Part shown: in pieces, positions 1 to 64,000 of the stretch
Numbering within the stretch: position 1 is the stretch's first letter
Layout of the letters: every line of letters begins with the position of its first letter
Assembly (NCBI GenBank): GCA_029624735.1
Contig: JARSSM010000025.1
Location: forward strand, 1-64,000
Direction of reading: 5' to 3'
DNA from: Defluviicoccus sp.
GTDB taxonomy: Bacteria; Pseudomonadota; Alphaproteobacteria; Rhodospirillales; Defluviicoccaceae
DNA length: 64,000 nt
Notes under the pieces: model-generated
What the model was told of the DNA's origin: nothing
Database searches by the model: none
The model's input: the letters and a program-made list of their open reading frames with translations, nothing else
Program-made: the position numbers and the translations under genes

Positions 1-533
1 CCCGTGCCGTTGCCGGCGATGCGCTGCACCGCCTCGACCAGTTCGTGGTCATAGATGCGCCCATAGTCCGGGCCGGTAACGGCGCGCAGTTCAACGCGGC
101 CAGTGTCGGTCTCCAGCGTCTTGATCTGCTCGGCGCGGTTCGAGGTCAGGCCATATTGCAAATTGATGCCAGCAAGGGCGGCGGGGAGTTGGCGCAGATA
201 GGCCGCCGGGGCGCCGACCTGGGCCGCCAGCTGACCGAAGCTCCAGTGTGTCGGGGCCACCGGCGCTTCGGCCCCCGGCAGGACCAGCGACAGCCGCTCG
301 GGATCATTGCGGCTCGCCTCGACATGGATCAGCGCGGTTTCCACAACGCGGGTCCGGCTGCGCTCGGACCGATCGCGCACCGAGCGGGCTAACTCGCCCA
401 GCGACAGGAACCGCTCATCATCCGGCCTGGAAAACCACTCCGACGACACCCGGCCGACTCGCTCGCCGCGCGTGACATCCACCTTGTAACCGCCACCGAG
501 ATCGCGCCGGGCGTCGAGAACCTGCATGTTCAT
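1..533 (-). CDS. DUF932 (phage/plasmid-like) protein, 3' end cut by window edge
   Basis: This is an open frame reading leftward from ATG 533 with no stop before base 1, so only the N-terminal 177 residues are seen. The product starts MNMQVLDARRDLGGGYKVDV and continues through segments such as EWFSRPDDERFLSL and YGRIYDHELVEAVQRI. These are typical of DUF932 proteins, which are found on plasmids, phages and integrative elements. The biochemical role is unknown. It is transcribed away from the helicase/restriction operon, and its presence supports the mobile nature of this flank. Family assignment is from memory of the family's conserved segments. The rest of the gene is off-window. Confidence 0.8.
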   Translation of the reverse strand, partial: MNMQVLDARRDLGGGYKVDVTRGERVGRVSSEWFSRPDDERFLSLGELARSVRDRSERSRTRVVETALIHVEASRNDPERLSLVLPGAEAPVAPTHWSFGQLAAQVGAPAAYLRQLPAALAGINLQYGLTSNRAEQIKTLETDTGRVELRAVTGPDYGRIYDHELVEAVQRIAGNGT

Positions 534-626
534 GGGAAAATCTCCATGACGGGCGCCGAAAGCCTCTCTCTCGGCACTCCTCCCGTCACGGAAATCTGTT
601 CCGCACTCTCACTCTAACGGGGGCGT

Positions 627-645
627 TGCGGGGTCTCCCCCCGCA
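627..645. other. Small GC-rich hairpin upstream of the DUF932 gene
   Basis: TGCGGGG (627-633) pairs with CCCCGCA (639-645) across a 5-nt loop. It lies in the divergent intergenic region between the DUF932 start (533) and the ATPase start (791). There is no T-run on either side, so it is not an intrinsic terminator. It may be a leader structure or a protein-binding palindrome. Confidence 0.4.
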
Positions 646-735
646 GAAGGGGTCGGCCGAGACCACGGCTCGGACGCAGGGGAAGACCTTCCCCAACTCA
701 CTTCCGGAAAACTTGCGATACAAATCAGCGGCTCC

Positions 736-775
736 TTGACTACAAATTTGCCGAGGCAGATATTGCAAATCTGCC
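736..775 (+). promoter_or_regulatory. Putative promoter with overlapping inverted-repeat operator for the six-gene defence operon
   Basis: TTGACT (736-741) and GATATT (759-764) are separated by exactly 17 bp and read toward the ATPase gene starting at 791. An inverted repeat, GGCAGAT (755-761) and ATCTGCC (769-775) around a 7-nt spacer, covers the -10 box. That is the position expected of a repressor-binding site. No repressor gene is recognisable nearby, so the regulator is unknown. Nothing comparable is seen between the later genes, which suggests one transcript to 14402. Confidence 0.5.
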
Positions 776-790
776 GGAACCGGAGCGGGC

Positions 791-2011
791 ATGTACGAGC
801 GATTCGTTGAAAGGCGGGCGGAGGAGGCACTCGGGGACACTCCGGTCGTCTTGATCGTGGGGCCGCGTCGTGCCGGCAAGACCACGCTGGTCCGGAAGAT
901 GGGTGACGGTGATCGGACCTACAGCACGCTCGATGACCAGACCGTCCTTGAGGCTGCTCAATCTGATCCGGCTGGCTTTATCCGAGGGCTGGACCGCGCG
1001 ATTATCGACGAGATCCAACGCGCGCCGGATCTCCTGCTGGCGATCAAGAAGACAGTCGATGAAGATTATCGTCCCGGCCGTTTCCTGCTGACGGGCTCCG
1101 CCAATGTGCTGACCTTGCCGCGCGTCGCCGACAGTCTCGCTGGACGGATGGAAACGATCCGGATGCTGCCGTTGGCGCAGGCGGAAATCGCAAATCGGGC
1201 GCCGACCTTCCTGGAGCGTTTGTTCGAGGGGCGATTGCAGAGCCAGATGGAAAGCGTCGTAGGCGACGAATTGATCCAAACCGTTTTGCGGGGTGGCTTT
1301 CCCGAGGCGATTGGCCGCGAAAGCGAGCGGCGTCGGCAGGATTGGGCGCGTTCCTATCTCACCTCAATCCTGACCCGGGACCTGCGCGACATCGCCGAAA
1401 TCGAGAAGCTGACCGAACTCCCGAAATTCGTGCGGCTGCTTGCCGAGCATTCGGGGCAGCTCGTGAACTATTCCCAGCTTGCTGGCGGCATAAACGTCAA
1501 TCAGAGGACCGCCCATCGCTACGTTGGTCTGCTCGAACAGGTGTTCCTGATCGCAACCTTGCAGCCATGGTTCACCAATACGCTCAAACGAATCGTCAAG
1601 ACGCCCAAGCTGCATTTTCTGGACTCGGGGCTGCTGGCGGCTGCGCGTGGACTGACCTTCGACCGCATCAAGGCGGATCGCGGGCCGTTTGGCGCTCTGC
1701 TGGAAAGTTTCGTGTTCTCGGAGGTTCTGAAGCTGATGACAGCTTCAGATTTGCGTCTGACGCCACATCACTATCGCGACCGGGATACGCGCGAAGTCGA
1801 CATCGTGCTGGAACGCGATGACGGCATGGTCGCCGCCATCGAGGTGAAGGCTAGCGCAACAGTCAAGGCCGGCGACTTTTCAGGCCTACGAGCCTTGGCG
1901 GATGCCTGCGGAGATCGCTTCGCGTTTGGCGTGGTGCTTTACGATAGCACAGACGTCGTGTCCTTCGGCGATCGCCTGGCGGCGGCGCCGCTTTCGAGCT
2001 TGTGGGCGTGA
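791..2011 (+). CDS. AAA-family ATPase with C-terminal DUF4143 (restriction-nuclease-like) domain
   Basis: The 406-aa product has a P-loop at residues 24-32 (GPRRAGKTT), a Walker B region around RAIIDEIQRAP, and a C-terminal DUF4143 domain. The end of the protein carries a PD-(D/E)XK-like pattern: D337 in REVDIV, then E351 and K353 in AIEVKAS. Proteins of this family are common near mobile and defence loci, but their substrate is not established. A GGAG ribosome site precedes ATG 791. The gene ends 10 bp before the helicase start, making it the likely first cistron of the operon. Whether the nuclease-like triad is active here is inference. It could equally be a free-standing accessory ATPase. 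Confidence 0.85.
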   Translation: MYERFVERRAEEALGDTPVVLIVGPRRAGKTTLVRKMGDGDRTYSTLDDQTVLEAAQSDPAGFIRGLDRAIIDEIQRAPDLLLAIKKTVDEDYRPGRFLLTGSANVLTLPRVADSLAGRMETIRMLPLAQAEIANRAPTFLERLFEGRLQSQMESVVGDELIQTVLRGGFPEAIGRESERRRQDWARSYLTSILTRDLRDIAEIEKLTELPKFVRLLAEHSGQLVNYSQLAGGINVNQRTAHRYVGLLEQVFLIATLQPWFTNTLKRIVKTPKLHFLDSGLLAAARGLTFDRIKADRGPFGALLESFVFSEVLKLMTASDLRLTPHHYRDRDTREVDIVLERDDGMVAAIEVKASATVKAGDFSGLRALADACGDRFAFGVVLYDSTDVVSFGDRLAAAPLSSLWA

Positions 2012-2021
2012 GGACGCGCTG

Positions 2022-5000
2022 ATGAAAATCATCGACAACACGTCTTTGCTTCTCGGCGATGACCTCAAGGCGACGCTCGGACGTGGCGCTCGCCTCAAGA
2101 TCGCTGCTTCGTGCTTCTCGATCTATGCGTTCGAGGCGCTCCGCGCGGAGCTGTCCAAGGTGGAGAGCCTTCAATTCATCTTCACCGCGCCCACCTTTGT
2201 CCCGGTGGATGTGACGGACCGCCTACGCAAGGAACGACGCGAATTTTTCATACCCAAAGGGAGTCGGGAGCGCGGTCTCTACGGAACCGAATTCGAGATC
2301 CAGCTTCGCAATAAGCTGACGCAGCGTGCGGTCGCGCGGGAGTGCGCCGACTGGATTCGCAAGAAGGCACGCTTCAAGTCGAATACGACGAAAGCGCCGA
2401 TGCAACAGTTCGTCCACGCGGGCTCCGAAGCGGGCGATGTCGCCTATATGCCGATCAGCGGCTTCACGGCCGTCGACCTTGGTTATCAGAAAGGCGATGC
2501 CGTCTCCAACCTGGTCACGCGCATCGACGACGCCGCGCATACCCAAGTCTACCTGCAACTGTTCAATCAGATCTGGAACGACGAGGATAAGGTCAGCGAT
2601 GTCACCGCCGCCATTTGCGACCACATCGAGTCGGTCTACCAGGAGAACTCGCCCGAGCGGATTTACTTCCACATCCTCTACAATCTCTTCCAGGATTTTC
2701 TCGAAGAGGTCGATCAGGATGCCCTGCCTAACGACTTGACGGGTTACAAGGACAGTCTCGTCTGGAACAAGCTGTTTAACTACCAGCGGGATGCCGCGAC
2801 AGGGATCATCAACAAGCTGGAAATGCACAACGGCTGCATTCTGGCGGATAGCGTCGGCTTGGGTAAGACCTTCACGGCGCTTGCGGTGATCAAGTATTAC
2901 GAACTGCGCAATCGGTCGGTTCTGGTGCTGTGCCCGAAGAAGCTCGCGGACAATTGGCGCAACTACAACACCAACCTGACGACAAACATCTTCGCGAAGG
3001 ACCGCTTCAACTATGATGTCCTGAGCCATACCGATCTCTCGCGCACATCGGGCGAGTCCTTTGGCATCCCGCTGAACCGCGTCAACTGGGGCAATTACGA
3101 TCTCGTCGTCATCGACGAGTCGCACAACTTCCGGAACAACGACGTCTACAAGGACCGGGAGACCCGCTACCAGAAGCTGATGAACAAGGTCATCCGCGCC
3201 GGTGTGAAGACCAAGGTTCTGATGCTGTCGGCGACGCCGGTCAACAACCGGTTCAACGACCTGCGCAATCAGCTCGCGCTGGCCTATGAGGGGGATTCCG
3301 AGAACCTCAGCCGCAAGCTGAAAACCAAGACCGGGATCGAGGAGATTTTCCGGCGCGCTCAGAAAGCGTTCAACGCCTGGTCGGAATTGCCACCGCAGGA
3401 ACGAACAGCGGCTGCGATCCTGAAGGCCCTTGACTTCGACTTCTTCGAAATGCTCGACGCGGTGACCATCGCCCGGTCGCGCAAGCACATCGAAACCTTC
3501 TACGACACAAAGGATATCGGCAAATTCCCGCAGCGCCGAAAGCCTCTGTCATACCAGTGCCCGATCACCCATCGCTCCGACGTGCTCGGCCTCAACGACA
3601 TTTTCGCCAACCTCTCGGTGCTCAAGCTCGCAGTCTACGCGCCGATCAGCTACATCCTGCCAAGTCGGCTTCGGAAGTACGAAGAAATCTACGACACCCA
3701 GGTTGAGGGCGGCCGCGGCAAGCTGCGTCAGGCTGACCGCGAGCGGAGCCTCCAGGCTCTGATGACGACCAACCTTCTCAAGCGGCTGGAAAGCTCGGTC
3801 GAAGCCTTTCGGCTCACATTGCGCGCGCTGAGCGGCAACATCGCGCAGACGCTTCAGGCGATCGAGACCTACGAGCGCACGGGCGCCGCCGCGAGCGTCA
3901 CCGACCATCTCGGAGATCCGAGCTTCGATCCCGACGACGAAGATCTTGGCGGCCTCGACGAGTTCACGGTCGGCAAGAAGATTCAGATCAGCCTTGCGGA
4001 CATGGACCTGCCGTCGTGGAAGCACGACCTTGGCGCAGACCTCGCGTTGATCCGCGACCTTATCGTCTCGATGGACAAGGTCGGGCCAGAGGATGACGCG
4101 AAGCTTCAGCATCTGAAAACTCTCATCTCCCGCAAAGTCGATGGCCCGCTCAATCCCGGCAACAGGAAGGTCATCATCTTCACGGCCTTCGCGGACACGG
4201 CCAAGTACCTCTATGCCAACCTGGCCGCGGCGTTCCTCCAGTCGCACGGCCTGCACAGCGGCATGGTGACCGGCTCCGACGCGCCTAAGAGTACGCTGAA
4301 AAAGACCTATGACTTTCAGTCTTTGCTGACGCTCTTCTCGCCAAGGTCAAAGGACAAGCAGTTGATCCTGCCAAACGAGGCTGGCGAGATCGACATCCTG
4401 ATCGGGACGGACTGCATTTCCGAAGGGCAGAATCTTCAGGACTGCGACTATCTGATCAACTACGACATCCACTGGAACCCGGTGCGCATCATCCAGCGCT
4501 TCGGCCGCATCGACCGTATCGGGTCGCCCAATGCGCAAATCCAGCTCGTCAACTACTGGCCCGAAATCTCGCTGGACGAATACATCAATCTCAAGGAACG
4601 CGTCGAAAACCGCATGATGATCGCCGACGTCACGGCGACCGGTGATGACAATGTGCTGACCGCCAAGAGCAGCGACATCGCTTACCGGAAGGAACAGCTC
4701 AAGCGCCTCCAGGAGGAGGTGATCGAGCTGGAGGATGTGCGGGCCGGGGTCTCCATCACCGACCTCGGCCTCAACGATTTTCGCATGGACCTCTTGAACC
4801 ACATCAAGGAACACGGCGACCTTGAGCATTTGCCTAACGGCATGCATGCGGTGGTGCCAGCGCAGTCGGCGCTGGGATTGAAGCCAGGCGTGATCTTCGC
4901 GCTCAAGAACATCCACGACAGCGTGAACATCAATCAGCAGAACCGGCTGCACCCCTATTACCTCGTCTATGTCGGTCACGACGGTGGGGTCATCATCGAC

Positions 5001-5294
5001 CATACCGAAGTGAAGCGCTTGCTCGATCTGATCCGCACGAGCTGCAAGGGGCAGGCGGAACCGATCCGGGCGGTCTGCCAGCTGTTCAATGCGCGGACGC
5101 AGGACGGTCGCAAGATGGAGCAGTGTTCCGCGCTCTTGAGCGCCGCGATCCGCTCGATGATCGAGGTCAAGGAAGAGAAGGACATCGATAGCCTGTTCAG
5201 CGGCGGCCGGACCACGGCGCTGGTCCACACGATTGCGGGCATCGACGATTTCGAGCTGGTCGCTTTCCTCGTGATCGAGGAGGCGGCCACATGA
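2022..5294 (+). CDS. SNF2-type superfamily II helicase with degenerate PLD-like N-terminal domain
   Basis: The 1090-aa product carries helicase motifs: Walker A GLGKT (residues 279-283), DESH (365-368), MLSATPVNN (motif III), and motif VI QRFGRIDRIGS (825-835). The N-terminal 200 residues resemble the phospholipase-D-like domain often fused to such helicases, for example SGFTAVDLGY followed by VYLQLFNQIWND. However, the HxK nuclease signature is replaced by FVHAG, so that domain is probably catalytically dead. ATG 2022 is preferred over an upstream in-frame start at 1902 because 1902 lies inside the preceding gene and the product aligns from MKIIDN. It overlaps the DUF4391 gene by ATGA. Likely role: DNA translocase of the defence operon. 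Confidence 0.85.
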   Translation: MKIIDNTSLLLGDDLKATLGRGARLKIAASCFSIYAFEALRAELSKVESLQFIFTAPTFVPVDVTDRLRKERREFFIPKGSRERGLYGTEFEIQLRNKLTQRAVARECADWIRKKARFKSNTTKAPMQQFVHAGSEAGDVAYMPISGFTAVDLGYQKGDAVSNLVTRIDDAAHTQVYLQLFNQIWNDEDKVSDVTAAICDHIESVYQENSPERIYFHILYNLFQDFLEEVDQDALPNDLTGYKDSLVWNKLFNYQRDAATGIINKLEMHNGCILADSVGLGKTFTALAVIKYYELRNRSVLVLCPKKLADNWRNYNTNLTTNIFAKDRFNYDVLSHTDLSRTSGESFGIPLNRVNWGNYDLVVIDESHNFRNNDVYKDRETRYQKLMNKVIRAGVKTKVLMLSATPVNNRFNDLRNQLALAYEGDSENLSRKLKTKTGIEEIFRRAQKAFNAWSELPPQERTAAAILKALDFDFFEMLDAVTIARSRKHIETFYDTKDIGKFPQRRKPLSYQCPITHRSDVLGLNDIFANLSVLKLAVYAPISYILPSRLRKYEEIYDTQVEGGRGKLRQADRERSLQALMTTNLLKRLESSVEAFRLTLRALSGNIAQTLQAIETYERTGAAASVTDHLGDPSFDPDDEDLGGLDEFTVGKKIQISLADMDLPSWKHDLGADLALIRDLIVSMDKVGPEDDAKLQHLKTLISRKVDGPLNPGNRKVIIFTAFADTAKYLYANLAAAFLQSHGLHSGMVTGSDAPKSTLKKTYDFQSLLTLFSPRSKDKQLILPNEAGEIDILIGTDCISEGQNLQDCDYLINYDIHWNPVRIIQRFGRIDRIGSPNAQIQLVNYWPEISLDEYINLKERVENRMMIADVTATGDDNVLTAKSSDIAYRKEQLKRLQEEVIELEDVRAGVSITDLGLNDFRMDLLNHIKEHGDLEHLPNGMHAVVPAQSALGLKPGVIFALKNIHDSVNINQQNRLHPYYLVYVGHDGGVIIDHTEVKRLLDLIRTSCKGQAEPIRAVCQLFNARTQDGRKMEQCSALLSAAIRSMIEVKEEKDIDSLFSGGRTTALVHTIAGIDDFELVAFLVIEEAAT

Positions 5295-5998
5295 CGGCAG
5301 CCTTCTTCGACTATCCCAAGGCGGCCTCATTCGGTCGTGTCGTCCCCAAAAACCGGATCTATGAGCACGCCGGCGCCGGCACAGCGCTTCGGGACCTGTT
5401 CGTCACCCAGGTCGATCAGATCGTCTGGAAATACAAGCTCGCGCCGGAAACGACGAACCTCGCGGCGACGAAGGCCGTCAGCGAAATCCAGGTGTTCGGC
5501 ATCAGCCTGCGCACCGGCAAGCTCGACGACGACGTGTTGCGGGCCATCGATCGCGCAATTCCGTTCCCTTTGATCTTCGAACTCAGCTGGTCCGGGAAGC
5601 GCAAGGCGGTGGGCGCCTTCAAGCGGCCGAGCGAGGCGGACGCCACTAAGTGGGTTGTCAGTGCGTATTTTGCCACCGATTGGGCGCCAGACGATGCGCC
5701 GCGTCGGCCGCTGCCGGTCGCGCTCAATCTCGGCGGCCTCTACGACGCCCTCATCACGGCGCTGATGCCAGAGGTCGCCGCCGAAGCGGATCACACCGGC
5801 GAGGACATCCAGACACGCGTGGCGCGGATGGAGGCGATCCGGTCCAAGGCGCGGGAGGTGGACCGGATCAAGGCCCGCCTGGCTCGCGAGAAGCAGTTCA
5901 ACAAGCGCGTGGCGATCAATGCCGAGCTGCGCGCCGCACGGCAGGAACTGGAGCGCCTATCCGGCGCCGCTCCCGTCGGTGCCACGACGAATGAGTAA
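5291..5998 (+). CDS. DUF4391 domain protein
   Basis: The 235-aa product has the DUF4391 pattern: VPKNRIYEHAG near the start, then VDQIVWKYKLAPETTNL, SEIQVFGISL and IDRAIPFPLIFEL. The C-terminal 60 residues are highly charged and likely form a coiled coil (REVDRIKARLAREKQFNKR). DUF4391 has no established biochemical function that I know of. It is typically found beside SNF2-type helicases and Type III methyltransferases, as here. Start ATG 5291 overlaps the helicase stop (ATGA), implying translational coupling and suggesting a stable partner protein of the helicase. It could act as an adaptor between the helicase and the Mod-Res enzyme, but this is inference. Confidence 0.85.
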   Translation: MTAAFFDYPKAASFGRVVPKNRIYEHAGAGTALRDLFVTQVDQIVWKYKLAPETTNLAATKAVSEIQVFGISLRTGKLDDDVLRAIDRAIPFPLIFELSWSGKRKAVGAFKRPSEADATKWVVSAYFATDWAPDDAPRRPLPVALNLGGLYDALITALMPEVAAEADHTGEDIQTRVARMEAIRSKAREVDRIKARLAREKQFNKRVAINAELRAARQELERLSGAAPVGATTNE

Positions 5999-6008
5999 GG
6001 GAATGACG

Positions 6009-7982
6009 ATGGAAAAGCTAAAGATGCACAGCCCTGACCTGAGCCAGGAGAACATCGCGAAGATCCGCGACCTGTTCCCCGGCTGCGTGACGGAGGCGCG
6101 CGACGAGGCGACGGGGCAGCTGCGTCTGGCAGTGGACTTCGATCAACTGCGTCAGGAGTTGAGCGACCATATCGTTGAAGGACCGCATGAGCGTTATCGG
6201 TTGGACTGGCCCGGTAAGCGGGAAGCGTTGGCCGTAGCGAACGCCCCAATCAACAAGGCACTCCGCCCCGTTCCGGACGAGAGCTTTCAGTTCGAAGCGA
6301 CCAAGAACCTGTTTATCGAAGGCGATAACCTTGAAGCACTCAAGCTCATCCAGGACACTTATCTTGGACAGATCAAGCTGATCTACGTCGATCCTCCCTA
6401 CAACACCGGAAAGGATTTCATCTACCGCGACAGCTTTGCCGCAGATCAGAATACCCATGAAATTGCCTCAGGCGAACGAAGCGAAGAAGGCGCACGCCTG
6501 GTTTCGAACCCTGAGGGCAATGGTCGTTTTCACTCTAACTGGCTTACCATGATCGCGCCACGCCTCAGGCTGGCCAAGAACCTTTTGAAGCTTGATGGGG
6601 CAATCTTCGTATCCTGCGATGAGGGTGAACAGCCGCGGCTACGTCTGATCATGGACGAGATTTTCGGTCAGTCCAACTTCGTCGCCGACATGGTTTGGGC
6701 GGCCGGGCGCAAGAACGATTCGCGGCTGGTTTCGGTCTCGCACGAATACATCGTTTGCTACGCACGCGATTCAGAATACCTGCGCGAGAACGGGGTGACT
6801 TGGCGGCAGCGCAAAAAGGGTCTGGACGAAATCTATGCGCAATATGAGCGGCTAAAACGCCAACACGGAAACAACTTCAAGGCGATGACGGAGGGAATGA
6901 AAGATTGGTATCGGTCGCTGGCCGATAGCCATCCTTCGAAATCCCACAAGCATTATGCGCACGTTGATGGGCGAGGTATCTATTTCCCGGATAATATTTC
7001 TTGGCCGGGGGGTGGCGGTCCAAAGTATGAGGTGCTTCATCCAAGTACCAAAAGACCAGTGAAGGTGCCCTCACGCGGCTGGATGACAAGCGATCCGAAG
7101 CGCATGCAGGAGTGGATCGATGACGACCGTGTTCATTTCGGGGACGATGAAAATTCAGTGCCTTGCATCAAAAGCTATTTGAAGGACAAGGAGGTCCAGA
7201 CGCCATATAGCGTGTTCTACCAAGACGGCCGCGCCGCCTCGAAACGCTTGCGGGCGCTTATGGGCGGTGACCTTTTCGACTTTCCCAAGGACGAGTTGGT
7301 TCTCCAGGAGGTCATCGAGATGATGACCGATAACAGCGATATCATACTCGATTTTTTCGCGGGGTCGTCGACTACGGCGCATTCGGTGATGCTTCAGAAT
7401 GCGAAAGACGGCGCTAATCGTAAATTTATCATGGTCCAGCTGAATGAGGCGACGGCTGAGGACTCGGAGGCATACAAGGCCGGCTTCAAGACGATTCCAG
7501 AGGTCAGTCGCGAACGCATACGCCGCGCAGGCAAGCAGGTGCTTGACGGCGAATGCCACGTAAAATGGAACCGGGATGTCGGCTTCCGGGTCCTCAAGGT
7601 CGATACGTCCAATATGCAGGACGTCTACTATCGCCCGGACCAGGTCGATCAGAGGGACCTGCTCACCGCCGTCGATAACATAAAGCCCGACCGTACCCCT
7701 GAGGACCTGCTGTTCCAGGTGCTCGTTGATTGGGGTGTGGATCTGACGCTGCAGATCCGACGCAAGACGATACACGGCAAGACCGTGTTCTTCGTGGACG
7801 GAAATGCGCTGGCAGCCTGCTTTGAGACCGGGGTGACGGAGGAACTCGTGAAGGAGCTTGCCGGCCGCGAGCCGCTGCGCGTCGTGTTCCGCGACAATGG
7901 TTTCGTGTCCGACGCCGTGAAGATTAACGTCGAGCAGGTCTTCCGCCAGGTCTCTCCCGGCACCGACGTCAAGTCGATCTGA
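6009..7982 (+). CDS. mod: Type III restriction-modification DNA methyltransferase (Mod)
   Basis: The 657-aa product is a beta-class amino-methyltransferase. DPPY (residues 128-131, motif IV) precedes the SAM-binding DFFAGS (448-453, motif I), the order typical of Type III Mod subunits. The segment between these motifs should hold the target recognition domain. ATG 6009 is chosen because AAGGGA sits 6 bp upstream; ATG 6003 and ATG 5991 are in frame alternatives, the latter inside the DUF4391 gene. Mod would methylate N6-adenine in an asymmetric site and supply site specificity to Res, whose gene begins 10 bp downstream. The central part (roughly 6700-7200) is noticeably AT-richer than its flanks, as expected of an exchanged recognition domain. 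Confidence 0.93.
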
Positions 7983-7992
7983 GGGGGCGACC

Positions 7993-10900
7993 GTGAAGCT
8001 GAAATTCAAGGTCCAACCCTACCAGACGCAGGCGGTGACCGCGGTCGTGGACTGCTTCGCCGGGCAGCCGATGTCGAACGGTATCACCTACCGGATCGAT
8101 CCCGGCCGGAAGGCGCAGACAAGCGCCTTCGAGGAAGGGTTCAAGAACGCCGATCTGGCGCTGACCGAGCTTCAGGTGCTTGCCAACATCAAGGATGTCC
8201 AGAGTCGCCAGAACCTGCCCGTTTCCGACAAGCTGGTCGCCAACGCTGGCTGCCGGATCAACCTCGACATCGAGATGGAGACGGGGACCGGCAAGACCTA
8301 TTGCTACATCAAGACGATCTTTGAGATGAACAAGCGCTACGGCTGGTCGAAGTTCATCATCATGGTGCCGTCGATCGCCATCCGCGAGGGCGTCCACAAG
8401 TCGCTGCAGATCACCGCCGACCATTTCACCGAGAGCTACGGAAAGAAGGCGCGCTTCTTCATCTACAATTCCAAGCGGCTGCACGAGCTGGAGAGCTTCT
8501 CGTCGGACGCCGGCATCAATGTGATGGTCATCAACATCCAGGCGTTCGCGGCCCGCGGCGCCGACAATCGACGCATCTACGAGGAGCTGGACGACTTCCA
8601 GTCGCGCAAGCCCATCGACGTGATCGCCAGCAACCGGCCGATCCTGATCCTCGATGAGCCGCAGAAGATGGAGGGCGCGGCCACGATGGAGGCGCTGCCG
8701 AAGTTCAAGCCGCTTATGATCCTGCGCTATTCGGCCACCCACAAGACGCAGCATAACCGCGTTCACCGGCTCGATGCGCTCGACGCCTATAACCAGAAGC
8801 TGGTGAAGAAGATCGCGGTCCGGGGCATCCAGACGCGCGGGCTCGCCGGCACCAACGCCTACCTCTATCTGGAGGGAATCGAGATCTCGAAGAAGGCGCC
8901 GGTGGCGCGGATAGAGATCGAGGTGAAACTCGCGAGTGGCGAGATCAAGCGTCAGCTCAAACGATTGGAGTTCCGCGACGACCTGTTCGCAAAGTCCGAA
9001 GAACTGGACCAGTACCGCGACGGCTTCACCATTTCCCAGATCGATGCGCGCAACGACACGGTCGAGTTCACCAATGGCGTGGTGCTGCGCGCCGGAGAGG
9101 CAACGGGCGACGTGTCCGAGCGCGACATCCGGCGCATCCAGATGCGCGAGACGATCAAGGCGCATCTCGACAAGGAGAAGCAGCTCTTCGCGCAGGGCAT
9201 CAAGGTGCTGTCGTTGTTCTTCATCGACGAGGTGGTGAAGTACCGCGACTATGCGCAGCCTGACGAGAAGGGCGAGTATGCCCGCGTGTTCGAGGAGGAG
9301 TACGAGCTTCTCAAGGCGGAGTATCTGGCTGAGTTGGCGATCGATAACGAAGCCTACCGCAAGCACCTGTCGGGCATCGATGCGGCCAAGACGCACAACG
9401 GTTATTTCGCGATCGACAAGAAGACCAACCGGCTGAAGGATCCCGCCGTCGGGGCGAGGTCAGTCGATTCAGACGACGTGGACGCCTACGACCTGATCCT
9501 GAAGGACAAGGAACGGCTGCTGTCCTTCGCAGAGCCGACGCGGTTCATCTTCTCGCACTCCGCGCTGCGTGAAGGGTGGGACAGTCCCAACGTCTTCGTC
9601 ATGTGCATGCTCAAGCACAGCGACAATACCGTTTCGCGGCGCCAGGAAGTGGGCCGCGGGCTGCGGCTGTCGGTCGATCAGAACGGCGATCGCATGGACA
9701 ACCCGGCAGTGGTCCACGATATCAACGTGCTGACCGTTGTCGCGAGCGAGAGCTACAAGAACTTCGTCGCCGGCCTACAGAAGGAAATCGCCGACACGCT
9801 GACCTCTCGGCCGCGCAAGGCGAGCGAGGCGTATTTCACCGGAAAAACGATCAGTACAGATACAGGCTCGATCGAGATCACGCCGGCCATGGCGAAGCAG
9901 ATCTACCGCTACCTCGTGAAGAACGACTACTCCGACGACACGGATCAGATCACTAGCGCTTACCATCAGGCGAAGGAATCCGGAAGTTTGGCGGCTTTGC
10001 CGGACGAGCTGAAGGCGCACGCCGATCAGATCTTCCAGATCATCGACAGCGTATTCAGCGACGCGCAGCTGCCGAAGGTGGAGGACGGCCGCAAGCCGAA
10101 GACCAATCCGCTCAATGAGAATTTCGAGAAGAAAGAGTTCCAGGAGCTCTGGCGACGCATCAATCAGAAGGCCGTCTATCGGGTCGAATTCGACTCCGAC
10201 GAGTTGGTTCGCAAATGCGTGAGCGCGCTCGATAGTCAGCTTCGCGTGACGCCGCTCCAGTACACGGTCCAGACCGGCATCCAGGGCGACGGGCTGACCG
10301 ATGAGCAGCTCAAGGCGGGTGATGGGTTTGCCCTTACAGGCTCAACGACCGAGCGCGGAGGATCAGTCCATTCGCTCGTGAAATATGACCTCCTCGGGAA
10401 GATCGCCGAAAACACGGAACTCACGCGCAAAACCGCAGCCGAGATTTTGACGGGCATCCAGGCCAGCGTGTTCGGACAGTTCAAGGAGAACCCCGAGCAC
10501 TTCATCGCCGAGGCATCGCGGATCATCGCCGAGCAGAAGGCGACGATGGTCATCGAGCGGCTGGCCTATGACGGGCTGTCCGAACGCTACGACGTCGACA
10601 TTTTCACCGCGAACCAGACCGGCCAGGACTTTTCCAAGGCGTCGGCCAAGCTCAAGCGGCACGTCTACGACTACGTGGTCACCGACTCCGAAATCGAGCG
10701 CAAATTCGCAGACCAGCTCGACGTTGCGAGTGAGGTCGTGGTTTACGCCAAGCTGCCGCGCGGCTTTCTGATCCCGACACCAGTGGGCGACTATAACCCC
10801 GACTGGGCGATTTCCTTCAAGGAGGGACGCGTTAAGCACATCTACTTCGTCGCGGAGACCAAGGGCACCATGTCCACGATGAAGCTCCGCGAGATCGAGA

Positions 10901-11031
10901 ACACCAAGATCGCTTGCGCCCGGAAGTTCTTTGATGAGATCGGTCAGCGTGTGTCCGAGGATCGGGTCAAGTATGACGTGGTTACCAGCTATGAGAAGCT
11001 CATGGATATTGTGGGGCGCGCTGCCGCATAG
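7993..11031 (+). CDS. res: Type III restriction enzyme Res subunit (helicase-endonuclease)
   Basis: The 1012-aa product shows Walker A ETGTGKT (residues 96-102), a DEPQ motif II (221-224), YSATH (motif III), REGWD (motif V region) and [11 protein letters not shown] (549-559, motif VI). A C-terminal PD-(D/E)XK site is visible: D937 in NPDWA, E955 and K957 in VAETKG. Start is GTG 7993 behind a GAGGGGG site. The protein would use ATP hydrolysis to move along or diffuse on DNA and cut when two Mod-bound sites communicate. Length and motif order match the family, and nothing appears truncated, so the Mod-Res core is probably functional. Confidence 0.93.
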
Positions 11032-11057
11032 AATGAGAGGGGTCCGCGTCGCGTTGG

Positions 11058-14000
11058 GTGGCGGTGGTATCGATCGCTGACTGGATCGGCCCACAAGGCT
11101 TGGGGGGTAAGGTGCCAGTCGTCATTTGGCAGGGAACGATCACACTTCCGGCGCTGCCGCTTCGCAAGAAGCGGATCGGCGGCAATCTCGTCGCGCAGCA
11201 GTTGTTTCTTGGCGCGACGTGCAAAGCGCAGGTCTTCGCTAGCGACGTCAAGGGTCATGACCTGATCCGCACCAATCTCACCGGGCCCTATCGAGAGCTG
11301 TTCCTACGGCGCAAGGCAGCGCGGCGTCGACCCGATGCGGTCCCAGCAGTCACATGCGCGGAGGACGGAGACGCCGCCGACTGGTCCGAGTTCATATCGG
11401 TCTCCTGGGACGTTGGTGCAATGGATAGCTATTGCGCCACGCCCGACGAGGTGCGGTCAGCGTGGGCCAACCAGTTCGACTTCCGGGAAGAGGACGAAGA
11501 AGCCGGGCACGCCGGCCTGCGGACGCCGCAGATCGGCGCACTGCATGCTATCTCCGCGCACTTTGCCGTCGGTAAGGAGTTTGAGCCCGCGACCGTCGTG
11601 CTGCCTACCGGGACGGGAAAGACCGAGACCATGTTGGCAACGCAAGTCTATAGACGGCTAGGCCGTTCGCTGGTCCTCGTGCCGAGCGACGCGCTAAGAT
11701 CACAGATCGGCGGCAAATTCACGACGCTCGGCGTGCTGCCGGACGCGCAGGTATTGCCGCGCGAGGTCGCGCGACCGTGGGTTGCGCAGATCAGTCGTGG
11801 CCTCCGCTCCGCGGAGGAAGCACAAGCGCTGCTCGACGCCGCGAACGTCATCGTCGCGTTGCCCAACGTACTCGAAGCATCGGATCCCGACGCTGTCACC
11901 GTCCTGGTCGCCGGCTGCACCGACCTGATCGTCGACGAAGCGCATCACGTTACGGCTGACACTTGGAATGCGATCCGCGATCGCTTCAAGGAGAAACGCG
12001 TCCTCCAATTCACTGCCACGCCGTTTCGCCGCGACGGTAAGCGCATCGATGGCAAGATCATTTTTAACTACAAACTCGGCGATGCCCAGGCAGCCGGCTA
12101 CTATCGGCCGATCACGCTGAGGACCGTCGAGGAGTACGGCGACGACGACGCGCGCGACCGCGCTATCGCCGAGGCCGCCATTACCGTTCTGCGGCGCGAC
12201 CGTGACGAACTCGGCCTTGACCACCTGCTGATGGCGCGGACTCGCAGCAAGGAGCGCGCTGAAAGCGTATCGGCGATTTATGCCGAACTGGCCCCCGATT
12301 TGAAGCCGGTGGTCGTCTATTCCGGAGCCGGACGCACGCTCATCAATCGCGAGGCGCTCGCGAACGTTTTGGATCGCGGTGCAGACGGATCGCGCATCGT
12401 TGTCTGTGTCGACATGCTCGGCGAAGGGTTCGACCTCCCGAATCTCAAAGTCGCAGCGCTCCACGACGCTCACAAGTCGCTCGCGATCACGCTTCAGTTC
12501 ATCGGGCGCTTCACGAGAAAGGGGGCCTGGGGCGAGATCGGCGAAGCGACCGTCGTGGCCAACATCGCCGATCCGAGCGCCGAGAAGAAGCTGGCGAGCC
12601 TCTACGCGGAGGGGGCCGACTGGGATCAGCTAATCCGTCGGCTGAGCGAGGATCGCATTGGCACTGAGCTGCGACTACAGGAGGTGGTAATCGGGCTCAA
12701 GGAGACGGGCGACCTCGGCGCGCAGCTATCACTCTGGAATCTGAGGCCAGCTTTGTCGGCACAGTTCTTCCGAACGACCTGCGTCGCTTGGACGCCGCTC
12801 GCCTATCAGACGGTGCTGCCGGCCAGCGCCGAGAGTTGGTTCGCATACCATCAGGCCGAGAATGTATTGGTGGCGGTCGTGCGCCGCGCGGCGGACGTGA
12901 ACTGGGGAAACTATCAGAACGTCCTCGATACGATCTACGATCTGCTCATCCTTCGCTGGGACCAAAAGGCCGGCGTTCTGGCGCTCTACGCAAGCGATTA
13001 TAACGCGCTTCGTTCGGAGAAGATGGCCGCGGCGGTGACCGACGACGCTACCAAGCTAGTCGCGGGGACCCCGATCTTCAATATCTTGAACAACGTCGAG
13101 CTTCCGCTGGTGAAGAGCCTCGGCTCAGCCCGGATTGGCGCGATCAGTTTCACCTCCTATTTCGGTCCGAACGTGACGGAGGGGCTGGCGAACATTGAGA
13201 AGGCGGAGGCCGAGCTGAACAACATCGCCTGTCTCGGTTACGAGGATGGTGAGCGGGTACTCTGGGGCGGAACGCAGCGACGAGGCAAGATTTGGCAGGC
13301 CAAGGCCGGTACGGTATCGGAGTGGATGGAATGGACCGCCTCGACTTGGGCAAAGGTCACCTCTGAGGACGAGCTCGGTACCAACATCACCCGCGACTTC
13401 TTGCGACCACAGCGAATGGACGGGCCGCACGCCTCCCATCCGATCGCGGCGCAGTGGGGCGAGCAGGCGCAGATGCGCCTAGGAGATCGTCAGTCGATCA
13501 TCTTTGGTACCGCTGAAATCCCGCTGATCATGGTCGACCTCGATGTTGTGGGCGTGGAGGCGGATGGCGCTATCGCGCTGAGGCTCAGCGCGGACGGATT
13601 GTCGTCAGACTATCGCTTGACGATCTCGCAGCATTTGCCCGGCGGCTATTCGCACCAACATGTCGCCGGACCGGAAGTCCTTTTCCGTAAGTCGCGCGAC
13701 GAAGCGCTGCCGCTGGCAGATTACCTGCAGAAGGATCCTTTCATCATCCGCTATGCCGACGGGACTTACTCCTACAATTGCTACCATATCTCCGCAAATC
13801 TTGCGGCCGGAGCTTTCGATAGGGAGCGGCTTGAGGCATGGGACTGGACAGGCATCCCACTCAACAGGGAGTCGATGCACAAAGCGCGCGATCAGGCCAC
13901 GATCCAGTTTCGAACCTATGAGAGGCTGCGCGACGAGTACGACGTTGTCTTCAATGACGACGGGCATGGCGAGGAAGCGGATCTCGTCTGCCTCAAGGAC

Positions 14001-14402
14001 ATCGACGAGGCGACGATTCGGCTTTGTCTCGTCCATTGCAAGGGCGCGCATGGCGGCCACGTCTCGCAGGATATCCGCAACTTTTACGTTGTCTGCGGCC
14101 AGGCGCAAAAGAACATCACCGCCAAGCACAAAGGCTTGCCGCGGCTCTACCAAGACTTGAAACGACGGCATGACGCCTGGGCCAGGGAGGGGGCCTCGCG
14201 CTTTCTGAAGGGCGACATGAAGGCGCTGGCCTATTTCAAGGACAAGGCACGCCGATCGAAGCTGCAGTTTGAAGTGATCTTGGTCCAGCCGGGAGCGTCA
14301 CGCCAGACCGTTACCGACGACAGTCTACGGCTCCTCGCAACTACAGAGCTTTATCTCATGAAGACGACGGAAGCCGCGTTTCGCGTGATCGTGTCCGCGT
14401 GA
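11058..14402 (+). CDS. DEAD/DEAH helicase with C-terminal VHCK putative nuclease domain
   Basis: The 1114-aa product has PTGTGKT (residues 183-189), DEAH (293-296), FTATPFRRDG (motif III) and QFIGRFTRKG (480-489, motif VI). After a long unassigned middle region, the C-terminus carries EEADLV (D975), then LVHCK (992-995 for VHCK) and VCGQAQK. I have seen this VHCK/VCGQAQK segment at the end of several helicase-like proteins. It resembles a PD-(D/E)XK arrangement with H in place of E, but nuclease activity is inference. The GTG start at 11058 is uncertain because the nearest purine-rich site (11035-11042) is 15 bp away. It closes the operon, 26 bp after res. Confidence 0.8.
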   Translation: MAVVSIADWIGPQGLGGKVPVVIWQGTITLPALPLRKKRIGGNLVAQQLFLGATCKAQVFASDVKGHDLIRTNLTGPYRELFLRRKAARRRPDAVPAVTCAEDGDAADWSEFISVSWDVGAMDSYCATPDEVRSAWANQFDFREEDEEAGHAGLRTPQIGALHAISAHFAVGKEFEPATVVLPTGTGKTETMLATQVYRRLGRSLVLVPSDALRSQIGGKFTTLGVLPDAQVLPREVARPWVAQISRGLRSAEEAQALLDAANVIVALPNVLEASDPDAVTVLVAGCTDLIVDEAHHVTADTWNAIRDRFKEKRVLQFTATPFRRDGKRIDGKIIFNYKLGDAQAAGYYRPITLRTVEEYGDDDARDRAIAEAAITVLRRDRDELGLDHLLMARTRSKERAESVSAIYAELAPDLKPVVVYSGAGRTLINREALANVLDRGADGSRIVVCVDMLGEGFDLPNLKVAALHDAHKSLAITLQFIGRFTRKGAWGEIGEATVVANIADPSAEKKLASLYAEGADWDQLIRRLSEDRIGTELRLQEVVIGLKETGDLGAQLSLWNLRPALSAQFFRTTCVAWTPLAYQTVLPASAESWFAYHQAENVLVAVVRRAADVNWGNYQNVLDTIYDLLILRWDQKAGVLALYASDYNALRSEKMAAAVTDDATKLVAGTPIFNILNNVELPLVKSLGSARIGAISFTSYFGPNVTEGLANIEKAEAELNNIACLGYEDGERVLWGGTQRRGKIWQAKAGTVSEWMEWTASTWAKVTSEDELGTNITRDFLRPQRMDGPHASHPIAAQWGEQAQMRLGDRQSIIFGTAEIPLIMVDLDVVGVEADGAIALRLSADGLSSDYRLTISQHLPGGYSHQHVAGPEVLFRKSRDEALPLADYLQKDPFIIRYADGTYSYNCYHISANLAAGAFDRERLEAWDWTGIPLNRESMHKARDQATIQFRTYERLRDEYDVVFNDDGHGEEADLVCLKDIDEATIRLCLVHCKGAHGGHVSQDIRNFYVVCGQAQKNITAKHKGLPRLYQDLKRRHDAWAREGASRFLKGDMKALAYFKDKARRSKLQFEVILVQPGASRQTVTDDSLRLLATTELYLMKTTEAAFRVIVSA

Positions 14403-14488
14403 GTCCTCCGTCCATACGGCAAAAATCCGCAGCTGTAGAGACTAACTTTAATCCGAACCTTTGTCTGCAAGACCTCTGGGCTATATCG

Positions 14489-15760
14489 CTAGGCCACTCG
14501 CCTTTCACGCGGCTGCGTGAGCGCTGCTTCATCTTCATCGAGCAAAGCGGCGATTTTCTCACAGGTCCGTGTAACCGCGAGTTTCAACGCTTCGTCTACA
14601 TGAACGTATCCCTGGGTAACGCTCTGGGCGGCATGGCCGAGGAGCGCACGGATCGTGAGTTCGGAAAAGCCCAGATCTCCAGCAACGCTGCCAAATGTGT
14701 GGCGAAGCGTATGCGGCGTTACGCCGACGATGCCTACGCTCGCACAAAGCCGGGCCAGGCAAGCTTTCGCTGCGGTGAAATGTCCGTCGCCGACGTCGGC
14801 CGGAAATATGTACGGGCAGCCCTTCCGAAGCGGCTGGCTGACGGCAAGTTCCGCCGCAGCCTCACCGATCGCACGGATCTGGGCGTCTCCTTTGGTGTCC
14901 GGGAAACTCACATAGCCGGCATCGGCATGGAGCCAAGGGCGCTGAAGGCCCTGCCCTTCAGATATACGGAAGCCGGTAAGGAGCAGGAAACGGACAATCG
15001 CAAGGCCGACGGGATGTTCCCCGTTGCGCGCCGCGTACCGCATGGCGACGCCAAGCTTCTTGATCTCGACCTCGCTCAGGCGTCGCGTCTTCTTTTTGCT
15101 GGCCAGCTTCCTGGCGCCACGGCTGGGATGGCTTTCGATCTTGTCGAGCCGCGCGGCGTGACCGAGAATGCTCTGCAAGGTCGCGACGGCGCGAGACGCG
15201 ACGCCAGGGCCACCCGTTATGGCGCCCCCGCGCCCGCCGCCCCTTGGCTTCGCCGTCTTGCCCGCAACGATATTGGACTGCATTCCTTCGATGTCGACCA
15301 CCTTCAAGGTGTGCGCAAGCCGGGCGCCGAGCAGCGGCTTGATGTGTGTCTCGATTCGACTTTTATCCATGGCGAGCGTCGATTTCTTGATCGGTCGATT
15401 GCGGCGGCCGAGGATGCGGCCCGCCTCAGCCTCTGCGAGATACCAGTCGCACAGGTCAGCCACGGTCGCCTCCTGACGGGGATTTTCCTCTGGCTCGGCA
15501 GGGTCAGCCCCGGCCGCGATCATGCCGAGCTTGATCATGGCCTGATCGCGAGCTTGCTCGACCGTCATTACGCCGAAGCGACCGAGATTAATGCGCCGCT
15601 CTTTGTCGGCAGCATTTCGGTAATTCAGCACGAAGGTCTGGAGGCCGGAAGGAAGCATGCGAACCCCGAAACCGCGCAGTTCGCTATCCCACAGGAACGC
15701 CTGCTTGCCCTTCGCAGGGGGCTTCATGGCCTCAACCGCCCGCTTGGTAAGTTTGGCCAT
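14489..15760 (-). CDS. Tyrosine site-specific integrase of the island
   Basis: The 423-aa product is a DUF4102-type phage/island integrase. The N-terminal arm-binding segment (MAKLTKRAVEAM, then LRGFGVRMLPSG) precedes a core domain and catalytic domain with R265 in TGFRISE, HTLR (350-353) in HTLRHTF, GH in LLGHAAQSV, and nucleophile Y385 in TQGYVHVD. ATG 15760 follows GGAGGAGCGT; an upstream in-frame start at 15781 is less likely. The gene lies 199 bp from the tRNA-Gly fragment and reads away from it, the usual layout for islands that enter tRNA 3' ends. All catalytic residues are present, so excision may still be possible. Confidence 0.93.
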   Translation of the reverse strand: MAKLTKRAVEAMKPPAKGKQAFLWDSELRGFGVRMLPSGLQTFVLNYRNAADKERRINLGRFGVMTVEQARDQAMIKLGMIAAGADPAEPEENPRQEATVADLCDWYLAEAEAGRILGRRNRPIKKSTLAMDKSRIETHIKPLLGARLAHTLKVVDIEGMQSNIVAGKTAKPRGGGRGGAITGGPGVASRAVATLQSILGHAARLDKIESHPSRGARKLASKKKTRRLSEVEIKKLGVAMRYAARNGEHPVGLAIVRFLLLTGFRISEGQGLQRPWLHADAGYVSFPDTKGDAQIRAIGEAAAELAVSQPLRKGCPYIFPADVGDGHFTAAKACLARLCASVGIVGVTPHTLRHTFGSVAGDLGFSELTIRALLGHAAQSVTQGYVHVDEALKLAVTRTCEKIAALLDEDEAALTQPRERRVA

Positions 15761-15958
15761 ACGCTCCTCCTCCGACGGCAATCGACGATTTTGCTGACAA
15801 TAGCATGCTCAGACCGCCGTTGTCAGCAAATTGTCAGCAGGAGAAGGGAAATCAGGGGGTAATTGACGGCTATGATCGGCGGACGGAATCCGATAAAGAT
15901 CATTTATTATAGTAGGATAGCGTGCTGTAGGATATTCTGGCGTAGCGCCTTCTCTATC

Positions 15959-16003
15959 TTGCCAAGGTTGAAGTCGAGGGTTCGAATCCCTTCGCCCGCT
16001 CCA
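15959..16003 (+). other. Island attachment site: 3' fragment of tRNA-Gly(GCC)
   Basis: The 45 bp begin with TTGCCAA, which fits a glycine anticodon loop with GCC. They continue through the 3' anticodon stem, variable region, T-arm (GGGTTCGAATCCC) and acceptor strand CGCCCGC, then T and CCA. The matching 5' acceptor strand GCGGGCG is absent; upstream sequence only weakly resembles an anticodon stem. The fragment is what remains when an integrase recombines inside the anticodon loop of a tRNA gene. The intact tRNA-Gly should lie at the other island end, left of this window. Confidence 0.8.
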
Positions 16004-16045
16004 GCGGCCGTGGTCCATGCGTGCTCTTGCTGACTTGAGTCGATC

Positions 16046-17329
16046 GTGAACCCGGCGCGCGCGCAGTTCGCTTGGTGCTCGCTGGACTGGGCCAATTCGG
16101 CCTTCCCGACCGTCATCATCACCTTCGTTTTTGCCGCCTACTTCGCCAAGGCCGTAGCCGCTGATGCGATCGCCGGCACCGCCGCCTGGTCGTACACGAT
16201 CAGCCTCTCGATGGCCGCCGTCGCGCTAACAGGCCCGCTCCTGGGCGCGATTGCCGATGCCGGCGGCCGGCGCAAGCCATGGGTGCTCGGCTTCAGCCTC
16301 GTCTGCATCGGCGCCACGGCGCTGTTGTGGTTCGCGGTGCCGCAATCATCGATCGTTATTGTCGTCCTCGCCGTTGTCGCGATCGCCAACTACGGCTTCG
16401 AGACCAGCATCATCTTCTACAACGCCATGCTGCCCGACGTGGCACCGCCGGAGCGGATCGGCCGGATCTCCGGCTGGGGGTGGGCGCTTGGCTATTGCGG
16501 CGGCCTTGTTTGCCTCGTCCTCTGCCTGCTGCTGCTCGTGCAGCCGGATCCGCCGCTGTTCGGGCTCGACCGCGCCGAAGCCGAGCCGGTGCGAGCGACG
16601 GCGCTGTTCGTCGCCGGCTGGTACCTGATCTTCCTGATCCCGTTCCTGGTGCTGGTCCCAGACCGGGCGGCGACCGGCATCGGCGCGACCGCGGCGGCAA
16701 GGCAGGGACTGAAGACGCTGGTCTCGACCGTGCGGCACCTGCGCCGCTATCGACAGGTTGGGCTCTATCTCCTCGCGCACATGATCTACACCGACGGCCT
16801 CAACACGCTGTTCGGCATCGGCGGGATCTACGCGGCCGTCACCTTTGGCATGGGTTTCAACGAGATTCTGGTGTTCGGCATCGCGCTCAACGTCGCTGCC
16901 GGCGCCGGCGCATTCGCCTTTGGCTGGGTCGATGACTGGATCGGCCCGAAGCGAACGCTGATCATCGCGCTCGTGGCGATGATCGCGATCGGCGCCGGAC
17001 TGATCGTCGTTGCCGACGTCACCTGGTTCTGGGTGCTGGCGCTCGCCTTGAGCCTGTTCTTCGGCCCCGCCCAGTCGGCGAGCCGGACGCTGATGGCGCG
17101 CTTGGCGCCACCGAAGTTGGAAGCAGAGATGTTCGGCCTCTACGCCCTCTCGGGCAAGGCGACCGCGTTCCTCGGCCCGGCGCTGTTCGGCTGGGTCACC
17201 CAACTGGCGGGGAACCAGCGCGCCGGGCTTGCCACCATCTTGGTGCTGTTCATCGCCGGCTTAGGGTTGCTCGTGCCGGTGCGCGAGCCGGATCTGGCCG
17301 CTAATGGCGGAAGTGGCGCATCCGCGTAA
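16046..17329 (+). CDS. UMF1-family MFS transporter (Atg22-like)
   Basis: The 427-aa polytopic membrane protein opens with [20 protein letters not shown], characteristic of the UMF1/Atg22-like branch of the major facilitator superfamily. About twelve hydrophobic segments are visible, with the cytoplasmic loop motif [12 protein letters not shown] after the second. Substrate is unknown; eukaryotic Atg22 relatives export amino acids from the vacuole. The start is GTG 16046, 43 bp after the tRNA fragment, so it is the first chromosomal gene beyond the island. Its 3' end overlaps the convergent purH gene by 29 bp. Confidence 0.85.
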
Positions 17330-18872
17330 ACACCATGGCAAGGCCGCGCGCGTCGGCGGCCGCGATGACGTCCGCATCGCGGACTGAGCCGCCCGGCTGA
17401 ATCACGGCCGTGGCACCGGCCTCGGCACAAGCGATCAGCCCATCGGGGAAGGGGAAGAAGGCGTCCGAGGCGACAACCGCACCCTTCGTCCGCGGTTCCG
17501 TCTCGCCCGCGGCCGTGCGCGCATCCTCGGCCTTCCACGCAGCGATGCGGGCCGAATCGACTCGGCTCATCTGGCCTGCGCCAACACCAACGGTGCCGCC
17601 GCCACGGGCGAACACGATCGCATTCGACTTGACGTGCTTCGCCACCCGCCAAGCGAAGGCGAGATCGGCAGCTTCCGCGTTGGTAGGAGGCCGCTTGGTC
17701 ACCACGTCCCACGCTCCCGCCATCAAGGCGGTGTCACGGCCCTGCGTGAGAAAACCGCCGGCGAGCGAGCGGAAGGTCATTCCGGCCTGGGCCGGGTCCG
17801 GCAGTGCGCCGGTCACCAGGACGCGCACGTTCTTGCGCGGCGCCAAGATCGCGCGCGCCTCGTCGTCCACCGCCGGCGCGATAATGACTTCGAGGAAGAT
17901 CTCCGCCAGCATCCGGGCAGTTGCGGCATCGAGCGGTCGATTGATGGCGACGATGCCGCCGAATGCGCTCACCGGATCGCAGGCAAGCGCTTTGCGGTAG
18001 GCATCGGCTACCGTCGCCGCCTCGGCGACGCCGCACGGGTTGGCATGCTTGATGATGGCGACCGCTGGCTGGTCAAACTCGGCCACCAGCTCGAACGCGG
18101 CGTCGGTATCGCCAAGATTATTGTAGCTCAGCTCCTTGCCCTGGATCTGCTGGGCGCTGGCGACGCCGGGCCGGGCGTCGGACGTCACGTACAACGCCGC
18201 CGTCTGGTGCGGGTTCTCGCCGTAACGCAGGCTTTGCCGCAACGTGCCAGCGATGACGACGCGCTCAGGCGACGCCTCGCCCTGTTCCGCCGCGAACCAC
18301 TGGCCGATGGCGGCGTCATAGGCGGCCGTGCGCCGGAATGCCTTGGCCGCCAGCGCCTGGCGCCAGGCGAGGCTGGTGGCGCCGTCGTGTGCTGCCATTT
18401 CCTCAAGCAGGCGCGGGTAGTCGGCGGCATCGACGATCACAGTCACGAAGGCATGGTTCTTGGCGGCAGCGCGGATCAAGGCCGGGCCGCCGATATCGAT
18501 GTTCTCAATGCAGGCCGCGGCATCGGCGCCCGCCGCGACCGTCGCCTCGAAGGGGTAGAGGTTTACGACCAGAAGGTCGATTGGAAGGATATCGTGGGCG
18601 GCCATTGCCCGCTCGTGCTCGGCATTGCCACGGACCGCCAACAGGCCGCCGTGGATCTTCGGCTGCAGCGTCTTGACGCGGCCGTCCATGATCTCCGGAA
18701 AGCCGGTGAAATCGGACACTTCCCTGACCGCAACACCGCCTGCGCGCAAGGCAGCCGCCGACCCGCCGGTCGAGAGGATCTCGACGCCCAGCCGGCTGAG
18801 CGCTTGGCCGAGGGGCAACAGGCCCGCCTTGTCGGAAACGGAGATCAGCGCGCGGCGGATCGGATAAGACAT
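17301..18872 (-). CDS. purH: Bifunctional AICAR transformylase / IMP cyclohydrolase
   Basis: The 523-aa protein catalyses the last two steps of de novo purine synthesis: formylation of AICAR from 10-formyl-THF and ring closure to IMP. The N-terminal cyclohydrolase half has the family pattern [16 protein letters not shown] and [15 protein letters not shown]. The transformylase half has KHANPCG and the C-terminal [19 protein letters not shown] 18872 is used; a TTG one codon upstream is less likely. The 3' end overlaps the convergent transporter gene by 29 bp, so their transcripts would be antisense at the ends. Length is normal for PurH. Confidence 0.97.
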
Positions 18873-18976
18873 CAAAGGAGTGCTCCCTGGCTCAAGGCTT
18901 CAGATCGGCGTGGCACGGTGGCCGTCGACATAGCAAAGGCCGGCCGGGCACGCATCGCTCGTCCTGCCGCAGTGTT

Positions 18977-20227
18977 TCAAGCGCAGAGCGCCGGGACCGG
19001 CAAGGGGCTGAGGAAACGGCCGCCGGCGGCCTCGAAGGCCGGATGCTGCTCAGCAATCGCTTGCGCGTCCTGCCAGGCGAGCACGATCACCAAGTCCGGC
19101 CGGCGCGCCTCCAGTTCCGCAGCCGCCACCACTGGGATGTGCAGCCCCGGTGTATAGTGCCCCGCATGCAGCGGGCTGGCATCGGCAATGAAGGTGATCA
19201 CGTCGGCATCAAGGCCCAATTGGTAAAGCAGCGTCGTCGCCCCAGTCTGAGCGCCGTAGGCAGCGATGCGTAGGCCGGCCGTTTTCGCCGAGTCGAGGTA
19301 GACGGCGAGCTGATTCCTGATTGTTGCGAGCCGGCTCGCCAACGTGCGGTAGGTGTCCGGGTCGGCAAGGCCGAGCCTACGCTCGTCCGCCAGCAGCGCC
19401 GCTACCGAGGCTTCGACGGGGGCCGGCCCGCCCATCGGTCGCGCCATGCCACGCAGGCGGCCACCATGCAGCCGGGTGCGGGTGACGGTGATCAGTTCCA
19501 GCCCGTTCCGGTTGAGCGCGCGCATGAGCGGAGCGACGCTGTGATAGTCAAGCGTCGCGTGGGTAATCATGTCGACACCGGCGTCAGCGACGAGGGCATG
19601 GAGCGACGGGACCTCGAAACTGAACAGCCCATCCGGCCGCAGGAGCATTCGCACGCCCTCGAAAAAGCCGGACGGGTCATCGGTCTGGCTCAACAAGTCG
19701 TGGGCGATCACCAGCCGGGCCGGGCCGCGCTCGTCTTCGATCCGGGCTGCGATCGAAGGCTGGAAGAAGCCGGGGTAGGTGTCGATGCCGCGACCGATTG
19801 CCGTGCCGGCAACGTTGACCGACGGCTCGACGCCCTGGACTCGCCAGCCAGCATCCTCGAACAGCGCCAACAGGCTGCCGTCGTTGCAGCCGATATCGAT
19901 GACGAGAGATTGTTCGGGTGCGCAGCAACGTTCCATCAGTTCGCGCGCCCAGGCGAGGTTGTGCGCCTGATGCTCCGGCCAGTCGGAGTCGGCATCGACC
20001 GCATCGCCCACCATCGCGTATCGGTCGAGGATGTGGGCGAGCTGAACGTGGCGGCAGCTCTCACACAGAACGAGTTCGAGCGGGAAGCACGCTTGCACCT
20101 CGCCCAGAGCGCGCTCGGCAACGAAGGCGTTGGCCGGCGGTGTCGGCACCAGCTCGATCACCGGTGTCAGATGGGTGTCGCCGCACAGCCCGCAACACAT
20201 ACGCCACGCGCAGGCTGGCGCGCTCAT
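18977..20227 (-). CDS. SAM-dependent C-methyltransferase with zinc-binding head (sugar methyltransferase-like)
   Basis: The 416-aa product starts with a zinc-ribbon-like head, C12xxC15 and C55xxC58, then the SAM-binding motif VIDIGCNDGSLL. It ends in the C-terminal Rossmann-like half (AAYGAQTGATTLLYQLG) typical of Methyltransf_13/23/14 proteins. Characterised relatives C-methylate NDP-keto-sugars for deoxysugar or O-antigen pathways; the exact substrate here is unknown. ATG 20227 puts the first CxxC near the N-terminus as in the family; GTG 20284 is an in-frame alternative. It stands between rsmB and purH, a spot where a heparinase-like gene is common in related bacteria. Confidence 0.82.
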   Translation of the reverse strand: MSAPACAWRMCCGLCGDTHLTPVIELVPTPPANAFVAERALGEVQACFPLELVLCESCRHVQLAHILDRYAMVGDAVDADSDWPEHQAHNLAWARELMERCCAPEQSLVIDIGCNDGSLLALFEDAGWRVQGVEPSVNVAGTAIGRGIDTYPGFFQPSIAARIEDERGPARLVIAHDLLSQTDDPSGFFEGVRMLLRPDGLFSFEVPSLHALVADAGVDMITHATLDYHSVAPLMRALNRNGLELITVTRTRLHGGRLRGMARPMGGPAPVEASVAALLADERRLGLADPDTYRTLASRLATIRNQLAVYLDSAKTAGLRIAAYGAQTGATTLLYQLGLDADVITFIADASPLHAGHYTPGLHIPVVAAAELEARRPDLVIVLAWQDAQAIAEQHPAFEAAGGRFLSPLPVPALCA

Positions 20228-20331
20228 CGAAGCCAAGACGTTGCTCTCCCCTTCGCTCACGCGGCCCAGCCGTCCCTCCCCCACCTGGCAGACGCCGGAA
20301 GAAGGGCAGACAGCAGGATCGCACCCGTTTC

Positions 20332-21672
20332 TCAGACCCGCGTAAACCGCATTGCAAAGAAGCCGTCAAGACCGCCGGCCGCAGCGAGGTGGCATGGCAG
20401 GGTACGCAGCGCGCCGTCAGCGGTTACGAGCGCATCCAGACCACCAATCTCGTCGGCCGTCACCGGCAGTGGCTGCACCGGCGCACCGCCCTGGACGAAC
20501 GCGGCCGTCCGCGCCGGCCCTTCTTCGTCTTGCAGCGAGCAGACACAGTAAACGATCCTTCCGCCCGGACGAACCATGCGCACCGCGGCTGCAAGGAGAC
20601 GGTCCTGCAGCGCATTGAGCGCGGCGAGGTCGGTTGCTGCCTTCAACCAGGGCACATCCGGATGGCGGCGGATGGTGCCGGTCGCACTGCAGGGCGCATC
20701 GATGAGGACGGCATCGGCCGGCGCTGGCGGCACCCACGTGCTGGCATCGGCGGCGATGAGTTCGGCCTTAAGCCGCAGCCGGGCCAGGTTTTCCGCCACA
20801 CGGGCGAGGCGCGCCGGCTCAGCATCGATCGCGATCACCTCGGCGCCGGCGGCTGCGAGTTGGGCGGTCTTGCCGCCCGGCGCAGCGCAGAGGTCGATGA
20901 CGCGCAAGCCCCGCACATCGCCCAACAGCCGGGCCGGCAGGGCGGCAGCCGCATCCTGCACCCACCAGGCGCCTTCGGCATAGCCGACAAGCTCGGTGAC
21001 AACGCCTGCACGCGCAAGCCGCACGCTCCCCGTAGGCATAACGATGCCGCCCAGCGCGCCAGCAACGGCGTGCGGATCATCGCGCGCGGTCAAGTCGAGC
21101 GGCGGTGTTTCAAGGTGCTGCGCGGCGATCTGCCGGCAGGTCTCCGCCCCATAGGCCTTTGTCCAGGCGTGCCACAGCCAGTCCGGTGTGTTGAGCCTGT
21201 GCGCGTCGTGGCCTTCGATCAGGCTGCCACCGGCAGCAGCAGCGCGGCGCAGCACGGCGTTGATGAGCGCAGGCGGCGCCAGAGGGCGGCGGCGATGGGC
21301 GAGCGTAACGGCGGTGTCGACAACCGCATGCGGCGGGGTGCCGAGGAAGAGGAGCTGCGTCAGGCCGAGCCGCAGCAGCGCACGGGCGGCGGGCGGCGTC
21401 TCCCCCACCGGCCGGCTCAAGAGCGTGGCGAGGACGGCATCGATCTGACCCAGCCGGCGCAGCGTGGTCGCCGCCAGGAGCCGCGCGAAAGCCAGATCGG
21501 GGGCGCTCAGCCGCGCCCGCGGTGCGGCCTGGGCAATGGCATCATCGAACGGCTGGTGGCGCTGTAGGACGGCATCAAGCAGCGTGAGCGCCAGCCAGCG
21601 CGCGTGAATGCCGGCGGCTGCGGCCGGAACGGCGGGCGCTTTCGCCGCCGCCTGCGCCTTGCGCGCGCTCAG
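20332..21672 (-). CDS. rsmB: 16S rRNA (cytosine(967)-C(5))-methyltransferase, non-ATG start
   Basis: RsmB methylates C967 of 16S rRNA. The catalytic half shows the SAM motif [10 protein letters not shown], Cys328 in DAPCSATG and Cys378 in VYCVCS. The NusB-like RNA-binding head ([35 protein letters not shown]) lies entirely upstream of the first TTG (21420). No ATG, GTG or TTG occurs in frame between 21420 and the upstream stop at 21823-21825. The most economical start is CTG 21672, which overlaps the htpX stop as CTGA and gives 446 aa, normal for RsmB. An ATT at 21609 would be too short a leader but is possible. Confidence 0.85.
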
Positions 21673-22532
21673 CCCCAGGGTCCGGTCTGGCCGGTGCGCG
21701 CGGCCTGCTGGCGCAACTCGCGTACCCGGTCCTCGGTCGACGGATGGGTCGAGAATAAGGACGTGATCGAACGTGCGTGCAGCGGGTTGACGATGAAGAG
21801 GTGCGCCGTTGCCGGATTTTGGTCAGCGGCAGGATTGGCGATCCGCTTCGCGCCCGCCTCCAGCTTTTGCAGCGCCGAGGCGAGCCAGAGCGGATGGCCG
21901 CAGATCTCGGCCCCCATCCGGTCGGCGCCGTACTCGCGTGTGCGCGAGATCGCGAACTGCACCAGCATCGCCGCAATCGGCGCCAGGATGATGAGGAGCA
22001 GGTTGGCTATGCCGTTTGAGTTGTTCTCGCTCCGGTTACCGCCGAAGAACAGGCCAAAATTTGCGAGCATGCTGAGCGCACCGGCAAGCGTCGCGGTGAC
22101 GGTCATGATCAAGGTGTCACGGTTCTTCACATGCGCCAGCTCGTGCGCCATCACGCCCGCGAGTTCCTGATGGTTGAGGATCCGCAACAGGCCGGTCGTC
22201 GCCGCAACGGCAGCATTCTCCGGGTTGCGGCCGGTCGCGAACGCATTGGGCTGCGGCGTGTCGATCAGGTAGACCTTCGGCATCGGCAGCCCGGCCCGGT
22301 GCGTCAACTGCTCGATCAGGCCCCACAGCTCAGGCGCCGAGCGGGCATCGACCGGCTGCGCGCCGTACATGCGCAGCACCATCTTGTCCGAGTTCCAATA
22401 GGCGAAGGCATTGGTTGCAATCGCGACCAACAGCGCAATCAGCATTCCTGACTCACCGCCGATCATGTTGCCCACAGCGAGGAACAGCGCTGTCAGGCCG
22501 GCCAACAAGATGGCGGTGCGTGTCATGTTCAT
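21669..22532 (-). CDS. htpX: HtpX-type membrane zinc metalloprotease
   Basis: The 287-aa inner-membrane protease degrades misfolded membrane proteins under envelope stress. It has two N-terminal transmembrane segments ([16 protein letters not shown] and the next), the zinc site HELAH in [14 protein letters not shown], another hydrophobic pair, and a downstream glutamate segment [20 protein letters not shown] 22532 follows GGAGGG closely, and its MNM start aligns with the family; ATG 22526 is possible. Its stop TGA overlaps the CTG proposed as the rsmB start, indicating translational coupling. It diverges from the DUF1674 gene across 118 bp. Confidence 0.95.
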
Positions 22533-22650
22533 GATCCCTCCAGGCGATCCTGGGCCGGCCGGCATTGCGGCAGGCCACTCTTGCCTCGATCCCCTACTGT
22601 AGTAGTGTTGGCGTCGGCGCGCGACAAGGATGCGAAACGGGAGGTCCGTC

Positions 22651-22866
22651 ATGGCCGAGGCCGAAAGTGACAGCCGCGAAATTGAAGGCCAGCCGGCCGC
22701 GGACCGTGAAGCGGCGGACGGCACGGGCGCCGCACCGAAAGACGGGGCCAAGGCAGTGCCTGCAACCGGCACACCGCCGCTGGTCGAGGAGATCGGCGGA
22801 CCGAAAGGCGCTGAGCCGACCCGCTACGGCGATTGGGAGCGCAAAGGGCGCTGTATCGATTTCTAA
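22651..22866 (+). CDS. DUF1674 protein (SdhAF4-like succinate dehydrogenase assembly factor)
   Basis: The 71-aa product ends in the conserved block [20 protein letters not shown] followed by IDF, diagnostic of DUF1674. Mitochondrial members (Sdh8/SDHAF4) bind flavinylated SdhA and protect it before succinate dehydrogenase assembly. The bacterial role is presumed similar. The N-terminal half is low-complexity and rich in A, E, P and G, probably disordered. ATG 22651 is chosen because GGGAGG sits 6 bp upstream; ATG 22630 is in frame but lacks a site. No sdh genes lie in the window. Confidence 0.88.
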
Positions 22867-23001
22867 GCCCGGCGTGGCCGCGTTGGCGGCGCGAGAAGAA
22901 AGACGAACGGGCGCGGTTCAGCCGCGCCGCAACGCTGTCGGCGGCGCCTTGCGGGCGCTGAAGCCGGCATTACCAATTCTGACGGCGTAGGCTCGCGCGA
23001 C

Positions 23002-24036
23002 ATGGAGATTTCTCCACTCGGCCGAACCCAGCTCAAGGTCAGCCGCCTTGGCTTAGGCACGATGACGTTCGGCGAACAAAACACCGCCGAAGAGGCTTTT
23101 CGCCTGCTCGATCTCGCGCTCGATCACGGCGTCACCCTGATCGATGCCGCCGAACTTTATCCGATCCCGCCGCGTGCCGAGACCACCGGCCGGACCGAGG
23201 AGATCGTCGGCGCCTGGCTCAGGGCGCGGCGCAACCGCGAGCGCATCGTGCTCGCAACGAAGGCGGCAGGCCCCGGCGTCCAGCACATCCGCAAAGGCAG
23301 CATCGTCTTCGACCGTGGCAGCCTGCGCTCCGCCATCGAAGGCAGCCTGAAGCGGCTCGGCACCGAGACGATCGACCTCTACCAACTGCATTGGCCGGAA
23401 CGCAAAACCAACTGCTTCGGCCGGCTCGGCTATGAGCACAAGGACGACCAAGCGTTCACTCCGTTTGCAGAGATCCTCGACGCCTTGGCCGAGCACGTGC
23501 AGGCAGGTATGATCCGGGCCGTCGGCCTCTCCAACGAGACGCCGTGGGGCCTGATGAGCTTCCTCGGTATCGCCGATCGGCTGGATCTACCACGCATGGC
23601 AAGCATCCAGAACCCCTACAGCCTCTTGAACCGCAGCTTCGAGGTCGGCCTGGCCGAAGTCGCGATCCGCGAGGACTGCGGCCTCCTTGCTTACTCGCCG
23701 CTGGGCATGGGCACCCTGTCCGGCAAGTACCTCGCATCAAAGCCACCGCCGCGCGCACGCTTAAGCCTGTTTCCGCACTATCAGCGCTACAGCAATCCAC
23801 AGGCGGTCACCGCGACGCAGGCTTACGTGGCGCTCGCCCGCGCGCATGGCCTGTCACCGGCGGCGATGGCAATTGCCTTTGCCGCCAGCCGCCCGTTCAT
23901 GACCAGCGTGCTGCTCGGTGCGACGACGCCTGAGCAGCTCGAAGAAACGCTCGCCGCCGCCACGCTTCGCCTCGACCGGGCCGTCCTCGACGGCTTGGAG
24001 GCAATCCACACGGCAACGCCCAATCCGGCGCCTTGA
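23002..24036 (+). CDS. Aldo/keto reductase (Tas-like)
   Basis: The 344-aa NAD(P)H-dependent oxidoreductase has the aldo-keto reductase fold. Visible are GLGTMTFGEQN, the catalytic region DAAELYPIPP (Asp/Tyr), LATKAAG (Lys) and LYQLHWPER (His). The order and the PIPPRAETTGRTEEIVG segment match the Tas/YajO-like branch rather than sugar-specific AKRs. Its physiological substrate is unknown. It ends 22 bp before the thpR start and may be co-transcribed with it. Start ATG 23002 is preceded by no strong ribosome site, but the product aligns from its first residue. Confidence 0.9.
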   Translation: MEISPLGRTQLKVSRLGLGTMTFGEQNTAEEAFRLLDLALDHGVTLIDAAELYPIPPRAETTGRTEEIVGAWLRARRNRERIVLATKAAGPGVQHIRKGSIVFDRGSLRSAIEGSLKRLGTETIDLYQLHWPERKTNCFGRLGYEHKDDQAFTPFAEILDALAEHVQAGMIRAVGLSNETPWGLMSFLGIADRLDLPRMASIQNPYSLLNRSFEVGLAEVAIREDCGLLAYSPLGMGTLSGKYLASKPPPRARLSLFPHYQRYSNPQAVTATQAYVALARAHGLSPAAMAIAFAASRPFMTSVLLGATTPEQLEETLAAATLRLDRAVLDGLEAIHTATPNPAP

Positions 24037-24058
24037 GACCGTCCAAGGGAGCCCTGCC

Positions 24059-24658
24059 ATGTATCGCCTGTTCGTCGCCGTTGCGCTGCCCGAGACCGTG
24101 CTGGCCGAACTGAAGCCCCTGTGCGGCGGCTTGACGGGCGCTAAATGGGCGGATTCCGAGGTGATGCACATCACCTTGCGCTTCATCGGCGAAGTTGATG
24201 GCGGCGTCGCCGAGGACATCCACCTGGCGCTCTCACGCATCGAGGCGCCAGCATTCGAGTTGACGCTTGCGGGGATCGATTGCTTCGCCCAAGCCGGCAA
24301 GGTGCATACGCTGTGGGTCGGCGTCGAAAAGGCGCCGCTGCTGATCCATCTGCGCGAGAAAGTGCAAAGCGCCTTGTTGCGCAGCGATGTCAAGCCGGAG
24401 CCGCGGCGGTTTCGGCCGCACGTAACGCTGGCCCGCTTCCGCAACGGGGCGAACGATGGGCGCTTCGGAGCCTATCTGCAGCGCAACAACCAGTTCCGCT
24501 CATCACCGTTCCCGGTTGCGAGCTTCACGCTGTTTCGCAGTCATTTGGGGGCAGGAGGGGCCTATCACGAGCGACTTGCGGAGTACGCGCTGCAAACGGG
24601 GCGCCGCTCACCCCACCTATTTTCCGGCGGCGCCCCCGCGTCTGCACAGGGATCCTGA
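24059..24658 (+). CDS. thpR: RNA 2',3'-cyclic phosphodiesterase (LigT/ThpR)
   Basis: The 199-aa 2H phosphoesterase carries the paired catalytic motifs HITLRF and HVTLAR. The N-terminal MYRLFVAVALPE is typical of ThpR. The enzyme opens 2',3'-cyclic phosphates on RNA ends to 2'-phosphate; its cellular role is not settled. ATG 24059 follows AAGGGAGCC. Longer in-frame extensions into the upstream gene are not supported. Confidence 0.92.
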   Translation: MYRLFVAVALPETVLAELKPLCGGLTGAKWADSEVMHITLRFIGEVDGGVAEDIHLALSRIEAPAFELTLAGIDCFAQAGKVHTLWVGVEKAPLLIHLREKVQSALLRSDVKPEPRRFRPHVTLARFRNGANDGRFGAYLQRNNQFRSSPFPVASFTLFRSHLGAGGAYHERLAEYALQTGRRSPHLFSGGAPASAQGS

Positions 24659-25232
24659 ATGATCGTGCGACGCATGAATTGCTTCGCCTGATCGCGAGAC
24701 CCTCCTGAAGCGGCAACCAGCCCGGATGGGGCCGTAGCCAAGCTTCACGATCGGGTCTTCTCGCCTTAGATGGACGATGTTTTCAGAATCCCCCTTCCCT
24801 TCGTTGCTCCTCTCGCAATCGGACCCCATGAGGATGCTGTAGTCTAGCACTCGTGCAGGAGAAGGAAAGTGAAAATATCGATGCCGACAGAAGGGGTTGC
24901 GAGTGATAAGCAGTTGATCTTGCAACGAGCGTACGCGGCAGGATGAAGTTCTAGAGTCTCTCCACTAATGAGGCAGGCACTTCTAAGGGTTGCACGAAAA
25001 TAACCCATACGGGTACTTCCAAGACCACGAAGTTGGCGCGCAAACCGTTCACGGGAAGAGTGTCCGTGTGCCCGCGCGATCACGGCGCGGTCGTCGCCGT
25101 GCCCCGGGGGACGCGCAATCACCGCGTACAGGCATGGAGGTGGCGCAGGCGCCACGCTCGCGCGATCAACTGTTGACGCGGGCTCGCAACCGACCGAAGT
25201 CAGGGACACAAGCGCCAAAGGAGCCTGCAGCC
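24659..25232. other. 574-bp gap with no recognised gene
   Basis: I see no convincing coding frame, RNA gene or repeat here. A 124-codon reverse frame (24844-25218) has no family resemblance and starts inside the GST leader. A minor palindrome ACCC-ATAC-GGGT occurs near 25005. The right end holds the AGGAG site of the GST gene (about 25218-25222). Confidence 0.6.
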
Positions 25233-25934
25233 ATGATCGATCTCCATTATTGGCCGACGCCCAACGGCCACAAGATCACCATCTTCCTCGAAGAAGCCGG
25301 CCTCGCGTACACGGTCAAGCCGGTCGATATCGGCAAGGGCGAGCAGTTCCGGCCCGAGTTCCTCAAGATTTCGCCCAACAACCGGATGCCCGCGATCGTC
25401 GACCATGCGCCCAGCGATGGCGGCGGGCCTCTCTCGGTGTTCGAGTCGGGAGCGATCCTCCTCTATCTCGCCGAGAAGACCGGCCAATTTTTGCCGAGCA
25501 ACCTGCGCGGCCGGACCCAGGTCCTTGAATGGCTGTTCTGGCAGATGGGCGGGCTAGGCCCGATGGCCGGCCAGAACCACCACTTCACCCAGTATGCGCC
25601 GGAGAAAATTCCTTACGCGATCGAGCGCTACCAGCGCGAAACCGAGCGGCTTTACGGCGTGCTCGACCGCCGGCTTGCGGACCGGGCCTTCATCGCCGAT
25701 ACCTATTCGATCGCCGACATGGCAGCCTATCCGTGGATCGTCCCGCACAAGCGGCAGGGCCAGGACCTTGACACCTTTCCTAACGTCAAGCGCTGGTTCG
25801 AGACCATCCGCGCCCGTGCGGCGGTCGTCCGCGCCTACGAGATCGGCAACAACATCTCAAGCGAGCCAGTGGTCAATGAGCAGTCGCGGGCGATCCTGTT
25901 CGGCCAGGGGCGCTCGCCGGGAGAGGGCCGCTGA
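25233..25934 (+). CDS. yfcG: Glutathione S-transferase, YfcG/YghU-like disulfide-bond oxidoreductase
   Basis: The 233-aa product is very close in pattern to E. coli YfcG: PTPNGHKITIFLEEAGL, GKGEQFRPEFLKISPNNRMP, then GGGPLSVFESGAILLYLAEK. It retains the ISPNN and ESGAI glutathione-binding segments. YfcG-type enzymes reduce disulfides using bound glutathione rather than conjugating it. The start is ATG 25233 behind AGGAG; an in-frame extension to 24990 is not homologous. It stands alone with its own leader. Confidence 0.92.
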   Translation: MIDLHYWPTPNGHKITIFLEEAGLAYTVKPVDIGKGEQFRPEFLKISPNNRMPAIVDHAPSDGGGPLSVFESGAILLYLAEKTGQFLPSNLRGRTQVLEWLFWQMGGLGPMAGQNHHFTQYAPEKIPYAIERYQRETERLYGVLDRRLADRAFIADTYSIADMAAYPWIVPHKRQGQDLDTFPNVKRWFETIRARAAVVRAYEIGNNISSEPVVNEQSRAILFGQGRSPGEGR

Positions 25935-26048
25935 ACGAGCCGGCGCTTGGGAGCAGATCCTGCCGTGGCGCCTGATCCTGAGACTGCCTGGCTGACGGAA
26001 GGCTCATATACCTGACACATCGGATAGAGAGGGCAGATAGGAAATATT

Positions 26049-26100
26049 TTTTCCGTTCCTAGGAAAATAGACCCTTGACGGATTGGCGCATGTTCTTTAT
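26049..26100 (+). promoter_or_regulatory. Inverted repeat and putative promoter upstream of the luxI-type gene
   Basis: TTTTCC (26049-26054) and GGAAAA (26062-26067) form a perfect 6-bp inverted repeat around a 7-nt spacer, in a locally AT-rich stretch. TTGACG (26075-26080) follows 7 bp later, with CTTTAT or TATGCG as possible -10 boxes near 26095-26103. The placement just upstream of -35 is where activators such as LuxR proteins bind. The sequence does not match the classical lux box, so the regulator is unknown. Confidence 0.4.
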
Positions 26101-26188
26101 GCGTTCTCTCACGCTCGCCGACGGACAGAAAGCCGCTAGAGGCGAACGGGAACAGGAACCGAAGAACAAGCCTGAAAAGGGGCTGACC

Positions 26189-26818
26189 ATGATCGACGCC
26201 ATCACCATTGAAACCGCCCATCTCCTCGGCGACGCTCTGCCCATGATGCACCGGCTACGCTACCGCGTCTTTGTCGAGCGCCAAGGCTACGACGTCCCCA
26301 ACGTGCGCGGCATGGAATGGGACGAGTTCGACACGCCGGCGGCGGTCTACCTGATCTGGCGTGACGAGCGCGGCGTTGTCGGCGGGGTGGCCCGCCTGAT
26401 CCCGACGACGTTCCCTTACATGATCAAGGCGCTGTGGCCCGATATGGTCGAAGGCCACGCATTGCCCTCGCAACCCGACGTCTGGGAGCTGACCCGGCTT
26501 GGCGTCGACCGCACGCTGCCGCCCGCGACCCGCGCCCGCGTGATCGGCGAACTGATGTGCGCATGCGGCGAGTTCGCGCTGCAGAACGGGATCAAAGCCT
26601 ACCTGATGGTCACCGCGCCGCAGATGGTCAAAGGCGCGATCGCCGCCGCCGGCTGGCCGACCGAGCTTCTGGGCGAGCCGCGCAATCTCGGCCGCTTCCA
26701 TGTCGTCGTCGCCAAGACAACCGTGACCGAGGAAGGCCTGCAGGCGGCCCGCCGCTTCCACGGCATCCAGCACCCGGTGCTGCGCATCGCGGGCGAGGAA
26801 ATGGCGATCGCCGCCTGA
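26189..26818 (+). CDS. Acyl-homoserine-lactone synthase (LuxI family)
   Basis: The 209-aa product matches the autoinducer synthase family: MHRLRYRVFVERQGYDVP with the invariant R, F and W region, EWDEFDT (acidic triad), GGVARLIPTTFPYM, and WELTRLGVDR. These segments bind S-adenosylmethionine and the acyl carrier. The expected product is an N-acyl-homoserine lactone; chain length cannot be read. ATG 26189 has AAGGGG upstream; the in-frame 26075 start coincides with a -35-like sequence and is unlikely. No luxR gene lies nearby, so it is a solo synthase within the window. It converges with the following membrane protein gene, separated by 6 bp. Confidence 0.88.
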   Translation: MIDAITIETAHLLGDALPMMHRLRYRVFVERQGYDVPNVRGMEWDEFDTPAAVYLIWRDERGVVGGVARLIPTTFPYMIKALWPDMVEGHALPSQPDVWELTRLGVDRTLPPATRARVIGELMCACGEFALQNGIKAYLMVTAPQMVKGAIAAAGWPTELLGEPRNLGRFHVVVAKTTVTEEGLQAARRFHGIQHPVLRIAGEEMAIAA

Positions 26819-26824
26819 TCCGGT

Positions 26825-28474
26825 TCAGTCGCGCGCGGTCGGAGGATTCAGAGGGTCGCGAACCTGCGCAAGCGTCGGCGCAACCCTCTTGACGACCGCA
26901 AACGGCACACCTTCACGCTCAACACGCAAGACCTCGGTTCCGGCCACATCCCCATCACAGTGGTTGCGGGTGGTGGAGAGGTAGTAGAGAGCCTCACTCG
27001 CCCGCTCCACGATGCGCACGGAACGCGGGAACCGCTCCGCAAGCGAGATCGGCTCGCCGCAGACCATGACCGGTATCGATTCCGCAGGGGCGCGGGGGTC
27101 AAGGTTCGCCGACAAAGTATCCGCCGCCTCTGTCAGCGCCGCTCCCCAATACTCCGTTTCGAACTGCCCCATCGCCCCCGCCAAGTCGCCGACCAGGCTG
27201 TTGAAGTAGGCATATTCGTAAGGGTGCAGGCGCACCATCTCGGCGAGGTCAGCCATCCCTCCGACGACGAGGATCAACGCGAGTCCAGACCTGAGCAAGG
27301 GGTTGTGCGCAGCGTTGAAAAGCTCTCGCGTGCCAAGTGCGGCAACCACCGCCAGCAAAGGCAAGAGAAACAAGAAATGCCGCTCCGCGTCGTAAAGCTC
27401 CGCAGCGGTCACGATCACGTACACGAGCGGCACGGCAATAGCGAGCATCAGCGGCAGGAACTGAAGCCACCGGTCCCGCCAATCGCGGCAGCGCAGCCGC
27501 CAGATGCCCATCGCGATCGCCGCCACGATAGTGGCGACGAGGATGCCTGGCAACTTTATGACGAGATAAACCGGCAGGTACAGCCGGGGATGATAATCGC
27601 TGCCGACATAGGCGCCGAAAAAGAGGGTCGGAATGTCGGCGGAACGTTCGGAAAAATGGAGAAGGGTCCGCAGCGGATTGCCGATCGGGTCAAGCTGCGC
27701 ATAGGGCCAGAGCACGAGCATGACCGCCCAGCCGATAATGGCGACCGGCACGAAGATGGTTGCCGTCATCCGCATCAGGGCAGCGAGCGCCGGCAACCAT
27801 CCGGCCGCCCCGCGCTGCAGCGCAGCCGCCGCCAGCAGGCACGCCAAGTACGCCAGCAAGAGAATGGCACCGATGCGGATACCGAGCGCGATGCCGGTCA
27901 CCAAGCCAAGCGCAATAACGGTTCGCCACCGGGGCGCATCGAGCTCGCCAGCAAGCTGCGTGAGGACGAGCGTCCCCCAGACCATTGCCGTCGCGAACGG
28001 AATGTCCTTCGGATTGATGAACATCATGCCGTACCAACTCGGCATCAAAGCGAGGGCGATGAGGGCCAGCAGCCCGACCGCAGCCCCACCGAGGCGACAG
28101 CCGAGCCGCCAGCAGCCGATCAGCCCGAGAACACCGACCACACCGTTCAAGAGGTGGCGGGTCTCGTAATGCTTGAACGGAGACACCTTGTTGAGGAGCG
28201 CGGCGACGGTATCGAATAGGCCGCCGTAGTAAAACAGATCGAGATAGCTGACCGCATTTCGATCAGCTCCGCGTGTTCTGTACCAATCGAGGATGTAGTT
28301 GCCGTAGTCATCCTGCACGGCTTCGTCGAAGGTCGCTCCATAATGACGAAAGGTGGCAGCAACCAGCGCAAACAGGACAATGATGACAGCAATCGCCAGT
28401 CGATTAGCCAGCAGTTCGCCGTCCGGGCGCGCTGATCGAGAGATCCGCACCCGCCTCGTGGTCGCGAAATCCAT
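26825..28474 (-). CDS. Membrane glycosyltransferase, GT-C / PMT-like (GT39-type)
   Basis: The 549-aa polytopic protein has about ten hydrophobic segments. An early luminal acidic motif, HYGATFDEAVQDDYG, corresponds to the catalytic Asp/Glu loop of GT-C enzymes that use polyprenyl-phosphate sugars. Later segments include MFINPKDIPFATAM and LHPYEYAYFN, which recur in bacterial members. A soluble C-terminal tail of about 120 residues follows. Donor and acceptor are unknown; an envelope polysaccharide or lipid is likely. ATG 28474 follows GGAGGGGGC. Confidence 0.75.
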   Translation of the reverse strand: MDFATTRRVRISRSARPDGELLANRLAIAVIIVLFALVAATFRHYGATFDEAVQDDYGNYILDWYRTRGADRNAVSYLDLFYYGGLFDTVAALLNKVSPFKHYETRHLLNGVVGVLGLIGCWRLGCRLGGAAVGLLALIALALMPSWYGMMFINPKDIPFATAMVWGTLVLTQLAGELDAPRWRTVIALGLVTGIALGIRIGAILLLAYLACLLAAAALQRGAAGWLPALAALMRMTATIFVPVAIIGWAVMLVLWPYAQLDPIGNPLRTLLHFSERSADIPTLFFGAYVGSDYHPRLYLPVYLVIKLPGILVATIVAAIAMGIWRLRCRDWRDRWLQFLPLMLAIAVPLVYVIVTAAELYDAERHFLFLLPLLAVVAALGTRELFNAAHNPLLRSGLALILVVGGMADLAEMVRLHPYEYAYFNSLVGDLAGAMGQFETEYWGAALTEAADTLSANLDPRAPAESIPVMVCGEPISLAERFPRSVRIVERASEALYYLSTTRNHCDGDVAGTEVLRVEREGVPFAVVKRVAPTLAQVRDPLNPPTARD

Positions 28475-28638
28475 GCCCCCTCCAGGGCGTTTGGCTCGGC
28501 GTCGTTAACTCGCGCCATGGCGAGGTAAGCGCACTTCGCTATGGCCGCAATAGCGCTACTGGCTCGCAGCGATCGAATAGCAGGGATTGCCGATGACGGG
28601 AATATGCGGATCCAAATTCCCCCAATCTAGCCCGTCCT

Positions 28639-29712
28639 TCACGGAGCTCGCGGACGCTGCTGCGCACGGTCGCAAACGGTCAGCTCGTCGGGAACGGCTA
28701 GAGCGTGCCGGGCTTGCGTGATCTCGGCCATGATCGAGAGCGCGATCTCGGCCGCGCTGCGGCCGCCGATGGCGAGCCCGACGGGGCCATGGATGCGCGC
28801 AAGTTCGGCTTCCTTGAACCCACGCTGGCGCAAACGCTGAAGCCGCGCCTGATGCGTGCGCCGGCTCCCCAGCGCGCCGATATAGAACGGTTCCGCGCCT
28901 AGCGCCGCTACGAGCGCCTCGTCATCGATCTTCGGATCGTGGCTGAGCGTCACGACCGCCGTTCGCCGGTCAAGGGTCAGGCCGGCAAACGCCTCCTCCG
29001 GCCAGGCGATGAGCACTTGGGCGGGTGCAATGGCCGCTGTTTGAAAGGCCGGCTGCCGTTCGACGAAGCCCGCGCGCGGCTCGACGATCACCAGCGCGTA
29101 GTTGAGCATCTCGGCGAGCGTCGCCAGCGCCTGGGTGATGGTCACGGCACCGACGGCGATGATTTGCCAGCGGCCGGGAAAGGTGACGACAACCACGCCG
29201 TTCGACTCCCCGCCTGTCGCCTGCCCGGCAGCGCTGGCGAGTGCGCGCCGGCCAAGGGCGATCGCGGCCGGACTCAAGTCCGCTTCGGCCGCGACACCTT
29301 GCAGCGAAAGAACGCCGTGGGCGCCGCTGGCAAGCTCGATGACGAGCGCTGCCGCTTGGCCTGCCGCATGCGCCGCCTCAAGTGCCGCAATCGCTGATTC
29401 ATGCGTGACGGCAAGAAGCGCCACCAGCATGCGCCCGCCGCAGACGAGGCCGACCTCCCATGCCGTCTCGTTGCTGACGCCAAACGTCAGCAGTTTGGGC
29501 CGCCCGCTTGCGATCACCGCGGGAGCCTCGGCGATGACGGCTGTCTCCACGCAACCGCCTGAGACCGCGCCGGCAAAGACACCGTCGCTCGCGATCACCA
29601 TCAGGCTGCCGACCGGAAACGGCGATGATCCCCAGGTCGAGACGACGCAGGCGAGCGCAATCGGCCGTCCATCGGCAAGCCAGGCGCGTGCTTGCCTAAG
29701 AATTTCCACCAT
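28639..29712 (-). CDS. XdhC/CoxI-family protein
   Basis: The 357-aa product shows the N-terminal XdhC_CoxI segment (VVSTWGSSPFPVGSLMVI, SGGCVETAVI) and the C-terminal Rossmann-like XdhC_C domain (YIGALGSRRTHQARL, IHGPVGLAIGGRSAAEIA). XdhC proteins bind molybdenum cofactor, promote its sulfuration and deliver it to xanthine dehydrogenase-type enzymes. No molybdoenzyme gene is adjacent, so the client is unknown. ATG 29712 is used. It diverges from the TPR gene. Confidence 0.9.
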   Translation of the reverse strand: MVEILRQARAWLADGRPIALACVVSTWGSSPFPVGSLMVIASDGVFAGAVSGGCVETAVIAEAPAVIASGRPKLLTFGVSNETAWEVGLVCGGRMLVALLAVTHESAIAALEAAHAAGQAAALVIELASGAHGVLSLQGVAAEADLSPAAIALGRRALASAAGQATGGESNGVVVVTFPGRWQIIAVGAVTITQALATLAEMLNYALVIVEPRAGFVERQPAFQTAAIAPAQVLIAWPEEAFAGLTLDRRTAVVTLSHDPKIDDEALVAALGAEPFYIGALGSRRTHQARLQRLRQRGFKEAELARIHGPVGLAIGGRSAAEIALSIMAEITQARHALAVPDELTVCDRAQQRPRAP

Positions 29713-29889
29713 GATCAAGCTTCAAACGGCGCGAAACGCGGGCGGGCGAGCGACCGCAGGCGCAAAAGGCTCTCGCCGCGAGAAAAAAATGCTAGAGTGC
29801 GCGCCGTGCGGTATCCGCAGGCCCCAGGCTGCCAAGGGAGTGGCCAGCCTGAGGGACGATTCGTGAGAACAAACGCGCGCGTGGACGAC

Positions 29890-31524
29890 ATGGACATTCT
29901 GAAGTGGTACGCCGAAATGGCGCCGATGCTGCCCCAGGGCACGTTTGAGAACAATCTGATATTTTTGGGGTTATTAGCGCTTCTGGTGGTTTGCATTATC
30001 TGGCTGACGCGGCGAATGGCCAAGAGCCGCCTCAATCTTAGCGCTGGCCGCGAACGCGAGGCCGAACTCAGGGCGCAACTGGACACGCAAGCGTATCTCG
30101 TTCGCGGCCAGGAGGTCAAAATCAATGACTTAACGACGCTTCTGGAGGAGGCGCGGGCGGAAGCGCCGGCAACACGGCTTGCCCAGTGCCGGCGGGCTCG
30201 GAGCGAGAACCGCCATCAGCAGGCGATCGCGACTCTCGTTAGCCTGTTTGACGACCTTGCCCCAGTCGTTGCTACCTCCAGCCGGGAGCTGGCGGAATAT
30301 GCCCTGAGCTTCGCCACGGGTGCCGATGAAAGCAAGCACCTGCGCACGGCAAGCCGCTTGGCCCACGTCGCGACCCTGTGCGCGGCGGGCGGCACGACCG
30401 CAGAGGCGACCACGCTCGCGGCCGAGATCGAGCGAAGGCTGCAGGTGGCCACGCCAGCGCAGGCTGCAGTGGCCCAGGCTGCAGTAAACGAGGCTGCATC
30501 TGAGGACGGCCCGGGTGCGGCCTTGAGCGCACTCGCGACCGCCTATCTCGGAAGTAGCGACGCCAATGTCGCCCAGCAGCAGCTCGACAGATTGGCCGAG
30601 CAGGCTGTCGCCTTGCATCACCGCGGCTTTGCGCAGACGGCGGCGCTGATGCTGGAACGCGCCTGCAACATTGCCGATGCCCGCTTCGATGCCGGCGATT
30701 CGCGCTGGGTGCAGGCGCAAGCGACGCTTGCCGCCGCGTTCGGCAGCCTCGGCCGCTTCCACGAGGAGGAAGCGGCGTTGCAGCGCCTGCTCGAACACGA
30801 GGAAAGCGTGTTCGGACCTCACCACGCCGAAACCCAGCGCACGCGCCAGAGCCTGGTCTTCGCCCTGGGTCGGCAGGGCCGTCACGACGAGGCCGAAGCA
30901 ATCCTGCGCTCGCTCGTTGCCGAGCAGGAGCACACTCTCGGCCCGAGCCATCCGGAGACGCTGGCATCCCAGAACAACCTCGCAGGCGCCCTGTTCCGCC
31001 AGAGCCGATTTGCGGAAGCGGAAGCGCTGTTTCGCGAAGTCTGGCGCAACCGGACCAAGGCGCTCGGCAGCACGCACCCCGATACGCAGCAGAGCTTGAG
31101 CAACTTGGCGCAGACGCTGGCCGCCAGCGGCCGGCACGACGATGCCCGCGCCCTGTGGGTCGAACTGCTGGCCGAACAGGAAGGTGCCTTCGGCGCTGAC
31201 CATCCGTCGACGCTCAAGACCCGCCTGCAGATGGCGGATGGCCTCGCCAAAGCAGGCCGGCGAACGGAGGCCGAGGCCATCATCAAGGGCATTCTTGCGA
31301 AGCTGGCGCGCTTCCTCGGCGCCGCCCATCCGCAGACGCTTGCCGCCGCCAATGCGCTCGCGAACCTCTCGCCGCCGACGGGTGAGAGGGCTGAGGAAGG
31401 GCTGCCGATGGCCGTTGGCCCGTCAGCGCCGGCGCCGGTCACGAAGGTGCCAACCATAGGGGTAGCTGCTGCCGGCCGATCGGAGGCCGCCTTCGCCCCC
31501 GCCGACGAAGGGACCATCGTCTGA
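29890..31524 (+). CDS. Membrane-anchored TPR protein (kinesin-light-chain-like repeats)
   Basis: The 544-aa product has one N-terminal transmembrane helix (NLIFLGLLALLVVCIIWL), then a coiled-coil-like stretch. From about residue 230 it carries tandem TPR repeats of the TPR_10/TPR_12 type (for example FGPHHAETQRTRQSLVFALG and LGPSHPETLASQNNLAGALF). Such repeats bind other proteins; the partner is unknown. The start ATG 29890 sits just before the transmembrane segment; GTG 29881 is possible. Its stop overlaps the pyrE start (TGATG), so the two are coupled. Confidence 0.8.
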   Translation: MDILKWYAEMAPMLPQGTFENNLIFLGLLALLVVCIIWLTRRMAKSRLNLSAGREREAELRAQLDTQAYLVRGQEVKINDLTTLLEEARAEAPATRLAQCRRARSENRHQQAIATLVSLFDDLAPVVATSSRELAEYALSFATGADESKHLRTASRLAHVATLCAAGGTTAEATTLAAEIERRLQVATPAQAAVAQAAVNEAASEDGPGAALSALATAYLGSSDANVAQQQLDRLAEQAVALHHRGFAQTAALMLERACNIADARFDAGDSRWVQAQATLAAAFGSLGRFHEEEAALQRLLEHEESVFGPHHAETQRTRQSLVFALGRQGRHDEAEAILRSLVAEQEHTLGPSHPETLASQNNLAGALFRQSRFAEAEALFREVWRNRTKALGSTHPDTQQSLSNLAQTLAASGRHDDARALWVELLAEQEGAFGADHPSTLKTRLQMADGLAKAGRRTEAEAIIKGILAKLARFLGAAHPQTLAAANALANLSPPTGERAEEGLPMAVGPSAPAPVTKVPTIGVAAAGRSEAAFAPADEGTIV

Positions 31525-32219
31525 TGGCAGCCCCGGCAGGGATGGGTGCGCCCGCGTACGGCGCTGATCCGGAAACCGCGCGCATCTTGTTGCGCATCGG
31601 TGCCATCGGCGCCCGGCTCGATCCACCGTTCACCTTCACCTCCGGCTGGGCGAGCCCGGTCTATGTCGATGTCCGCCGCCTGATCTCCTATCCAGCCGAG
31701 CGGCGGCACGTCATTGCTGCGGCTGGCCAGGCGCTCGGCTGCGCGCCAGGGCGGGCGCCGTTCGATGCGGTGGCTGGCGGCGAGACCGCCGGCATCCCCT
31801 ACGCGGCCTGGCTGGCCGAGGCATGCGCGTTGCCGATGCTTTATGTGCGCAAGCAGGCGAAGGGCTTCGGCCGCAACGCCCGCATCGAGGGTAACCTGCG
31901 CGAAGGCGAGCGCGTGCTGCTGGTCGAGGACCTTGCCACCGACGGCGCCAGCAAGCTTTCGTTCGCGAATGCGCTTCGCGAGGCCGGTGCGGTTGTCGAT
32001 CGGGCGTTCGTGGTCTTCTTCTACGGCATCTTCCCCGGTGCGCTGGCAACCCTGGCCGAAGCCGGCCTGAACCTCACGTTTCTCGCAACCTGGTGGGATG
32101 TCCTGCGCGAGGCCGAGGCAGCCCAGGCCTTTCCGGCGCCGATGCTCGCGGAAGTGCGGGCGTTTCTCGAAAACCCGATCGCCTGGTCGGCGGCGCACGG
32201 AGGGCGCGCCGCGCTCTGA
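31524..32219 (+). CDS. pyrE: Orotate phosphoribosyltransferase
   Basis: The 231-aa enzyme converts orotate and PRPP to OMP in pyrimidine synthesis. The PRPP-binding loop reads VLLVEDLATDGASK, a variant of the usual VEDVVTTGGS found in a longer alphaproteobacterial PyrE type. FTFTSGWASPVYVDVRRL near the N-terminus and LYVRKQAKGFGRNARIEG in the middle are also typical. ATG 31524 overlaps the upstream stop. It ends 30 bp before a 121-bp two-hairpin element. Confidence 0.93.
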   Translation: MAAPAGMGAPAYGADPETARILLRIGAIGARLDPPFTFTSGWASPVYVDVRRLISYPAERRHVIAAAGQALGCAPGRAPFDAVAGGETAGIPYAAWLAEACALPMLYVRKQAKGFGRNARIEGNLREGERVLLVEDLATDGASKLSFANALREAGAVVDRAFVVFFYGIFPGALATLAEAGLNLTFLATWWDVLREAEAAQAFPAPMLAEVRAFLENPIAWSAAHGGRAAL

Positions 32220-32249
32220 GCGTGGCGGGAACCCCGATCAAGCCGGGGC

Positions 32250-32370
32250 CTAGTGGTTCGATGCCAACGGATGAATCCTATCCTTTGGCTGAATCGAACC
32301 ACCAGATCAATGGGTTAGTGGATCGACCGATCTGACGTTTGGGATGCAAGCGTCAGATCCGATCCACTAG
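32250..32370. repeat. 121-bp two-hairpin CTAG-bounded element, copy A
   Basis: The layout is CTA, hairpin 32253-32302 (GTGGTTCGAT pairing with ATCGAACCAC), 15-nt linker 32303-32317, hairpin 32318-32367 (GTGGATCG...GATCTGACG pairing with CGTCAGATC...CGATCCAC, one 3-nt bulge), and TAG. The whole is bounded by CTAGTG and CACTAG. The right-hand CTAG contains the stop codon of the minus-strand flavodoxin-like gene. A second copy with the same length and plan lies at 52011-52131. No T-run follows, so it is not a standard terminator. Confidence 0.8.
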
Positions 32371-32834
32371 ATCAAACCGGCATCGAGGCTCGCCGCCATC
32401 ACCGCCCCCAACTCCTCGCACTCTGCAAGGAAGGCGTCTTGCCACCCGCCGCGGCAGACGAGCGGCTCCCGCACGGCGCGCCAGCGCAGGCCGGTGACGA
32501 TGGTCTGCACCGCCCGCCTAGTGCCGGTGCCATCGTGCCCCGCACGGATGTAAAGCGCGTAGGGCAAGCCTTGCGTGCGCTCCAGGCAGGGATAGTAGAT
32601 GCGATCGAAGAAGTCCTTGAGCGCGCCGCTCATGTAGCCGAGGTTTTCGGGCGTGCCGAGGATGATCGCGTTCGCCGCCAGCACGTCATCGGGACGGGCC
32701 GCGAGCGGGGCGATCGCCTGCACCGCGACACTCTCAATATCCGGTCCGGTCGCCCCGCGCTGGACCGCGTCCCGCATCGCCAGCGTGTTCGCGGACGGTG
32801 CATGCGCAACAATCAACAGGCGCTTCAGGGTCAC
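32367..32834 (-). CDS. Flavodoxin-like NADPH-dependent FMN reductase
   Basis: The product is about 155 aa with a flavodoxin fold: LKRLLIVAHAPSANT (phosphate loop), ANAIILGTPENLGYMSGALK (the second flavin loop), and a helix after FFDRIYYP. It probably reduces quinones, azo compounds or metals using FMN. GTG 32834 is chosen because the fold begins at once after it; an in-frame extension to 32951 adds a cysteine-rich stretch with no family support. Its TAG stop is supplied by the right edge of the 121-bp element. Confidence 0.8.
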   Translation of the reverse strand: MTLKRLLIVAHAPSANTLAMRDAVQRGATGPDIESVAVQAIAPLAARPDDVLAANAIILGTPENLGYMSGALKDFFDRIYYPCLERTQGLPYALYIRAGHDGTGTRRAVQTIVTGLRWRAVREPLVCRGGWQDAFLAECEELGAVMAASLDAGLI

Positions 32835-33023
32835 TTGCGCGCTCTCGCCATCCGGACCGCATTCGGCGCAAAGCGTAACACTTGACGCGCATCGCGCGCC
32901 ATGGCCCGTCACGATCAAGTCTCTTGTCCGCAAGTCAGGCGCGCGACACAATCATCGCGTCCAAGAAGATCAGCCGGGCGGAAAACGCACCGGCGGCACG
33001 ACTACAGACAATGGGAGGATACT

Positions 33024-33731
<708 letters not shown>

Positions 33732-33748
33732 GTGCGCGCGGTAGGCCG

Positions 33749-33793
33749 CGTCGGGCGGATGAGGGCAATGCCCGTCATCCGCCGGATGCGTCG
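33749..33793 (-). repeat. 45-bp REP-like palindromic repeat, copy 1
   Basis: Read on the minus strand it is CGACGCATCC, then the hairpin arms GGCGGATGA and TCATCCGCC enclosing GGGC-ATT-GCCC, then CGACG. It matches 41 of 45 positions of 59785-59829. Two of the four differences compensate each other in the stem (G-C here, T-A there). It lies 17 bp after the SOD stop. Confidence 0.8.
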
Positions 33794-33900
33794 CATGCTG
33801 CCCTACTCGTGCGCCATTAAGACGTGTAGAATGGCCAATGCGGGAGCGCACCGCCCCAACCGCGGGGCGACGCATCACTCGCCAACTCGGAGCTTCCAGC

Positions 33901-34194
33901 GTGAAGGATCTCGTCACCATTTTGGCAACGCTCCGACGCCTTGAGCCTGAGCTGAAGAGGCGTTACCCGCTTCGGCAGATCGGCGTTTTCGGCTCCTATG
34001 CCCGCGGTGAGCAGCGGCCCAACAGCGACCTCGATATTATTGTCGATCTTGAACCGGGTCTGACGCTCATTGATCTCGCCCGCCTGGAAGGTGAGTTGAG
34101 CGAGCGTCTTGATCTGCCGGTGGAACTGGCAATCAAGGATGCGCTCAAGCCTCGGATCGAAAAACGCATCCTCGCCGAGGCCATCATGCTTTGA
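33901..34194 (+). CDS. mntA: MNT-type nucleotidyltransferase antitoxin
   Basis: The 97-aa product has the minimal nucleotidyltransferase site GSYARGEQRPNSDLDIIVDL. In MntA-HepT (type VII) modules this enzyme AMPylates and inactivates the HEPN toxin. GTG 33901 gives the usual family length; an in-frame start at 33838 adds an unrelated leader. A GGAG precedes the GTG. Its stop overlaps the hepT start (TGATG). Confidence 0.87.
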   Translation: MKDLVTILATLRRLEPELKRRYPLRQIGVFGSYARGEQRPNSDLDIIVDLEPGLTLIDLARLEGELSERLDLPVELAIKDALKPRIEKRILAEAIML

Positions 34195-34547
34195 TGCGTG
34201 ATCCGATCCTCTACCTTGACGACATGATCACGCACGCCCGCGCGGCGCATGCCTTCGTCGCGGGCATGTCGCTGGACGCTTTCGCTGACGATACGCGGAG
34301 CCAGTATGCGGTGAGGTATGCCCTGCACGTCGTCGGCGAGGCTGCGAGCAAGGTACCGCCTGCCATCCGAGAGCGCTTTCCACATGTGCCTTGGCAACAG
34401 ATCGTCGCGATGCGCAACCGGCTCGCCCACGATTACCTCGGGACACGCGCCGACATCGTGTTCGCGACGGCACGCGACTTCGCGCCGCTGCTGGTGGTCC
34501 AACTGCAAGCGATCGTCGCGACACTAGAGGCCGATCCGAAGCCGTAA
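34194..34547 (+). CDS. hepT: HEPN-domain toxin (DUF86)
   Basis: The 117-aa product begins MRDPILYLDDMI and has the HEPN ribonuclease motif R-N-R-L-A-H followed by the tyrosine used for AMPylation (RNRLAHDY). HepT toxins cleave tRNA or other RNA and are silenced by MntA. The start ATG 34194 overlaps the mntA stop. The stop is followed at once, in the same frame, by an IS110 transposase remnant, so insertion debris borders the module. Confidence 0.88.
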   Translation: MRDPILYLDDMITHARAAHAFVAGMSLDAFADDTRSQYAVRYALHVVGEAASKVPPAIRERFPHVPWQQIVAMRNRLAHDYLGTRADIVFATARDFAPLLVVQLQAIVATLEADPKP

Positions 34548-34550
34548 AGC

Positions 34551-34718
34551 GCCGCCTTCCGCTGGAACCTGGCGCTCAAGGCCCTCTACCGACGCCTCAT
34601 GGGGCGCGGCAAAGCCCATGCGGTGGCACTGGTCGCCTGTGCCCGCAAGCTCCTTATCTTCGCCAACACCGTCGTCACCCGCGGCACGCCGTGGACTAAC
34701 AAATCGCTCGCCGCTTAA
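34551..34718 (+). pseudogene. 3' remnant of an IS110-family transposase
   Basis: The frame encodes a 55-residue fragment containing ALKALYRRLMGRGKAHAVAL, VACARKLLIFANTVV and GTPW before TAA 34716-34718. This is the C-terminal end of IS110/IS1111 transposases (Transposase_20 region). The catalytic DEDD part is absent and the fragment starts directly after the hepT stop in the same frame. It is therefore a truncated, inactive relic. Confidence 0.8.
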
Positions 34719-34740
34719 TGGTTGCTACGCGCTACTGCGA

Positions 34741-34962
34741 TCAGCCGCCGGCGGGGCCGCCGAGCTCGATATCGCCGCCGACGGCAAACGCGAGCGGGAC
34801 GCCTTCGAGCGTGATCACGGCTTTCGCCTTGAGCCTACCGTCGGCCGGCAGTTGGCCGGCGTCGGCCGCCGCGCGCACCGCCTTTTCGATCTCGCGCTGG
34901 GCGGTGACGCCGACGGTTTTCAGGAACTTGCGCACGCTCATGTTGAAGGCATCTTCGTCCAT
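34741..34962 (-). CDS. DUF6494 small protein
   Basis: The 73-aa product starts MDEDAFNMSVRKFLKTVGVT and contains QREIEKAVRAA and ITLEGVPLAFAVGGDIEL. This matches a small conserved family (DUF6494) often beside the multi-cluster ferredoxin protein encoded upstream. Function unknown. ATG 34962 follows GGAGAAGAG. It is downstream of the 4Fe-4S gene on the same strand by 27 bp and probably shares its transcript. Confidence 0.75.
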   Translation of the reverse strand: MDEDAFNMSVRKFLKTVGVTAQREIEKAVRAAADAGQLPADGRLKAKAVITLEGVPLAFAVGGDIELGGPAGG

Positions 34963-34989
34963 CGTCTCTTCTCCGTTGCCGAAGCTTGA

Positions 34990-36993
34990 TCAGTTCTCGC
35001 CAGGATCGGTCTTGAAATAGTCGTCGGTGGTGACGGGCCGCGGCGGCGGCCGGCCCGCCATCGGCTGCGGCGCCTCCATCTGCGCCTTGACGCGGCAGTC
35101 CTCGCACATCTTGATGAGCTCGGCCCGGCCGGCACCCACGAACAAGGGGTGGTCCTTCAGGCGTTCAGCGAGGCGTTCGATCGTGCTGCGGGTGCCGAAC
35201 GGCTTTGCGCAGCGGATGCAGAGAAACGGCTCTTCCGCCTTGAGCACGACAGGGTGGCGGCCCGCGTCGGCAAAATTGAGCAGCGCTTCGAGGCTCACCG
35301 CATCTTCCGGGCAGGTGGCGCGGCAGAGGCCGCACTGGATGCATTGGCGCTCGGTGAAGGCGAGCTGCGGCCGCTCCGGGTCGCACGAGAGCGCGGCCGT
35401 TGGGCAGGCGCCGACGCAAGCGACGCACAGCGTGCAGCGCTCCTGGTCGAGGACGACGCGGCCGAATGGCGCCCCTGCGGGGAGCGGCAGGACGTTCACC
35501 CCCGTGGGTGCCCCGGCATGCAAGTGGTCGAGCACCTGCCAGGTAAGCGCCCGCTTGCCGGCGGCGAGGAACGAAAGCGCTGCCGCGGCGGCCGCCGGTA
35601 CGGGCTGGGCGTAAAGCCCCTCCTCCAGGCGGTGCGGGTCATCCGCTTCCGCCAGCACGACCCGGCCGCTGCCGTAGCCGAGGCCGGCCAGGATTGCGTC
35701 AATCAGACGGATGTGCGTGCGCAAGCTGTCCAGATCGGGACGGTCCTCCGGGCCTGTCAGCAGCCGGATCCGGCCGGCACCCAACGCTAGGGCTGCGAGC
35801 AGGAAGTCGAGGCCGATCTGCGTCACCTGGTTGACGGCGAACGGCAGCACGTTCGCCGGCAGGCCGCGGCCGGTCCGCGCGATGACGGCAATCATGTCCT
35901 CGCCGAATTCGCCATCGTGGACGAGGAGTTCGCAAGCCCTGCCGCCGGCGCGCTGGTAGGCCGCCAGCAACACCCTTAACCGCTCAAAGAGCGCGTAACC
36001 GCTTGGCAGGTCGTAGCGGATGGCGCCGGTCGGGCAGACGCTGGCACACGTGCCGTGGCCCATGCAGATCCAGGGGTCGATCGCGACATGATCGCCCGCG
36101 GGCGTGATGGCGCCGGTCGGGCAGACATCGAGGCATTGCCGGCAGCCGACGATGGTGTTGCGGGCGTGCGCGCACAGCGCCGGATCGAGGCGGACGTAGC
36201 GCGGCTTCTCGAACGTGCCGGCCATGTCGGTGATGTCGAACAGCGCCCGCTCCAGCTTCACCGCATCGCCCGGCTCGACGCGGAAATAGCCATCGCGCGC
36301 GGCCGCGAACAGCGGCGGATCGCCGGTCAGATCCAAGATGAGATCGCACGCCGAGGTGAAGCGGGCCTGCGCCGGGCCGAACGCGAGCGCGCCGCGGGAC
36401 GACGGCGAGGACGCGGCCAAGCCCTCGATGGTCACCTCGAAGGCGCCGAGATGGCCGTGGACCGCCTGCACGCTGCCGGCAAAGATCGCCACATCGCGCA
36501 CCCGCGGCGGCAGGATGCGGTCATGGCGCTTGAGCAGGCAGGTGACATCGAGCCGACGGCTCAGCCGGCGCGCGGCGGCTAGTGCGACCTCATCCCCGCC
36601 ATAGACGAGCACGACGCCCTCGGACGTAGCCGAGACCGAGGCCGAGGGTTCGATCTCAACCGCCGCTTCGGCGATGAGTGCCGCGATCTTGGCCTGCGCC
36701 TGGCGGCCCTCGTCCGACCAGCCGGCCTTCTCGCGGATGTTGACGCAGCGCAAGCCGGCATGCGGCTGTGCTTCGCCGGCGATCTCCTCGAACAGGGGCG
36801 CTTCCTGCGTGCAGCCGATGAGGAGCGGCGCTTCAGGATCGAGCGCCCGGCTCACCGCGTCCGCCTCGGCAGCGCACAGCTCCGTGTGCACGGCGGGCGC
36901 CTGGCCCCCGAGCGCGGCTGCGATCTTCTTGCCGTCGAGCGGCAGCGTATGCTGACAGGTGCACAAGAGTACGCGTGGCGTTGAACCGCCCAT
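34990..36993 (-). CDS. Multi-cluster 4Fe-4S protein linked to formate dehydrogenase loci
   Basis: The 667-aa product has several 4Fe-4S sites, including CRQCLDVCPTGAI, CMGHGTCASVCPTGAI, CTLCVACVGACPTAAL and CIQCGLCRATCPEDAV. Two extra CxxC pairs lie near the C-terminus (CIRCAKPF, CEDCRVKA), and the head resembles heterodisulfide-reductase-type proteins (LLCTCQHTLPLDG, LLIGCTQEAP). It probably passes electrons in a redox complex. In many proteobacteria this gene lies with DUF3305, DUF3306 and formate dehydrogenase genes; here the dehydrogenase is not adjacent. ATG 36993 follows GGGAGG. Confidence 0.85.
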   Translation of the reverse strand: MGGSTPRVLLCTCQHTLPLDGKKIAAALGGQAPAVHTELCAAEADAVSRALDPEAPLLIGCTQEAPLFEEIAGEAQPHAGLRCVNIREKAGWSDEGRQAQAKIAALIAEAAVEIEPSASVSATSEGVVLVYGGDEVALAAARRLSRRLDVTCLLKRHDRILPPRVRDVAIFAGSVQAVHGHLGAFEVTIEGLAASSPSSRGALAFGPAQARFTSACDLILDLTGDPPLFAAARDGYFRVEPGDAVKLERALFDITDMAGTFEKPRYVRLDPALCAHARNTIVGCRQCLDVCPTGAITPAGDHVAIDPWICMGHGTCASVCPTGAIRYDLPSGYALFERLRVLLAAYQRAGGRACELLVHDGEFGEDMIAVIARTGRGLPANVLPFAVNQVTQIGLDFLLAALALGAGRIRLLTGPEDRPDLDSLRTHIRLIDAILAGLGYGSGRVVLAEADDPHRLEEGLYAQPVPAAAAAALSFLAAGKRALTWQVLDHLHAGAPTGVNVLPLPAGAPFGRVVLDQERCTLCVACVGACPTAALSCDPERPQLAFTERQCIQCGLCRATCPEDAVSLEALLNFADAGRHPVVLKAEEPFLCIRCAKPFGTRSTIERLAERLKDHPLFVGAGRAELIKMCEDCRVKAQMEAPQPMAGRPPPRPVTTDDYFKTDPGEN

Positions 36994-37128
36994 GCTTGTT
37001 GGCCTCCCATTGCAGGCTCTTCGCGGACGAGCCTTGCTGTTCGTTTGGTGCTATTGTGGGCCAAACGGCCCAAGTACGAAACACGAATCTGGCGCTGCCG
37101 GAACCAAGGCCAGCGGGAGGAGCGTTGC

Positions 37129-37677
37129 ATGGAAGCACTCATCGAGGGCGCGGGGGCGGCACGCTTACGCGTTGGCGTGGTGCTTGAGCGAACCGTGAGC
37201 GCCGGTCCCTGGACCGCGACTGAGTGGCGTGTGACCGATCTCATCATCGGTGGCGGACCGGAGGCAGCGCCGCAAACGCTGGCGGCAGGCCGCGGCTGGG
37301 AACGGCTCTACGCCGGCAACCTGGAGATCCAGCTCTTTCGTGATGCGATTGCCGGCTACCTGCATAACCTGGGCAGCGCGCAGCCGGTCGTGTACGTCAT
37401 TCTGCGGCCCGACGAAGAGGGCGACGGCATGCATCCCTTCCACCTGACGGTGTGTCCGGTCGATGCGCAGGATTACCTCGTCGGCGGTGCGGAGATCGTC
37501 GAGACCGTAGCCATGCCGGCGGCGGTCTGCGCCTGGCTGCAGGCCTTTATCGATCGCCACCCGCGCCCCGAACCGTTCCGCAAGCGCCGGCAAACAGCCA
37601 AGACGGCCACAACGGACGAGGCGGCCAACGGCGGCGGGCCGCAGGCGTGCGGGGTGGCGGGCGAGCGACGGCGATGA
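37129..37677 (+). CDS. DUF3305 protein
   Basis: The 182-aa product has the DUF3305 core: RGWERLYAGNLEIQLFRDAI, YLHNLGSAQPVVYVILRP and HPFHLTVCPVDAQDY. The family is of unknown biochemistry but co-occurs with DUF3306 and formate dehydrogenase genes. ATG 37129 follows GGGAGGAGC. It diverges from the 4Fe-4S gene over 135 bp and overlaps the DUF3306 gene by ATGA. Confidence 0.88.
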   Translation: MEALIEGAGAARLRVGVVLERTVSAGPWTATEWRVTDLIIGGGPEAAPQTLAAGRGWERLYAGNLEIQLFRDAIAGYLHNLGSAQPVVYVILRPDEEGDGMHPFHLTVCPVDAQDYLVGGAEIVETVAMPAAVCAWLQAFIDRHPRPEPFRKRRQTAKTATTDEAANGGGPQACGVAGERRR

Positions 37678-38240
37678 GCGGCAGCCTGCGCGAGACGCTC
37701 AGCCGCTGGTCACGGCTGAAGACGGAAGCGGCGGCGGGCGCTGCCGAGGCTGAGACCAGCGAGAGTGCGGCGATGCCCGAGGACGGGGCGGCAGCGGCGG
37801 AGCAACAGGCGGCAGCAGCGACGGAGCCGGCCGCAGATCTTCCGGCCGAGGCGGCACCGGAGTTGCCCGATCTGGCGACGCTGACGGCAGACTCCGATTA
37901 CACGGTGTTCCTGGCCGCAGGCGTTGCCGAGGAAACGAGACGGGAGGCGCTGCGCATCCTCTGGCGGAGTGACCCGGTGCTCGCCAACTTGAGCGGGCTC
38001 AACGACTACGACGGCGACTACCGCACCATCGGCACGGTGCAGGAGGTGGTCGAGACCGTGTATAAGGCCGGCGCCGGCTACCTGGAGCAACTGGCCGCAG
38101 CTGCCGACTCCGAAATCGAGGCGCCGGATCCTGGAAGCGCGCCGCCCCCGGCGCAAGGCGAGGATGAAGCCGATGCCGGGGAGGAAGCCGAAGCGGCTGA
38201 CGGTGCTGAACGGCCCGACGCTTCCCGCAAGGAGCTTTAG
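37674..38240 (+). CDS. DUF3306 protein
   Basis: The 188-aa product contains FLAAGVAEETRREALRILWR and SDPVLANLSGLNDYDGDY, the DUF3306 signature. Both flanks are acidic, low-complexity and probably disordered. It is translationally coupled to the DUF3305 gene (ATGA at 37674) and likely works with it in formate dehydrogenase maturation or membrane association. That role is inferred from usual gene neighbours only. Confidence 0.88.
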   Translation: MSGSLRETLSRWSRLKTEAAAGAAEAETSESAAMPEDGAAAAEQQAAAATEPAADLPAEAAPELPDLATLTADSDYTVFLAAGVAEETRREALRILWRSDPVLANLSGLNDYDGDYRTIGTVQEVVETVYKAGAGYLEQLAAAADSEIEAPDPGSAPPPAQGEDEADAGEEAEAADGAERPDASRKEL

Positions 38241-38541
38241 CGGCGCGCGGTAGGCTGGCGAGGACAAGGTCTTTTTCATCCTCGGGAATCGTGTCTCGTG
38301 TTCCCAAGAATTTCGAGGATCGCAAATTGTATATTGTCTCTCAAATACTCTCGTGTCCGCTGCAGTCTCGGCCGACTCTTAAGAGAGCGGCTACAGCCCA
38401 CACGCGATAACGCCGGTCGATCAGTTCCTGTGGTCGGAGCATCTCGAACTGGTCGCAATCTTCCGGCGGTGAGTGAGATCGAGGTCAGCCACGAATTGCG
38501 TGCTATAACGGTGGTACGACATACGCGCAGGCAAAGCTCGA
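38241..38541. other. 301-bp AT-richer gap with an interrupted hairpin
   Basis: This gap is less GC-rich than its surroundings and has no convincing gene. An interrupted hairpin runs 38278-38320: ATCCTC plus GGGAA pair with TTCCC and GAGGAT across an unpaired segment. It probably contains the end of the DUF3306 transcript and the promoter of the AlbA_2-ParA pair, whose boxes I cannot assign with confidence. Confidence 0.5.
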
Positions 38542-39732
38542 ATGCTAAACGATCAAGAGATTGAGGAGCTTTTCATAGCCGGCGAGAGCGACCGGCTCGA
38601 GCTGACTGAGAGCGCTGGAAAGCATGTTACCGACAAGCTGCGCGAGGTGATCTGTGCCTTCGCCAACGACTTGGCGGGTCATGGCAAACCCGGTGTGGTT
38701 GTCGTTGGTATGCGCGACGATGGTTCGTGTGCGAACCTCGCGATCGATGACGTGCTTCTAAAGCGGCTCGCCGGCTTGCGTGATGAAGGCAAGATCCTGC
38801 CCTTTCCCGTCATGACGGTGGAAAAGCGGACCTTACGCGGCTGCGAGGTCGCGGCTGTGATCGTCGCCCCTTCGGACAACTCTCCCGTCAAGGTCGATGG
38901 TCGAATATGGGTGCGGGTCGGTCCGACGTGTCGAAGCGCGTCGGCCCCAGAGGAACACCGCCTGCTGGAGAAGCGGCGCTGGGGCGTCCTGCCCCCTGAT
39001 GCTCAGCCCGTTCACGGAGCGGAGCGTAACGAACTTGACCTTCGCCGCTTCCAGATTGAATACCTTCCTTCGGCCGTCGCTGCCGATGTCATCGCCGAAA
39101 ACGAGAGGCCGCTCGAAGATCAGCTCAAGGCACAACGGTTCGTTTTCCGCGATGGTACGCCGACGCGAACTGGACTCCTTGTCGTCGGTATCGAACCAAG
39201 ACGGTGGATACCCGGTGCTTACATTCAGTTTCGTCGCGTCGCTGGCCGCGACCTGACCGACGACACAATTGATCAGGAGGAAATTGGCGGCACCATCCTC
39301 GATCAGGTGCGCCGCGCCGAAGAGATCCTCGAAGTCAATATTCGTGAACGCTTAGTTATCGGCGGCGCGCGCCACGAACTCCGACCCGACTATCCGGCTA
39401 AAGCCCTTCAGCAGGTTGTTCGCAACGCTGTACTGCATCGAACCTACGACGCCTCGAACGCACCCGTCTACATCACGTGGTACGAAGACCGGCTGGAGAT
39501 CCAGAGTCCGGGTGGTCCCTACGGCAATGTTACGGTCGACAACTTCGGCACCGGCGTCACCGATTACCGCAATCCGACGCTGGCCAACGCCATGAAAGAC
39601 CTTGGATTGGTCGAGCGCTTCGGCATTGGCATTGGGCTAATTCGACGCCTCTTCAAGGAGAACGGTAATCCGGCCCCTGACTTCAATATTCAGCCGCAGA
39701 ACGTCCTTGTCACGCTTAGACCGCGCCCATGA
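38542..39732 (+). CDS. AlbA_2/Schlafen-type protein with GHKL-like C-terminal domain
   Basis: The 396-aa product begins with an AlbA_2 (divergent Schlafen-like) domain: ESDRLELTES, LREVICAFANDLAGHGKPGV and VVVVGMRDDG. A second half resembles the RecG-like/GHKL ATP-binding domain, with VVRNAVLHRTYD (N-box-like) and LEIQSPGGPYG (G-box-like). Relatives are annotated as ATP-dependent DNA helicase-related or transcriptional regulators; Schlafen-type domains in other proteins cut RNA. The next gene, a ParA ATPase, overlaps it by ATGA. No function is established for this pairing to my knowledge. Confidence 0.8.
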   Translation: MLNDQEIEELFIAGESDRLELTESAGKHVTDKLREVICAFANDLAGHGKPGVVVVGMRDDGSCANLAIDDVLLKRLAGLRDEGKILPFPVMTVEKRTLRGCEVAAVIVAPSDNSPVKVDGRIWVRVGPTCRSASAPEEHRLLEKRRWGVLPPDAQPVHGAERNELDLRRFQIEYLPSAVAADVIAENERPLEDQLKAQRFVFRDGTPTRTGLLVVGIEPRRWIPGAYIQFRRVAGRDLTDDTIDQEEIGGTILDQVRRAEEILEVNIRERLVIGGARHELRPDYPAKALQQVVRNAVLHRTYDASNAPVYITWYEDRLEIQSPGGPYGNVTVDNFGTGVTDYRNPTLANAMKDLGLVERFGIGIGLIRRLFKENGNPAPDFNIQPQNVLVTLRPRP

Positions 39733-40790
39733 AAACGATCGCGTTTTTCAACAACAAGGGCGGCGTCGGGAAAACCACCCTGGCCTACCACGTGGCGTGG
39801 ATGCTGGGAGAGCTCGGACTGACCGTATTGGCCGCGGATCTCGACCCGCAGGCGAACCTGACCAGCATGTTTCTCGACGAGGAGGCCATCGAAGCGCTGT
39901 GGTGGCCAAGAGTTCACACAGACAAGGCGAATACGATCTATGCATCAGTTGATAAATTGAAGCGTGGCTTGGGAGATATATCGGAAGTCGAACAGTGTGG
40001 GATCGCGAACAGCGATCGCCTATTCCTGGTGCCGGGTGACTTGGGCCTATCGGACTTCGAGAGTGATCTCGCCGCGCAGTGGCCAAACTGCCTCGACAGA
40101 GACGAGAGAGCCTTCCGCGTCACGACGTCTTTTTTTCGCATCATCCGTCACGCTGCCGAAGAAGGCGGGGCTGACGTGGTCCTGATCGATGTCGGCCCCA
40201 ACCTAGGCGCCATCAACCGGACAGCGTTGCTGGCTGCAGATTACGTGGTGATTCCGCTTGGCCCCGATATCTTCTCGTTGCAGGGGCTGCGCAACATGGG
40301 TCCTCGCCTGCGAGCGTGGCGAAAGGACTGGGACGAGCGCAAGAAGAAAAATCCATCGGCGGATCTCGCGTTGCCGCCGGGCACCATGCAGCCGATCGGC
40401 TACGTGACGATGCGCCACGCCGTGCGTCGCGATCGCCCCGCAGCTTGGTTCGGCAAATGGATTGCCAGAATGCCGGAGGCATATTTGCGCGATGTCCTGG
40501 ATGACAAGACTACGGAGGCGCCAAGCGCGCAGTCGGATCCGAATTGTCTCGGCCAGATGAAAGATTACAAGTCCCTGATGCCGATGGCGCAGGAAGCGAA
40601 TAAGCCAATGTTTCTCTTGAAGCCGGCGGACGGCGCGATCGGCGGACACCAGTCGGCGGTGCGCAACTGCTACGAGGATTTCGAACGCCTGTCGCAAGAG
40701 ATTGCCCGCCGTTGCGATCTGCCATTGCGGAGTGACATAGCCAAGTCTTCGCGGGCGAAACCGATAGACTTGAGCGACCTGGGGATCTAA
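39729..40790 (+). CDS. ParA/MinD-type ATPase partnered with the AlbA_2 protein
   Basis: The 353-aa product starts MKTIAFFNNKGGVGKTTLAY, a deviant Walker A with the signature lysine, followed by AADLDPQANLTSMF and VVLIDVGPNLGAINR. It is longer than chromosomal ParA, with an insert around AWRKDWDERKKKNPSADLAL and a unique C-terminal tail. No ParB gene or parS-like cluster is seen, so plasmid partition is unlikely. Translational coupling to the AlbA_2 gene implies a two-component unit. Confidence 0.85.
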   Translation: MKTIAFFNNKGGVGKTTLAYHVAWMLGELGLTVLAADLDPQANLTSMFLDEEAIEALWWPRVHTDKANTIYASVDKLKRGLGDISEVEQCGIANSDRLFLVPGDLGLSDFESDLAAQWPNCLDRDERAFRVTTSFFRIIRHAAEEGGADVVLIDVGPNLGAINRTALLAADYVVIPLGPDIFSLQGLRNMGPRLRAWRKDWDERKKKNPSADLALPPGTMQPIGYVTMRHAVRRDRPAAWFGKWIARMPEAYLRDVLDDKTTEAPSAQSDPNCLGQMKDYKSLMPMAQEANKPMFLLKPADGAIGGHQSAVRNCYEDFERLSQEIARRCDLPLRSDIAKSSRAKPIDLSDLGI

Positions 40791-40902
40791 TGCCGGTTGG
40801 CCAGAAAGACCGAGTCACTGCTGCCAAAGCCGCCAGCACCTCCTCCGCCTGAGCGAGCACAAACAGTTGGAACGCGGCCGCCGACCCTAAGGCCAACCCG
40901 TT

Positions 40903-41160
40903 CTATGGCGTCCGCGTGGTCGCAGCCGGCGGCGGGGCGTTCAAGAGCGCTTCCGCTTCCGGGTTGGTGCAGACGTCGGTCTTGAGGACTGCCTCCAGTT
41001 TGGCGATGCGGTCCTTGAGCGCCGCATTGAGGCTCTCCTGCTCCTTGAGCTGCTGCTCAAGTTGTTCGCCGGTCAGCTTCTCCTGCGCCAAGACCTCGTG
41101 TGCCGCCATTGCCGCCGCGCTTGCCAGCAGCGCTGCCACCAGAGTGTTTCGCAAACGCAC
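40903..41160 (-). CDS. Small exported coiled-coil protein
   Basis: The 85-aa product has an N-terminal signal sequence (RLRNTLVAALLASAAAMAA, likely cleavage near VLAQ) and a heptad-rich stretch (EQLEQQLKEQESLNAALKDR). One cysteine lies in TDVCTNPEAE. The GTG start at 41160 has GGAGGG 7 bp upstream and begins the signal peptide directly; the in-frame 41220 start adds an unrelated leader. I do not recognise a family. Confidence 0.6.
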   Translation of the reverse strand: MRLRNTLVAALLASAAAMAAHEVLAQEKLTGEQLEQQLKEQESLNAALKDRIAKLEAVLKTDVCTNPEAEALLNAPPPAATTRTP

Positions 41161-41238
41161 CGGATTGCCCTCCGTCACCAAACCCAGGCCGGACTCTACC
41201 GACTTTCCCCGCTTTGCCAAGCGTCGCCGGCCGCCTCG

Positions 41239-42345
41239 TCAAGCCCGCGCGCTCATGCGCACCGGCTGCCGCTTGCGGCCCCAGGTGCCCGGCTTGGCCT
41301 CGAACACGCCGGCGCACGGCGTGCCGCAGTGCTTGCAGCGGCCCTGATCGTCCAGGTTCCAGGCGATCAGCTCGTACCAGTCGCGGCCGATGATGACTGC
41401 GCCGCAGTTATGGCAGGTCGTCGCGTCGCCTTCGAGATCGTGGACGTTGCCGGTATAGACATAGCGCAGGCCGTTCTTCATCGCGATCGACCGCGCACGG
41501 GTGAGCGTCGCGGGTGGCGTCGGCGGCGTGTCCAGCATCTTCCAGTCGGGATGGAAGGCGGAAAAGTGGAGCGGCACGTCCGTGCCCAATTCGCTTGCCA
41601 CCCAGCGTGTGAGCGCGTCGATCTCGGCATCGGAATCGTTCTCGCCGGGGATCAAGAGCGTCGTGATCTCGAGCCAGACCGAGGTCTCGCGCTTGATGTA
41701 GACGAGGGTATCGAGGACCGGCTGCAGCTCGGCGCTGCACAGCCGCTGGTAGAAATCTTCCGAGAAGCCCTTGAGGTCAACGTTGGCTGCATCCATCGCG
41801 GCGAAAAACTCGGCGCGCGGCTCGGGGCAAATGTAACCGGCGGTGACGGCGACCGTCTTCAGGCCGCGGGCGCGGCAGGCAGCGGCGACATCACCTGCGT
41901 ATTCAAGGAAGATGACAGGATCGTTGTAAGTGAAGGCGACGCTGCGGCAGCCAGTTGCTGCGGCAGTCGCGGCGATCCTGTCGGGGGTCGCCGCATCGGT
42001 CAGCGTATCGAACTCACGCGACTTGGAGATGTCCCAGTTCTGGCAGAACTTGCACGTCAAGTTGCAGCCGGCAGTGCCGAACGAGAAGATCGGCGTACCG
42101 GGCAGGAAATGGTTGAGCGGTTTCTTTTCGATCGGATCGATGCAGAAGCCGCTGGAGCGGCCGTAGGTCGTCAGCACCAGCGCGTCACCTTTGCGGGCAC
42201 GGACGAAGCACAGGCCACGCTGGCCTTCGTGCAGGCGGCACAAGCGCGGACACAAGCCGCACTCGACCCTGCCATCAGCCAGCATCCGCCAGTAGCGCGC
42301 TGGCGCCGCACCCTCAAAACTCTCGCTGGCGGTGCGATGATCCAT
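41239..42345 (-). CDS. amrS: AmmeMemoRadiSam system radical SAM enzyme
   Basis: The 368-aa product has the radical-SAM cluster site CNLTCKFC and a preceding CGLCPRLCRL segment, plus the family features LNHFLPGTPIFSFGTAGC and AFTYNDPVIF. A C-terminal zinc-like pair (CHNCG, CKHCG) follows. It belongs to the AmmeMemoRadiSam trio whose modification target is unknown. ATG 42345 follows GGGAGAGGAACG. It diverges from the AmrB-AmrA fusion gene across 138 bp. Confidence 0.93.
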   Translation of the reverse strand: MDHRTASESFEGAAPARYWRMLADGRVECGLCPRLCRLHEGQRGLCFVRARKGDALVLTTYGRSSGFCIDPIEKKPLNHFLPGTPIFSFGTAGCNLTCKFCQNWDISKSREFDTLTDAATPDRIAATAAATGCRSVAFTYNDPVIFLEYAGDVAAACRARGLKTVAVTAGYICPEPRAEFFAAMDAANVDLKGFSEDFYQRLCSAELQPVLDTLVYIKRETSVWLEITTLLIPGENDSDAEIDALTRWVASELGTDVPLHFSAFHPDWKMLDTPPTPPATLTRARSIAMKNGLRYVYTGNVHDLEGDATTCHNCGAVIIGRDWYELIAWNLDDQGRCKHCGTPCAGVFEAKPGTWGRKRQPVRMSARA

Positions 42346-42483
42346 CGTTCCTCTCCCACGCGTGCCGGGTTCAGGCGCTGAACGGCCGACCAAAGCGCGA
42401 ATGGCACTGGCAGCGCCGCCGCCGGACCACTACAATTTCCGCATCGCGAACCTTCCAAGTATAAGCCAAAGGGGCGGAAAAGC

Positions 42484-43962
42484 ATGTCTCACGTGCGGCC
42501 CGCAGCCGTGGCCGGCCTGTTCTACCCGGCCAGCCCGCGCGAGCTCGATGCGGCGGTGCGCGCGATGCTTGCAGCAGCGCCACCGCCGGCAGCCGATGAG
42601 CCGTGGCCGAAGGCAATCATCGCCCCGCATGCCGGCTACGTCTATTCCGGCTCTGTTGCCGCCACCGCCTATGCCCGGCTCGCCCGGCTGAAAGGCCGCG
42701 TGCAGCGCGTTGTCCTGATCGGGCCCAGCCATCGAGTCTGGCTGGAAGGGTTGGCGGTACCGCGCTGCGATGCCTTTACGACGCCGCTGGGGCCGGTCGC
42801 GCTCGATCGGGCGGCCATCGAGGACGTATTGTCGCTTGCCGCCGTTACGGAACTGGACGCTGCCCATGCCGAGGAGCACTGCTTAGAGGTGCACCTGCCG
42901 TTCCTGCAAGAGGTGCTGGGCACGTTTACAATCGTGCCGCTGGTGGTCGGCGATGCGCGGACGGACGATGTGGCCGCCGTGCTGGACCGGTTGTGGGGGG
43001 CGGAGGAAACGCTGATCGTCGTCAGCTCGGACTTGAGCCATTACCTCACCTACGACAGCGCCCGCACGCTCGATGCAGCCACCTGCCGGGCGATCGAAAC
43101 GCTGGATGCCGCCGCGATCGGCCGCGAACAGGCGTGCGGCGGCGCTGCCGTCAAGGGGCTGCTGGCGCTCGCCAAACGCCGGCATTTGCGCGTGCGGACG
43201 CTCGATCTGCGCAATTCCGGTGATACGGCGGGCGATCGCCGGCGCGTCGTCGGCTACGGCGCCTGGGTTTTCAGCGAACCTTCGGCGGACAGGCCCAATC
43301 GCCGTAACGATCATGAGGCGGCGGCAGAGCCAACCGCACCGTCCGCCGGCAGCAGCGCGCGCGATCTACTGCAGGCGAATGGCGAAACGCTGTTGCTGCT
43401 GGCTTCCGCTTCGATCGATCATGGGCTGCGCTACGGCCGGCCGCTGCCGGTTGAGCTGCGTGACTACCCGGAAGGCTTGCGCGGCAAAGGCGCCTCGTTC
43501 GTGACGCTCACGCTGGATGGCAACTTGCGCGGCTGCGTCGGCTCGCCGGAAGCGTATCGCCCGCTCGCCGAGGACGTGAGCGTAAATGCCTTTGCCGCCG
43601 CCTTTCGCGACAGCCGTTTCGAAAGGCTCTCGCCTGCGGAGCGCCGGGGCTTGACGCTCTCGGTCTCGGTACTGACGCCGCCGGTGCGCATCTTCTGCAT
43701 GACCGAGAGCGAGCTTCTGGCCGACCTGCAGCCGAACACCGACGGCCTGATCATCGAGAGCCGGGGGCACCGAGCACTGTTCTTGCCGCAGGTGTGGACG
43801 ATGCTGCCACAGCCCAAGGCATTCGTGCATCAGTTGAAGGCCAAGGCTGGGCTGGCCGCGGATTACTGGGCTCCCGATTTCCAGGCGTGGCGCTTTCACG
43901 CTGCCTCGGTTTCCTCGGCCGGCCTTGCCAACCCGGCCGCGCTGTGGGAACCCCATCCTTAA
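42484..43962 (+). CDS. AmrB-AmrA fusion (MEMO1-like plus AMMECR1-like)
   Basis: The 492-aa product joins an N-terminal MEMO domain (residues about 1-265: RPAAVAGLFYPASP, IIAPHAGYVYSG, SSDLSHYLTYD) to a C-terminal AMMECR1 domain (about 290-485: GASFVTLTLDGNLRGCVGS, LTLSVSVLTPP, FLPQVWTML). The two units are separate proteins in many genomes; here a short charged linker joins them. With divergent amrS it completes the AmmeMemoRadiSam set, whose biochemical role is unknown. Confidence 0.92.
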   Translation: MSHVRPAAVAGLFYPASPRELDAAVRAMLAAAPPPAADEPWPKAIIAPHAGYVYSGSVAATAYARLARLKGRVQRVVLIGPSHRVWLEGLAVPRCDAFTTPLGPVALDRAAIEDVLSLAAVTELDAAHAEEHCLEVHLPFLQEVLGTFTIVPLVVGDARTDDVAAVLDRLWGAEETLIVVSSDLSHYLTYDSARTLDAATCRAIETLDAAAIGREQACGGAAVKGLLALAKRRHLRVRTLDLRNSGDTAGDRRRVVGYGAWVFSEPSADRPNRRNDHEAAAEPTAPSAGSSARDLLQANGETLLLLASASIDHGLRYGRPLPVELRDYPEGLRGKGASFVTLTLDGNLRGCVGSPEAYRPLAEDVSVNAFAAAFRDSRFERLSPAERRGLTLSVSVLTPPVRIFCMTESELLADLQPNTDGLIIESRGHRALFLPQVWTMLPQPKAFVHQLKAKAGLAADYWAPDFQAWRFHAASVSSAGLANPAALWEPHP

Positions 43963-44022
43963 GACCGCTGCTGCGCCTTCCGATGCGGTCGGTGGCGCCC
44001 TTGATAACGAAAGGATTTCAAC

Positions 44023-44805
44023 GTGAGCTTGGCGATTGACCAGACCCTGATGGACAGCGTGTGCGCGATCGCGCTTGCTGCCGGCCGGGTCATCATGGAC
44101 GTTTACAACACCGATTTTGCTGTCACTGCCAAGAGCGATGCCTCGCCAGTGACGGAGGCCGATCAGCGCGCCGAACAGCTCATCCTCGAATCCTTGCGCC
44201 ACGGCGTGGGCAACCGCTATCCGATCGTGGCCGAGGAAGAGGTCGCCGCCGGCCGCACGCCGGTGGTCAACGGCGGGCCGTTCTGGCTGGTCGATCCGCT
44301 CGACGGGACCAAGCAGTTCGTCACCCGCCGCGGCGAATTCACGGTCAATATTGCGCTGATCGAGGACGGCCTGCCGGTGCTGGGCGTGGTGCATGCGCCG
44401 GCGATTGGCGACACCTACTGGGGCAGCCCGCTGGGCGCGTTCGCCGAAACCGGGGGTGGTGCGGCAAAGCGCATCGCCTGCCGGCCGCTGCCTGAAAAGG
44501 GGCTGATTGCAGTCGCCAGCCGCTCCCACCGCAACGCCGAGACCGACGCCTACCTCGCCCGCTATGACATCGCGGAGACGATCTCGTCGGGCAGTTCGAT
44601 CAAGTTCTGCCTCGTCGCCTGCGGCAAGGCCGATCTCTACCCGCGCACCGGGCGGACGATGGAATGGGACACGGCCGCGGGCCACGCTGTGGTCCGCTTC
44701 GCCGGTGGCGAAGTGACGACGCTTGCGGGCGAGGAGCTCCGGTACGGCAAGCCGGGCTTCGAAAACCCGCACTTCGTCGTCCGCGGGGCGCCGCGCGCCA
44801 CGTGA
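44023..44805 (+). CDS. cysQ: 3'(2'),5'-bisphosphate nucleotidase
   Basis: The 260-aa member of the inositol-monophosphatase superfamily converts PAP to AMP, relieving feedback in sulfate assimilation. Visible metal-site motifs are KSDASPVTEADQRAE, EEEVAA, WLVDPLDGTKQF and EWDTAAGHAV. GTG 44023 follows an AAAGGA site. It overlaps the tsaC-type gene by GTGA, an arrangement that couples them. Confidence 0.93.
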   Translation: MSLAIDQTLMDSVCAIALAAGRVIMDVYNTDFAVTAKSDASPVTEADQRAEQLILESLRHGVGNRYPIVAEEEVAAGRTPVVNGGPFWLVDPLDGTKQFVTRRGEFTVNIALIEDGLPVLGVVHAPAIGDTYWGSPLGAFAETGGGAAKRIACRPLPEKGLIAVASRSHRNAETDAYLARYDIAETISSGSSIKFCLVACGKADLYPRTGRTMEWDTAAGHAVVRFAGGEVTTLAGEELRYGKPGFENPHFVVRGAPRAT

Positions 44806-45845
44806 GCGCGGTCACCACCATCGCCCGGCCGACGGCCGCCACACTTGCCGAAGCCTGCCGACTGCTCCGCTCGGGCGCGCTGGTCGCGTTTCCGACCGAG
44901 ACCGTATACGGCTTGGGCGCCGACGCGACATCCGATGCGGCAGTGGCGCGCATCTTCGCCGCCAAGGAGCGACCGCGCTTCAACCCCTTGATCGTGCACT
45001 TCGCGACAGTGGCGGAAGCGGAGGCCGAGGTTGAGCTGGATGCCCGGGCACGCACGCTGGCGGAAGCCTTCTGGCCGGGGCCGCTGACGCTCGTGCTGAA
45101 GCGCCGGCCGTCGAGCCGGCTGTCGCTCCTGGTGAGCGCCGGGCTCGACACGGTCGCCATCCGGGCGCCGGATCACGCGGTCGCGCAGGCGCTGATCCGT
45201 GCCGCCGGGGTGCCCATCGCCGCGCCGAGCGCCAACCGCTTTGGCCACGTCAGCCCGACGACGGCGGCGCATGTGGCGGAAAGCCTTGGGGGTCGGGTCG
45301 AGCTCATCCTCGATGGCGGGCCGTGCCGGTGCGGCATCGAATCGACCATCGTCGATCTCAGCGGCGCGGAGGCGAGCGTGCTGCGCCCCGGCGCAGTGAC
45401 GGCGGAGGCGCTCGCGAACGTCCTTGGTACCCCCGTCATCGGCGCGGCGGCGCATGATCCGCGACTGCCGCCGCCGGCACCCGGCATGCTGCGCCGTCAC
45501 TACGCCCCCGGCCGGCCGCTGCGGCTGAACGCATCGGCAGCGTTGCCGGGCGAGGCATTGATCGGCTTCGGCCCTGAGGCGCCTGCGGATTGCGTCAATT
45601 TGAGCCGGGCCGGCGATCTCGAGGAGGCGGCCGCCAACCTGTTTGCGACCTTGCGCGCGCTCGATCGGCCGGAGGTGGCGGCGATCGCGGTAATGCCGAT
45701 CCCGGACCAGGGCTTGGGCCGCGCCATCAACGACCGCTTGAGCCGCGCCGCCGCGCCGGACGAGCCGGATCTACCCGACCCAGATCCATTCGACCACGAT
45801 CGCGGGCCGGCGCTGCCCTGCGCCCTGCCCGATGACCTGGAGTGA
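44802..45845 (+). CDS. tsaC: L-threonylcarbamoyladenylate synthase (Sua5/TsaC)
   Basis: The 347-aa product has the YrdC domain (LVAFPTETVYGLGADATSD, KERPRFNPLIVH, PSANRFGHVSPTTAAHV) and a C-terminal Sua5 extension (GMLRRHYAPGRPLRL), so it is the long Sua5-type enzyme. It makes the threonylcarbamoyl-AMP used for tRNA t6A. GTG 44802 overlaps the cysQ stop. The C-terminal tail is acidic and proline-rich. Confidence 0.93.
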   Translation: MSAVTTIARPTAATLAEACRLLRSGALVAFPTETVYGLGADATSDAAVARIFAAKERPRFNPLIVHFATVAEAEAEVELDARARTLAEAFWPGPLTLVLKRRPSSRLSLLVSAGLDTVAIRAPDHAVAQALIRAAGVPIAAPSANRFGHVSPTTAAHVAESLGGRVELILDGGPCRCGIESTIVDLSGAEASVLRPGAVTAEALANVLGTPVIGAAAHDPRLPPPAPGMLRRHYAPGRPLRLNASAALPGEALIGFGPEAPADCVNLSRAGDLEEAAANLFATLRALDRPEVAAIAVMPIPDQGLGRAINDRLSRAAAPDEPDLPDPDPFDHDRGPALPCALPDDLE

Positions 45846-45886
45846 GCTGGCGTGAACGCACGGCTGGCGCCATATCGGAGGCTGTC

Positions 45887-47332
45887 ATGACGACGCGTGA
45901 AGCCCCTAATGTCGATGCCGTTCTGCCGCCCGGCGTTCTCGACGCGCTGCAAGCGGCGGTCGGCGCCAAGGCGGTAATCGTCGCAGCGGACGCGCTCGAA
46001 CCGTACCGGATCGAGGAGCGCGGCCTGTTCCGTGGCACCTGCGCGGCCGTCGTCCAACCGGCAACGACCGAAGAGGTCGCGGCGGTGGTTCGCCTGTGCG
46101 CGGAGGCAGACGTGCCGATCGTCCCGCACGGCGGCAACACCGGCCTCGTCGGCGGCGGGGTGCCGCGCGGCGGCATCGTGCTCTCCACGGCCCGCCTCAA
46201 CAAGATCCGCGGCCTCGATGCCGCCAACCGGACGATCACGGTCGAGGCCGGCGTCATCCTCGCCGATGTGCAGCGCGCCGCCGACGAGGCCGATGCGCTG
46301 TTCCCGTTGAGCCTCGCCGCTGAGGGCAGCTGCCGCATCGGCGGCAACCTCGCCACCAATGCCGGCGGCATCGCGGTGCTGCGCTACGGCAACGCCCGCG
46401 ATCTCGTGCTGGGTCTCGAAGTCGTGCTGCCGGATGGGCGCATCCTCTCCAGCCTTTCCGGCTTGCGGAAGGACAACACCGGCTATGACTTGAAGCAGCT
46501 GTTCATCGGCTCGGAGGGGACGCTCGGCGTCATCACCGCGGCCGTTCTCAAGCTGTTTGCAAGACCCAAGGTTTCGGTGACGGCGCTGGCGGCGCTCCGC
46601 AGCGTCGAGGCGGCGGTTGCGCTGTTTCAGCACTGCAATGCCGCTGCCGGCGACAGCTTGAGCGCGTTCGAACTGATCAGCGGCCGGGCGATGGATTTCT
46701 GCCTGCAACACATTCCAGGCGTCACGCCGCCGTTCGATCGTCCGCCCCCCTACTCCGTGCTGATCCAGCTTGCCAGCACGCGCGCAAACGACCCGCTTGG
46801 GGAAGCGGCCGAAGCGCTCCTGGCGGACGCGTTCGAGGCCGGCCTCATCGAGGACGCCGTCCTTGCCGCGAGCGACACCCAGGCCAACGCCCTGTGGCGG
46901 CTGCGCGAGAGCATCCCCGAAGCGCAGAAGGCGGAAGGTGGCAGCATCAAGAACGATATTTCACTGCCGCTTTCGGCCGTGCCGGCTTTCATCGGCCGGG
47001 CAAGCAAGGCGGTCGAAGACGCGATGCCCGGCATCCGCGTTGTCGCCTTCGGGCATTTGGGCGACGGCAACATCCACTTCAACTTGAGCCAGCCGGTGGG
47101 AGCCGATCGCGCCTCGTTCATGGCCGCTTGGGATCGGCTGGAGCGCATCGTCTCCGACATCGCGATGGCCTTGGGCGGCAGCTTCAGCGCCGAGCACGGC
47201 ATCGGTGAGCTGAAAGTGGACGTGCTGCGGCGCTACAAGTCCGAAGTCGCCCTCGATTTGATGCGCACGATCAAACGCTCGCTCGACCCCAAGAACATCA
47301 TGAATCCCGGCAAGGTGATCATCGACGCATAG
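45887..47332 (+). CDS. FAD-binding D-2-hydroxyacid dehydrogenase
   Basis: The 481-aa flavoprotein has the VAO-type FAD-binding segment (VPIVPHGGNTGLVGGGVPRG) and GGNLATNAGGIAVLRYGNAR. The C-terminal metal-binding region reads FGHLGDGNIHFNLS and FSAEHGIGELK. The pattern fits D-2-hydroxyglutarate/D-lactate dehydrogenases. ATG 45887 is preferred with CGGAGG 5 bp upstream; GTG 45842 would overlap tsaC. Confidence 0.9.
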   Translation: MTTREAPNVDAVLPPGVLDALQAAVGAKAVIVAADALEPYRIEERGLFRGTCAAVVQPATTEEVAAVVRLCAEADVPIVPHGGNTGLVGGGVPRGGIVLSTARLNKIRGLDAANRTITVEAGVILADVQRAADEADALFPLSLAAEGSCRIGGNLATNAGGIAVLRYGNARDLVLGLEVVLPDGRILSSLSGLRKDNTGYDLKQLFIGSEGTLGVITAAVLKLFARPKVSVTALAALRSVEAAVALFQHCNAAAGDSLSAFELISGRAMDFCLQHIPGVTPPFDRPPPYSVLIQLASTRANDPLGEAAEALLADAFEAGLIEDAVLAASDTQANALWRLRESIPEAQKAEGGSIKNDISLPLSAVPAFIGRASKAVEDAMPGIRVVAFGHLGDGNIHFNLSQPVGADRASFMAAWDRLERIVSDIAMALGGSFSAEHGIGELKVDVLRRYKSEVALDLMRTIKRSLDPKNIMNPGKVIIDA

Positions 47333-47425
47333 GGCAGAAAACGCTGGCACGCGCGCCTGCGCTGCCCGAGCTGGTGGCGATGCGTATTGTGTTCCTGGAA
47401 CGCGCTCCAGGGAGGCCGCGAGGAA

Positions 47426-47713
47426 TTACGCGCGCCGCCCCTGTGCCTCGACGTATTCGCGCAGTGCACGGTTGATGCGGGTCTGGTAGCCTTCCTCGGC
47501 TGAGGCGTGGGTCCTGAACCAGGCGATCACGTCGGCATCGAGCCGCAGCGTCAATTGCTGCTTGACCGGCCGATAGAACAATCCGCGCTGCGCCCCCCTC
47601 CAGTCGCCCTCCGCGGCGTCGCTGGTGTCGATCGCCGCTTCCGGCAAAGTGGCGAGTGCCGCCAGTTCCGCGGCCTGTGCCGGTGTCAGCTTGCTAGAGG
47701 CCGGTCTCTTCAT
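47426..47713 (-). CDS. brnA: BrnA-type antitoxin
   Basis: The 95-aa product ends in the BrnA DNA-binding segment: VKQQLTLRLDADVIAWFRTH, then GYQTRINRALREYVEAQ. BrnA neutralises BrnT and represses the operon. It overlaps the upstream brnT gene by 20 bp and is translated after it, the usual toxin-first order of brnTA. ATG 47713 is used. Confidence 0.9.
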   Translation of the reverse strand: MKRPASSKLTPAQAAELAALATLPEAAIDTSDAAEGDWRGAQRGLFYRPVKQQLTLRLDADVIAWFRTHASAEEGYQTRINRALREYVEAQGRRA

Positions 47714-47984
47714 AGGCGCGCCTTTCCTTGGCCGATGCCTTGCGGGCGCTGATGATCCGCCCTCTCGGTTCATCGTCAGTTTCGTCGGCCTCGGGTGCGG
47801 TGTGCACCACGAGCAGCAACACAGCACCAACCATGCCGATCGTCTGCCACCGATCGCCGTCGGGATGCGGATCGAGCCGGGACAACTGCAGCGGATCTTC
47901 GAACACCAGAGCTGCGGTTTCGAAGGAAAGCCCGTGTTTGGCCCGGTTTCGCGCCGCCTTGTCCGGATCCCAGGTCCATCGCAT
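47694..47984 (-). CDS. brnT: BrnT-type ribonuclease toxin
   Basis: The 96-aa product starts WTWDPDKAARNRAKHGLSFE and has RIISARKASAKERRAYEE near the end, both characteristic of BrnT. It is a RelE-like fold toxin that cleaves RNA. It is preceded by a good promoter (48008-48036). All the residues usually seen as conserved appear to be present. Confidence 0.92.
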   Translation of the reverse strand: MRWTWDPDKAARNRAKHGLSFETAALVFEDPLQLSRLDPHPDGDRWQTIGMVGAVLLLVVHTAPEADETDDEPRGRIISARKASAKERRAYEETGL

Positions 47985-48007
47985 GCCGTTACGCTTTTTT
48001 GTAGCTA

Positions 48008-48036
48008 CAGATATGGCACTACGGCGAGGCTGTCAA
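48008..48036 (-). promoter_or_regulatory. brnTA promoter
   Basis: On the minus strand TTGACA (48031-48036) and TATCTG (48008-48013) are spaced by 17 bp, ending 24 bp before the brnT start. GTAGCTAC (48001-48008), a perfect palindrome, overlaps the -10 end and could be part of the BrnA operator. Confidence 0.55.
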
Positions 48037-48198
48037 TAAGGCCTGAAGGCGGGCATGACCCATCCCCCGTGTGGCATCATGCGCAGGCGGGGCCCCGATC
48101 TGCCGGCCAAATCCACCTAATCCCCCGTCGAGGGCGAGACGCGCCGTCATCGCCGGCCGCCACTGGCGCCGGCCATGACGAGTGAGAGGGGCCCGCCT

Positions 48199-49104
48199 CT
48201 AAGCCGCCAGCGGTACCGTGCGCTCCAGCACTTCGAGGGCGTCGTGACGGACGTGGTTGAGCCGCATCTCCTCGCGGATCATCGCCTCGGTGACGATGCC
48301 CTTGTCCAGGCATTCGCGCAACAGGCCAAAGAAGAACCGCTCCTGGTTCGGGTCAGGGTGCTGGTGGTAGTGGCCCAAGAACGCGTAATCACCAAAGACA
48401 CGCCGGCGCATTCGGTTGAGCCAGCCCAGAAGCGGGATGCTGGCCGGCTTCTCCGGCGGCATGAAATCGACCTTGAGACCGGTCTTCCATGGCTGCGTCT
48501 TGCGCTTGGTGTTGTGGATCAGCTTCGTTTGCGCCGTTAAGCGGTCGAAATCGTTCCATTCGTGCTCGAACAGCCGGATCGAGTCCTTCGGCTCGTACTG
48601 CAGGCAGATCCACTTGGCGTAATCGCGCTTCATCTCGAACAGGGCGTTGAACTGTTCCTCAACCTTCCAGTGCTTGAGCTTGGCGCAATCCAAGAGCATG
48701 ACGCTGGTGGCGAAGCAGCCCTTCTTCTCCTTCGCGCCGGAGCGCATGCGGCACATGATCGCCGCCCCGCCCATGTCGCGCGACATCAGCTCCCAGACAT
48801 CGCCGACAGCAAAGACATCCGGGTCGACCACGATCGCGCGGCCCTGGTAGCCCATCAATTCCGGCGGCATGAAGCGAAGCGTGGTGAAGGACTGCAGGTC
48901 CTCCATGTTCCAGCGGCGCGTGACACCGTCGCGCAGGTACTCCTGTCCCTGGCGGGCGTGCAGGAAGGGATAGTCGGCGGTGTTGATCACCCGCACGTCG
49001 AACTGCTCGTTCGCCTTGGAGTTGCGCCGGATCGAATACTCGGAAACGATCGCGCCGACGATCTGTTTAGGATTTGTATGAATAAAAATGGTTGGCTTCG
49101 GCAT
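48199..49104 (-). CDS. Glycosyltransferase-like protein
   Basis: The 301-aa soluble product starts MPKPTIFIHTNPKQIVGAIV and contains GYQGRAIVVDPDVFAVGDVW, reminiscent of the DxD region of nucleotide-sugar glycosyltransferases (GT8-like fold). KLIHNTKRKTQPWKTG is a further conserved-looking segment. The acceptor is unknown. ATG 49104 is taken; an in-frame start at 49173 adds a leader without support. It lies beside the ELM1-like gene and rfbCD, so an envelope polysaccharide role is likely. Confidence 0.65.
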   Translation of the reverse strand: MPKPTIFIHTNPKQIVGAIVSEYSIRRNSKANEQFDVRVINTADYPFLHARQGQEYLRDGVTRRWNMEDLQSFTTLRFMPPELMGYQGRAIVVDPDVFAVGDVWELMSRDMGGAAIMCRMRSGAKEKKGCFATSVMLLDCAKLKHWKVEEQFNALFEMKRDYAKWICLQYEPKDSIRLFEHEWNDFDRLTAQTKLIHNTKRKTQPWKTGLKVDFMPPEKPASIPLLGWLNRMRRRVFGDYAFLGHYHQHPDPNQERFFFGLLRECLDKGIVTEAMIREEMRLNHVRHDALEVLERTVPLAA

Positions 49105-49198
49105 TTGGGTCCGCTGGTCCTCTCCAGATCTTCCCTCCACGTAGCAAATGCCCAAATTGCGTGCAAGCGCCACTAAAAGCTTGTTTCATTTTGTTGCG

Positions 49199-50341
49199 CT
49201 ATTGCACGAGGGCGCGGATGCGCGCGGTCACTGCCGCAAGGTCATCAGCCGCCTTGACCGCACCTGCTGCGGGGAACGCCTGGCCCAGGAACACGGCGGC
49301 GCCGCGCTCGACCAGGCGCCGGTGCAGGGCCGAGAAGTCGCGGGCGTAGGAGACGAGGCCGAGTTCGTAGGCGAAATCGCCCAGCCGGGTGGCGAGCGCA
49401 CTCGCATCGTTTGACGCGGTCGCAGCAGCGCCCGGCGCCGGCTGGAACGTCGCCGCAAGCCGCCGGCGCAACCGATCCCATGGCGAGGCGGTTTCGGGCA
49501 GCGGGAAGATCGCGAGCGGCTTGCCCTGGCGCGCGACCTCGACAATCATCGACACGCTGTCGCCGGTGACGACGAAGCGGTCGGCAAGGCCCAGGAGCGC
49601 CCGGTAGGGATTCTCGGTCGCATCCGGCTGCCAGCGGAACAGGGTCGCAGAATCCGGCAAGGCGGCGGCAAGAGCGTCGACCACGGCTGCAGGCGTCCTG
49701 CGGCTGGTGCTGACGAACAGCGTGCCGGTGTCACCGGCCGATTGCCGCAAGCGCTGCACCATCTCGCGCGCGACCTCGGCCGTGAAGATGAACGGCTTGG
49801 TCGGCCCGCCGACGAGGACTCCGGTCAACGGCCTGGGCAGGCCGGCAAGCCGGTCCCGCCATTCAGCAACGGCCTGATCGATCGCAGCCTGGTCGACCCG
49901 CATCAACGGCAGGTCCAGGGCCATGACGTTGGGTCGCGCCGGCAGGCGGTACTGCGGCGTCGCCAGCACGAGCGCAAACTCGCTCAGCATCCGCCGCGGC
50001 CGGCCGACGATCACGACCTTGGTCCGCAGGCCGGACTGTTCGCGCACCCACATCGCCGCCATCGACGGGCGGCGGCCAACGGTGAGGATCAGATCCGGCC
50101 ATGGCGGCGAGAGCGGATCGGAGGCCGCCAAGTCGATATGATAGAGCGCGGGCTTGAAGCGCGGCTTGCCGGTGACGTAGGCGGCGCGGAATTTCAGCCG
50201 TTTGGTGACGCACGGCCAGCCAAGCCGCTCCGCAATCACCTCGACCTGGGCGTTGTCGCCGAGCTTGTCGCCCAGCACCAGCCAGACCGCGGGCGTTGGC
50301 TTGCTTGCGGCTTCGCCCTGCGGCTCCGTCTTGACGTTCAT
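49199..50341 (-). CDS. ELM1/GtrOC1-family protein (DUF1022-like)
   Basis: The 380-aa product contains VWLVLGDKLGDNAQVEVIAE, PDLILTVGRRPSMAAMW, GVLVGGPTKPFIFT and VTGDSVSMIVEV. These segments mark the family named after plant mitochondrial fission protein ELM1. It has a GT-B-like fold and is thought to be a glycosyltransferase relative in alphaproteobacteria. The bacterial function is not established. ATG 50341 is preceded by AGGAG at some distance. Confidence 0.85.
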   Translation of the reverse strand: MNVKTEPQGEAASKPTPAVWLVLGDKLGDNAQVEVIAERLGWPCVTKRLKFRAAYVTGKPRFKPALYHIDLAASDPLSPPWPDLILTVGRRPSMAAMWVREQSGLRTKVVIVGRPRRMLSEFALVLATPQYRLPARPNVMALDLPLMRVDQAAIDQAVAEWRDRLAGLPRPLTGVLVGGPTKPFIFTAEVAREMVQRLRQSAGDTGTLFVSTSRRTPAAVVDALAAALPDSATLFRWQPDATENPYRALLGLADRFVVTGDSVSMIVEVARQGKPLAIFPLPETASPWDRLRRRLAATFQPAPGAAATASNDASALATRLGDFAYELGLVSYARDFSALHRRLVERGAAVFLGQAFPAAGAVKAADDLAAVTARIRALVQ

Positions 50342-50521
50342 CGCGAAGGCGCTCCTAAGCCCCGATAGGGTGTCGTTTGATCGCTATGCGCGGTTTAGCC
50401 CGATCGCGATCGCGCGCCAAGCGCTGGTGCGCCGAGCGCCGGCTCCGACTTAGCCTTGACTCGGGCGGGCCGCAGCGGCTCTCTGTCGCCACCCATATGT
50501 GTTCGCAAGGGGAGAGAACGC

Positions 50522-51082
50522 GTGAAGGTCAGCCCGATGGACCTGCCGGACGTACTGCTGATCGAGACCGATCGCTATCCGGATGAGCGCGGCTGCCTGT
50601 TCGAGGCCTATCAGCGCGAGCGCTACCGCGCCGCCGGCATCGACGTTCCGTTCTTTCAGGACAACGTCTCGATCTCGCGCCAGGGTGTGCTGCGCGGACT
50701 GCACCTGCAGAATCCCGGTGCACAGGCGAAGCTGATCACCGCACTTGAAGGCGACATCTTCGACGTCGCCGTCGACGTGCGGCGCGGCTCGCCGACCTTC
50801 GGCCGCTGGACCGCTGCCGTGCTGTCGCCCGACAACGGCCGGCAGATGTTCATTCCGGAAGGCTTCGCGCACGGGCTCTATGCGATGAGTGCGCACATCG
50901 TCGCCCACTACAAGTGCGGCGCCCCGTTCCGGCCGCAAGCATCCCTCGCGATCGCCTGGGACGATCCCGACATCGGCATCGCCTGGCCGGACCGGGCGCC
51001 CATCCTCTCCGCGAAGGACGCGCGCAACCCGCGCCTAGCCGACTTTCCGCCTGACCGGCTGCCGGTCTACACCGCCGGCTGA
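50522..51082 (+). CDS. rfbC: dTDP-4-dehydrorhamnose 3,5-epimerase
   Basis: The 186-aa cupin-fold epimerase acts in dTDP-L-rhamnose synthesis. Family segments are DERGCLFEAYQ, FFQDNVSISRQGVLRGLHLQ, IFDVAVDVRRGSPTFG and IPEGFAHGLYAMS. GTG 50522 follows AGGGGAGAG; ATG 50537 is possible. It overlaps rfbD by one base (TGATG). rfbA and rfbB are not in the window. Confidence 0.93.
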   Translation: MKVSPMDLPDVLLIETDRYPDERGCLFEAYQRERYRAAGIDVPFFQDNVSISRQGVLRGLHLQNPGAQAKLITALEGDIFDVAVDVRRGSPTFGRWTAAVLSPDNGRQMFIPEGFAHGLYAMSAHIVAHYKCGAPFRPQASLAIAWDDPDIGIAWPDRAPILSAKDARNPRLADFPPDRLPVYTAG

Positions 51083-52014
51083 TGACCGCACGCGCACGCG
51101 AAAGCAGGCGGATCCTGCTCCTGGGCCGCCACGGCCAGCTCGGTTTCGAGCTCGAACGGACGCTAAGCACGTTGGGCGACGTCATCGCCTGCGGCCGTGC
51201 CGATTGCGATCTCGCCGATGCGGCGGCGCTTGCAGCGGCGATTGAGGCAGCGCGGCCGGATCTGATCGTGAATGCCGCCGCCTATACGGCCGTCGATGCG
51301 GCAGAGGACGACGAAGCGACGGCATTCGCGATCAACGCCATCGCACCCGCCGCGCTCGCGGCGGCAGCGCGGCGGCTTGGCATTGCGTTGGTGCATTTCT
51401 CGACCGATTACGTGTTTGACGGCGCACCGGCCACACGCGCCGACGGCACACGGCCGCCCTACGATGAGGCGCAGCCCGTCGCGCCCCAAGGCGCCTATGG
51501 CCGCTCCAAGCTCGCCGGCGAGGAGACGATCCGCTTAAGCGGCTGCGCGCACTTCATTTTCCGCACGGCCTGGGTCTATGCCAACCGTGGCCGCAACTTC
51601 CTCAACACCATGGAGCGCCTGGCGTCCGAGCGCGATCGCTTGAGCATCGTCGATGACCAGATCGGCAACCCGACCTGGGCACGTTCGCTGGCCGAGGCGA
51701 CTGCACAGATCTTGGCCCTGAGCTGGGCGCAGGGTAGCGCGGCAGCGCTCGAACGCGTGGGCGGCACCTATCACTTGGCCTGCACCGGTGCCGCCAGCTG
51801 GTTTCAATTCGCTCACGCGATTTTTGCCCACTGGGGTGACGAGGGCCGGCCGGTGCCGCAGCTGGTGCCGATCACCACGCCCGAATACCCGACCCGCGCC
51901 AAGCGTCCGGCGTGGTCGGTACTCGACTGCAAGAAGGCTTACGCGACGTTCGGCGTCCAGCTGCCTGGGTGGCAGGCGGCACTGGCACTTTGCCTGGCGG
52001 AGCGGCCCAGCTAG
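51082..52014 (+). CDS. rfbD: dTDP-4-dehydrorhamnose reductase
   Basis: The 310-aa SDR enzyme makes dTDP-L-rhamnose. NADPH-binding LLLGRHGQLGFELER, then NAAAYTAVDAAED, HFSTDYVFDG and the catalytic YGRSKLAGE are visible. Its stop TAG (52012-52014) lies inside the left CTAGTG edge of the 121-bp element B. It converges with purD. Confidence 0.94.
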   Translation: MTARARESRRILLLGRHGQLGFELERTLSTLGDVIACGRADCDLADAAALAAAIEAARPDLIVNAAAYTAVDAAEDDEATAFAINAIAPAALAAAARRLGIALVHFSTDYVFDGAPATRADGTRPPYDEAQPVAPQGAYGRSKLAGEETIRLSGCAHFIFRTAWVYANRGRNFLNTMERLASERDRLSIVDDQIGNPTWARSLAEATAQILALSWAQGSAAALERVGGTYHLACTGAASWFQFAHAIFAHWGDEGRPVPQLVPITTPEYPTRAKRPAWSVLDCKKAYATFGVQLPGWQAALALCLAERPS

Positions 52015-52131
52015 TGCACTGGCACAAACAGAGGGTACATCCTGTTTGTGCCGAAGGTGCACGCGATTGAATATGTTGTGCAGCGACAACCTTGCTCGGG
52101 CGTGAATCGCCCGATTGGGTCGCTGCACTAG
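52011..52131. repeat. 121-bp two-hairpin CTAG-bounded element, copy B
   Basis: The layout is CTA, hairpin 52014-52062 (GTGCAC pairs with GTGCAC, and GGCACAAACAG with CTGTTTGTGCC), 15-nt linker 52063-52077, hairpin 52078-52128 (GTGCAGCGAC pairs with GTCGCTGCAC, inner CGGGCG with CGCCCG), and TAG. Length and order equal copy A at 32250-32370, but stem sequences differ. Both edges supply stop codons: TAG of rfbD on the left and TAG of purD on the right. Confidence 0.8.
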
Positions 52132-53411
52132 CCTTGGCGCTCCCGCGCAATCGCCCGCCAGCCGATATCGCGGCGGCAGAAGCCCTCCGGCCAGTCGATA
52201 CGATCGACAGCGGAATAGGCCAAGCGCTGGGCTTCCGCGATCGAGGGCGCGCGCGCGGTGACACCCAAAACCCGGCCGCCATTGGCGACGATCCGGCCGT
52301 CGAGCGCCTTGGTGCCGGCGTGAAAGACTTGAACGTTCTCGATCGCTTCCGCCTTCTCGATGCCGCGAATGACCGAGCCGCGGGCGTAGGGGCCGGGGTA
52401 GCCGCGCGTCGCCAGCACCACCACCAGGGCAGCTTCGTCGTGCCAGTCGAGGTGGATATCGTCCATATGGCCATCGGCACAGGCAACGAGCGCCGGCAAC
52501 AGATCGGACTTCAAGCGCATGAGCAGCGGCTGGCATTCGGGATCGCCGAAGCGGGCGTTGACTTCGAGCAGGCGCGGGCCGGTGGCGGTGATCATCAGGC
52601 CGGCATAGAATAGGCCGGTGAAGGGCCTGCGATCGGCAGCCAGACCTTCGATGGTCGGCTGAATGATCGTTTGCATGATCTCGCTGACCATGGCTTGCGT
52701 AACCACCGGGGCTGGCGAATAGGCGCCCATGCCGCCCGTATTCGGGCCGAGGTCACCGTCGAACGCCGCCTTATGATCCTGGGCGGTCGCCAGCGGAACC
52801 GCGCGCGTGCCATGCACAAGGGCGAAGAAACTCGCCTCCTCGCCCACCAGCAGATCCTCGATCACGACCTCGCGGCCGGCATCGCCGAAGGCGTCCTCGA
52901 TCATCATGTGGTCGACGGCGGCAAACGCCTCGTTGACGTTGTGGCAGAGAATGACGCCCTTGCCGGCGGCCAGACCATCGGCCTTGACGACCAGGGGCGC
53001 GCCGTGGCGATGGATGAATTCCTTCGCCGCATCCGGTTCATCGAACCGGCCGTAGGCGGCGGTCGGTACGCCTTGCCGCGCGCACAGGTCCTTCATGAAC
53101 CCCTTCGAGCCCTCGATCGCGGCGGCACCTGCGGTGGGGCCGAAGGCGCGGATTCCGGCCGCGCGCAGGCGATCGACAAGCCCCGCATTCAACGGGTCCT
53201 CCGGGCCGACGACGACGAGATCGATGCCGAGGTTGGCGGCAAACTTGGTCAGACCATCAAGGTCCATCGTGGCGATCGGCAGGCATTCCGCGATTTGGGC
53301 GATGCCGGCATTGCCGGGTGCGCAATAGAGCCGCTCGCACAGGGGCGATCGCGCAATCGCCCAGCACAGGGCATGCTCCCGTCCCCCCGATCCAACGACC
53401 AGAACCTGCAT
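52128..53411 (-). CDS. purD: Phosphoribosylamine-glycine ligase
   Basis: The 427-aa ATP-grasp enzyme of purine synthesis starts MQVLVVGSGGREHALCWAIA. It shows APLVVKADGLAAGKGVILCH, the substrate segment PNTGGMGAYSPAP, and LEVNARFGDPECQPLL. ATG 53411 is used because family alignment begins there; an in-frame start at 53474 lies in the leader. Its TAG stop is inside element B. It diverges from xseA over 72 bp. Confidence 0.96.
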   Translation of the reverse strand: MQVLVVGSGGREHALCWAIARSPLCERLYCAPGNAGIAQIAECLPIATMDLDGLTKFAANLGIDLVVVGPEDPLNAGLVDRLRAAGIRAFGPTAGAAAIEGSKGFMKDLCARQGVPTAAYGRFDEPDAAKEFIHRHGAPLVVKADGLAAGKGVILCHNVNEAFAAVDHMMIEDAFGDAGREVVIEDLLVGEEASFFALVHGTRAVPLATAQDHKAAFDGDLGPNTGGMGAYSPAPVVTQAMVSEIMQTIIQPTIEGLAADRRPFTGLFYAGLMITATGPRLLEVNARFGDPECQPLLMRLKSDLLPALVACADGHMDDIHLDWHDEAALVVVLATRGYPGPYARGSVIRGIEKAEAIENVQVFHAGTKALDGRIVANGGRVLGVTARAPSIAEAQRLAYSAVDRIDWPEGFCRRDIGWRAIARERQG

Positions 53412-53483
53412 GAGCGACGTTCCCCAACTTGGCGAAAAGCGCAGTGTTTTGCCGGCAGCCCCGGCTTCGGTCATACTGGCGCC

Positions 53484-54953
53484 ATGCCCGGAACGAACCC
53501 GATGAGCGTTGAGGCCAGCCTTCCCGTCTTTACCGTGACGGAGATTTCGCTAACGCTCAAGCGCTTCATCGAACAAACGTTCGACCGCGTTCGCGTCCGC
53601 GGAGAGATCAGCGGTTTGAAGCGCGCGGCGTCTGGGCATCTCTACTTCGCGCTCAAGGATCAGGACTCGGTGCTGGATGCCGTCTGCTGGCGCCCGGCGG
53701 CGCAAAGGTTCAAGGCCGCGCTGGACAACGGCCTGGAGGTGATCGTCACCGGCCGGCTCACCAGCTATCCGGCCCGCTCGCGCTATCAGATCCTTGTCGA
53801 TGCGATCGAGCTTGCCGGCGCCGGTGCGCTGTTGAAGCTCTTGGAGGATCGGCGGCGCAAGCTCGAAGCGGAAGGCCTGTTTGCCGCTGAGCGCAAGCGG
53901 CCGATCCCCTACCTGCCGGATGTGATCGGCGTCGTCACCTCGCCGACCGGCGCAGTGATCAAGGATATCCTGCATCGCCTTGCCGACCGCTTCCCGCGCC
54001 ACGTGCTTCTGTGGCCGGTCGCCGTCCAGGGCCAGGGGGCTGCCGAACAGATCGCAGCCGCCATTGAAGGCTTCAACCGGCTGCCCGCGGGCGGCGCGGT
54101 GCCGCGGCCGGATGTGCTGATCGTCGCCCGTGGCGGCGGCAGCCTCGAAGACCTCTGGGCCTTCAACGAGGAGATCACCGTGCGCGCCGCCGCTGGCTCG
54201 GCAATCCCGCTGATCGCGGCCGTCGGCCACGAGACCGACACCACGCTGATCGATTTCGCCGCCGACTTAAGGGCACCGACACCCACGGCCGCGGCCGAAC
54301 TCGCCGTGCCGGTCCGCGCGGAGCTGATCGCCCGCGTCCTTGGCCTGGCCAGCCGGCAGATCAGCGGCTTAAGCCGTACGCTGGAGGAAGGTCGTACGCG
54401 GCTGACGGCGGCCGCGCGCGGACTGCCGCAGCCGGTCCGGTTGCTGGCACTCGCGCGCCAGCGGCTGGACGACTGGTCGGAACGGTTCGACAACGCGCTC
54501 ACCGTTGGCCTGCAGGCGCGACAGCAGCGGCTGCAGCAGGCAGTCGCGCGCCTCGTGAGCCCGGCGGAGCGTATCGCGCGCGATCGTGAGCGGCTGGCAA
54601 ATGCGGCGCGGGGACTGGACCGGGCGCTAGAGCAGATCCTGAAGGACCGCCGCAGCCGCCTGCAGCAAGCGGGCGCGGTGCTGGCCAGTTGCTCCTACGA
54701 GCGCGTGCTGGAGCGCGGCTTTGCCCTTGTGCTCGATCGCGCCGGCCATGCGCTTGCGAGCGTTGCGAGCCTCACGCCCGGGCTTGCCGTGCGCCTGCGC
54801 CTGCACGACGGCGAGGCCGGTGCCCGCATCGAAGACGGAGCTGCGACCGAAGGCGGTTCCCCGCAACCGGCGAAGGCTCCATCACCGCAGCCCGCCAGCC
54901 GGCGTGCTCCCGGCCGCGGCAAGCCTCCCGGTGGTCAGGGCAGCCTGTTCTGA
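53484..54953 (+). CDS. xseA: Exodeoxyribonuclease VII large subunit
   Basis: The 489-aa product has the OB-fold head (RVRGEISGLKRAASGHLYFA, LKDQDSVLDAVCWR), the catalytic domain (GVVTSPTGAVIKDILHRLADR, VGHETDTTLIDFAADLRAPT) and a long coiled coil. A low-complexity tail rich in P, A and G ends QGSLF. ATG 53484 or ATG 53502 may be the start. The xseB gene is not in the window. Confidence 0.95.
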   Translation: MPGTNPMSVEASLPVFTVTEISLTLKRFIEQTFDRVRVRGEISGLKRAASGHLYFALKDQDSVLDAVCWRPAAQRFKAALDNGLEVIVTGRLTSYPARSRYQILVDAIELAGAGALLKLLEDRRRKLEAEGLFAAERKRPIPYLPDVIGVVTSPTGAVIKDILHRLADRFPRHVLLWPVAVQGQGAAEQIAAAIEGFNRLPAGGAVPRPDVLIVARGGGSLEDLWAFNEEITVRAAAGSAIPLIAAVGHETDTTLIDFAADLRAPTPTAAAELAVPVRAELIARVLGLASRQISGLSRTLEEGRTRLTAAARGLPQPVRLLALARQRLDDWSERFDNALTVGLQARQQRLQQAVARLVSPAERIARDRERLANAARGLDRALEQILKDRRSRLQQAGAVLASCSYERVLERGFALVLDRAGHALASVASLTPGLAVRLRLHDGEAGARIEDGAATEGGSPQPAKAPSPQPASRRAPGRGKPPGGQGSLF

Positions 54954-55182
54954 GCAACGAGCAGCATCAATCCCGCCATGGCTCGCTCCACTGCAAGGTC
55001 CGAACCGGATCGATGGCGGACCGGAAGCGTGGCGGGATGACGACGGTTACGCGCCCGCAGGCAGGCCGCAAGCGCTTGAGCGCGCTTGTCTCGACCCGCA
55101 GACTGCCGCAAAGTCCGGAGCGAGGCGAGCGAACAGGGTTGCCGGCGGCAAGACCGGAGCCGACGCGAGGGGAGGCAAGAGC

Positions 55183-56013
55183 ATGCGTATTCGCGACATC
55201 GTCGTCCATATCGACGCGACGGCTGCCGCCAACGGCCGGATCGAACTCGCGTGCGGCCTTGCCCGCCGGCATGGAGCAAGGCTCTTGGGCCTGTTCACCC
55301 ACGCCGGCAAGACCACACTGGGTCTCGCGCCCGCGCACCAGCCGGCACTGCTGACACAGGGCGCCCGCGTCGCCGAGGCCGCCTTTCGCCGGATTGCGGG
55401 CGCATTCGAGATCGAGACCGGCTGGATGGTCGAGCAGGCGGCAGCTGAGAGCGCAGTGGCGCAGGGTGTCATCGTCCAGGCCCGAGAGGCGGACCTCACC
55501 GTCCTCGGCCAGCCGGACCCGCGCGAAACGGCCTCAGGCGTGCCATCCGATCTGATCGAACAGACGGTTTCCCACGCTGGTCGCCCTGTCCTGGTTGTGC
55601 CGTTTGCCGGCCAGTTCCAAGGGATCGGCCGGCGCGTCGTGATCGCCTGGAACGGCAGCCGCGAGGCGGCCCGCGCCGTTGCCGACGCGCTGCCGCTGAT
55701 CGATGGCGCTGAGGCCGTGAGCGTGTTGTCGCTACGCGCCAAGGCGGCCGGCCGGCTCACCGCTGCAGCACCGCTCGAAGGCATCGTCGCTCACCTGACC
55801 CGCCACGGCCTGCCGGCTGCGCCCGACCGGCTCGTCTTTGAGGCGAACGCGATCGAGGCCGCCGAACGCCTGCTCTCGCACTTGGCCGATGCTGGTGCCG
55901 ACCTGCTCGTACTGGGCGCGGCGGGGCGCGGGCGTGCCGCACCCGGCATGAAGCGCAGCCTCACCAGCGGCATCCTCGCCCGCATGACCACCCCCGTGCT
56001 CCTGTCCTATTGA
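55183..56013 (+). CDS. Tandem universal stress protein
   Basis: The 276-aa product has two Usp-like halves. The second ends with the phosphate-binding motif GAAGRGRAAPGMKRSLTSGI, close to the GxxGxRx9G(S/T) consensus, and the first ends with a weaker version. VVIAWNGSREAARAVADALP starts the second half. ATG 55183 follows GGGGAGGC. It stands alone between xseA and the leucine catabolism genes. Ligand and stress are unknown. Confidence 0.88.
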   Translation: MRIRDIVVHIDATAAANGRIELACGLARRHGARLLGLFTHAGKTTLGLAPAHQPALLTQGARVAEAAFRRIAGAFEIETGWMVEQAAAESAVAQGVIVQAREADLTVLGQPDPRETASGVPSDLIEQTVSHAGRPVLVVPFAGQFQGIGRRVVIAWNGSREAARAVADALPLIDGAEAVSVLSLRAKAAGRLTAAAPLEGIVAHLTRHGLPAAPDRLVFEANAIEAAERLLSHLADAGADLLVLGAAGRGRAAPGMKRSLTSGILARMTTPVLLSY

Positions 56014-56130
56014 CCGGCCCGGCCACCGGGAGGAGTACGGGCAAAGCTGTTGGGGGCAGCGGCGAACTTGGCTATATTCGCCTGCTGCCAAGACAAGAAA
56101 ACCACAACAAGAACTTATCGGGAGGTCCAG

Positions 56131-57303
56131 ATGGCGGCGAACGACACTTGTGCGTTCGATTTCGACCTTGGCGAGACGGCAGACATGCTGCGCGCGACGG
56201 TGCGCGGCTTTGCCGGTGACGAAATCCAGCCGCGCGCCGCCGCCATTGATCACGACAACGTCTTCCCGGCCGATCTGTGGCCGAAGCTGGGCGCGCTGGG
56301 CCTGCTCGGCATCACCGTCGAGGAGGACTGGGGCGGCGCCGGCATGGGCTATGTCGAGCATGTCGTGGCGATGGAGGAGATCAGCCGCGCCTCGGCCTCC
56401 GTCGGCCTGAGCTACGGCGCGCACTCGAACCTGTGCGTCAACCAGATCCGCCGCAACGGCTCCGACGAGCAGAAACGCCGCTATCTCCCCAAACTGATCA
56501 GCGGCGAGCACGTGGGCGCGCTGGCAATGAGCGAGGCGGGTGCCGGCTCCGACGTTGTCGGCATGCGCTTGAAGGCCGAGCGCAGGGGTGACCGCTACAT
56601 CCTCAACGGCAACAAGATGTGGATCACCAACGGCCCCGATGCGCACGTGGTGATCGTTTACGCCAAGACCGATCCGGCCTCGGGCCCGCGCGGCATCACC
56701 GCCTTTCTGGTCGAGCGCGGATTCAAGGGCTTCAGCAGTGCGCAGAAGCTCGACAAGCTCGGCATGCGCGGCTCCAACACGTGCGAGCTTGTGTTCAGCG
56801 ACTGCGAGGTGCCGGCGGAGAACGTGCTGGGCGCCGTCGGCAAGGGCGTCAATGTCCTGATGAGCGGGCTCGACTACGAGCGCCTGGTGCTCTCAGCCGG
56901 CCCGCTCGGCATCATGCAGGCCTGCCTTGATGTCGTTATCCCCTACCTGCACGACCGCCAGCAGTTCGGCCAGCCGATCGGCAGCTTCCAGATCATGCAG
57001 GCCAAGCTCGCCGACATGTACACGACGCTCAGCGTTTGCCGCGCCTACGTCTATGCGGTCGCGCGCGCGTGTGATCGCGGCCAGACGACGCGCAAGGATG
57101 CCGCCGGCGCCATCCTCTACGCCGCAGAGAAGGCAACCTGGATGGCGCTCGAAGCGATCCAGTGTTTGGGCGGCAACGGCTATATCAACGAGTATCCCAC
57201 CGGGCGGCTCCTGCGCGACGCCAAGCTGTACGAGATCGGCGCCGGCACCAGCGAGATCCGCCGCTGGCTGATCGGCCGCGAGCTGTTCGAGGAGACAAGG
57301 TGA
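56131..57303 (+). CDS. liuA: Isovaleryl-CoA dehydrogenase
   Basis: The 390-aa acyl-CoA dehydrogenase catalyses the first committed oxidation of the leucine branch. Features: [27 protein letters not shown], and [13 protein letters not shown], which places the catalytic Glu where isovaleryl-CoA dehydrogenases have it. Substrate assignment is strengthened by the following carboxylase and hydratase genes. ATG 56131 follows GGGAGG. It ends 25 bp before liuB. Confidence 0.92.
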
Positions 57304-57328
57304 GGCCGGCCGGCACGAGGCTCAGGGG

Positions 57329-58936
<1,608 letters not shown>

Positions 58937-58958
58937 CGCTGGCGCGAAGGAGATGCCG

Positions 58959-59738
58959 ATGGCAGACGCGCTCGTGTGCAGCATCGATGAGACGGGCGTC
59001 GGCCGCATCCAATTCAACCGGCCGCAGATCCACAACGCCTTCGACAATGCGCTGATCGAGAGCTTGGGCGCCGCGATCGAGGCGCTGGGGGCGGATGCGC
59101 GCGTCCGCGCCGTGGTGATCGCGGCCGAGGGCGTGAGCTTCTGCGCCGGTGGCGATCTCGCCTGGATGCTGCGCATGGGTGAGGCCCCCGAGGCCGAGAA
59201 CGTCGCCGATGCGCTGAAACTCGCCCGCGTGCTGGGCGCGCTGGCGACGCTGCCGAAACCGACGCTGGCGCTGGTCCAGGGCCCGGCCTACGGCGGCGGC
59301 GTCGGCGTCGTTGCCGCCTGCGACATTGCGATCGCCGCGAAGGAAGCCCGCTTCGCGCTGACGGAAGCTCGGCTCGGCATCATCCCGGCGGTGATCTCGC
59401 CTTACGTCGTGGCCGCGATCGGCGCCCGCGCCGCCGCCCGCTATGCGCTCACGGCCGAACCGTTCGATGCCACGGAAGCGCTACGCCTAGGCCTCGTGCA
59501 TGAAGTGGTCGCGGCCGGCGATCTGGAGGCGGCCGGCGCGCGGATGCTGGCGACACTGGGCCGCAACAGCGCGGCAGCGATGGCGGACGCAAAGGCGCTG
59601 ATCCGCGCCGTTGCCGGCCGGCCGGTCGATGCCGCCCTGATGCAGGAGACGGCCCAAGCCATCGCCCGCGCCCGCGCAAGGCCGGGAGCGCACGACCGCA
59701 TCGCCACCTTCCTCAAGCGCAAGGCCCAGTCCGCGTAG
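58959..59738 (+). CDS. liuC: Enoyl-CoA hydratase-family protein, probably methylglutaconyl-CoA hydratase
   Basis: The 259-aa crotonase-fold protein has FCAGGDLAWMLRMG, PTLALVQGPAYGGGVGVVAA and EARLGIIPAVISPYV. It follows liuA and liuB, and the DLAWM and IPAVISPYV segments fit the methylglutaconyl-CoA hydratase branch. ATG 58959 is chosen because AAGGAG sits 6 bp upstream; ATG 58953 abuts the site. A repeat begins right at its stop. Confidence 0.88.
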   Translation: MADALVCSIDETGVGRIQFNRPQIHNAFDNALIESLGAAIEALGADARVRAVVIAAEGVSFCAGGDLAWMLRMGEAPEAENVADALKLARVLGALATLPKPTLALVQGPAYGGGVGVVAACDIAIAAKEARFALTEARLGIIPAVISPYVVAAIGARAAARYALTAEPFDATEALRLGLVHEVVAAGDLEAAGARMLATLGRNSAAAMADAKALIRAVAGRPVDAALMQETAQAIARARARPGAHDRIATFLKRKAQSA

Positions 59739-59739
59739 T

Positions 59740-59829
59740 GCGGATTAGCTTTAGCGTAATCCGCCGTATGAAGCGGTGCCGCATCGACGCATCCGGCGGA
59801 TTACGGGCGTTGCCCTAATCCGCCCTACG
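59740..59829. repeat. Two-hairpin REP-like element containing 45-bp repeat copy 2
   Basis: The first hairpin pairs GCGGATTA (59740-59747) with TAATCCGC (59757-59764). The second, within 59785-59829, is the 45-bp repeat: GGCGGATTA pairs with TAATCCGCC around GGGC-GTT-GCCC, flanked by CGACGCATCC and CTACG. The same repeat occurs inverted at 33749-33793. Paired palindromes of this kind are typical of REP/BIME elements. It separates liuC from the higBA module. Confidence 0.8.
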
Positions 59830-59842
59830 CGCTCATCCCCCT

Positions 59843-60169
59843 TCACGCGGCCCGCGGCCGCACCGCGCGGGCGATCGCTGCGCCGTGGTCGCGCTCGGCG
59901 ATGGCCAAGTCATAACTCTGCTGCAGGTTCATCCAGAACCGGGCCGAAGTGCCGAAATAGCGCGCGAGCCGGAGCGCCGTATCCGCGGTCACGGCGCGCT
60001 TGGCGTTGAGGATTTCGGTGATGCGGTTGGGCGGCACGTCCAAGGCACGGGCGAGCGCGTTGGCGGAAACGCTGAGCCCGGCCAGCTCCTCGCCCAGGAT
60101 CTCGCCCGGGTGGATCGGCGGCAGGTTCAGGACCGGCCCCTCGTCAGTGGTAATCGGTGATCTCGACAT
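59843..60169 (-). CDS. higA: HigA-type antitoxin
   Basis: The 108-aa product has the HigA pattern IHPGEILGEELAGLSVSANA, a helix-turn-helix (LARALDVPPNRITEILNAKR), and DTALRLARYFGTSARFWMNL. It binds the toxin HigB and the operon operator. Its start overlaps the higB gene by 26 bp. Confidence 0.93.
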   Translation of the reverse strand: MSRSPITTDEGPVLNLPPIHPGEILGEELAGLSVSANALARALDVPPNRITEILNAKRAVTADTALRLARYFGTSARFWMNLQQSYDLAIAERDHGAAIARAVRPRAA

Positions 60170-60422
60170 CGAAAGCGTCTCCCTTGCGGAAGGTGAAGCA
60201 GATCCGCCACTGCTCGTTGATGCGGATGCTGAATTGGCCTTGACGCGTGCCGCGCAGCGCCTCGAAACGATTGGACGGCAGCATCATCAGGTCCTCGATC
60301 CGCTCCGCCGCGTTGAGAATGACGAGCCGCCGCTGCGCCTGCTTTGCAAACGCGTGGAATTCCTTCACCCGCTCGCCGGCAGCGAAGGCGGCACTGCGCC
60401 GATCCCGGAACGACCTGATCAT
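60144..60422 (-). CDS. higB: HigB-type mRNA interferase toxin
   Basis: The 92-aa RelE-superfamily product shows MIRSFRDRRSAAF, LVILNAAERIEDL and QFSIRINEQWRICFTFR, the usual HigB segments. The ribosome-dependent RNase would be held by HigA. ATG 60422 is used; an in-frame start at 60788 runs into the NACHT gene and is spurious. A palindrome over the promoter suits autoregulation. Confidence 0.93.
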   Translation of the reverse strand: MIRSFRDRRSAAFAAGERVKEFHAFAKQAQRRLVILNAAERIEDLMMLPSNRFEALRGTRQGQFSIRINEQWRICFTFRKGDAFDVEITDYH

Positions 60423-60440
60423 TACGCCGCCAGTATGCGC

Positions 60441-60483
60441 CGTATAATACGCAGAGCATAACAGACGGGATCCCCGGCGGCAA
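60441..60483 (-). promoter_or_regulatory. higBA promoter and operator-like palindrome
   Basis: On the minus strand TTGCCG (60478-60483) and TATGCT (60455-60460) are spaced by 17 bp. Downstream of the -10, CGTATAATACG (60441-60451) is a perfect 11-bp palindrome around one central base, a likely HigA site. The -35 lies just beyond the stop of the NACHT gene. Confidence 0.55.
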
Positions 60484-60489
60484 CGTCGA

Positions 60490-63400
60490 TCATGGCTGGA
60501 GCGGGGCAAGCACACAGCGAAAGCCGACGCCCCAGTCCCTGCCCTCGGGCCGGTCCCCGCCCCGGTTGGTCGCCCGCAGGTACCAGGACGAGACGTTATA
60601 GGAGCCACCACGCAGCACGCACGGCGCATCCGGCTTACTGATTTCTTCCGGATCGTAAAGGCTGTCACACCACTCCCAAACGTTGCCGGCGAGATCCTCG
60701 AGGCCGAGCCGGGCCTGGCGGGAGCGCGGGAACAGCCCCACGGTGGAGGTGACGCCGAGGCCGGCCACACGGCTGTTGCAGATCCCATCCTGCCAGTCGT
60801 TGCCCCAGGGGTATTCGCAGCCCTCGGGACCGCGGGCTGCGGCCTCCCATTCCCGCTCCTTCGGCAGGCGACCGCCAGCCCAGCGGCAGCAGGCGTCGGC
60901 CTCCCAGAAGCTCACCCCCACCACCGGCTGGTTCGGGCCGTTCCAGCGCCGGTTATTCCAATATCTTGGCTCGATCGCCCCTTCCTTCTGAAGCCACGTC
61001 CAGCCGGCGAACGACCAATGCTCCCGCCTGGCATACCCACCGGCGTCCATGAACGTCCGGTACTGGCTGTTGGTAACCGGATAGCGGCCCAGGAGGAACG
61101 GGGCCTTGATCTCGACCGGTTCTCCCTTTTCGCCATAGGGGTAGGTGCCGGACGGAACCTCGACGTAGGCACGCTCATCGCGTAGGTCAAGAATGCGCGG
61201 ATCGCCCGCTCTACCAAGGATCAGCGCCAGCGCGTTCCGCGCTTGCAATTCGATCTCGTCGTCGATCGCCGCAAGGACGAGACGGCGAAAATCCTCCGTT
61301 AAGCGCTCCGGTACGGCATACTTTTTCGCTAGGCACAGCTCCAGCGCTTCGGCAATGAACACCGCCGGCGCCGGCTTGGCCTTGACCGCGGTCCGGTCCT
61401 GATCGGCAATCAGGCGCTGCAGCAGGTGCAGGCCCCACTGGGCATCCTTGATCGCGATCTGGGCGGCGAACAGAAACAGGAGCGTCGAACGCCACTCAGG
61501 CGTCGCGCTACGTTCGCGGAACAGCCGGTCGAGCGCATCGCCGGTCCGGGCCAAGCGTTGTGCCGCCAAGAATTCCTGAAAGCTGAGGTGATAAAAACTA
61601 GCGCGCTCGCCCGACCTCGGCACCAGCAGGCCCGAGCGCGTCAACAGCTCCTCGCGCTGGATCGCCGCCCCGACCGAACCCTTTTCGTAAGCGGGGTTCA
61701 GCTCGGCAAAGCGGGCAAGCCACTGCTCCACTTCGACCCAGCTGATTTCCGCCGCCGGGATCGTTCTCGGTGCGTCCTCCTCGCCTTCGTGCATGCCGAG
61801 CGCAATCGCCTCCAGCCGCCGCAGCACCGGTTCCCGCTCGCGGACCTCGCCGGGGTAACGATTGTGCAGCACGCCAGCAACGATACTCTTGTAAAGATCG
61901 TAGCGGTCATCGGGCAGCCGGCCACCATTGTCGTAGAGGACGCACAAGGCAGTCAGCAGCATCGGATTCTCAACTAGCGGCGCCAGAACGTCGCGGCTGC
62001 GGATGGTCGCGATCAACTCGGGAATAACCTCGACTTTGCCGAGAGTGTGGAACCAACGACTGACGAAGAGATCCTGCAGTGCCCTGGGTAGTGGTTCCAA
62101 CGCCGCTGCCGGCAGCCGCAGGCGGTGCAGCCTGGCTTCGTCGAGGCCGTAGGGGCGGCTGGTCAGCAGAACCCGGTTGCCGGCCCGCAGCCAATCGGGC
62201 AGGGCGTCGGCGAGGCCGCTCAGCAGCAGTTCGCGTGGGTAGACAGTTGCGCCCTCGCGCGTGTCCGAGACCGGCACCTCGTCCAGACCATCGAGCAGCA
62301 CAAATGCGCTGCCAGCCTTGAGGTGCGCCTTGACGGTGCCGGCCGAGAGACCTTCGAGGCGGCCTGCCCAGGTGGCGAGCGCATCTTCCAGATCGCCCCT
62401 GTGCCACGTCCGGCCGCCGCGGCCGGAGTCCATGTCGGTCCCGAAATCGCGCAGCGGCACGAGCAGCGGCAGCCGGCCGCGCAACGACTTGGGCTCCGGT
62501 TCGGCGAATTCGTCCGGCGCCAGCACCGCATGGCCGATCGGCGCGGTGGCAATGCTCTGCAGCACCGCCCAGCGGCAGAAGGTCGACTTGCCCGCACCGG
62601 CCGGAGCCGGAACGTACAGCGACTCCGCGTTCAGCCTCCGCAGCAGTGAGACTGCTTGTTTTTCCTCCGCCTCGGGGCGTGCTCGCGCCTTGCCACGAGC
62701 CGCCACCTCAGGCGTTGCCGCCGGCCGAGTCAGTGCCGGTACATAGACTTGGCTCAGCGTAATCGCCTGGCCCTTCTGAATGTCCTGCCCCAAGAGGGAA
62801 ACGTCAGCGCAGGTCCGCCGCAGCCACGCGACATATTCGGGCGGAATCGTGGGCTGGAGAGAGGGCGCTTCGCTATCGCCGCCCCGTGAGGCAGGCGGCA
62901 GCAGCCGATGCAGGATCCTCTCGAGGTGCTGGGGCAGCAACGGCTTGAATTCGGCAGCGGTCGCGTAATCGTTGACGCCGGCTTTGATCGAGCCGTCAGG
63001 ATTGCGAAACTGGGCAAAGAAGGCCTCTACCCGTTCGAACTGCTCTTCCTTCTCCTTCTTCTGCGGGTCGCGGAGACCGATCATGGGCTCTTCCGTCCGC
63101 CGGTAGACGAGCACCGTCGGCTTCGGCTCCCGCGTTGAGTTGACCGCGTCCTCGTACTCCCATTCGGTGCCGGAGAGGTAACGCGTGCCGTCGGGTTTGA
63201 GAATTGTGCCGGGCAGCGGTGTGCCCATCCGCGACCACAGGAGGACGATGACAATGTCGCAGGTAGCCGGCCGCGGGCGGGCGGCGTTGACCGACTCTTG
63301 CGCCGTCTCGGTCGCCAGCATCGGGATCCGCGCCGCCGGGTCATCCCAGGCGATCAGTTCAATCGCGATCTGACCGAGGAAACCAGGGCGATACGGTAAT

Positions 63401-63519
63401 TCGTTCTTGATGAACTCTCGTGCGAACGCCCGCTCCTCGGCCACGTCGCCGGGCGAGGAGAGGAAGATCCGCACCAGCGGCACGTTTGGCCGTTGCGTGT
63501 CCGTCTCCTTGGCTGCCAT
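60490..63519 (-). CDS. NLR-like STAND NTPase: DUF4062-like head, NACHT, FGE-sulfatase/C-type-lectin tail
   Basis: The 1009-aa product has three parts. The head (about 1-200) begins VRIFLSSPGDVAEERA and includes ATCDIVIVLLWSRMGTPLP, typical of DUF4062-like domains. The NACHT ATPase has P-loop GAGKST (308-313) and Walker B with DGLDEV (410-415), followed by a helical region. The tail (about 795-1005) is a formylglycine-generating-enzyme fold: LLGRYPVTNSQYRTFMDAGG, GRLPKEREWEAAARGPEGCE, AGNVWEWCDS, VLRGGSYNVSSWYL. Bacterial NACHT proteins include antiphage sensors; the FGE tail would be the sensor. ATG 63519 is used. No partner gene overlaps it. Confidence 0.88.
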   Translation of the reverse strand: MAAKETDTQRPNVPLVRIFLSSPGDVAEERAFAREFIKNELPYRPGFLGQIAIELIAWDDPAARIPMLATETAQESVNAARPRPATCDIVIVLLWSRMGTPLPGTILKPDGTRYLSGTEWEYEDAVNSTREPKPTVLVYRRTEEPMIGLRDPQKKEKEEQFERVEAFFAQFRNPDGSIKAGVNDYATAAEFKPLLPQHLERILHRLLPPASRGGDSEAPSLQPTIPPEYVAWLRRTCADVSLLGQDIQKGQAITLSQVYVPALTRPAATPEVAARGKARARPEAEEKQAVSLLRRLNAESLYVPAPAGAGKSTFCRWAVLQSIATAPIGHAVLAPDEFAEPEPKSLRGRLPLLVPLRDFGTDMDSGRGGRTWHRGDLEDALATWAGRLEGLSAGTVKAHLKAGSAFVLLDGLDEVPVSDTREGATVYPRELLLSGLADALPDWLRAGNRVLLTSRPYGLDEARLHRLRLPAAALEPLPRALQDLFVSRWFHTLGKVEVIPELIATIRSRDVLAPLVENPMLLTALCVLYDNGGRLPDDRYDLYKSIVAGVLHNRYPGEVREREPVLRRLEAIALGMHEGEEDAPRTIPAAEISWVEVEQWLARFAELNPAYEKGSVGAAIQREELLTRSGLLVPRSGERASFYHLSFQEFLAAQRLARTGDALDRLFRERSATPEWRSTLLFLFAAQIAIKDAQWGLHLLQRLIADQDRTAVKAKPAPAVFIAEALELCLAKKYAVPERLTEDFRRLVLAAIDDEIELQARNALALILGRAGDPRILDLRDERAYVEVPSGTYPYGEKGEPVEIKAPFLLGRYPVTNSQYRTFMDAGGYARREHWSFAGWTWLQKEGAIEPRYWNNRRWNGPNQPVVGVSFWEADACCRWAGGRLPKEREWEAAARGPEGCEYPWGNDWQDGICNSRVAGLGVTSTVGLFPRSRQARLGLEDLAGNVWEWCDSLYDPEEISKPDAPCVLRGGSYNVSSWYLRATNRGGDRPEGRDWGVGFRCVLAPLQP

Positions 63520-63709
63520 CCCCCTTTTCTCCCCGCGAGCGTGTTATGCCCTCAGAGACTACTGAAGAGGGACGGCTTTATGCAACCGCGGGCCGACGTC
63601 GGGTCCAGTGTCGGGGGCGTTTCAGTCATTGATGACCATTTTCCGCGGTAGTCTTGTCGCACGGAATTGAGCGCAATCGCAGAGGAGCAGTTTCGCCCGT
63701 ATAACGAGT

Positions 63710-63738
63710 TTGGGCGTGGGCCAAATTCGGTCTATATT
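63710..63738 (+). promoter_or_regulatory. Promoter of the Phd/YefM gene
   Basis: TTGGGC (63710-63715) and TATATT (63733-63738) are separated by 17 bp and read toward the antitoxin start at 63766. The 246-bp gap between the NACHT start (63519) and this gene holds both divergent promoters. Confidence 0.5.
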
Positions 63739-63765
63739 CTGGTCAATGTGCTCGGAGGCCGGCTC

Positions 63766-64000
63766 ATGAAACTCTCGGATCAGGTCAAGCCCATCAGCTA
63801 CTTGAAGGCCCACGCGCCTGAGGTCATCCGCAACCTGACCGAGGGCCGGGAGCCGGTGATCATCACCCTGCATGGTGAGGCCAAGGCGGTGCTCCAGGAC
63901 ATCGCCAGCTACGAGCAGACGCAGGAGACGCTGGCACTCCTGAAGATCCTCGCTCTCGGCAACCGCACTATCGAGGACGGCAGGGTTCGCCCCGTCGGCG
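63766..64000 (+). CDS. Phd/YefM-family antitoxin, cut by window edge
   Basis: The visible 78 codons read MKLSDQVKPISYLKAHAPEV, then NLTEGREPVIITLHGEAKAV and LQDIASYEQTQETL, the fold of Phd/YefM antitoxins that bind RelE/ParE or Doc toxins and their promoter. ATG 63766 follows CGGAGG. The stop and probable toxin gene lie past the window. Confidence 0.9.
   Translation, partial: MKLSDQVKPISYLKAHAPEVIRNLTEGREPVIITLHGEAKAVLQDIASYEQTQETLALLKILALGNRTIEDGRVRPVG

Follow-up and report, generated by a model that had tools for sequence, protein, structure and literature searches.

A Type III restriction locus on a Defluviicoccus island combines Mod and Res with a conserved SNF2-family ATPase and a DUF4391 protein

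The window, a 64-kb stretch of Defluviicoccus sp. contig JARSSM010000025.1, carries six co-directional open reading frames on the + strand between positions 791 and 14402. Our ORF check reproduced all coordinates of the preliminary description, together with its junctions of 10, -4, 10, 10, and 26 bp between successive genes from 1 to 6. The one visible promoter that it also reported proved weak, as two sigma-70-like sites were found between positions 500 and 16000 against 3.3 ± 1.6 in shuffled sequences; one of the two lies at 736 to 764, 5' of gene 1.

Genes 4 and 5 encode the Mod and Res subunits of a Type III restriction enzyme. Enzymes of this type methylate one strand of an asymmetric site and cut 25–27 bp away, with two facing sites; in EcoP15I, a Mod2Res complex recognises unmethylated asymmetric sites and ATP switches Res on. 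Gene 4 (6009 to 7982, + strand) encodes the Mod methyltransferase, a beta-class N6/N4 enzyme with PF01555 (N6_N4_Mtase), a full-length PADLOC MTase_III match of 717 bits, and the methyltransferase and AdoMet motifs of a Type III Mod (DPPY at 128 and FFAGS at 449). Likewise, gene 5 (7993 to 11031, + strand, GTG start) encodes the Res helicase-endonuclease, with ResIII and RE_endonuc domains and a full-length PADLOC REase_III match of 1131 bits. Its SF2 motor and C-terminal PD-(D/E)XK nuclease are those of a Type III Res, with GTGKT at 98, DEPQ at 221, PDW at 936, and ETKG at 955. These full-length matches and motifs agree with the preliminary description of both genes as intact.

Gene 2 (2022 to 5294, + strand) encodes a long SNF2-family ATPase of 1090 aa with the Pfam domains SNF2-rel_dom and Helicase_C. 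The GLGKT and DESH motor motifs are invariant in 81/81 alignment rows, and the nearest solved sequences are those of chromatin remodellers and RapA. PADLOC matches the protein to C3a139 "HKD+Snf2" (420 bits) over residues 167–1084 only. An earlier "PLD-like" label for this protein did not hold, since Pfam finds no PLD domain and no HKD motif is conserved. A weak pattern resembling PLD within residues 1–220 found no support in the 81-row alignment: in a test for HxKxxxxD, the candidate H is kept in 52/81 rows and no conserved HxK follows it. The predicted structure is too poor for use (pLDDT 45). In genome G410 (locus L197), an N-terminal ATPase portion of ~680 residues is fused to other sequence and adjoins a DpnII/MboI-type endonuclease in a locus that contains no DUF4391, Mod, or Res, so another nuclease can re-use the motor.

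Gene 3 (5291 to 5998, + strand) encodes a 235-aa protein that matches the whole DUF4391 model (PF14335, 192.6 bits). Its predicted structure is good (pLDDT 88), and the protein has no recognisable fold relative by any of three approaches: Foldseek gave zero matches at E ≤ 0.001 in PDB and BFVD, VIA-align reached a best Z of 7.2 over 57 residues with matches confined to the C-terminal helical hairpin, and a profile search of PDB sequences gave a best E of only 0.18. Such a helical hairpin is a common arrangement. Within the open-licence papers searched, DUF4391 is mentioned only in a domain list in the available text of unrelated TM7x-host work.

The outer genes are of other kinds. Gene 1 (791 to 2011, + strand) encodes an ATPase with AAA_14 (PF13173) and DUF4143 (PF13635) domains and matches PADLOC PDC-S01 (AAA + DUF4143) at full length (570 bits, residues 1–406). 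Gene 6 (11058 to 14402, + strand, GTG start) encodes a stand-alone helicase of the DEAD/ResIII kind (PF04851, PF00270, PF00271) that is extended by a further C-terminal part. Its identification as a known enzyme was rejected, with all PADLOC matches at ≤ 28 bits; the best solved-structure match, a putative helicase at E 5e-4, covers the helicase part only. Relatives of gene 6 at E ≤ 0.001 occur in 35 of 317 genomes of the order, the best match besides the window reaching 119 bits over residues 697–1111.

The cluster lies on an integrated island, in agreement with the preliminary description. A tyrosine integrase gene with Arm-DNA-bind_3 and Phage_integrase domains (14489 to 15781, − strand) is followed by the right end of the island, an attachment site formed by a 47-bp 3' part of tRNA-Gly(GCC) (15958 to 16004, + strand). 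Synteny with G067, a genome of the same genus with an intact tRNA-Gly, starts at 15958 and continues rightward at 95%. The other flank, with the intact tRNA-Gly, lies on contig C20 of the same genome, where VirB8, CagX, and TrbI genes adjoin the tRNA gene. An integrative conjugative element would unite the integrase, the tRNA attachment site, and the conjugation genes; C20 and the window contig are not joined in the assembly. GC content per kb is 0.55–0.65 over 1–16 kb and 0.61–0.72 in nearly all kb beyond, with a single dip outside the island (0.575 at 39–40 kb).

The order ATPase–DUF4391–Mod–Res recurs well beyond this island. Our main sample comprised 80 DUF4391 loci, all in genomes of named species, read among 392 candidates, and spans seven phyla as named in the records (Pseudomonadota, 67/80). 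The ATPase gene adjoins the DUF4391 gene in 79/79 readable loci, including five of the 80 where the predicted DUF4391 ORF is overlong and the ATPase, being present, was counted; Mod follows DUF4391 in 79/79 readable loci. Res is present in 70/80, and the remaining ten contigs stop within 0.9 kb. All readable loci with sequence past Mod contain Res except L077, a short contig end with 866 bp beyond mod and no res before the contig ends. In addition, the 4-bp overlap between the ATPase and DUF4391 genes is kept in 69/74 measured loci. A second sample of 16 loci, in which DUF4391 was detected by its Pfam family alone, gave the ATPase in 15/15, Mod in 15/15, and Res in 13/13. These 16 do not include three weak DUF4391 matches that scored under the cut-off: G275 has a decayed core, with the ATPase cut short, no full DUF4391, and Mod and Res whole; G392 has a DUF4391 fragment adjoining Mod and Res; and G588 has none of the core genes near its match.

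The converse relation is looser. In a tree of Res, the core is found in 32/34 clade-A rows, and the two exceptions, one with a split mod and one without mod up to the contig end, are nested inside the clade. Across the class sample, Res was matched clearly in 17 genomes, 8 of which gave no match to DUF4391. Plain Mod-Res pairs unaccompanied by the ATPase and DUF4391 are common, including the canonical E. coli mod-res loci, and such pairs also move on islands. The core itself is often found on mobile elements, among them plasmids, including non-mobilizable IncFIB plasmids of ~115 kb. Overall, the core recurs across many genera above chance, a strong outcome for the gene-order comparison that the preliminary description had proposed; the result that it had named as refuting, co-occurrence of Mod and Res alone, is not the pattern of these loci.

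The core genes also diverge together. Pairwise distances over 54 rows correlate at r = 0.89 for ATPase–DUF4391, 0.89 for ATPase–Res, and 0.86 for DUF4391–Res, with 0/999 permutations as high, although simple joint inheritance would also produce correlated divergence. For Mod, the constant ends correlate with the partners at r = 0.65–0.66 and the central region at r = 0.03–0.07; the divergence of the ATPase and DUF4391 thus follows that of Res more closely than that of the constant Mod ends. Judged by sequence comparison, the four genes are one unit: the constant ends of Mod diverge in concert with the ATPase, DUF4391, and Res, and the Mod central region is exchanged among loci. The alignment of Mod likewise has conserved ends and a variable middle, and L010, the closest relative, shares 99% identity with the window in the ATPase and Res but only 30–55% in the Mod centre.

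We propose that the SNF2 ATPase and DUF4391 may form a remodelling motor module serving restriction by Mod-Res, a mechanism whose chances we regard as evenly balanced. The Mod2Res complex would recognise unmethylated asymmetric sites and ATP would switch Res on, as in EcoP15I. DUF4391 would position the ATPase via its C-terminal helical hairpin, and the ATPase would be a motor that remodels double-stranded DNA, acting on the DNA engaged by Mod-Res. There it may clear bound proteins, whether nucleoid proteins, RNA polymerase, or phage anti-restriction proteins, or prolong or extend cutting once Res is engaged, or both, with the outcome that restriction would depend less on a clear track or a pair of facing sites. 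Mod could exchange its site-specificity part while its partners stay unchanged. Elsewhere, plain Mod-Res is evidently sufficient without the ATPase and DUF4391, which counts against the motor reading.

It is also conceivable, though we think it unlikely, that for the core the two stacked systems allowed for in the preliminary description exist and share one methyltransferase: an ordinary Mod and Res, and an ATPase–DUF4391 effector that would act independently of Res in a DISARM- or Hma-like manner and spare Mod-methylated DNA. The ATPase does score against DISARM DrmD (155 bits) and HmaA (84 bits), but both scores are far under family level. While the abundance of Mod-Res without the extra genes and the ATPase part re-used beside a DpnII/MboI-type endonuclease are in keeping with such an effector, the near-constant presence of Res past Mod in DUF4391 loci and the closer divergence of the two proteins with Res than with the constant ends of Mod argue against it.

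Improbable, in our view, is a licensing or safety module, in which the ATPase and DUF4391 would restrain Res while an incoming plasmid, ICE, or phage-plasmid is still methylating its host, or would dismantle Res stalled on host DNA. SNF2-type proteins are known for stopping and clearing, and the frequency of the core on mobile elements, including the island described here, whose other end probably carries conjugation genes, fits this idea. However, plain mod-res is mobile on islands without the two proteins, neither of them has a regulatory domain, and the WYL or HTH genes found upstream of the core in some loci already offer regulation. That all six genes form one system is highly improbable in spite of the tight junctions on a single strand and of the place that gene 1 keeps in five loci, where it is 81–98% identical and its divergence follows the core: gene 1 is upstream of the core in only 5/80 loci, an orthologue of gene 6 in 0/80, gene 6 has homologues in 162 plasmid records and in all three of the contexts opened these stand alone, without the core, and the same flanks are occupied by other defence genes in other loci.

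On these counts, a six-gene unit was rejected. What stands of the unit first described is the helicase-DUF4391-Mod-Res core, with its conserved order; what falls is the membership of genes 1 and 6. By gene order, the cluster is a conserved four-gene core with two passengers, gene 1 in an upstream slot and gene 6 in a downstream slot. In other loci, other defence genes fill slots both beside and within the core operon, the internal slots being the DUF4391/Mod gap and the Mod/Res gap; cargo families were read from one or two members per blastp cluster. The DUF4391/Mod gaps of L088 and L089 need not be cargo because most of their ORFs lie on the opposite strand. The gaps of L032, L036, and L075 exceed 300 bp with small ORFs only, and that of L083 contains a second Mod-like ORF.

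We further consider it quite possible, if a little short of probable, that the locus represents a distinct Type III class whose four core subunits are all obligate. In such a class, the SNF2 motor and DUF4391 would be true partners of Mod and Res, and fixed internal slots would load whole extra defence systems, one regulated transcript thus delivering a site-specific cutter and changing second-line weapons. Type III enzymes have been treated as two-gene machines for decades, and the widespread form described here has two more conserved genes. If the proposal is true, many bacteria employ an SNF2 remodelling motor in restriction. DUF4391, so far without a role, also gains a testable one; the core is present in accessible E. 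coli strains, ABU 83972 among them, and the slots are a place for systematic searches for new defence genes.

Comparing the locus with known systems, the adjacent and ordered Mod and Res, with their expected domains and motifs, resemble Type III enzymes of the EcoP1I/EcoP15I kind, from which the locus differs in that mod is preceded by two more conserved genes. The preliminary description knew of no characterised system of this composition. This is upheld for the form with DUF4391, of which no description was found in the open-licence papers searched, but not for an extra helicase-like ATPase 5' of mod, which the available text of Murray et al. 2021 describes in the m4C Type III systems Eco86II and BspHIV (PMC8259958). 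In hundreds of genomes, mod-res of that variant is preceded on its 5' side by an SF2-type ATPase in which no nuclease motif is recognised; the ATPase gene is placed right next to mod, the gap in BspHIV being 140 bp, and the variant methylates without this extra ATPase (PMC8259958). Partly purified Eco86II cut partially with zero ATPase peptides detected (PMC8259958), and the ATPase would thus be dispensable for cutting in vitro, provided that this transfers to the present locus. The term "DUF" is absent from the text of that paper (PMC8259958), and in the window DUF4391 stands between the ATPase and Mod.

Moreover, the Eco86II host, E. coli NCTC86 (NZ_LT601384.1), is in none of three complete E. 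coli lists of close gene 2 relatives, which sum to 88, the total of the distant search (best 60 of 88 listed), although it may carry a more distant relative. A shorter SNF2 family (L212, 185 genomes) of ~950–970 aa lies directly 5' of mod, and NCTC86 is not among the L212-type matches listed (best 60 of 251 distant, best 60 of 185 near), a result that weighs neither way. We infer that the extra ATPase of Murray et al. probably belongs to a different, shorter SNF2 family, for which L212 is the better fit.

DISARM likewise unites an SNF2 motor and a methyltransferase in one locus, but gene 2 scores 155 bits against a DrmD cut-off of 610; among the PADLOC matches of the seven proteins scanned, there is no other Drm protein, DrmB (DUF1998) being absent and the DrmA score of 66 bits on gene 2 being a weak cross-match between helicases. 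Finally, the available texts on TgvAB of Vibrio cholerae and DarTG2 of EPEC describe defence genes embedded in Type I restriction operons (PMC11411939, PMC12255303), and a "guilt-by-embedding" preprint (Payne et al. 2024) is cited there; such nesting of defence genes is a known theme. The present core shares with these operons the placement of complete defence genes between restriction subunit genes, whereas the host operon here is a four-gene Type III operon with its slots between DUF4391 and Mod and between Mod and Res.

The window carries six open reading frames on one strand with junctions of 10, −4, 10, 10, and 26 bp, as the preliminary description stated. Pfam assigns them, in order, to AAA_14 plus DUF4143 (gene 1, 791–2011), SNF2/Helicase_C (gene 2, 2022–5294), DUF4391 (gene 3, 5291–5998), N6_N4_Mtase (Mod, 6009–7982), ResIII plus RE_endonuc (Res, 7993–11031), and ResIII/DEAD (gene 6, 11058–14402). 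Mod and Res are full-length matches to the Type III models of PADLOC and contain the expected motifs. The PLD catalytic motif is not conserved in an alignment of 81 rows, and the earlier label of gene 2 as PLD-like is dropped; the ATPase motifs GLGKT and DESH occur in 81 of 81 rows, with QRFGRIDR nearly invariant. The DUF4391 model (pLDDT 88) combines an alpha/beta region with a helical hairpin at the C terminus, each containing invariant residues, and structure and PDB profile searches recognized no relative of known structure. Upstream of gene 1, a minus-strand gene without a Pfam match (3–533) is truncated by the contig start.

Genes 2 to 5 form a real, recurrent four-gene Type III restriction variant with exchangeable passengers. 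Scanning the genomes of named species with a profile-derived search yielded 392 DUF4391 relatives, and the best 80 of the 392, some of them metagenome bins, were taken for gene order. Among these, the SNF2 ATPase lies directly upstream of DUF4391 in 79 of 79 readable loci, with a 4-bp overlap of the two genes in 69 of the 74 loci measured, and Mod lies downstream in 79 of 79. Res was found in 70 of the 80 loci, while nine contigs end earlier and that of locus L077 ends 866 bp past mod. By record names, the 80 loci span seven phyla (Pseudomonadota, 67/80). The conserved unit proposed previously therefore holds for the four-gene core and not for the outer genes, as gene 1 lies upstream of the core in five of the 80 loci (L010, L013, L014, L016, and L033) and gene 6 is absent from all 80, the reading having extended about 5 kb past Res unless the contig ended sooner. 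Relatives of gene 6 are found in 162 plasmid records (49 with ≥80% coverage), and the three plasmid contexts examined showed single genes and no core. Genes 1 and 6 are regarded as passengers, because elsewhere the same flanks hold different defense genes.

Since the 80 loci had been picked by likeness to the window, a second sample was chosen by Pfam family alone. DUF4391 matched in 9 of 317 genomes of the window's order and 11 of 385 of its class, and the 16 above-cutoff loci besides the window have the ATPase (15/15), Mod (15/15), and Res (13/13) wherever the contig reaches. In the class sample, scored with at most two ATPase candidates per genome, eight of nine strong ATPase matches (>500 bits, window included) adjoin DUF4391. 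Res is less faithful than the ATPase, with DUF4391 in 9 of 17 genomes that have a clear Res match. The ninth ATPase match is a 1465-aa fusion in genome G410 (L197, contig C22, 6009–12553), where a WYL gene, this protein with its first ~680 residues gene 2–like, and a DpnII/MboI-type endonuclease gene lie together; DUF4391, Mod, and Res are all absent from the 19 kb read. It is a gene 2–type motor joined to a different nuclease.

The partners also diverged together. Pairwise distances of the ATPase, DUF4391, and Res correlate at 0.86 to 0.89 over 54 rows, with none of 999 permutations as high. The constant ends of Mod correlate with these proteins at 0.65 to 0.66, whereas the Mod center (residues 200–500) does so at 0.03 to 0.07. 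L010 shares 99% identity with the window in the ATPase and Res and 88 to 100% in the Mod ends, but only 30 to 55% in Mod residues 241 to 520. We read these sequence patterns as exchange of the target-recognition part of Mod with the other partners unchanged. When 50 selected Res proteins were placed in a quick tree, the core was present in 32 of 34 rows of the window's clade, including one decayed core (G275). The two exceptions sit inside the clade; one has its mod split and lacks both the ATPase and DUF4391, and the other has no mod up to the contig end. A second, divergent Res group likewise has the ATPase and DUF4391, and plain E. coli mod-res loci fall with it on an open fork, the deep order being unsure because of long branches.

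Gaps of >300 bp, which do not always contain cargo, are found at the DUF4391/Mod boundary of 14 of 79 loci and at the Mod/Res boundary of 18 of 70; one or both are present in 24 of 80 loci. Mapped on an ATPase tree built with FastTree, occupancy of each slot requires 10 or more changes; the corresponding figures are 8 for the Schlafen/AlbA gene and 3 for upstream DUF4143. Cargo families, identified from cluster representatives, include a Schlafen/AlbA ATPase between Mod and Res (cluster of 13, one plasmid-borne), a DUF1016/YhcG nuclease (cluster of 6), and, between DUF4391 and Mod, a UvrD-like helicase as well as an OLD-type nuclease accompanied by DUF2130. A SIR2-HerA pair lies 3′ of Res in three loci, and members of both its clusters occupy the DUF4391/Mod slot of L073. 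The downstream flank holds a GajA-like gene, Mrr, and DUF4357; the upstream flank holds WYL regulators (cluster of 21). Two in-slot genes are candidate new defense genes, one without a Pfam or PADLOC match (L089, 13902–15803, 634 aa) and one without a Pfam match (L069, 10671–11528, 286 aa). One decayed core (L162, contig C12 of G350) retains a whole Res and the Schlafen/AlbA cargo, with mod split in two frames and no ATPase or DUF4391.

In E. coli, a distant ATPase search gave matches in 88 of 5,426 genomes, equal to the sum of three lineages of the core: a chromosomal one (54 genomes, including CFT073 and ABU 83972), one of 10 genomes (plasmid-borne in 9), and one of 24 (one with an ATPase fragment only). 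Insertion sequences interrupt some copies. The DUF4391/Mod slot of the CFT073 type (L099) has just one opposite-strand hypothetical gene, and in copies ~92% identical to the CFT073 type it is filled either by an ATP-binding-domain gene (L107) or, in L108, by a nuclease together with DUF2130. The core also resides on 115-kb-class plasmids, as in the IncFIB plasmid NZ_CP101235.1 (L005, 3254–12300), with replication genes such as dnaE and a 5′-3′ exonuclease nearby; plasmids of this class are possibly SSU5-kind phage-plasmids.

The integrated island described earlier was borne out. An integrase recognized by Pfam (14489–15781) adjoins the last 47 bp of a tRNA-Gly, and from 15958 the window is syntenic with the same-genus genome G067 (95% identity over 6.4 kb), which has an intact tRNA-Gly(GCC) at that point and no DUF4391 match. 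The opposite flank lies on contig C20 of the window's own genome, where VirB8, CagX, TrbI, and a LysR gene (L210, 59–3829) lie between the contig end and another intact tRNA-Gly; this stretch probably represents the far end of the island. Given the integrase, the partial tRNA-Gly, and the VirB8/CagX/TrbI genes, the island is probably an integrative conjugative element with its ends on two contigs that the assembly leaves unjoined.

Composition, conservation, co-divergence, specificity exchange, and the intact motor and nuclease motifs are what the sequence comparisons show. As a mechanism, we propose that Mod-Res would work as a Type III enzyme and that the ATPase and DUF4391 may assist Res as a partner that remodels, or translocates along, the DNA on which it acts. 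The chief alternative is that these two proteins are a second effector using the same Mod mark.

Murray et al. 2021 (PMC8259958) described two m4C Type III systems, in >500 genomes, in which a further helicase-like ATPase is encoded 5′ of mod; methylation did not require it, and mass spectrometry of a partly purified Eco86II preparation did not detect it. A shorter SNF2 family, whose ~30% identity to gene 2 is confined to portions of the motor (at most ~290 residues), precedes mod-res directly in L212 (7910–17309) and with intervening cargo in L211 (6741–16530; Abi_2 and AIPR), L102 (1744–11653; GmrSD), and L172 (2188–11675; GmrSD). Given this position, and because the Eco86II host NCTC86 is absent from all E. 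coli lists of genomes with gene 2 relatives, the published ATPase probably belongs to the shorter family. A small HTH gene precedes both SNF2 families (L211, 6554–6754; L111, 8249–8413) and bears the RefSeq name MAD1, for methylation-associated defense system; it is probably a common regulator type and not that system itself. Defense genes embedded in restriction operons are established for Type I (PMC11411939, PMC12255303). The parts of the present system are already known, and its novelty lies in the four-gene variant.

Follow-up and report, generated by a model that had tools for sequence, protein, structure and literature searches.

A putative NLR-like anti-phage receptor of Defluviicoccus sp. 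with a lectin-type tail probably written by a diversity-generating retroelement since lost

Described NACHT-lectin sensors and DUF4062 proteins

Diversity-generating retroelements (DGRs) are known to diversify NACHT-lectin proteins, and targets whose DGR is remote or incomplete have been described as well, according to the available passages of PMC10907252. These passages (related: PMC7159879) present the STAND/NACHT-CLec proteins of multicellular bacteria as putative antigen sensors with a central NACHT or nSTAND1 module and a C-terminal FGE/CLec tail. The receptor characterized here, encoded in a 64,000-nucleotide stretch of Defluviicoccus sp. (contig JARSSM010000025.1; the whole stretch is called the window below), has the same central and C-terminal parts. 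In that source, DGR-variable positions are almost exclusively codon positions 1 and 2, and the tails of both those sensors and the receptor vary at these positions. In both families the N-terminal effector is exchangeable as well, with TIR and phosphoesterase domains among the versions. Unlike the described sensors, the receptor resides in a genome in which no DGR template, DGR-type reverse transcriptase (RT) or Avd was found, and its head is a DUF4062 domain, of which the searched passages of PMC10907252 and PMC7159879 make no mention. In the same passages of PMC10907252, the FGE/CLec tails of STAND proteins are sensors by proposal only. NACHT sensors diversified by DGRs have been suggested to give bacteria a kind of adaptive immunity.

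A defence role of bacterial DUF4062 has been demonstrated in a preprint (PMC13174449) on Swarozyc, a DUF4062 TIR-like NADase defence system that shares the DUF4062 head and an auxiliary sensing part with the receptor. The auxiliary part of KpSwz in that study is a small HTH/winged domain binding the phage portal, whereas the receptor has a NACHT module and a lectin tail instead. In human TEP1, NWD1, NWD2, and NPHP3, DUF4062 adjoins a NACHT ATPase as it does in the receptor (PMC13174449), but their C-terminal parts are WD40 or other repeats and not an FGE/lectin tail. The receptor therefore joins an effector of the DUF4062 (TIR-like NADase) type to a lectin-type NLR sensor, with a head-NACHT neighbourhood like that of TEP1 and the NWD proteins. 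NACHT proteins defend other bacteria against phages, and the available passages of PMC12169576, among others, describe anti-phage bNACHT proteins with a NACHT core, an N-terminal effector, and a C-terminal sensor, as in the receptor; their effectors and sensors differ from those of the receptor. Our literature search found no published phage test for any DUF4062-NACHT-FGE protein and no paper combining DGR, NACHT, and the word FGE-sulfatase, the nearest being PMC10907252. New in the present locus are the DUF4062 head on a DGR-type NACHT-lectin protein and a syntenic allele pair that bears the DGR mark without the machinery. Such a pair, with a sister species still equipped, would allow asking whether useful specificities get fixed after exploration.

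Architecture of the receptor

The receptor gene is present in one copy in its genome, starts with ATG, and retained exactly its initially assigned coordinates. The features identified in the window were as follows.

60490..63519, minus strand, DUF4062-NACHT-FGE protein of 1009 aa (Pfam, NACHT motifs, AlphaFold model alignments)
63145..63471, minus strand, DUF4062 (TIR-like) head, residues 17-125 (PF13271, E 4.5e-4)
63151-63174, minus strand, GTE.E motif in the DUF4062 head (E119, E121), GTE being invariant among aligned relatives
61540..62655, minus strand, NACHT ATPase module, about residues 289-660 (motifs and structure match; limits approximate)
62581-62607, minus strand, Walker A APAGAGKST, residues 305-313 (NACHT motif)
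62278-62301, minus strand, Walker B VLLDGLDE, residues 407-414 (NACHT motif)
62152-62169, minus strand, LLTSRP, residues 451-456 (NACHT motif of the LTSRP type)
61570-61593, minus strand, winged-helix motif YHLSFQEF, residues 643-650 (NACHT motif)
60511..61164, minus strand, FGE-sulfatase / C-type-lectin tail, residues 786-1003 (PF03781, E 6.6e-43, above the cut-off)
60514..60600, minus strand, variable region of 29 codons, residues 974-1002, a putative DGR variable repeat without a template (identity drop, substitution pattern, overlap with the template adenines of a relative)
60144..60422, minus strand, HigB-like toxin adjoining the receptor gene (PF05015, E 7.5e-14)
59843..60169, minus strand, HigA antitoxin (TIGR02607, E 6.2e-30)

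The order of a DUF4062-like head, a NACHT ATPase, and an FGE-sulfatase tail, proposed in the earlier note from the sequence alone, was borne out by Pfam, motifs, and AlphaFold alignments, with two profiles under their cut-offs: DUF4062 reached 20.8 bits over residues 17-125, just under 24.7, and the NACHT profile matched residues 403-491 with E 1.2e-3. The NACHT motif set was complete. The AlphaFold model of the whole receptor (mean pLDDT 68) aligned with NOD2, NLRC4, and NLRP3 with Z of 14-15 over about 250 residues. By its motifs and fold, the receptor is a NACHT/STAND NLR-like protein. It is predicted to be an anti-phage alarm protein built like the NLR immune receptors of animals and plants, and a defence role is plausible by analogy with the proteins described above.

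The head carries the DUF4062 signature, at its score just under the cut-off, together with a conserved Glu, E119 and E121 being the candidate counterparts of E97 of KpSwz. Modelled alone, it gave a pLDDT of 61 and a best Foldseek TIR match of E 0.019, and it had no sequence match in PDB. The PADLOC candidate PDC-S60 matched only the head of the receptor.

TvpA of Treponema denticola is a DGR target that possesses its own DGR and has no NACHT fusion. In the AlphaFold model, the tail of the receptor aligned with EgtB, FGE, and TvpA, the last with Z 15.5 over 189 residues (PDB 2y3c). The end of the tail reads VLRGGSYNVSSWYLRATNRG...VGFRC (about 60514-60618). The earlier note had taken the many NNC codons there as a possible sign of adenine mutagenesis, and this argument failed: codons ending in C made up 47.5% of the last 40, compared with 38 ± 9% in windows of the same length along the gene and 44-53% in housekeeping genes nearby. 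From within the receptor gene alone the excess is not significant, and the tail uses NNC codons at an ordinary rate; the informative DGR signal emerges only when relatives are compared.

Homologs of the receptor and the retroelement of G001

Homologs of the NACHT-FGE body were identified in three genomes of the same genus (G001, G002, and G003) and one of the same family (G007), and were 59-74% identical to the receptor from about residue 214 onward. Their N-terminal parts differed: DUF4062 was found in the receptor gene, in G002, and in Acidobacteria Mor1, a calcineurin-like phosphoesterase in G001 and G003, and TIR in G007. Judging from these sequences, the N-terminal effector is exchanged among close homologs. 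In the FGE part, close homologs shared a mean pairwise identity of 0.65-0.74 as far as residue 960, beyond which the value dropped to 0.40-0.43.

The syntenic locus of G002, the closest relative, has flanks mostly 95-99% identical to this genome. The receptor gene itself is a mosaic, with identity to the G002 allele (L046) varying between 62 and 99%, and residues 551-750 were closer to G001 than to G002. The locus may be read either as an island of allele exchange or as one of very fast evolution.

In G001, an intact DGR is flanked by a homolog of the NACHT-FGE body. Its parts were located on L034 as follows.

3949-7374, plus strand, target 1
7417-8550, minus strand, RT (GLPIGNLTSQ and YVDDFALF motifs)
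8549-8893, plus strand, Avd (scores exceeding both the NCBIfam and the Pfam cut-off)
about 9163-9291, minus strand, template repeat of about 129 bp
9406-12183, minus strand, target 2, TIR-nSTAND1-FGE

Within the matched stretches, all mismatches between the template and the variable repeats fell on template adenines, 20/20 for repeat 1 and 21/21 for repeat 2. The RT and Avd of G003 are the same as those of G001 (89% and 97%, respectively) and both are intact. At about 11855-12258 of L036 in that genome, the template was matched in part only and one target was out of frame at its end; this DGR looks partly decayed. RT, Avd, and an FGE protein were also found together in G009. No template was found near the Acidobacteria, Planctomycete, and G008 homologs in the stretches examined. 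One contig of G008 bears two FGE tails (L041, 2900-7054 and 7334-8815), whose differences were 10, 7, and 1 at codon positions 1, 2, and 3; that genome gave no RVT_1 or Avd match, and the tails are probably another orphaned pair.

The substitution pattern of the tail was then investigated in one close pair, the syntenic alleles of this genome and G002, over the 29 tail codons; the pairwise counts are complicated by the recombinant, mosaic nature of the receptor gene. Changes at codon positions 1, 2, and 3 numbered 11, 10, and 4, giving a ratio of positions 1 and 2 to position 3 of 21:4 in the tail against 225:236 in the FGE core plus NACHT (p 7e-4). Replaced codons were NNC in both alleles in 8/12 cases in the tail and 29/175 elsewhere (p 3e-4), while third positions differed in 4/29 tail codons and in 236/689 elsewhere (p 0.026). 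When the pair was compared with the G001 template, differences occurred at 16/26 template-adenine sites and at 9/67 other sites (p 8e-6); the difference sites had been chosen without use of this template. As a control, the EgtB proteins of five relatives, which adopt the same fold and for which no DGR targeting is known, showed tails 83-90% identical and a position ratio of 0.29-0.75, the reverse of the receptor pattern; being an enzyme, EgtB controls only imperfectly for diversifying selection. The concentration of changes at positions 1 and 2, the kept third bases, and the overlap with template adenines, together with the targeting of homologs by the intact DGR of G001, suggest that the variable region is a descendant of a DGR variable repeat.

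State and origin of the variable tail

The earlier note had proposed a search of the genome for an RT and a template repeat of about 100 bp, and neither a template nor a DGR-type RT or Avd was found in the assembly (28 contigs, completeness 98.9%). In an A-tolerant scan of the whole genome, in which A was accepted in place of any base of the tail, the receptor gene itself was the sole match; a search of the same kind recovered the G001 template with 0 mismatches. Blastn for a template gave short chance matches only. Nothing convincing was obtained in this genome with the G001 DGR RT or Avd as the query, and an Avd profile search of the genome gave 0 matches. Avd is usual in DGRs but not universal. 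In G002 (98% complete), no DGR-type RT, Avd, or template was found either. The absence of a DGR from this genome is likely, short of proven because completeness is 98.9%. None of the parts that would mark the tail as the target of an active DGR, namely the template, RT, and Avd, was detected in this genome.

The sole RT of this genome is a 244-aa protein on contig 15 (about 53700-54440; L012 7703-8437), another contig than that of the receptor. Its class is uncertain, with CRISPR-associated and retron models scoring closest among those for RTs. It was ruled out as a DGR enzyme: it has ALPYGFVQSP for GLPIGNLTSQ and YVDDISIS for YVDDFALF, and its similarity to DGR RTs is weak.

We consider it probable, with some reservation, that the gene encodes a putative NLR-like (STAND/NACHT) anti-phage receptor whose FGE/C-lectin sensor has a variable region written by a DGR in the past, and that this DGR has since gone. 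Of the earlier proposal that the tail is a DGR target, the part concerning the family stands, given the G001 DGR and the adenine-site pattern between this genome and G002, and the part concerning ongoing diversification in this genome is unsupported because no template, DGR-type RT, or Avd was found. A past DGR would have written the variable region of the C-terminal sensor and later been lost from the lineage, leaving the region orphaned. The lectin tail would bind a ligand of a phage or another invader, the NACHT module would oligomerise, and the DUF4062 head, for which we infer NADase activity by analogy with the Swarozyc/TEP1 preprint (PMC13174449), would hydrolyse NAD+ and stop the cell. 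The tail would represent a frozen receptor specificity, with ordinary mutation and allelic recombination (the gene is a mosaic) as its sole remaining sources of change. Several points weigh against this account: the main test draws on one close pair and 29 tail codons, some of the same codons would be struck if a binding surface were under diversifying selection, the mosaic gene complicates the pairwise counts, a DGR was possibly missed by the 28-contig assembly, and the DUF4062 and NACHT scores are under the Pfam cut-offs. As a tentative generalization, which we hold with less than even confidence, DGR-written tails may outlive their DGR: specificities are explored, the machinery is lost or left, and a chosen tail is kept germline-like while effector and body still recombine.

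A DGR located elsewhere, on an unassembled stretch, on a plasmid, or in part of the population, may instead still diversify the tail in trans. Remote and incomplete DGRs with still-diverse targets appear in the available passages of PMC10907252, the assembly is fragmented into 28 contigs, and the few third-position differences in the tail are as expected of recent copying from similar templates. Such an activity is nevertheless unlikely, as no template, DGR-type RT, or Avd was found in this genome (98.9%) or in G002 (98%), and all three would have to be missing from both assemblies.

Alternatively, this allele may never have been acted on by a DGR, and the pattern may have arisen from diversifying selection on the binding surface combined with allele shuffling. 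The absence of the machinery from this genome, the structural tolerance of the FGE/C-lectin tail to change, and the recombination of the receptor gene are consistent with this. Amino-acid selection, however, leaves unexplained both the third-position C kept in the replaced codons and the changes on the template adenines of another species, and in G001 the DGR demonstrably targets homologs that share this body; we regard this explanation as quite unlikely.

It is highly improbable that the tail functions as an enzyme, be it formylglycine-generating, EgtB-like, or of a similar kind, and not as a sensor: although EgtB, OvsA, and FGE are the closest solved structures, the EgtB, SenA, and OvoA models scored far under their cut-offs (best 121.8 against 360 bits), as did all NCBIfam equivalogs for EgtB and the formylglycine-generating enzyme, and the RGGS...RA stretch, which we take to hold the FGE catalytic cysteines, reads RGGSYNVSSWYLRA in the receptor, with no cysteine, and is the most variable part of the tail.

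The surroundings of the gene were also inspected. The HigBA pair (59843-60422) lies directly downstream and is kept with the receptor in G002 at 92-99% identity, the HigB-like toxin itself being 95-99% conserved. The toxin is part of the same small island as the receptor; its role there is unproven. Upstream, 63601-64200 is poorly conserved relative to G002, and an ORF at 63766-64000 of the window, which runs past the window end, reads as a Phd-type antitoxin-like protein. A further ORF, near a contig end (L011, 12447-14073), looks like an integrase or transposase, has a repeated start (MGRAGVLQEIRRMRFEALLDRHERGELSQVEAAEMLGMSERTFRRWRDRL), and is probably an insertion element.
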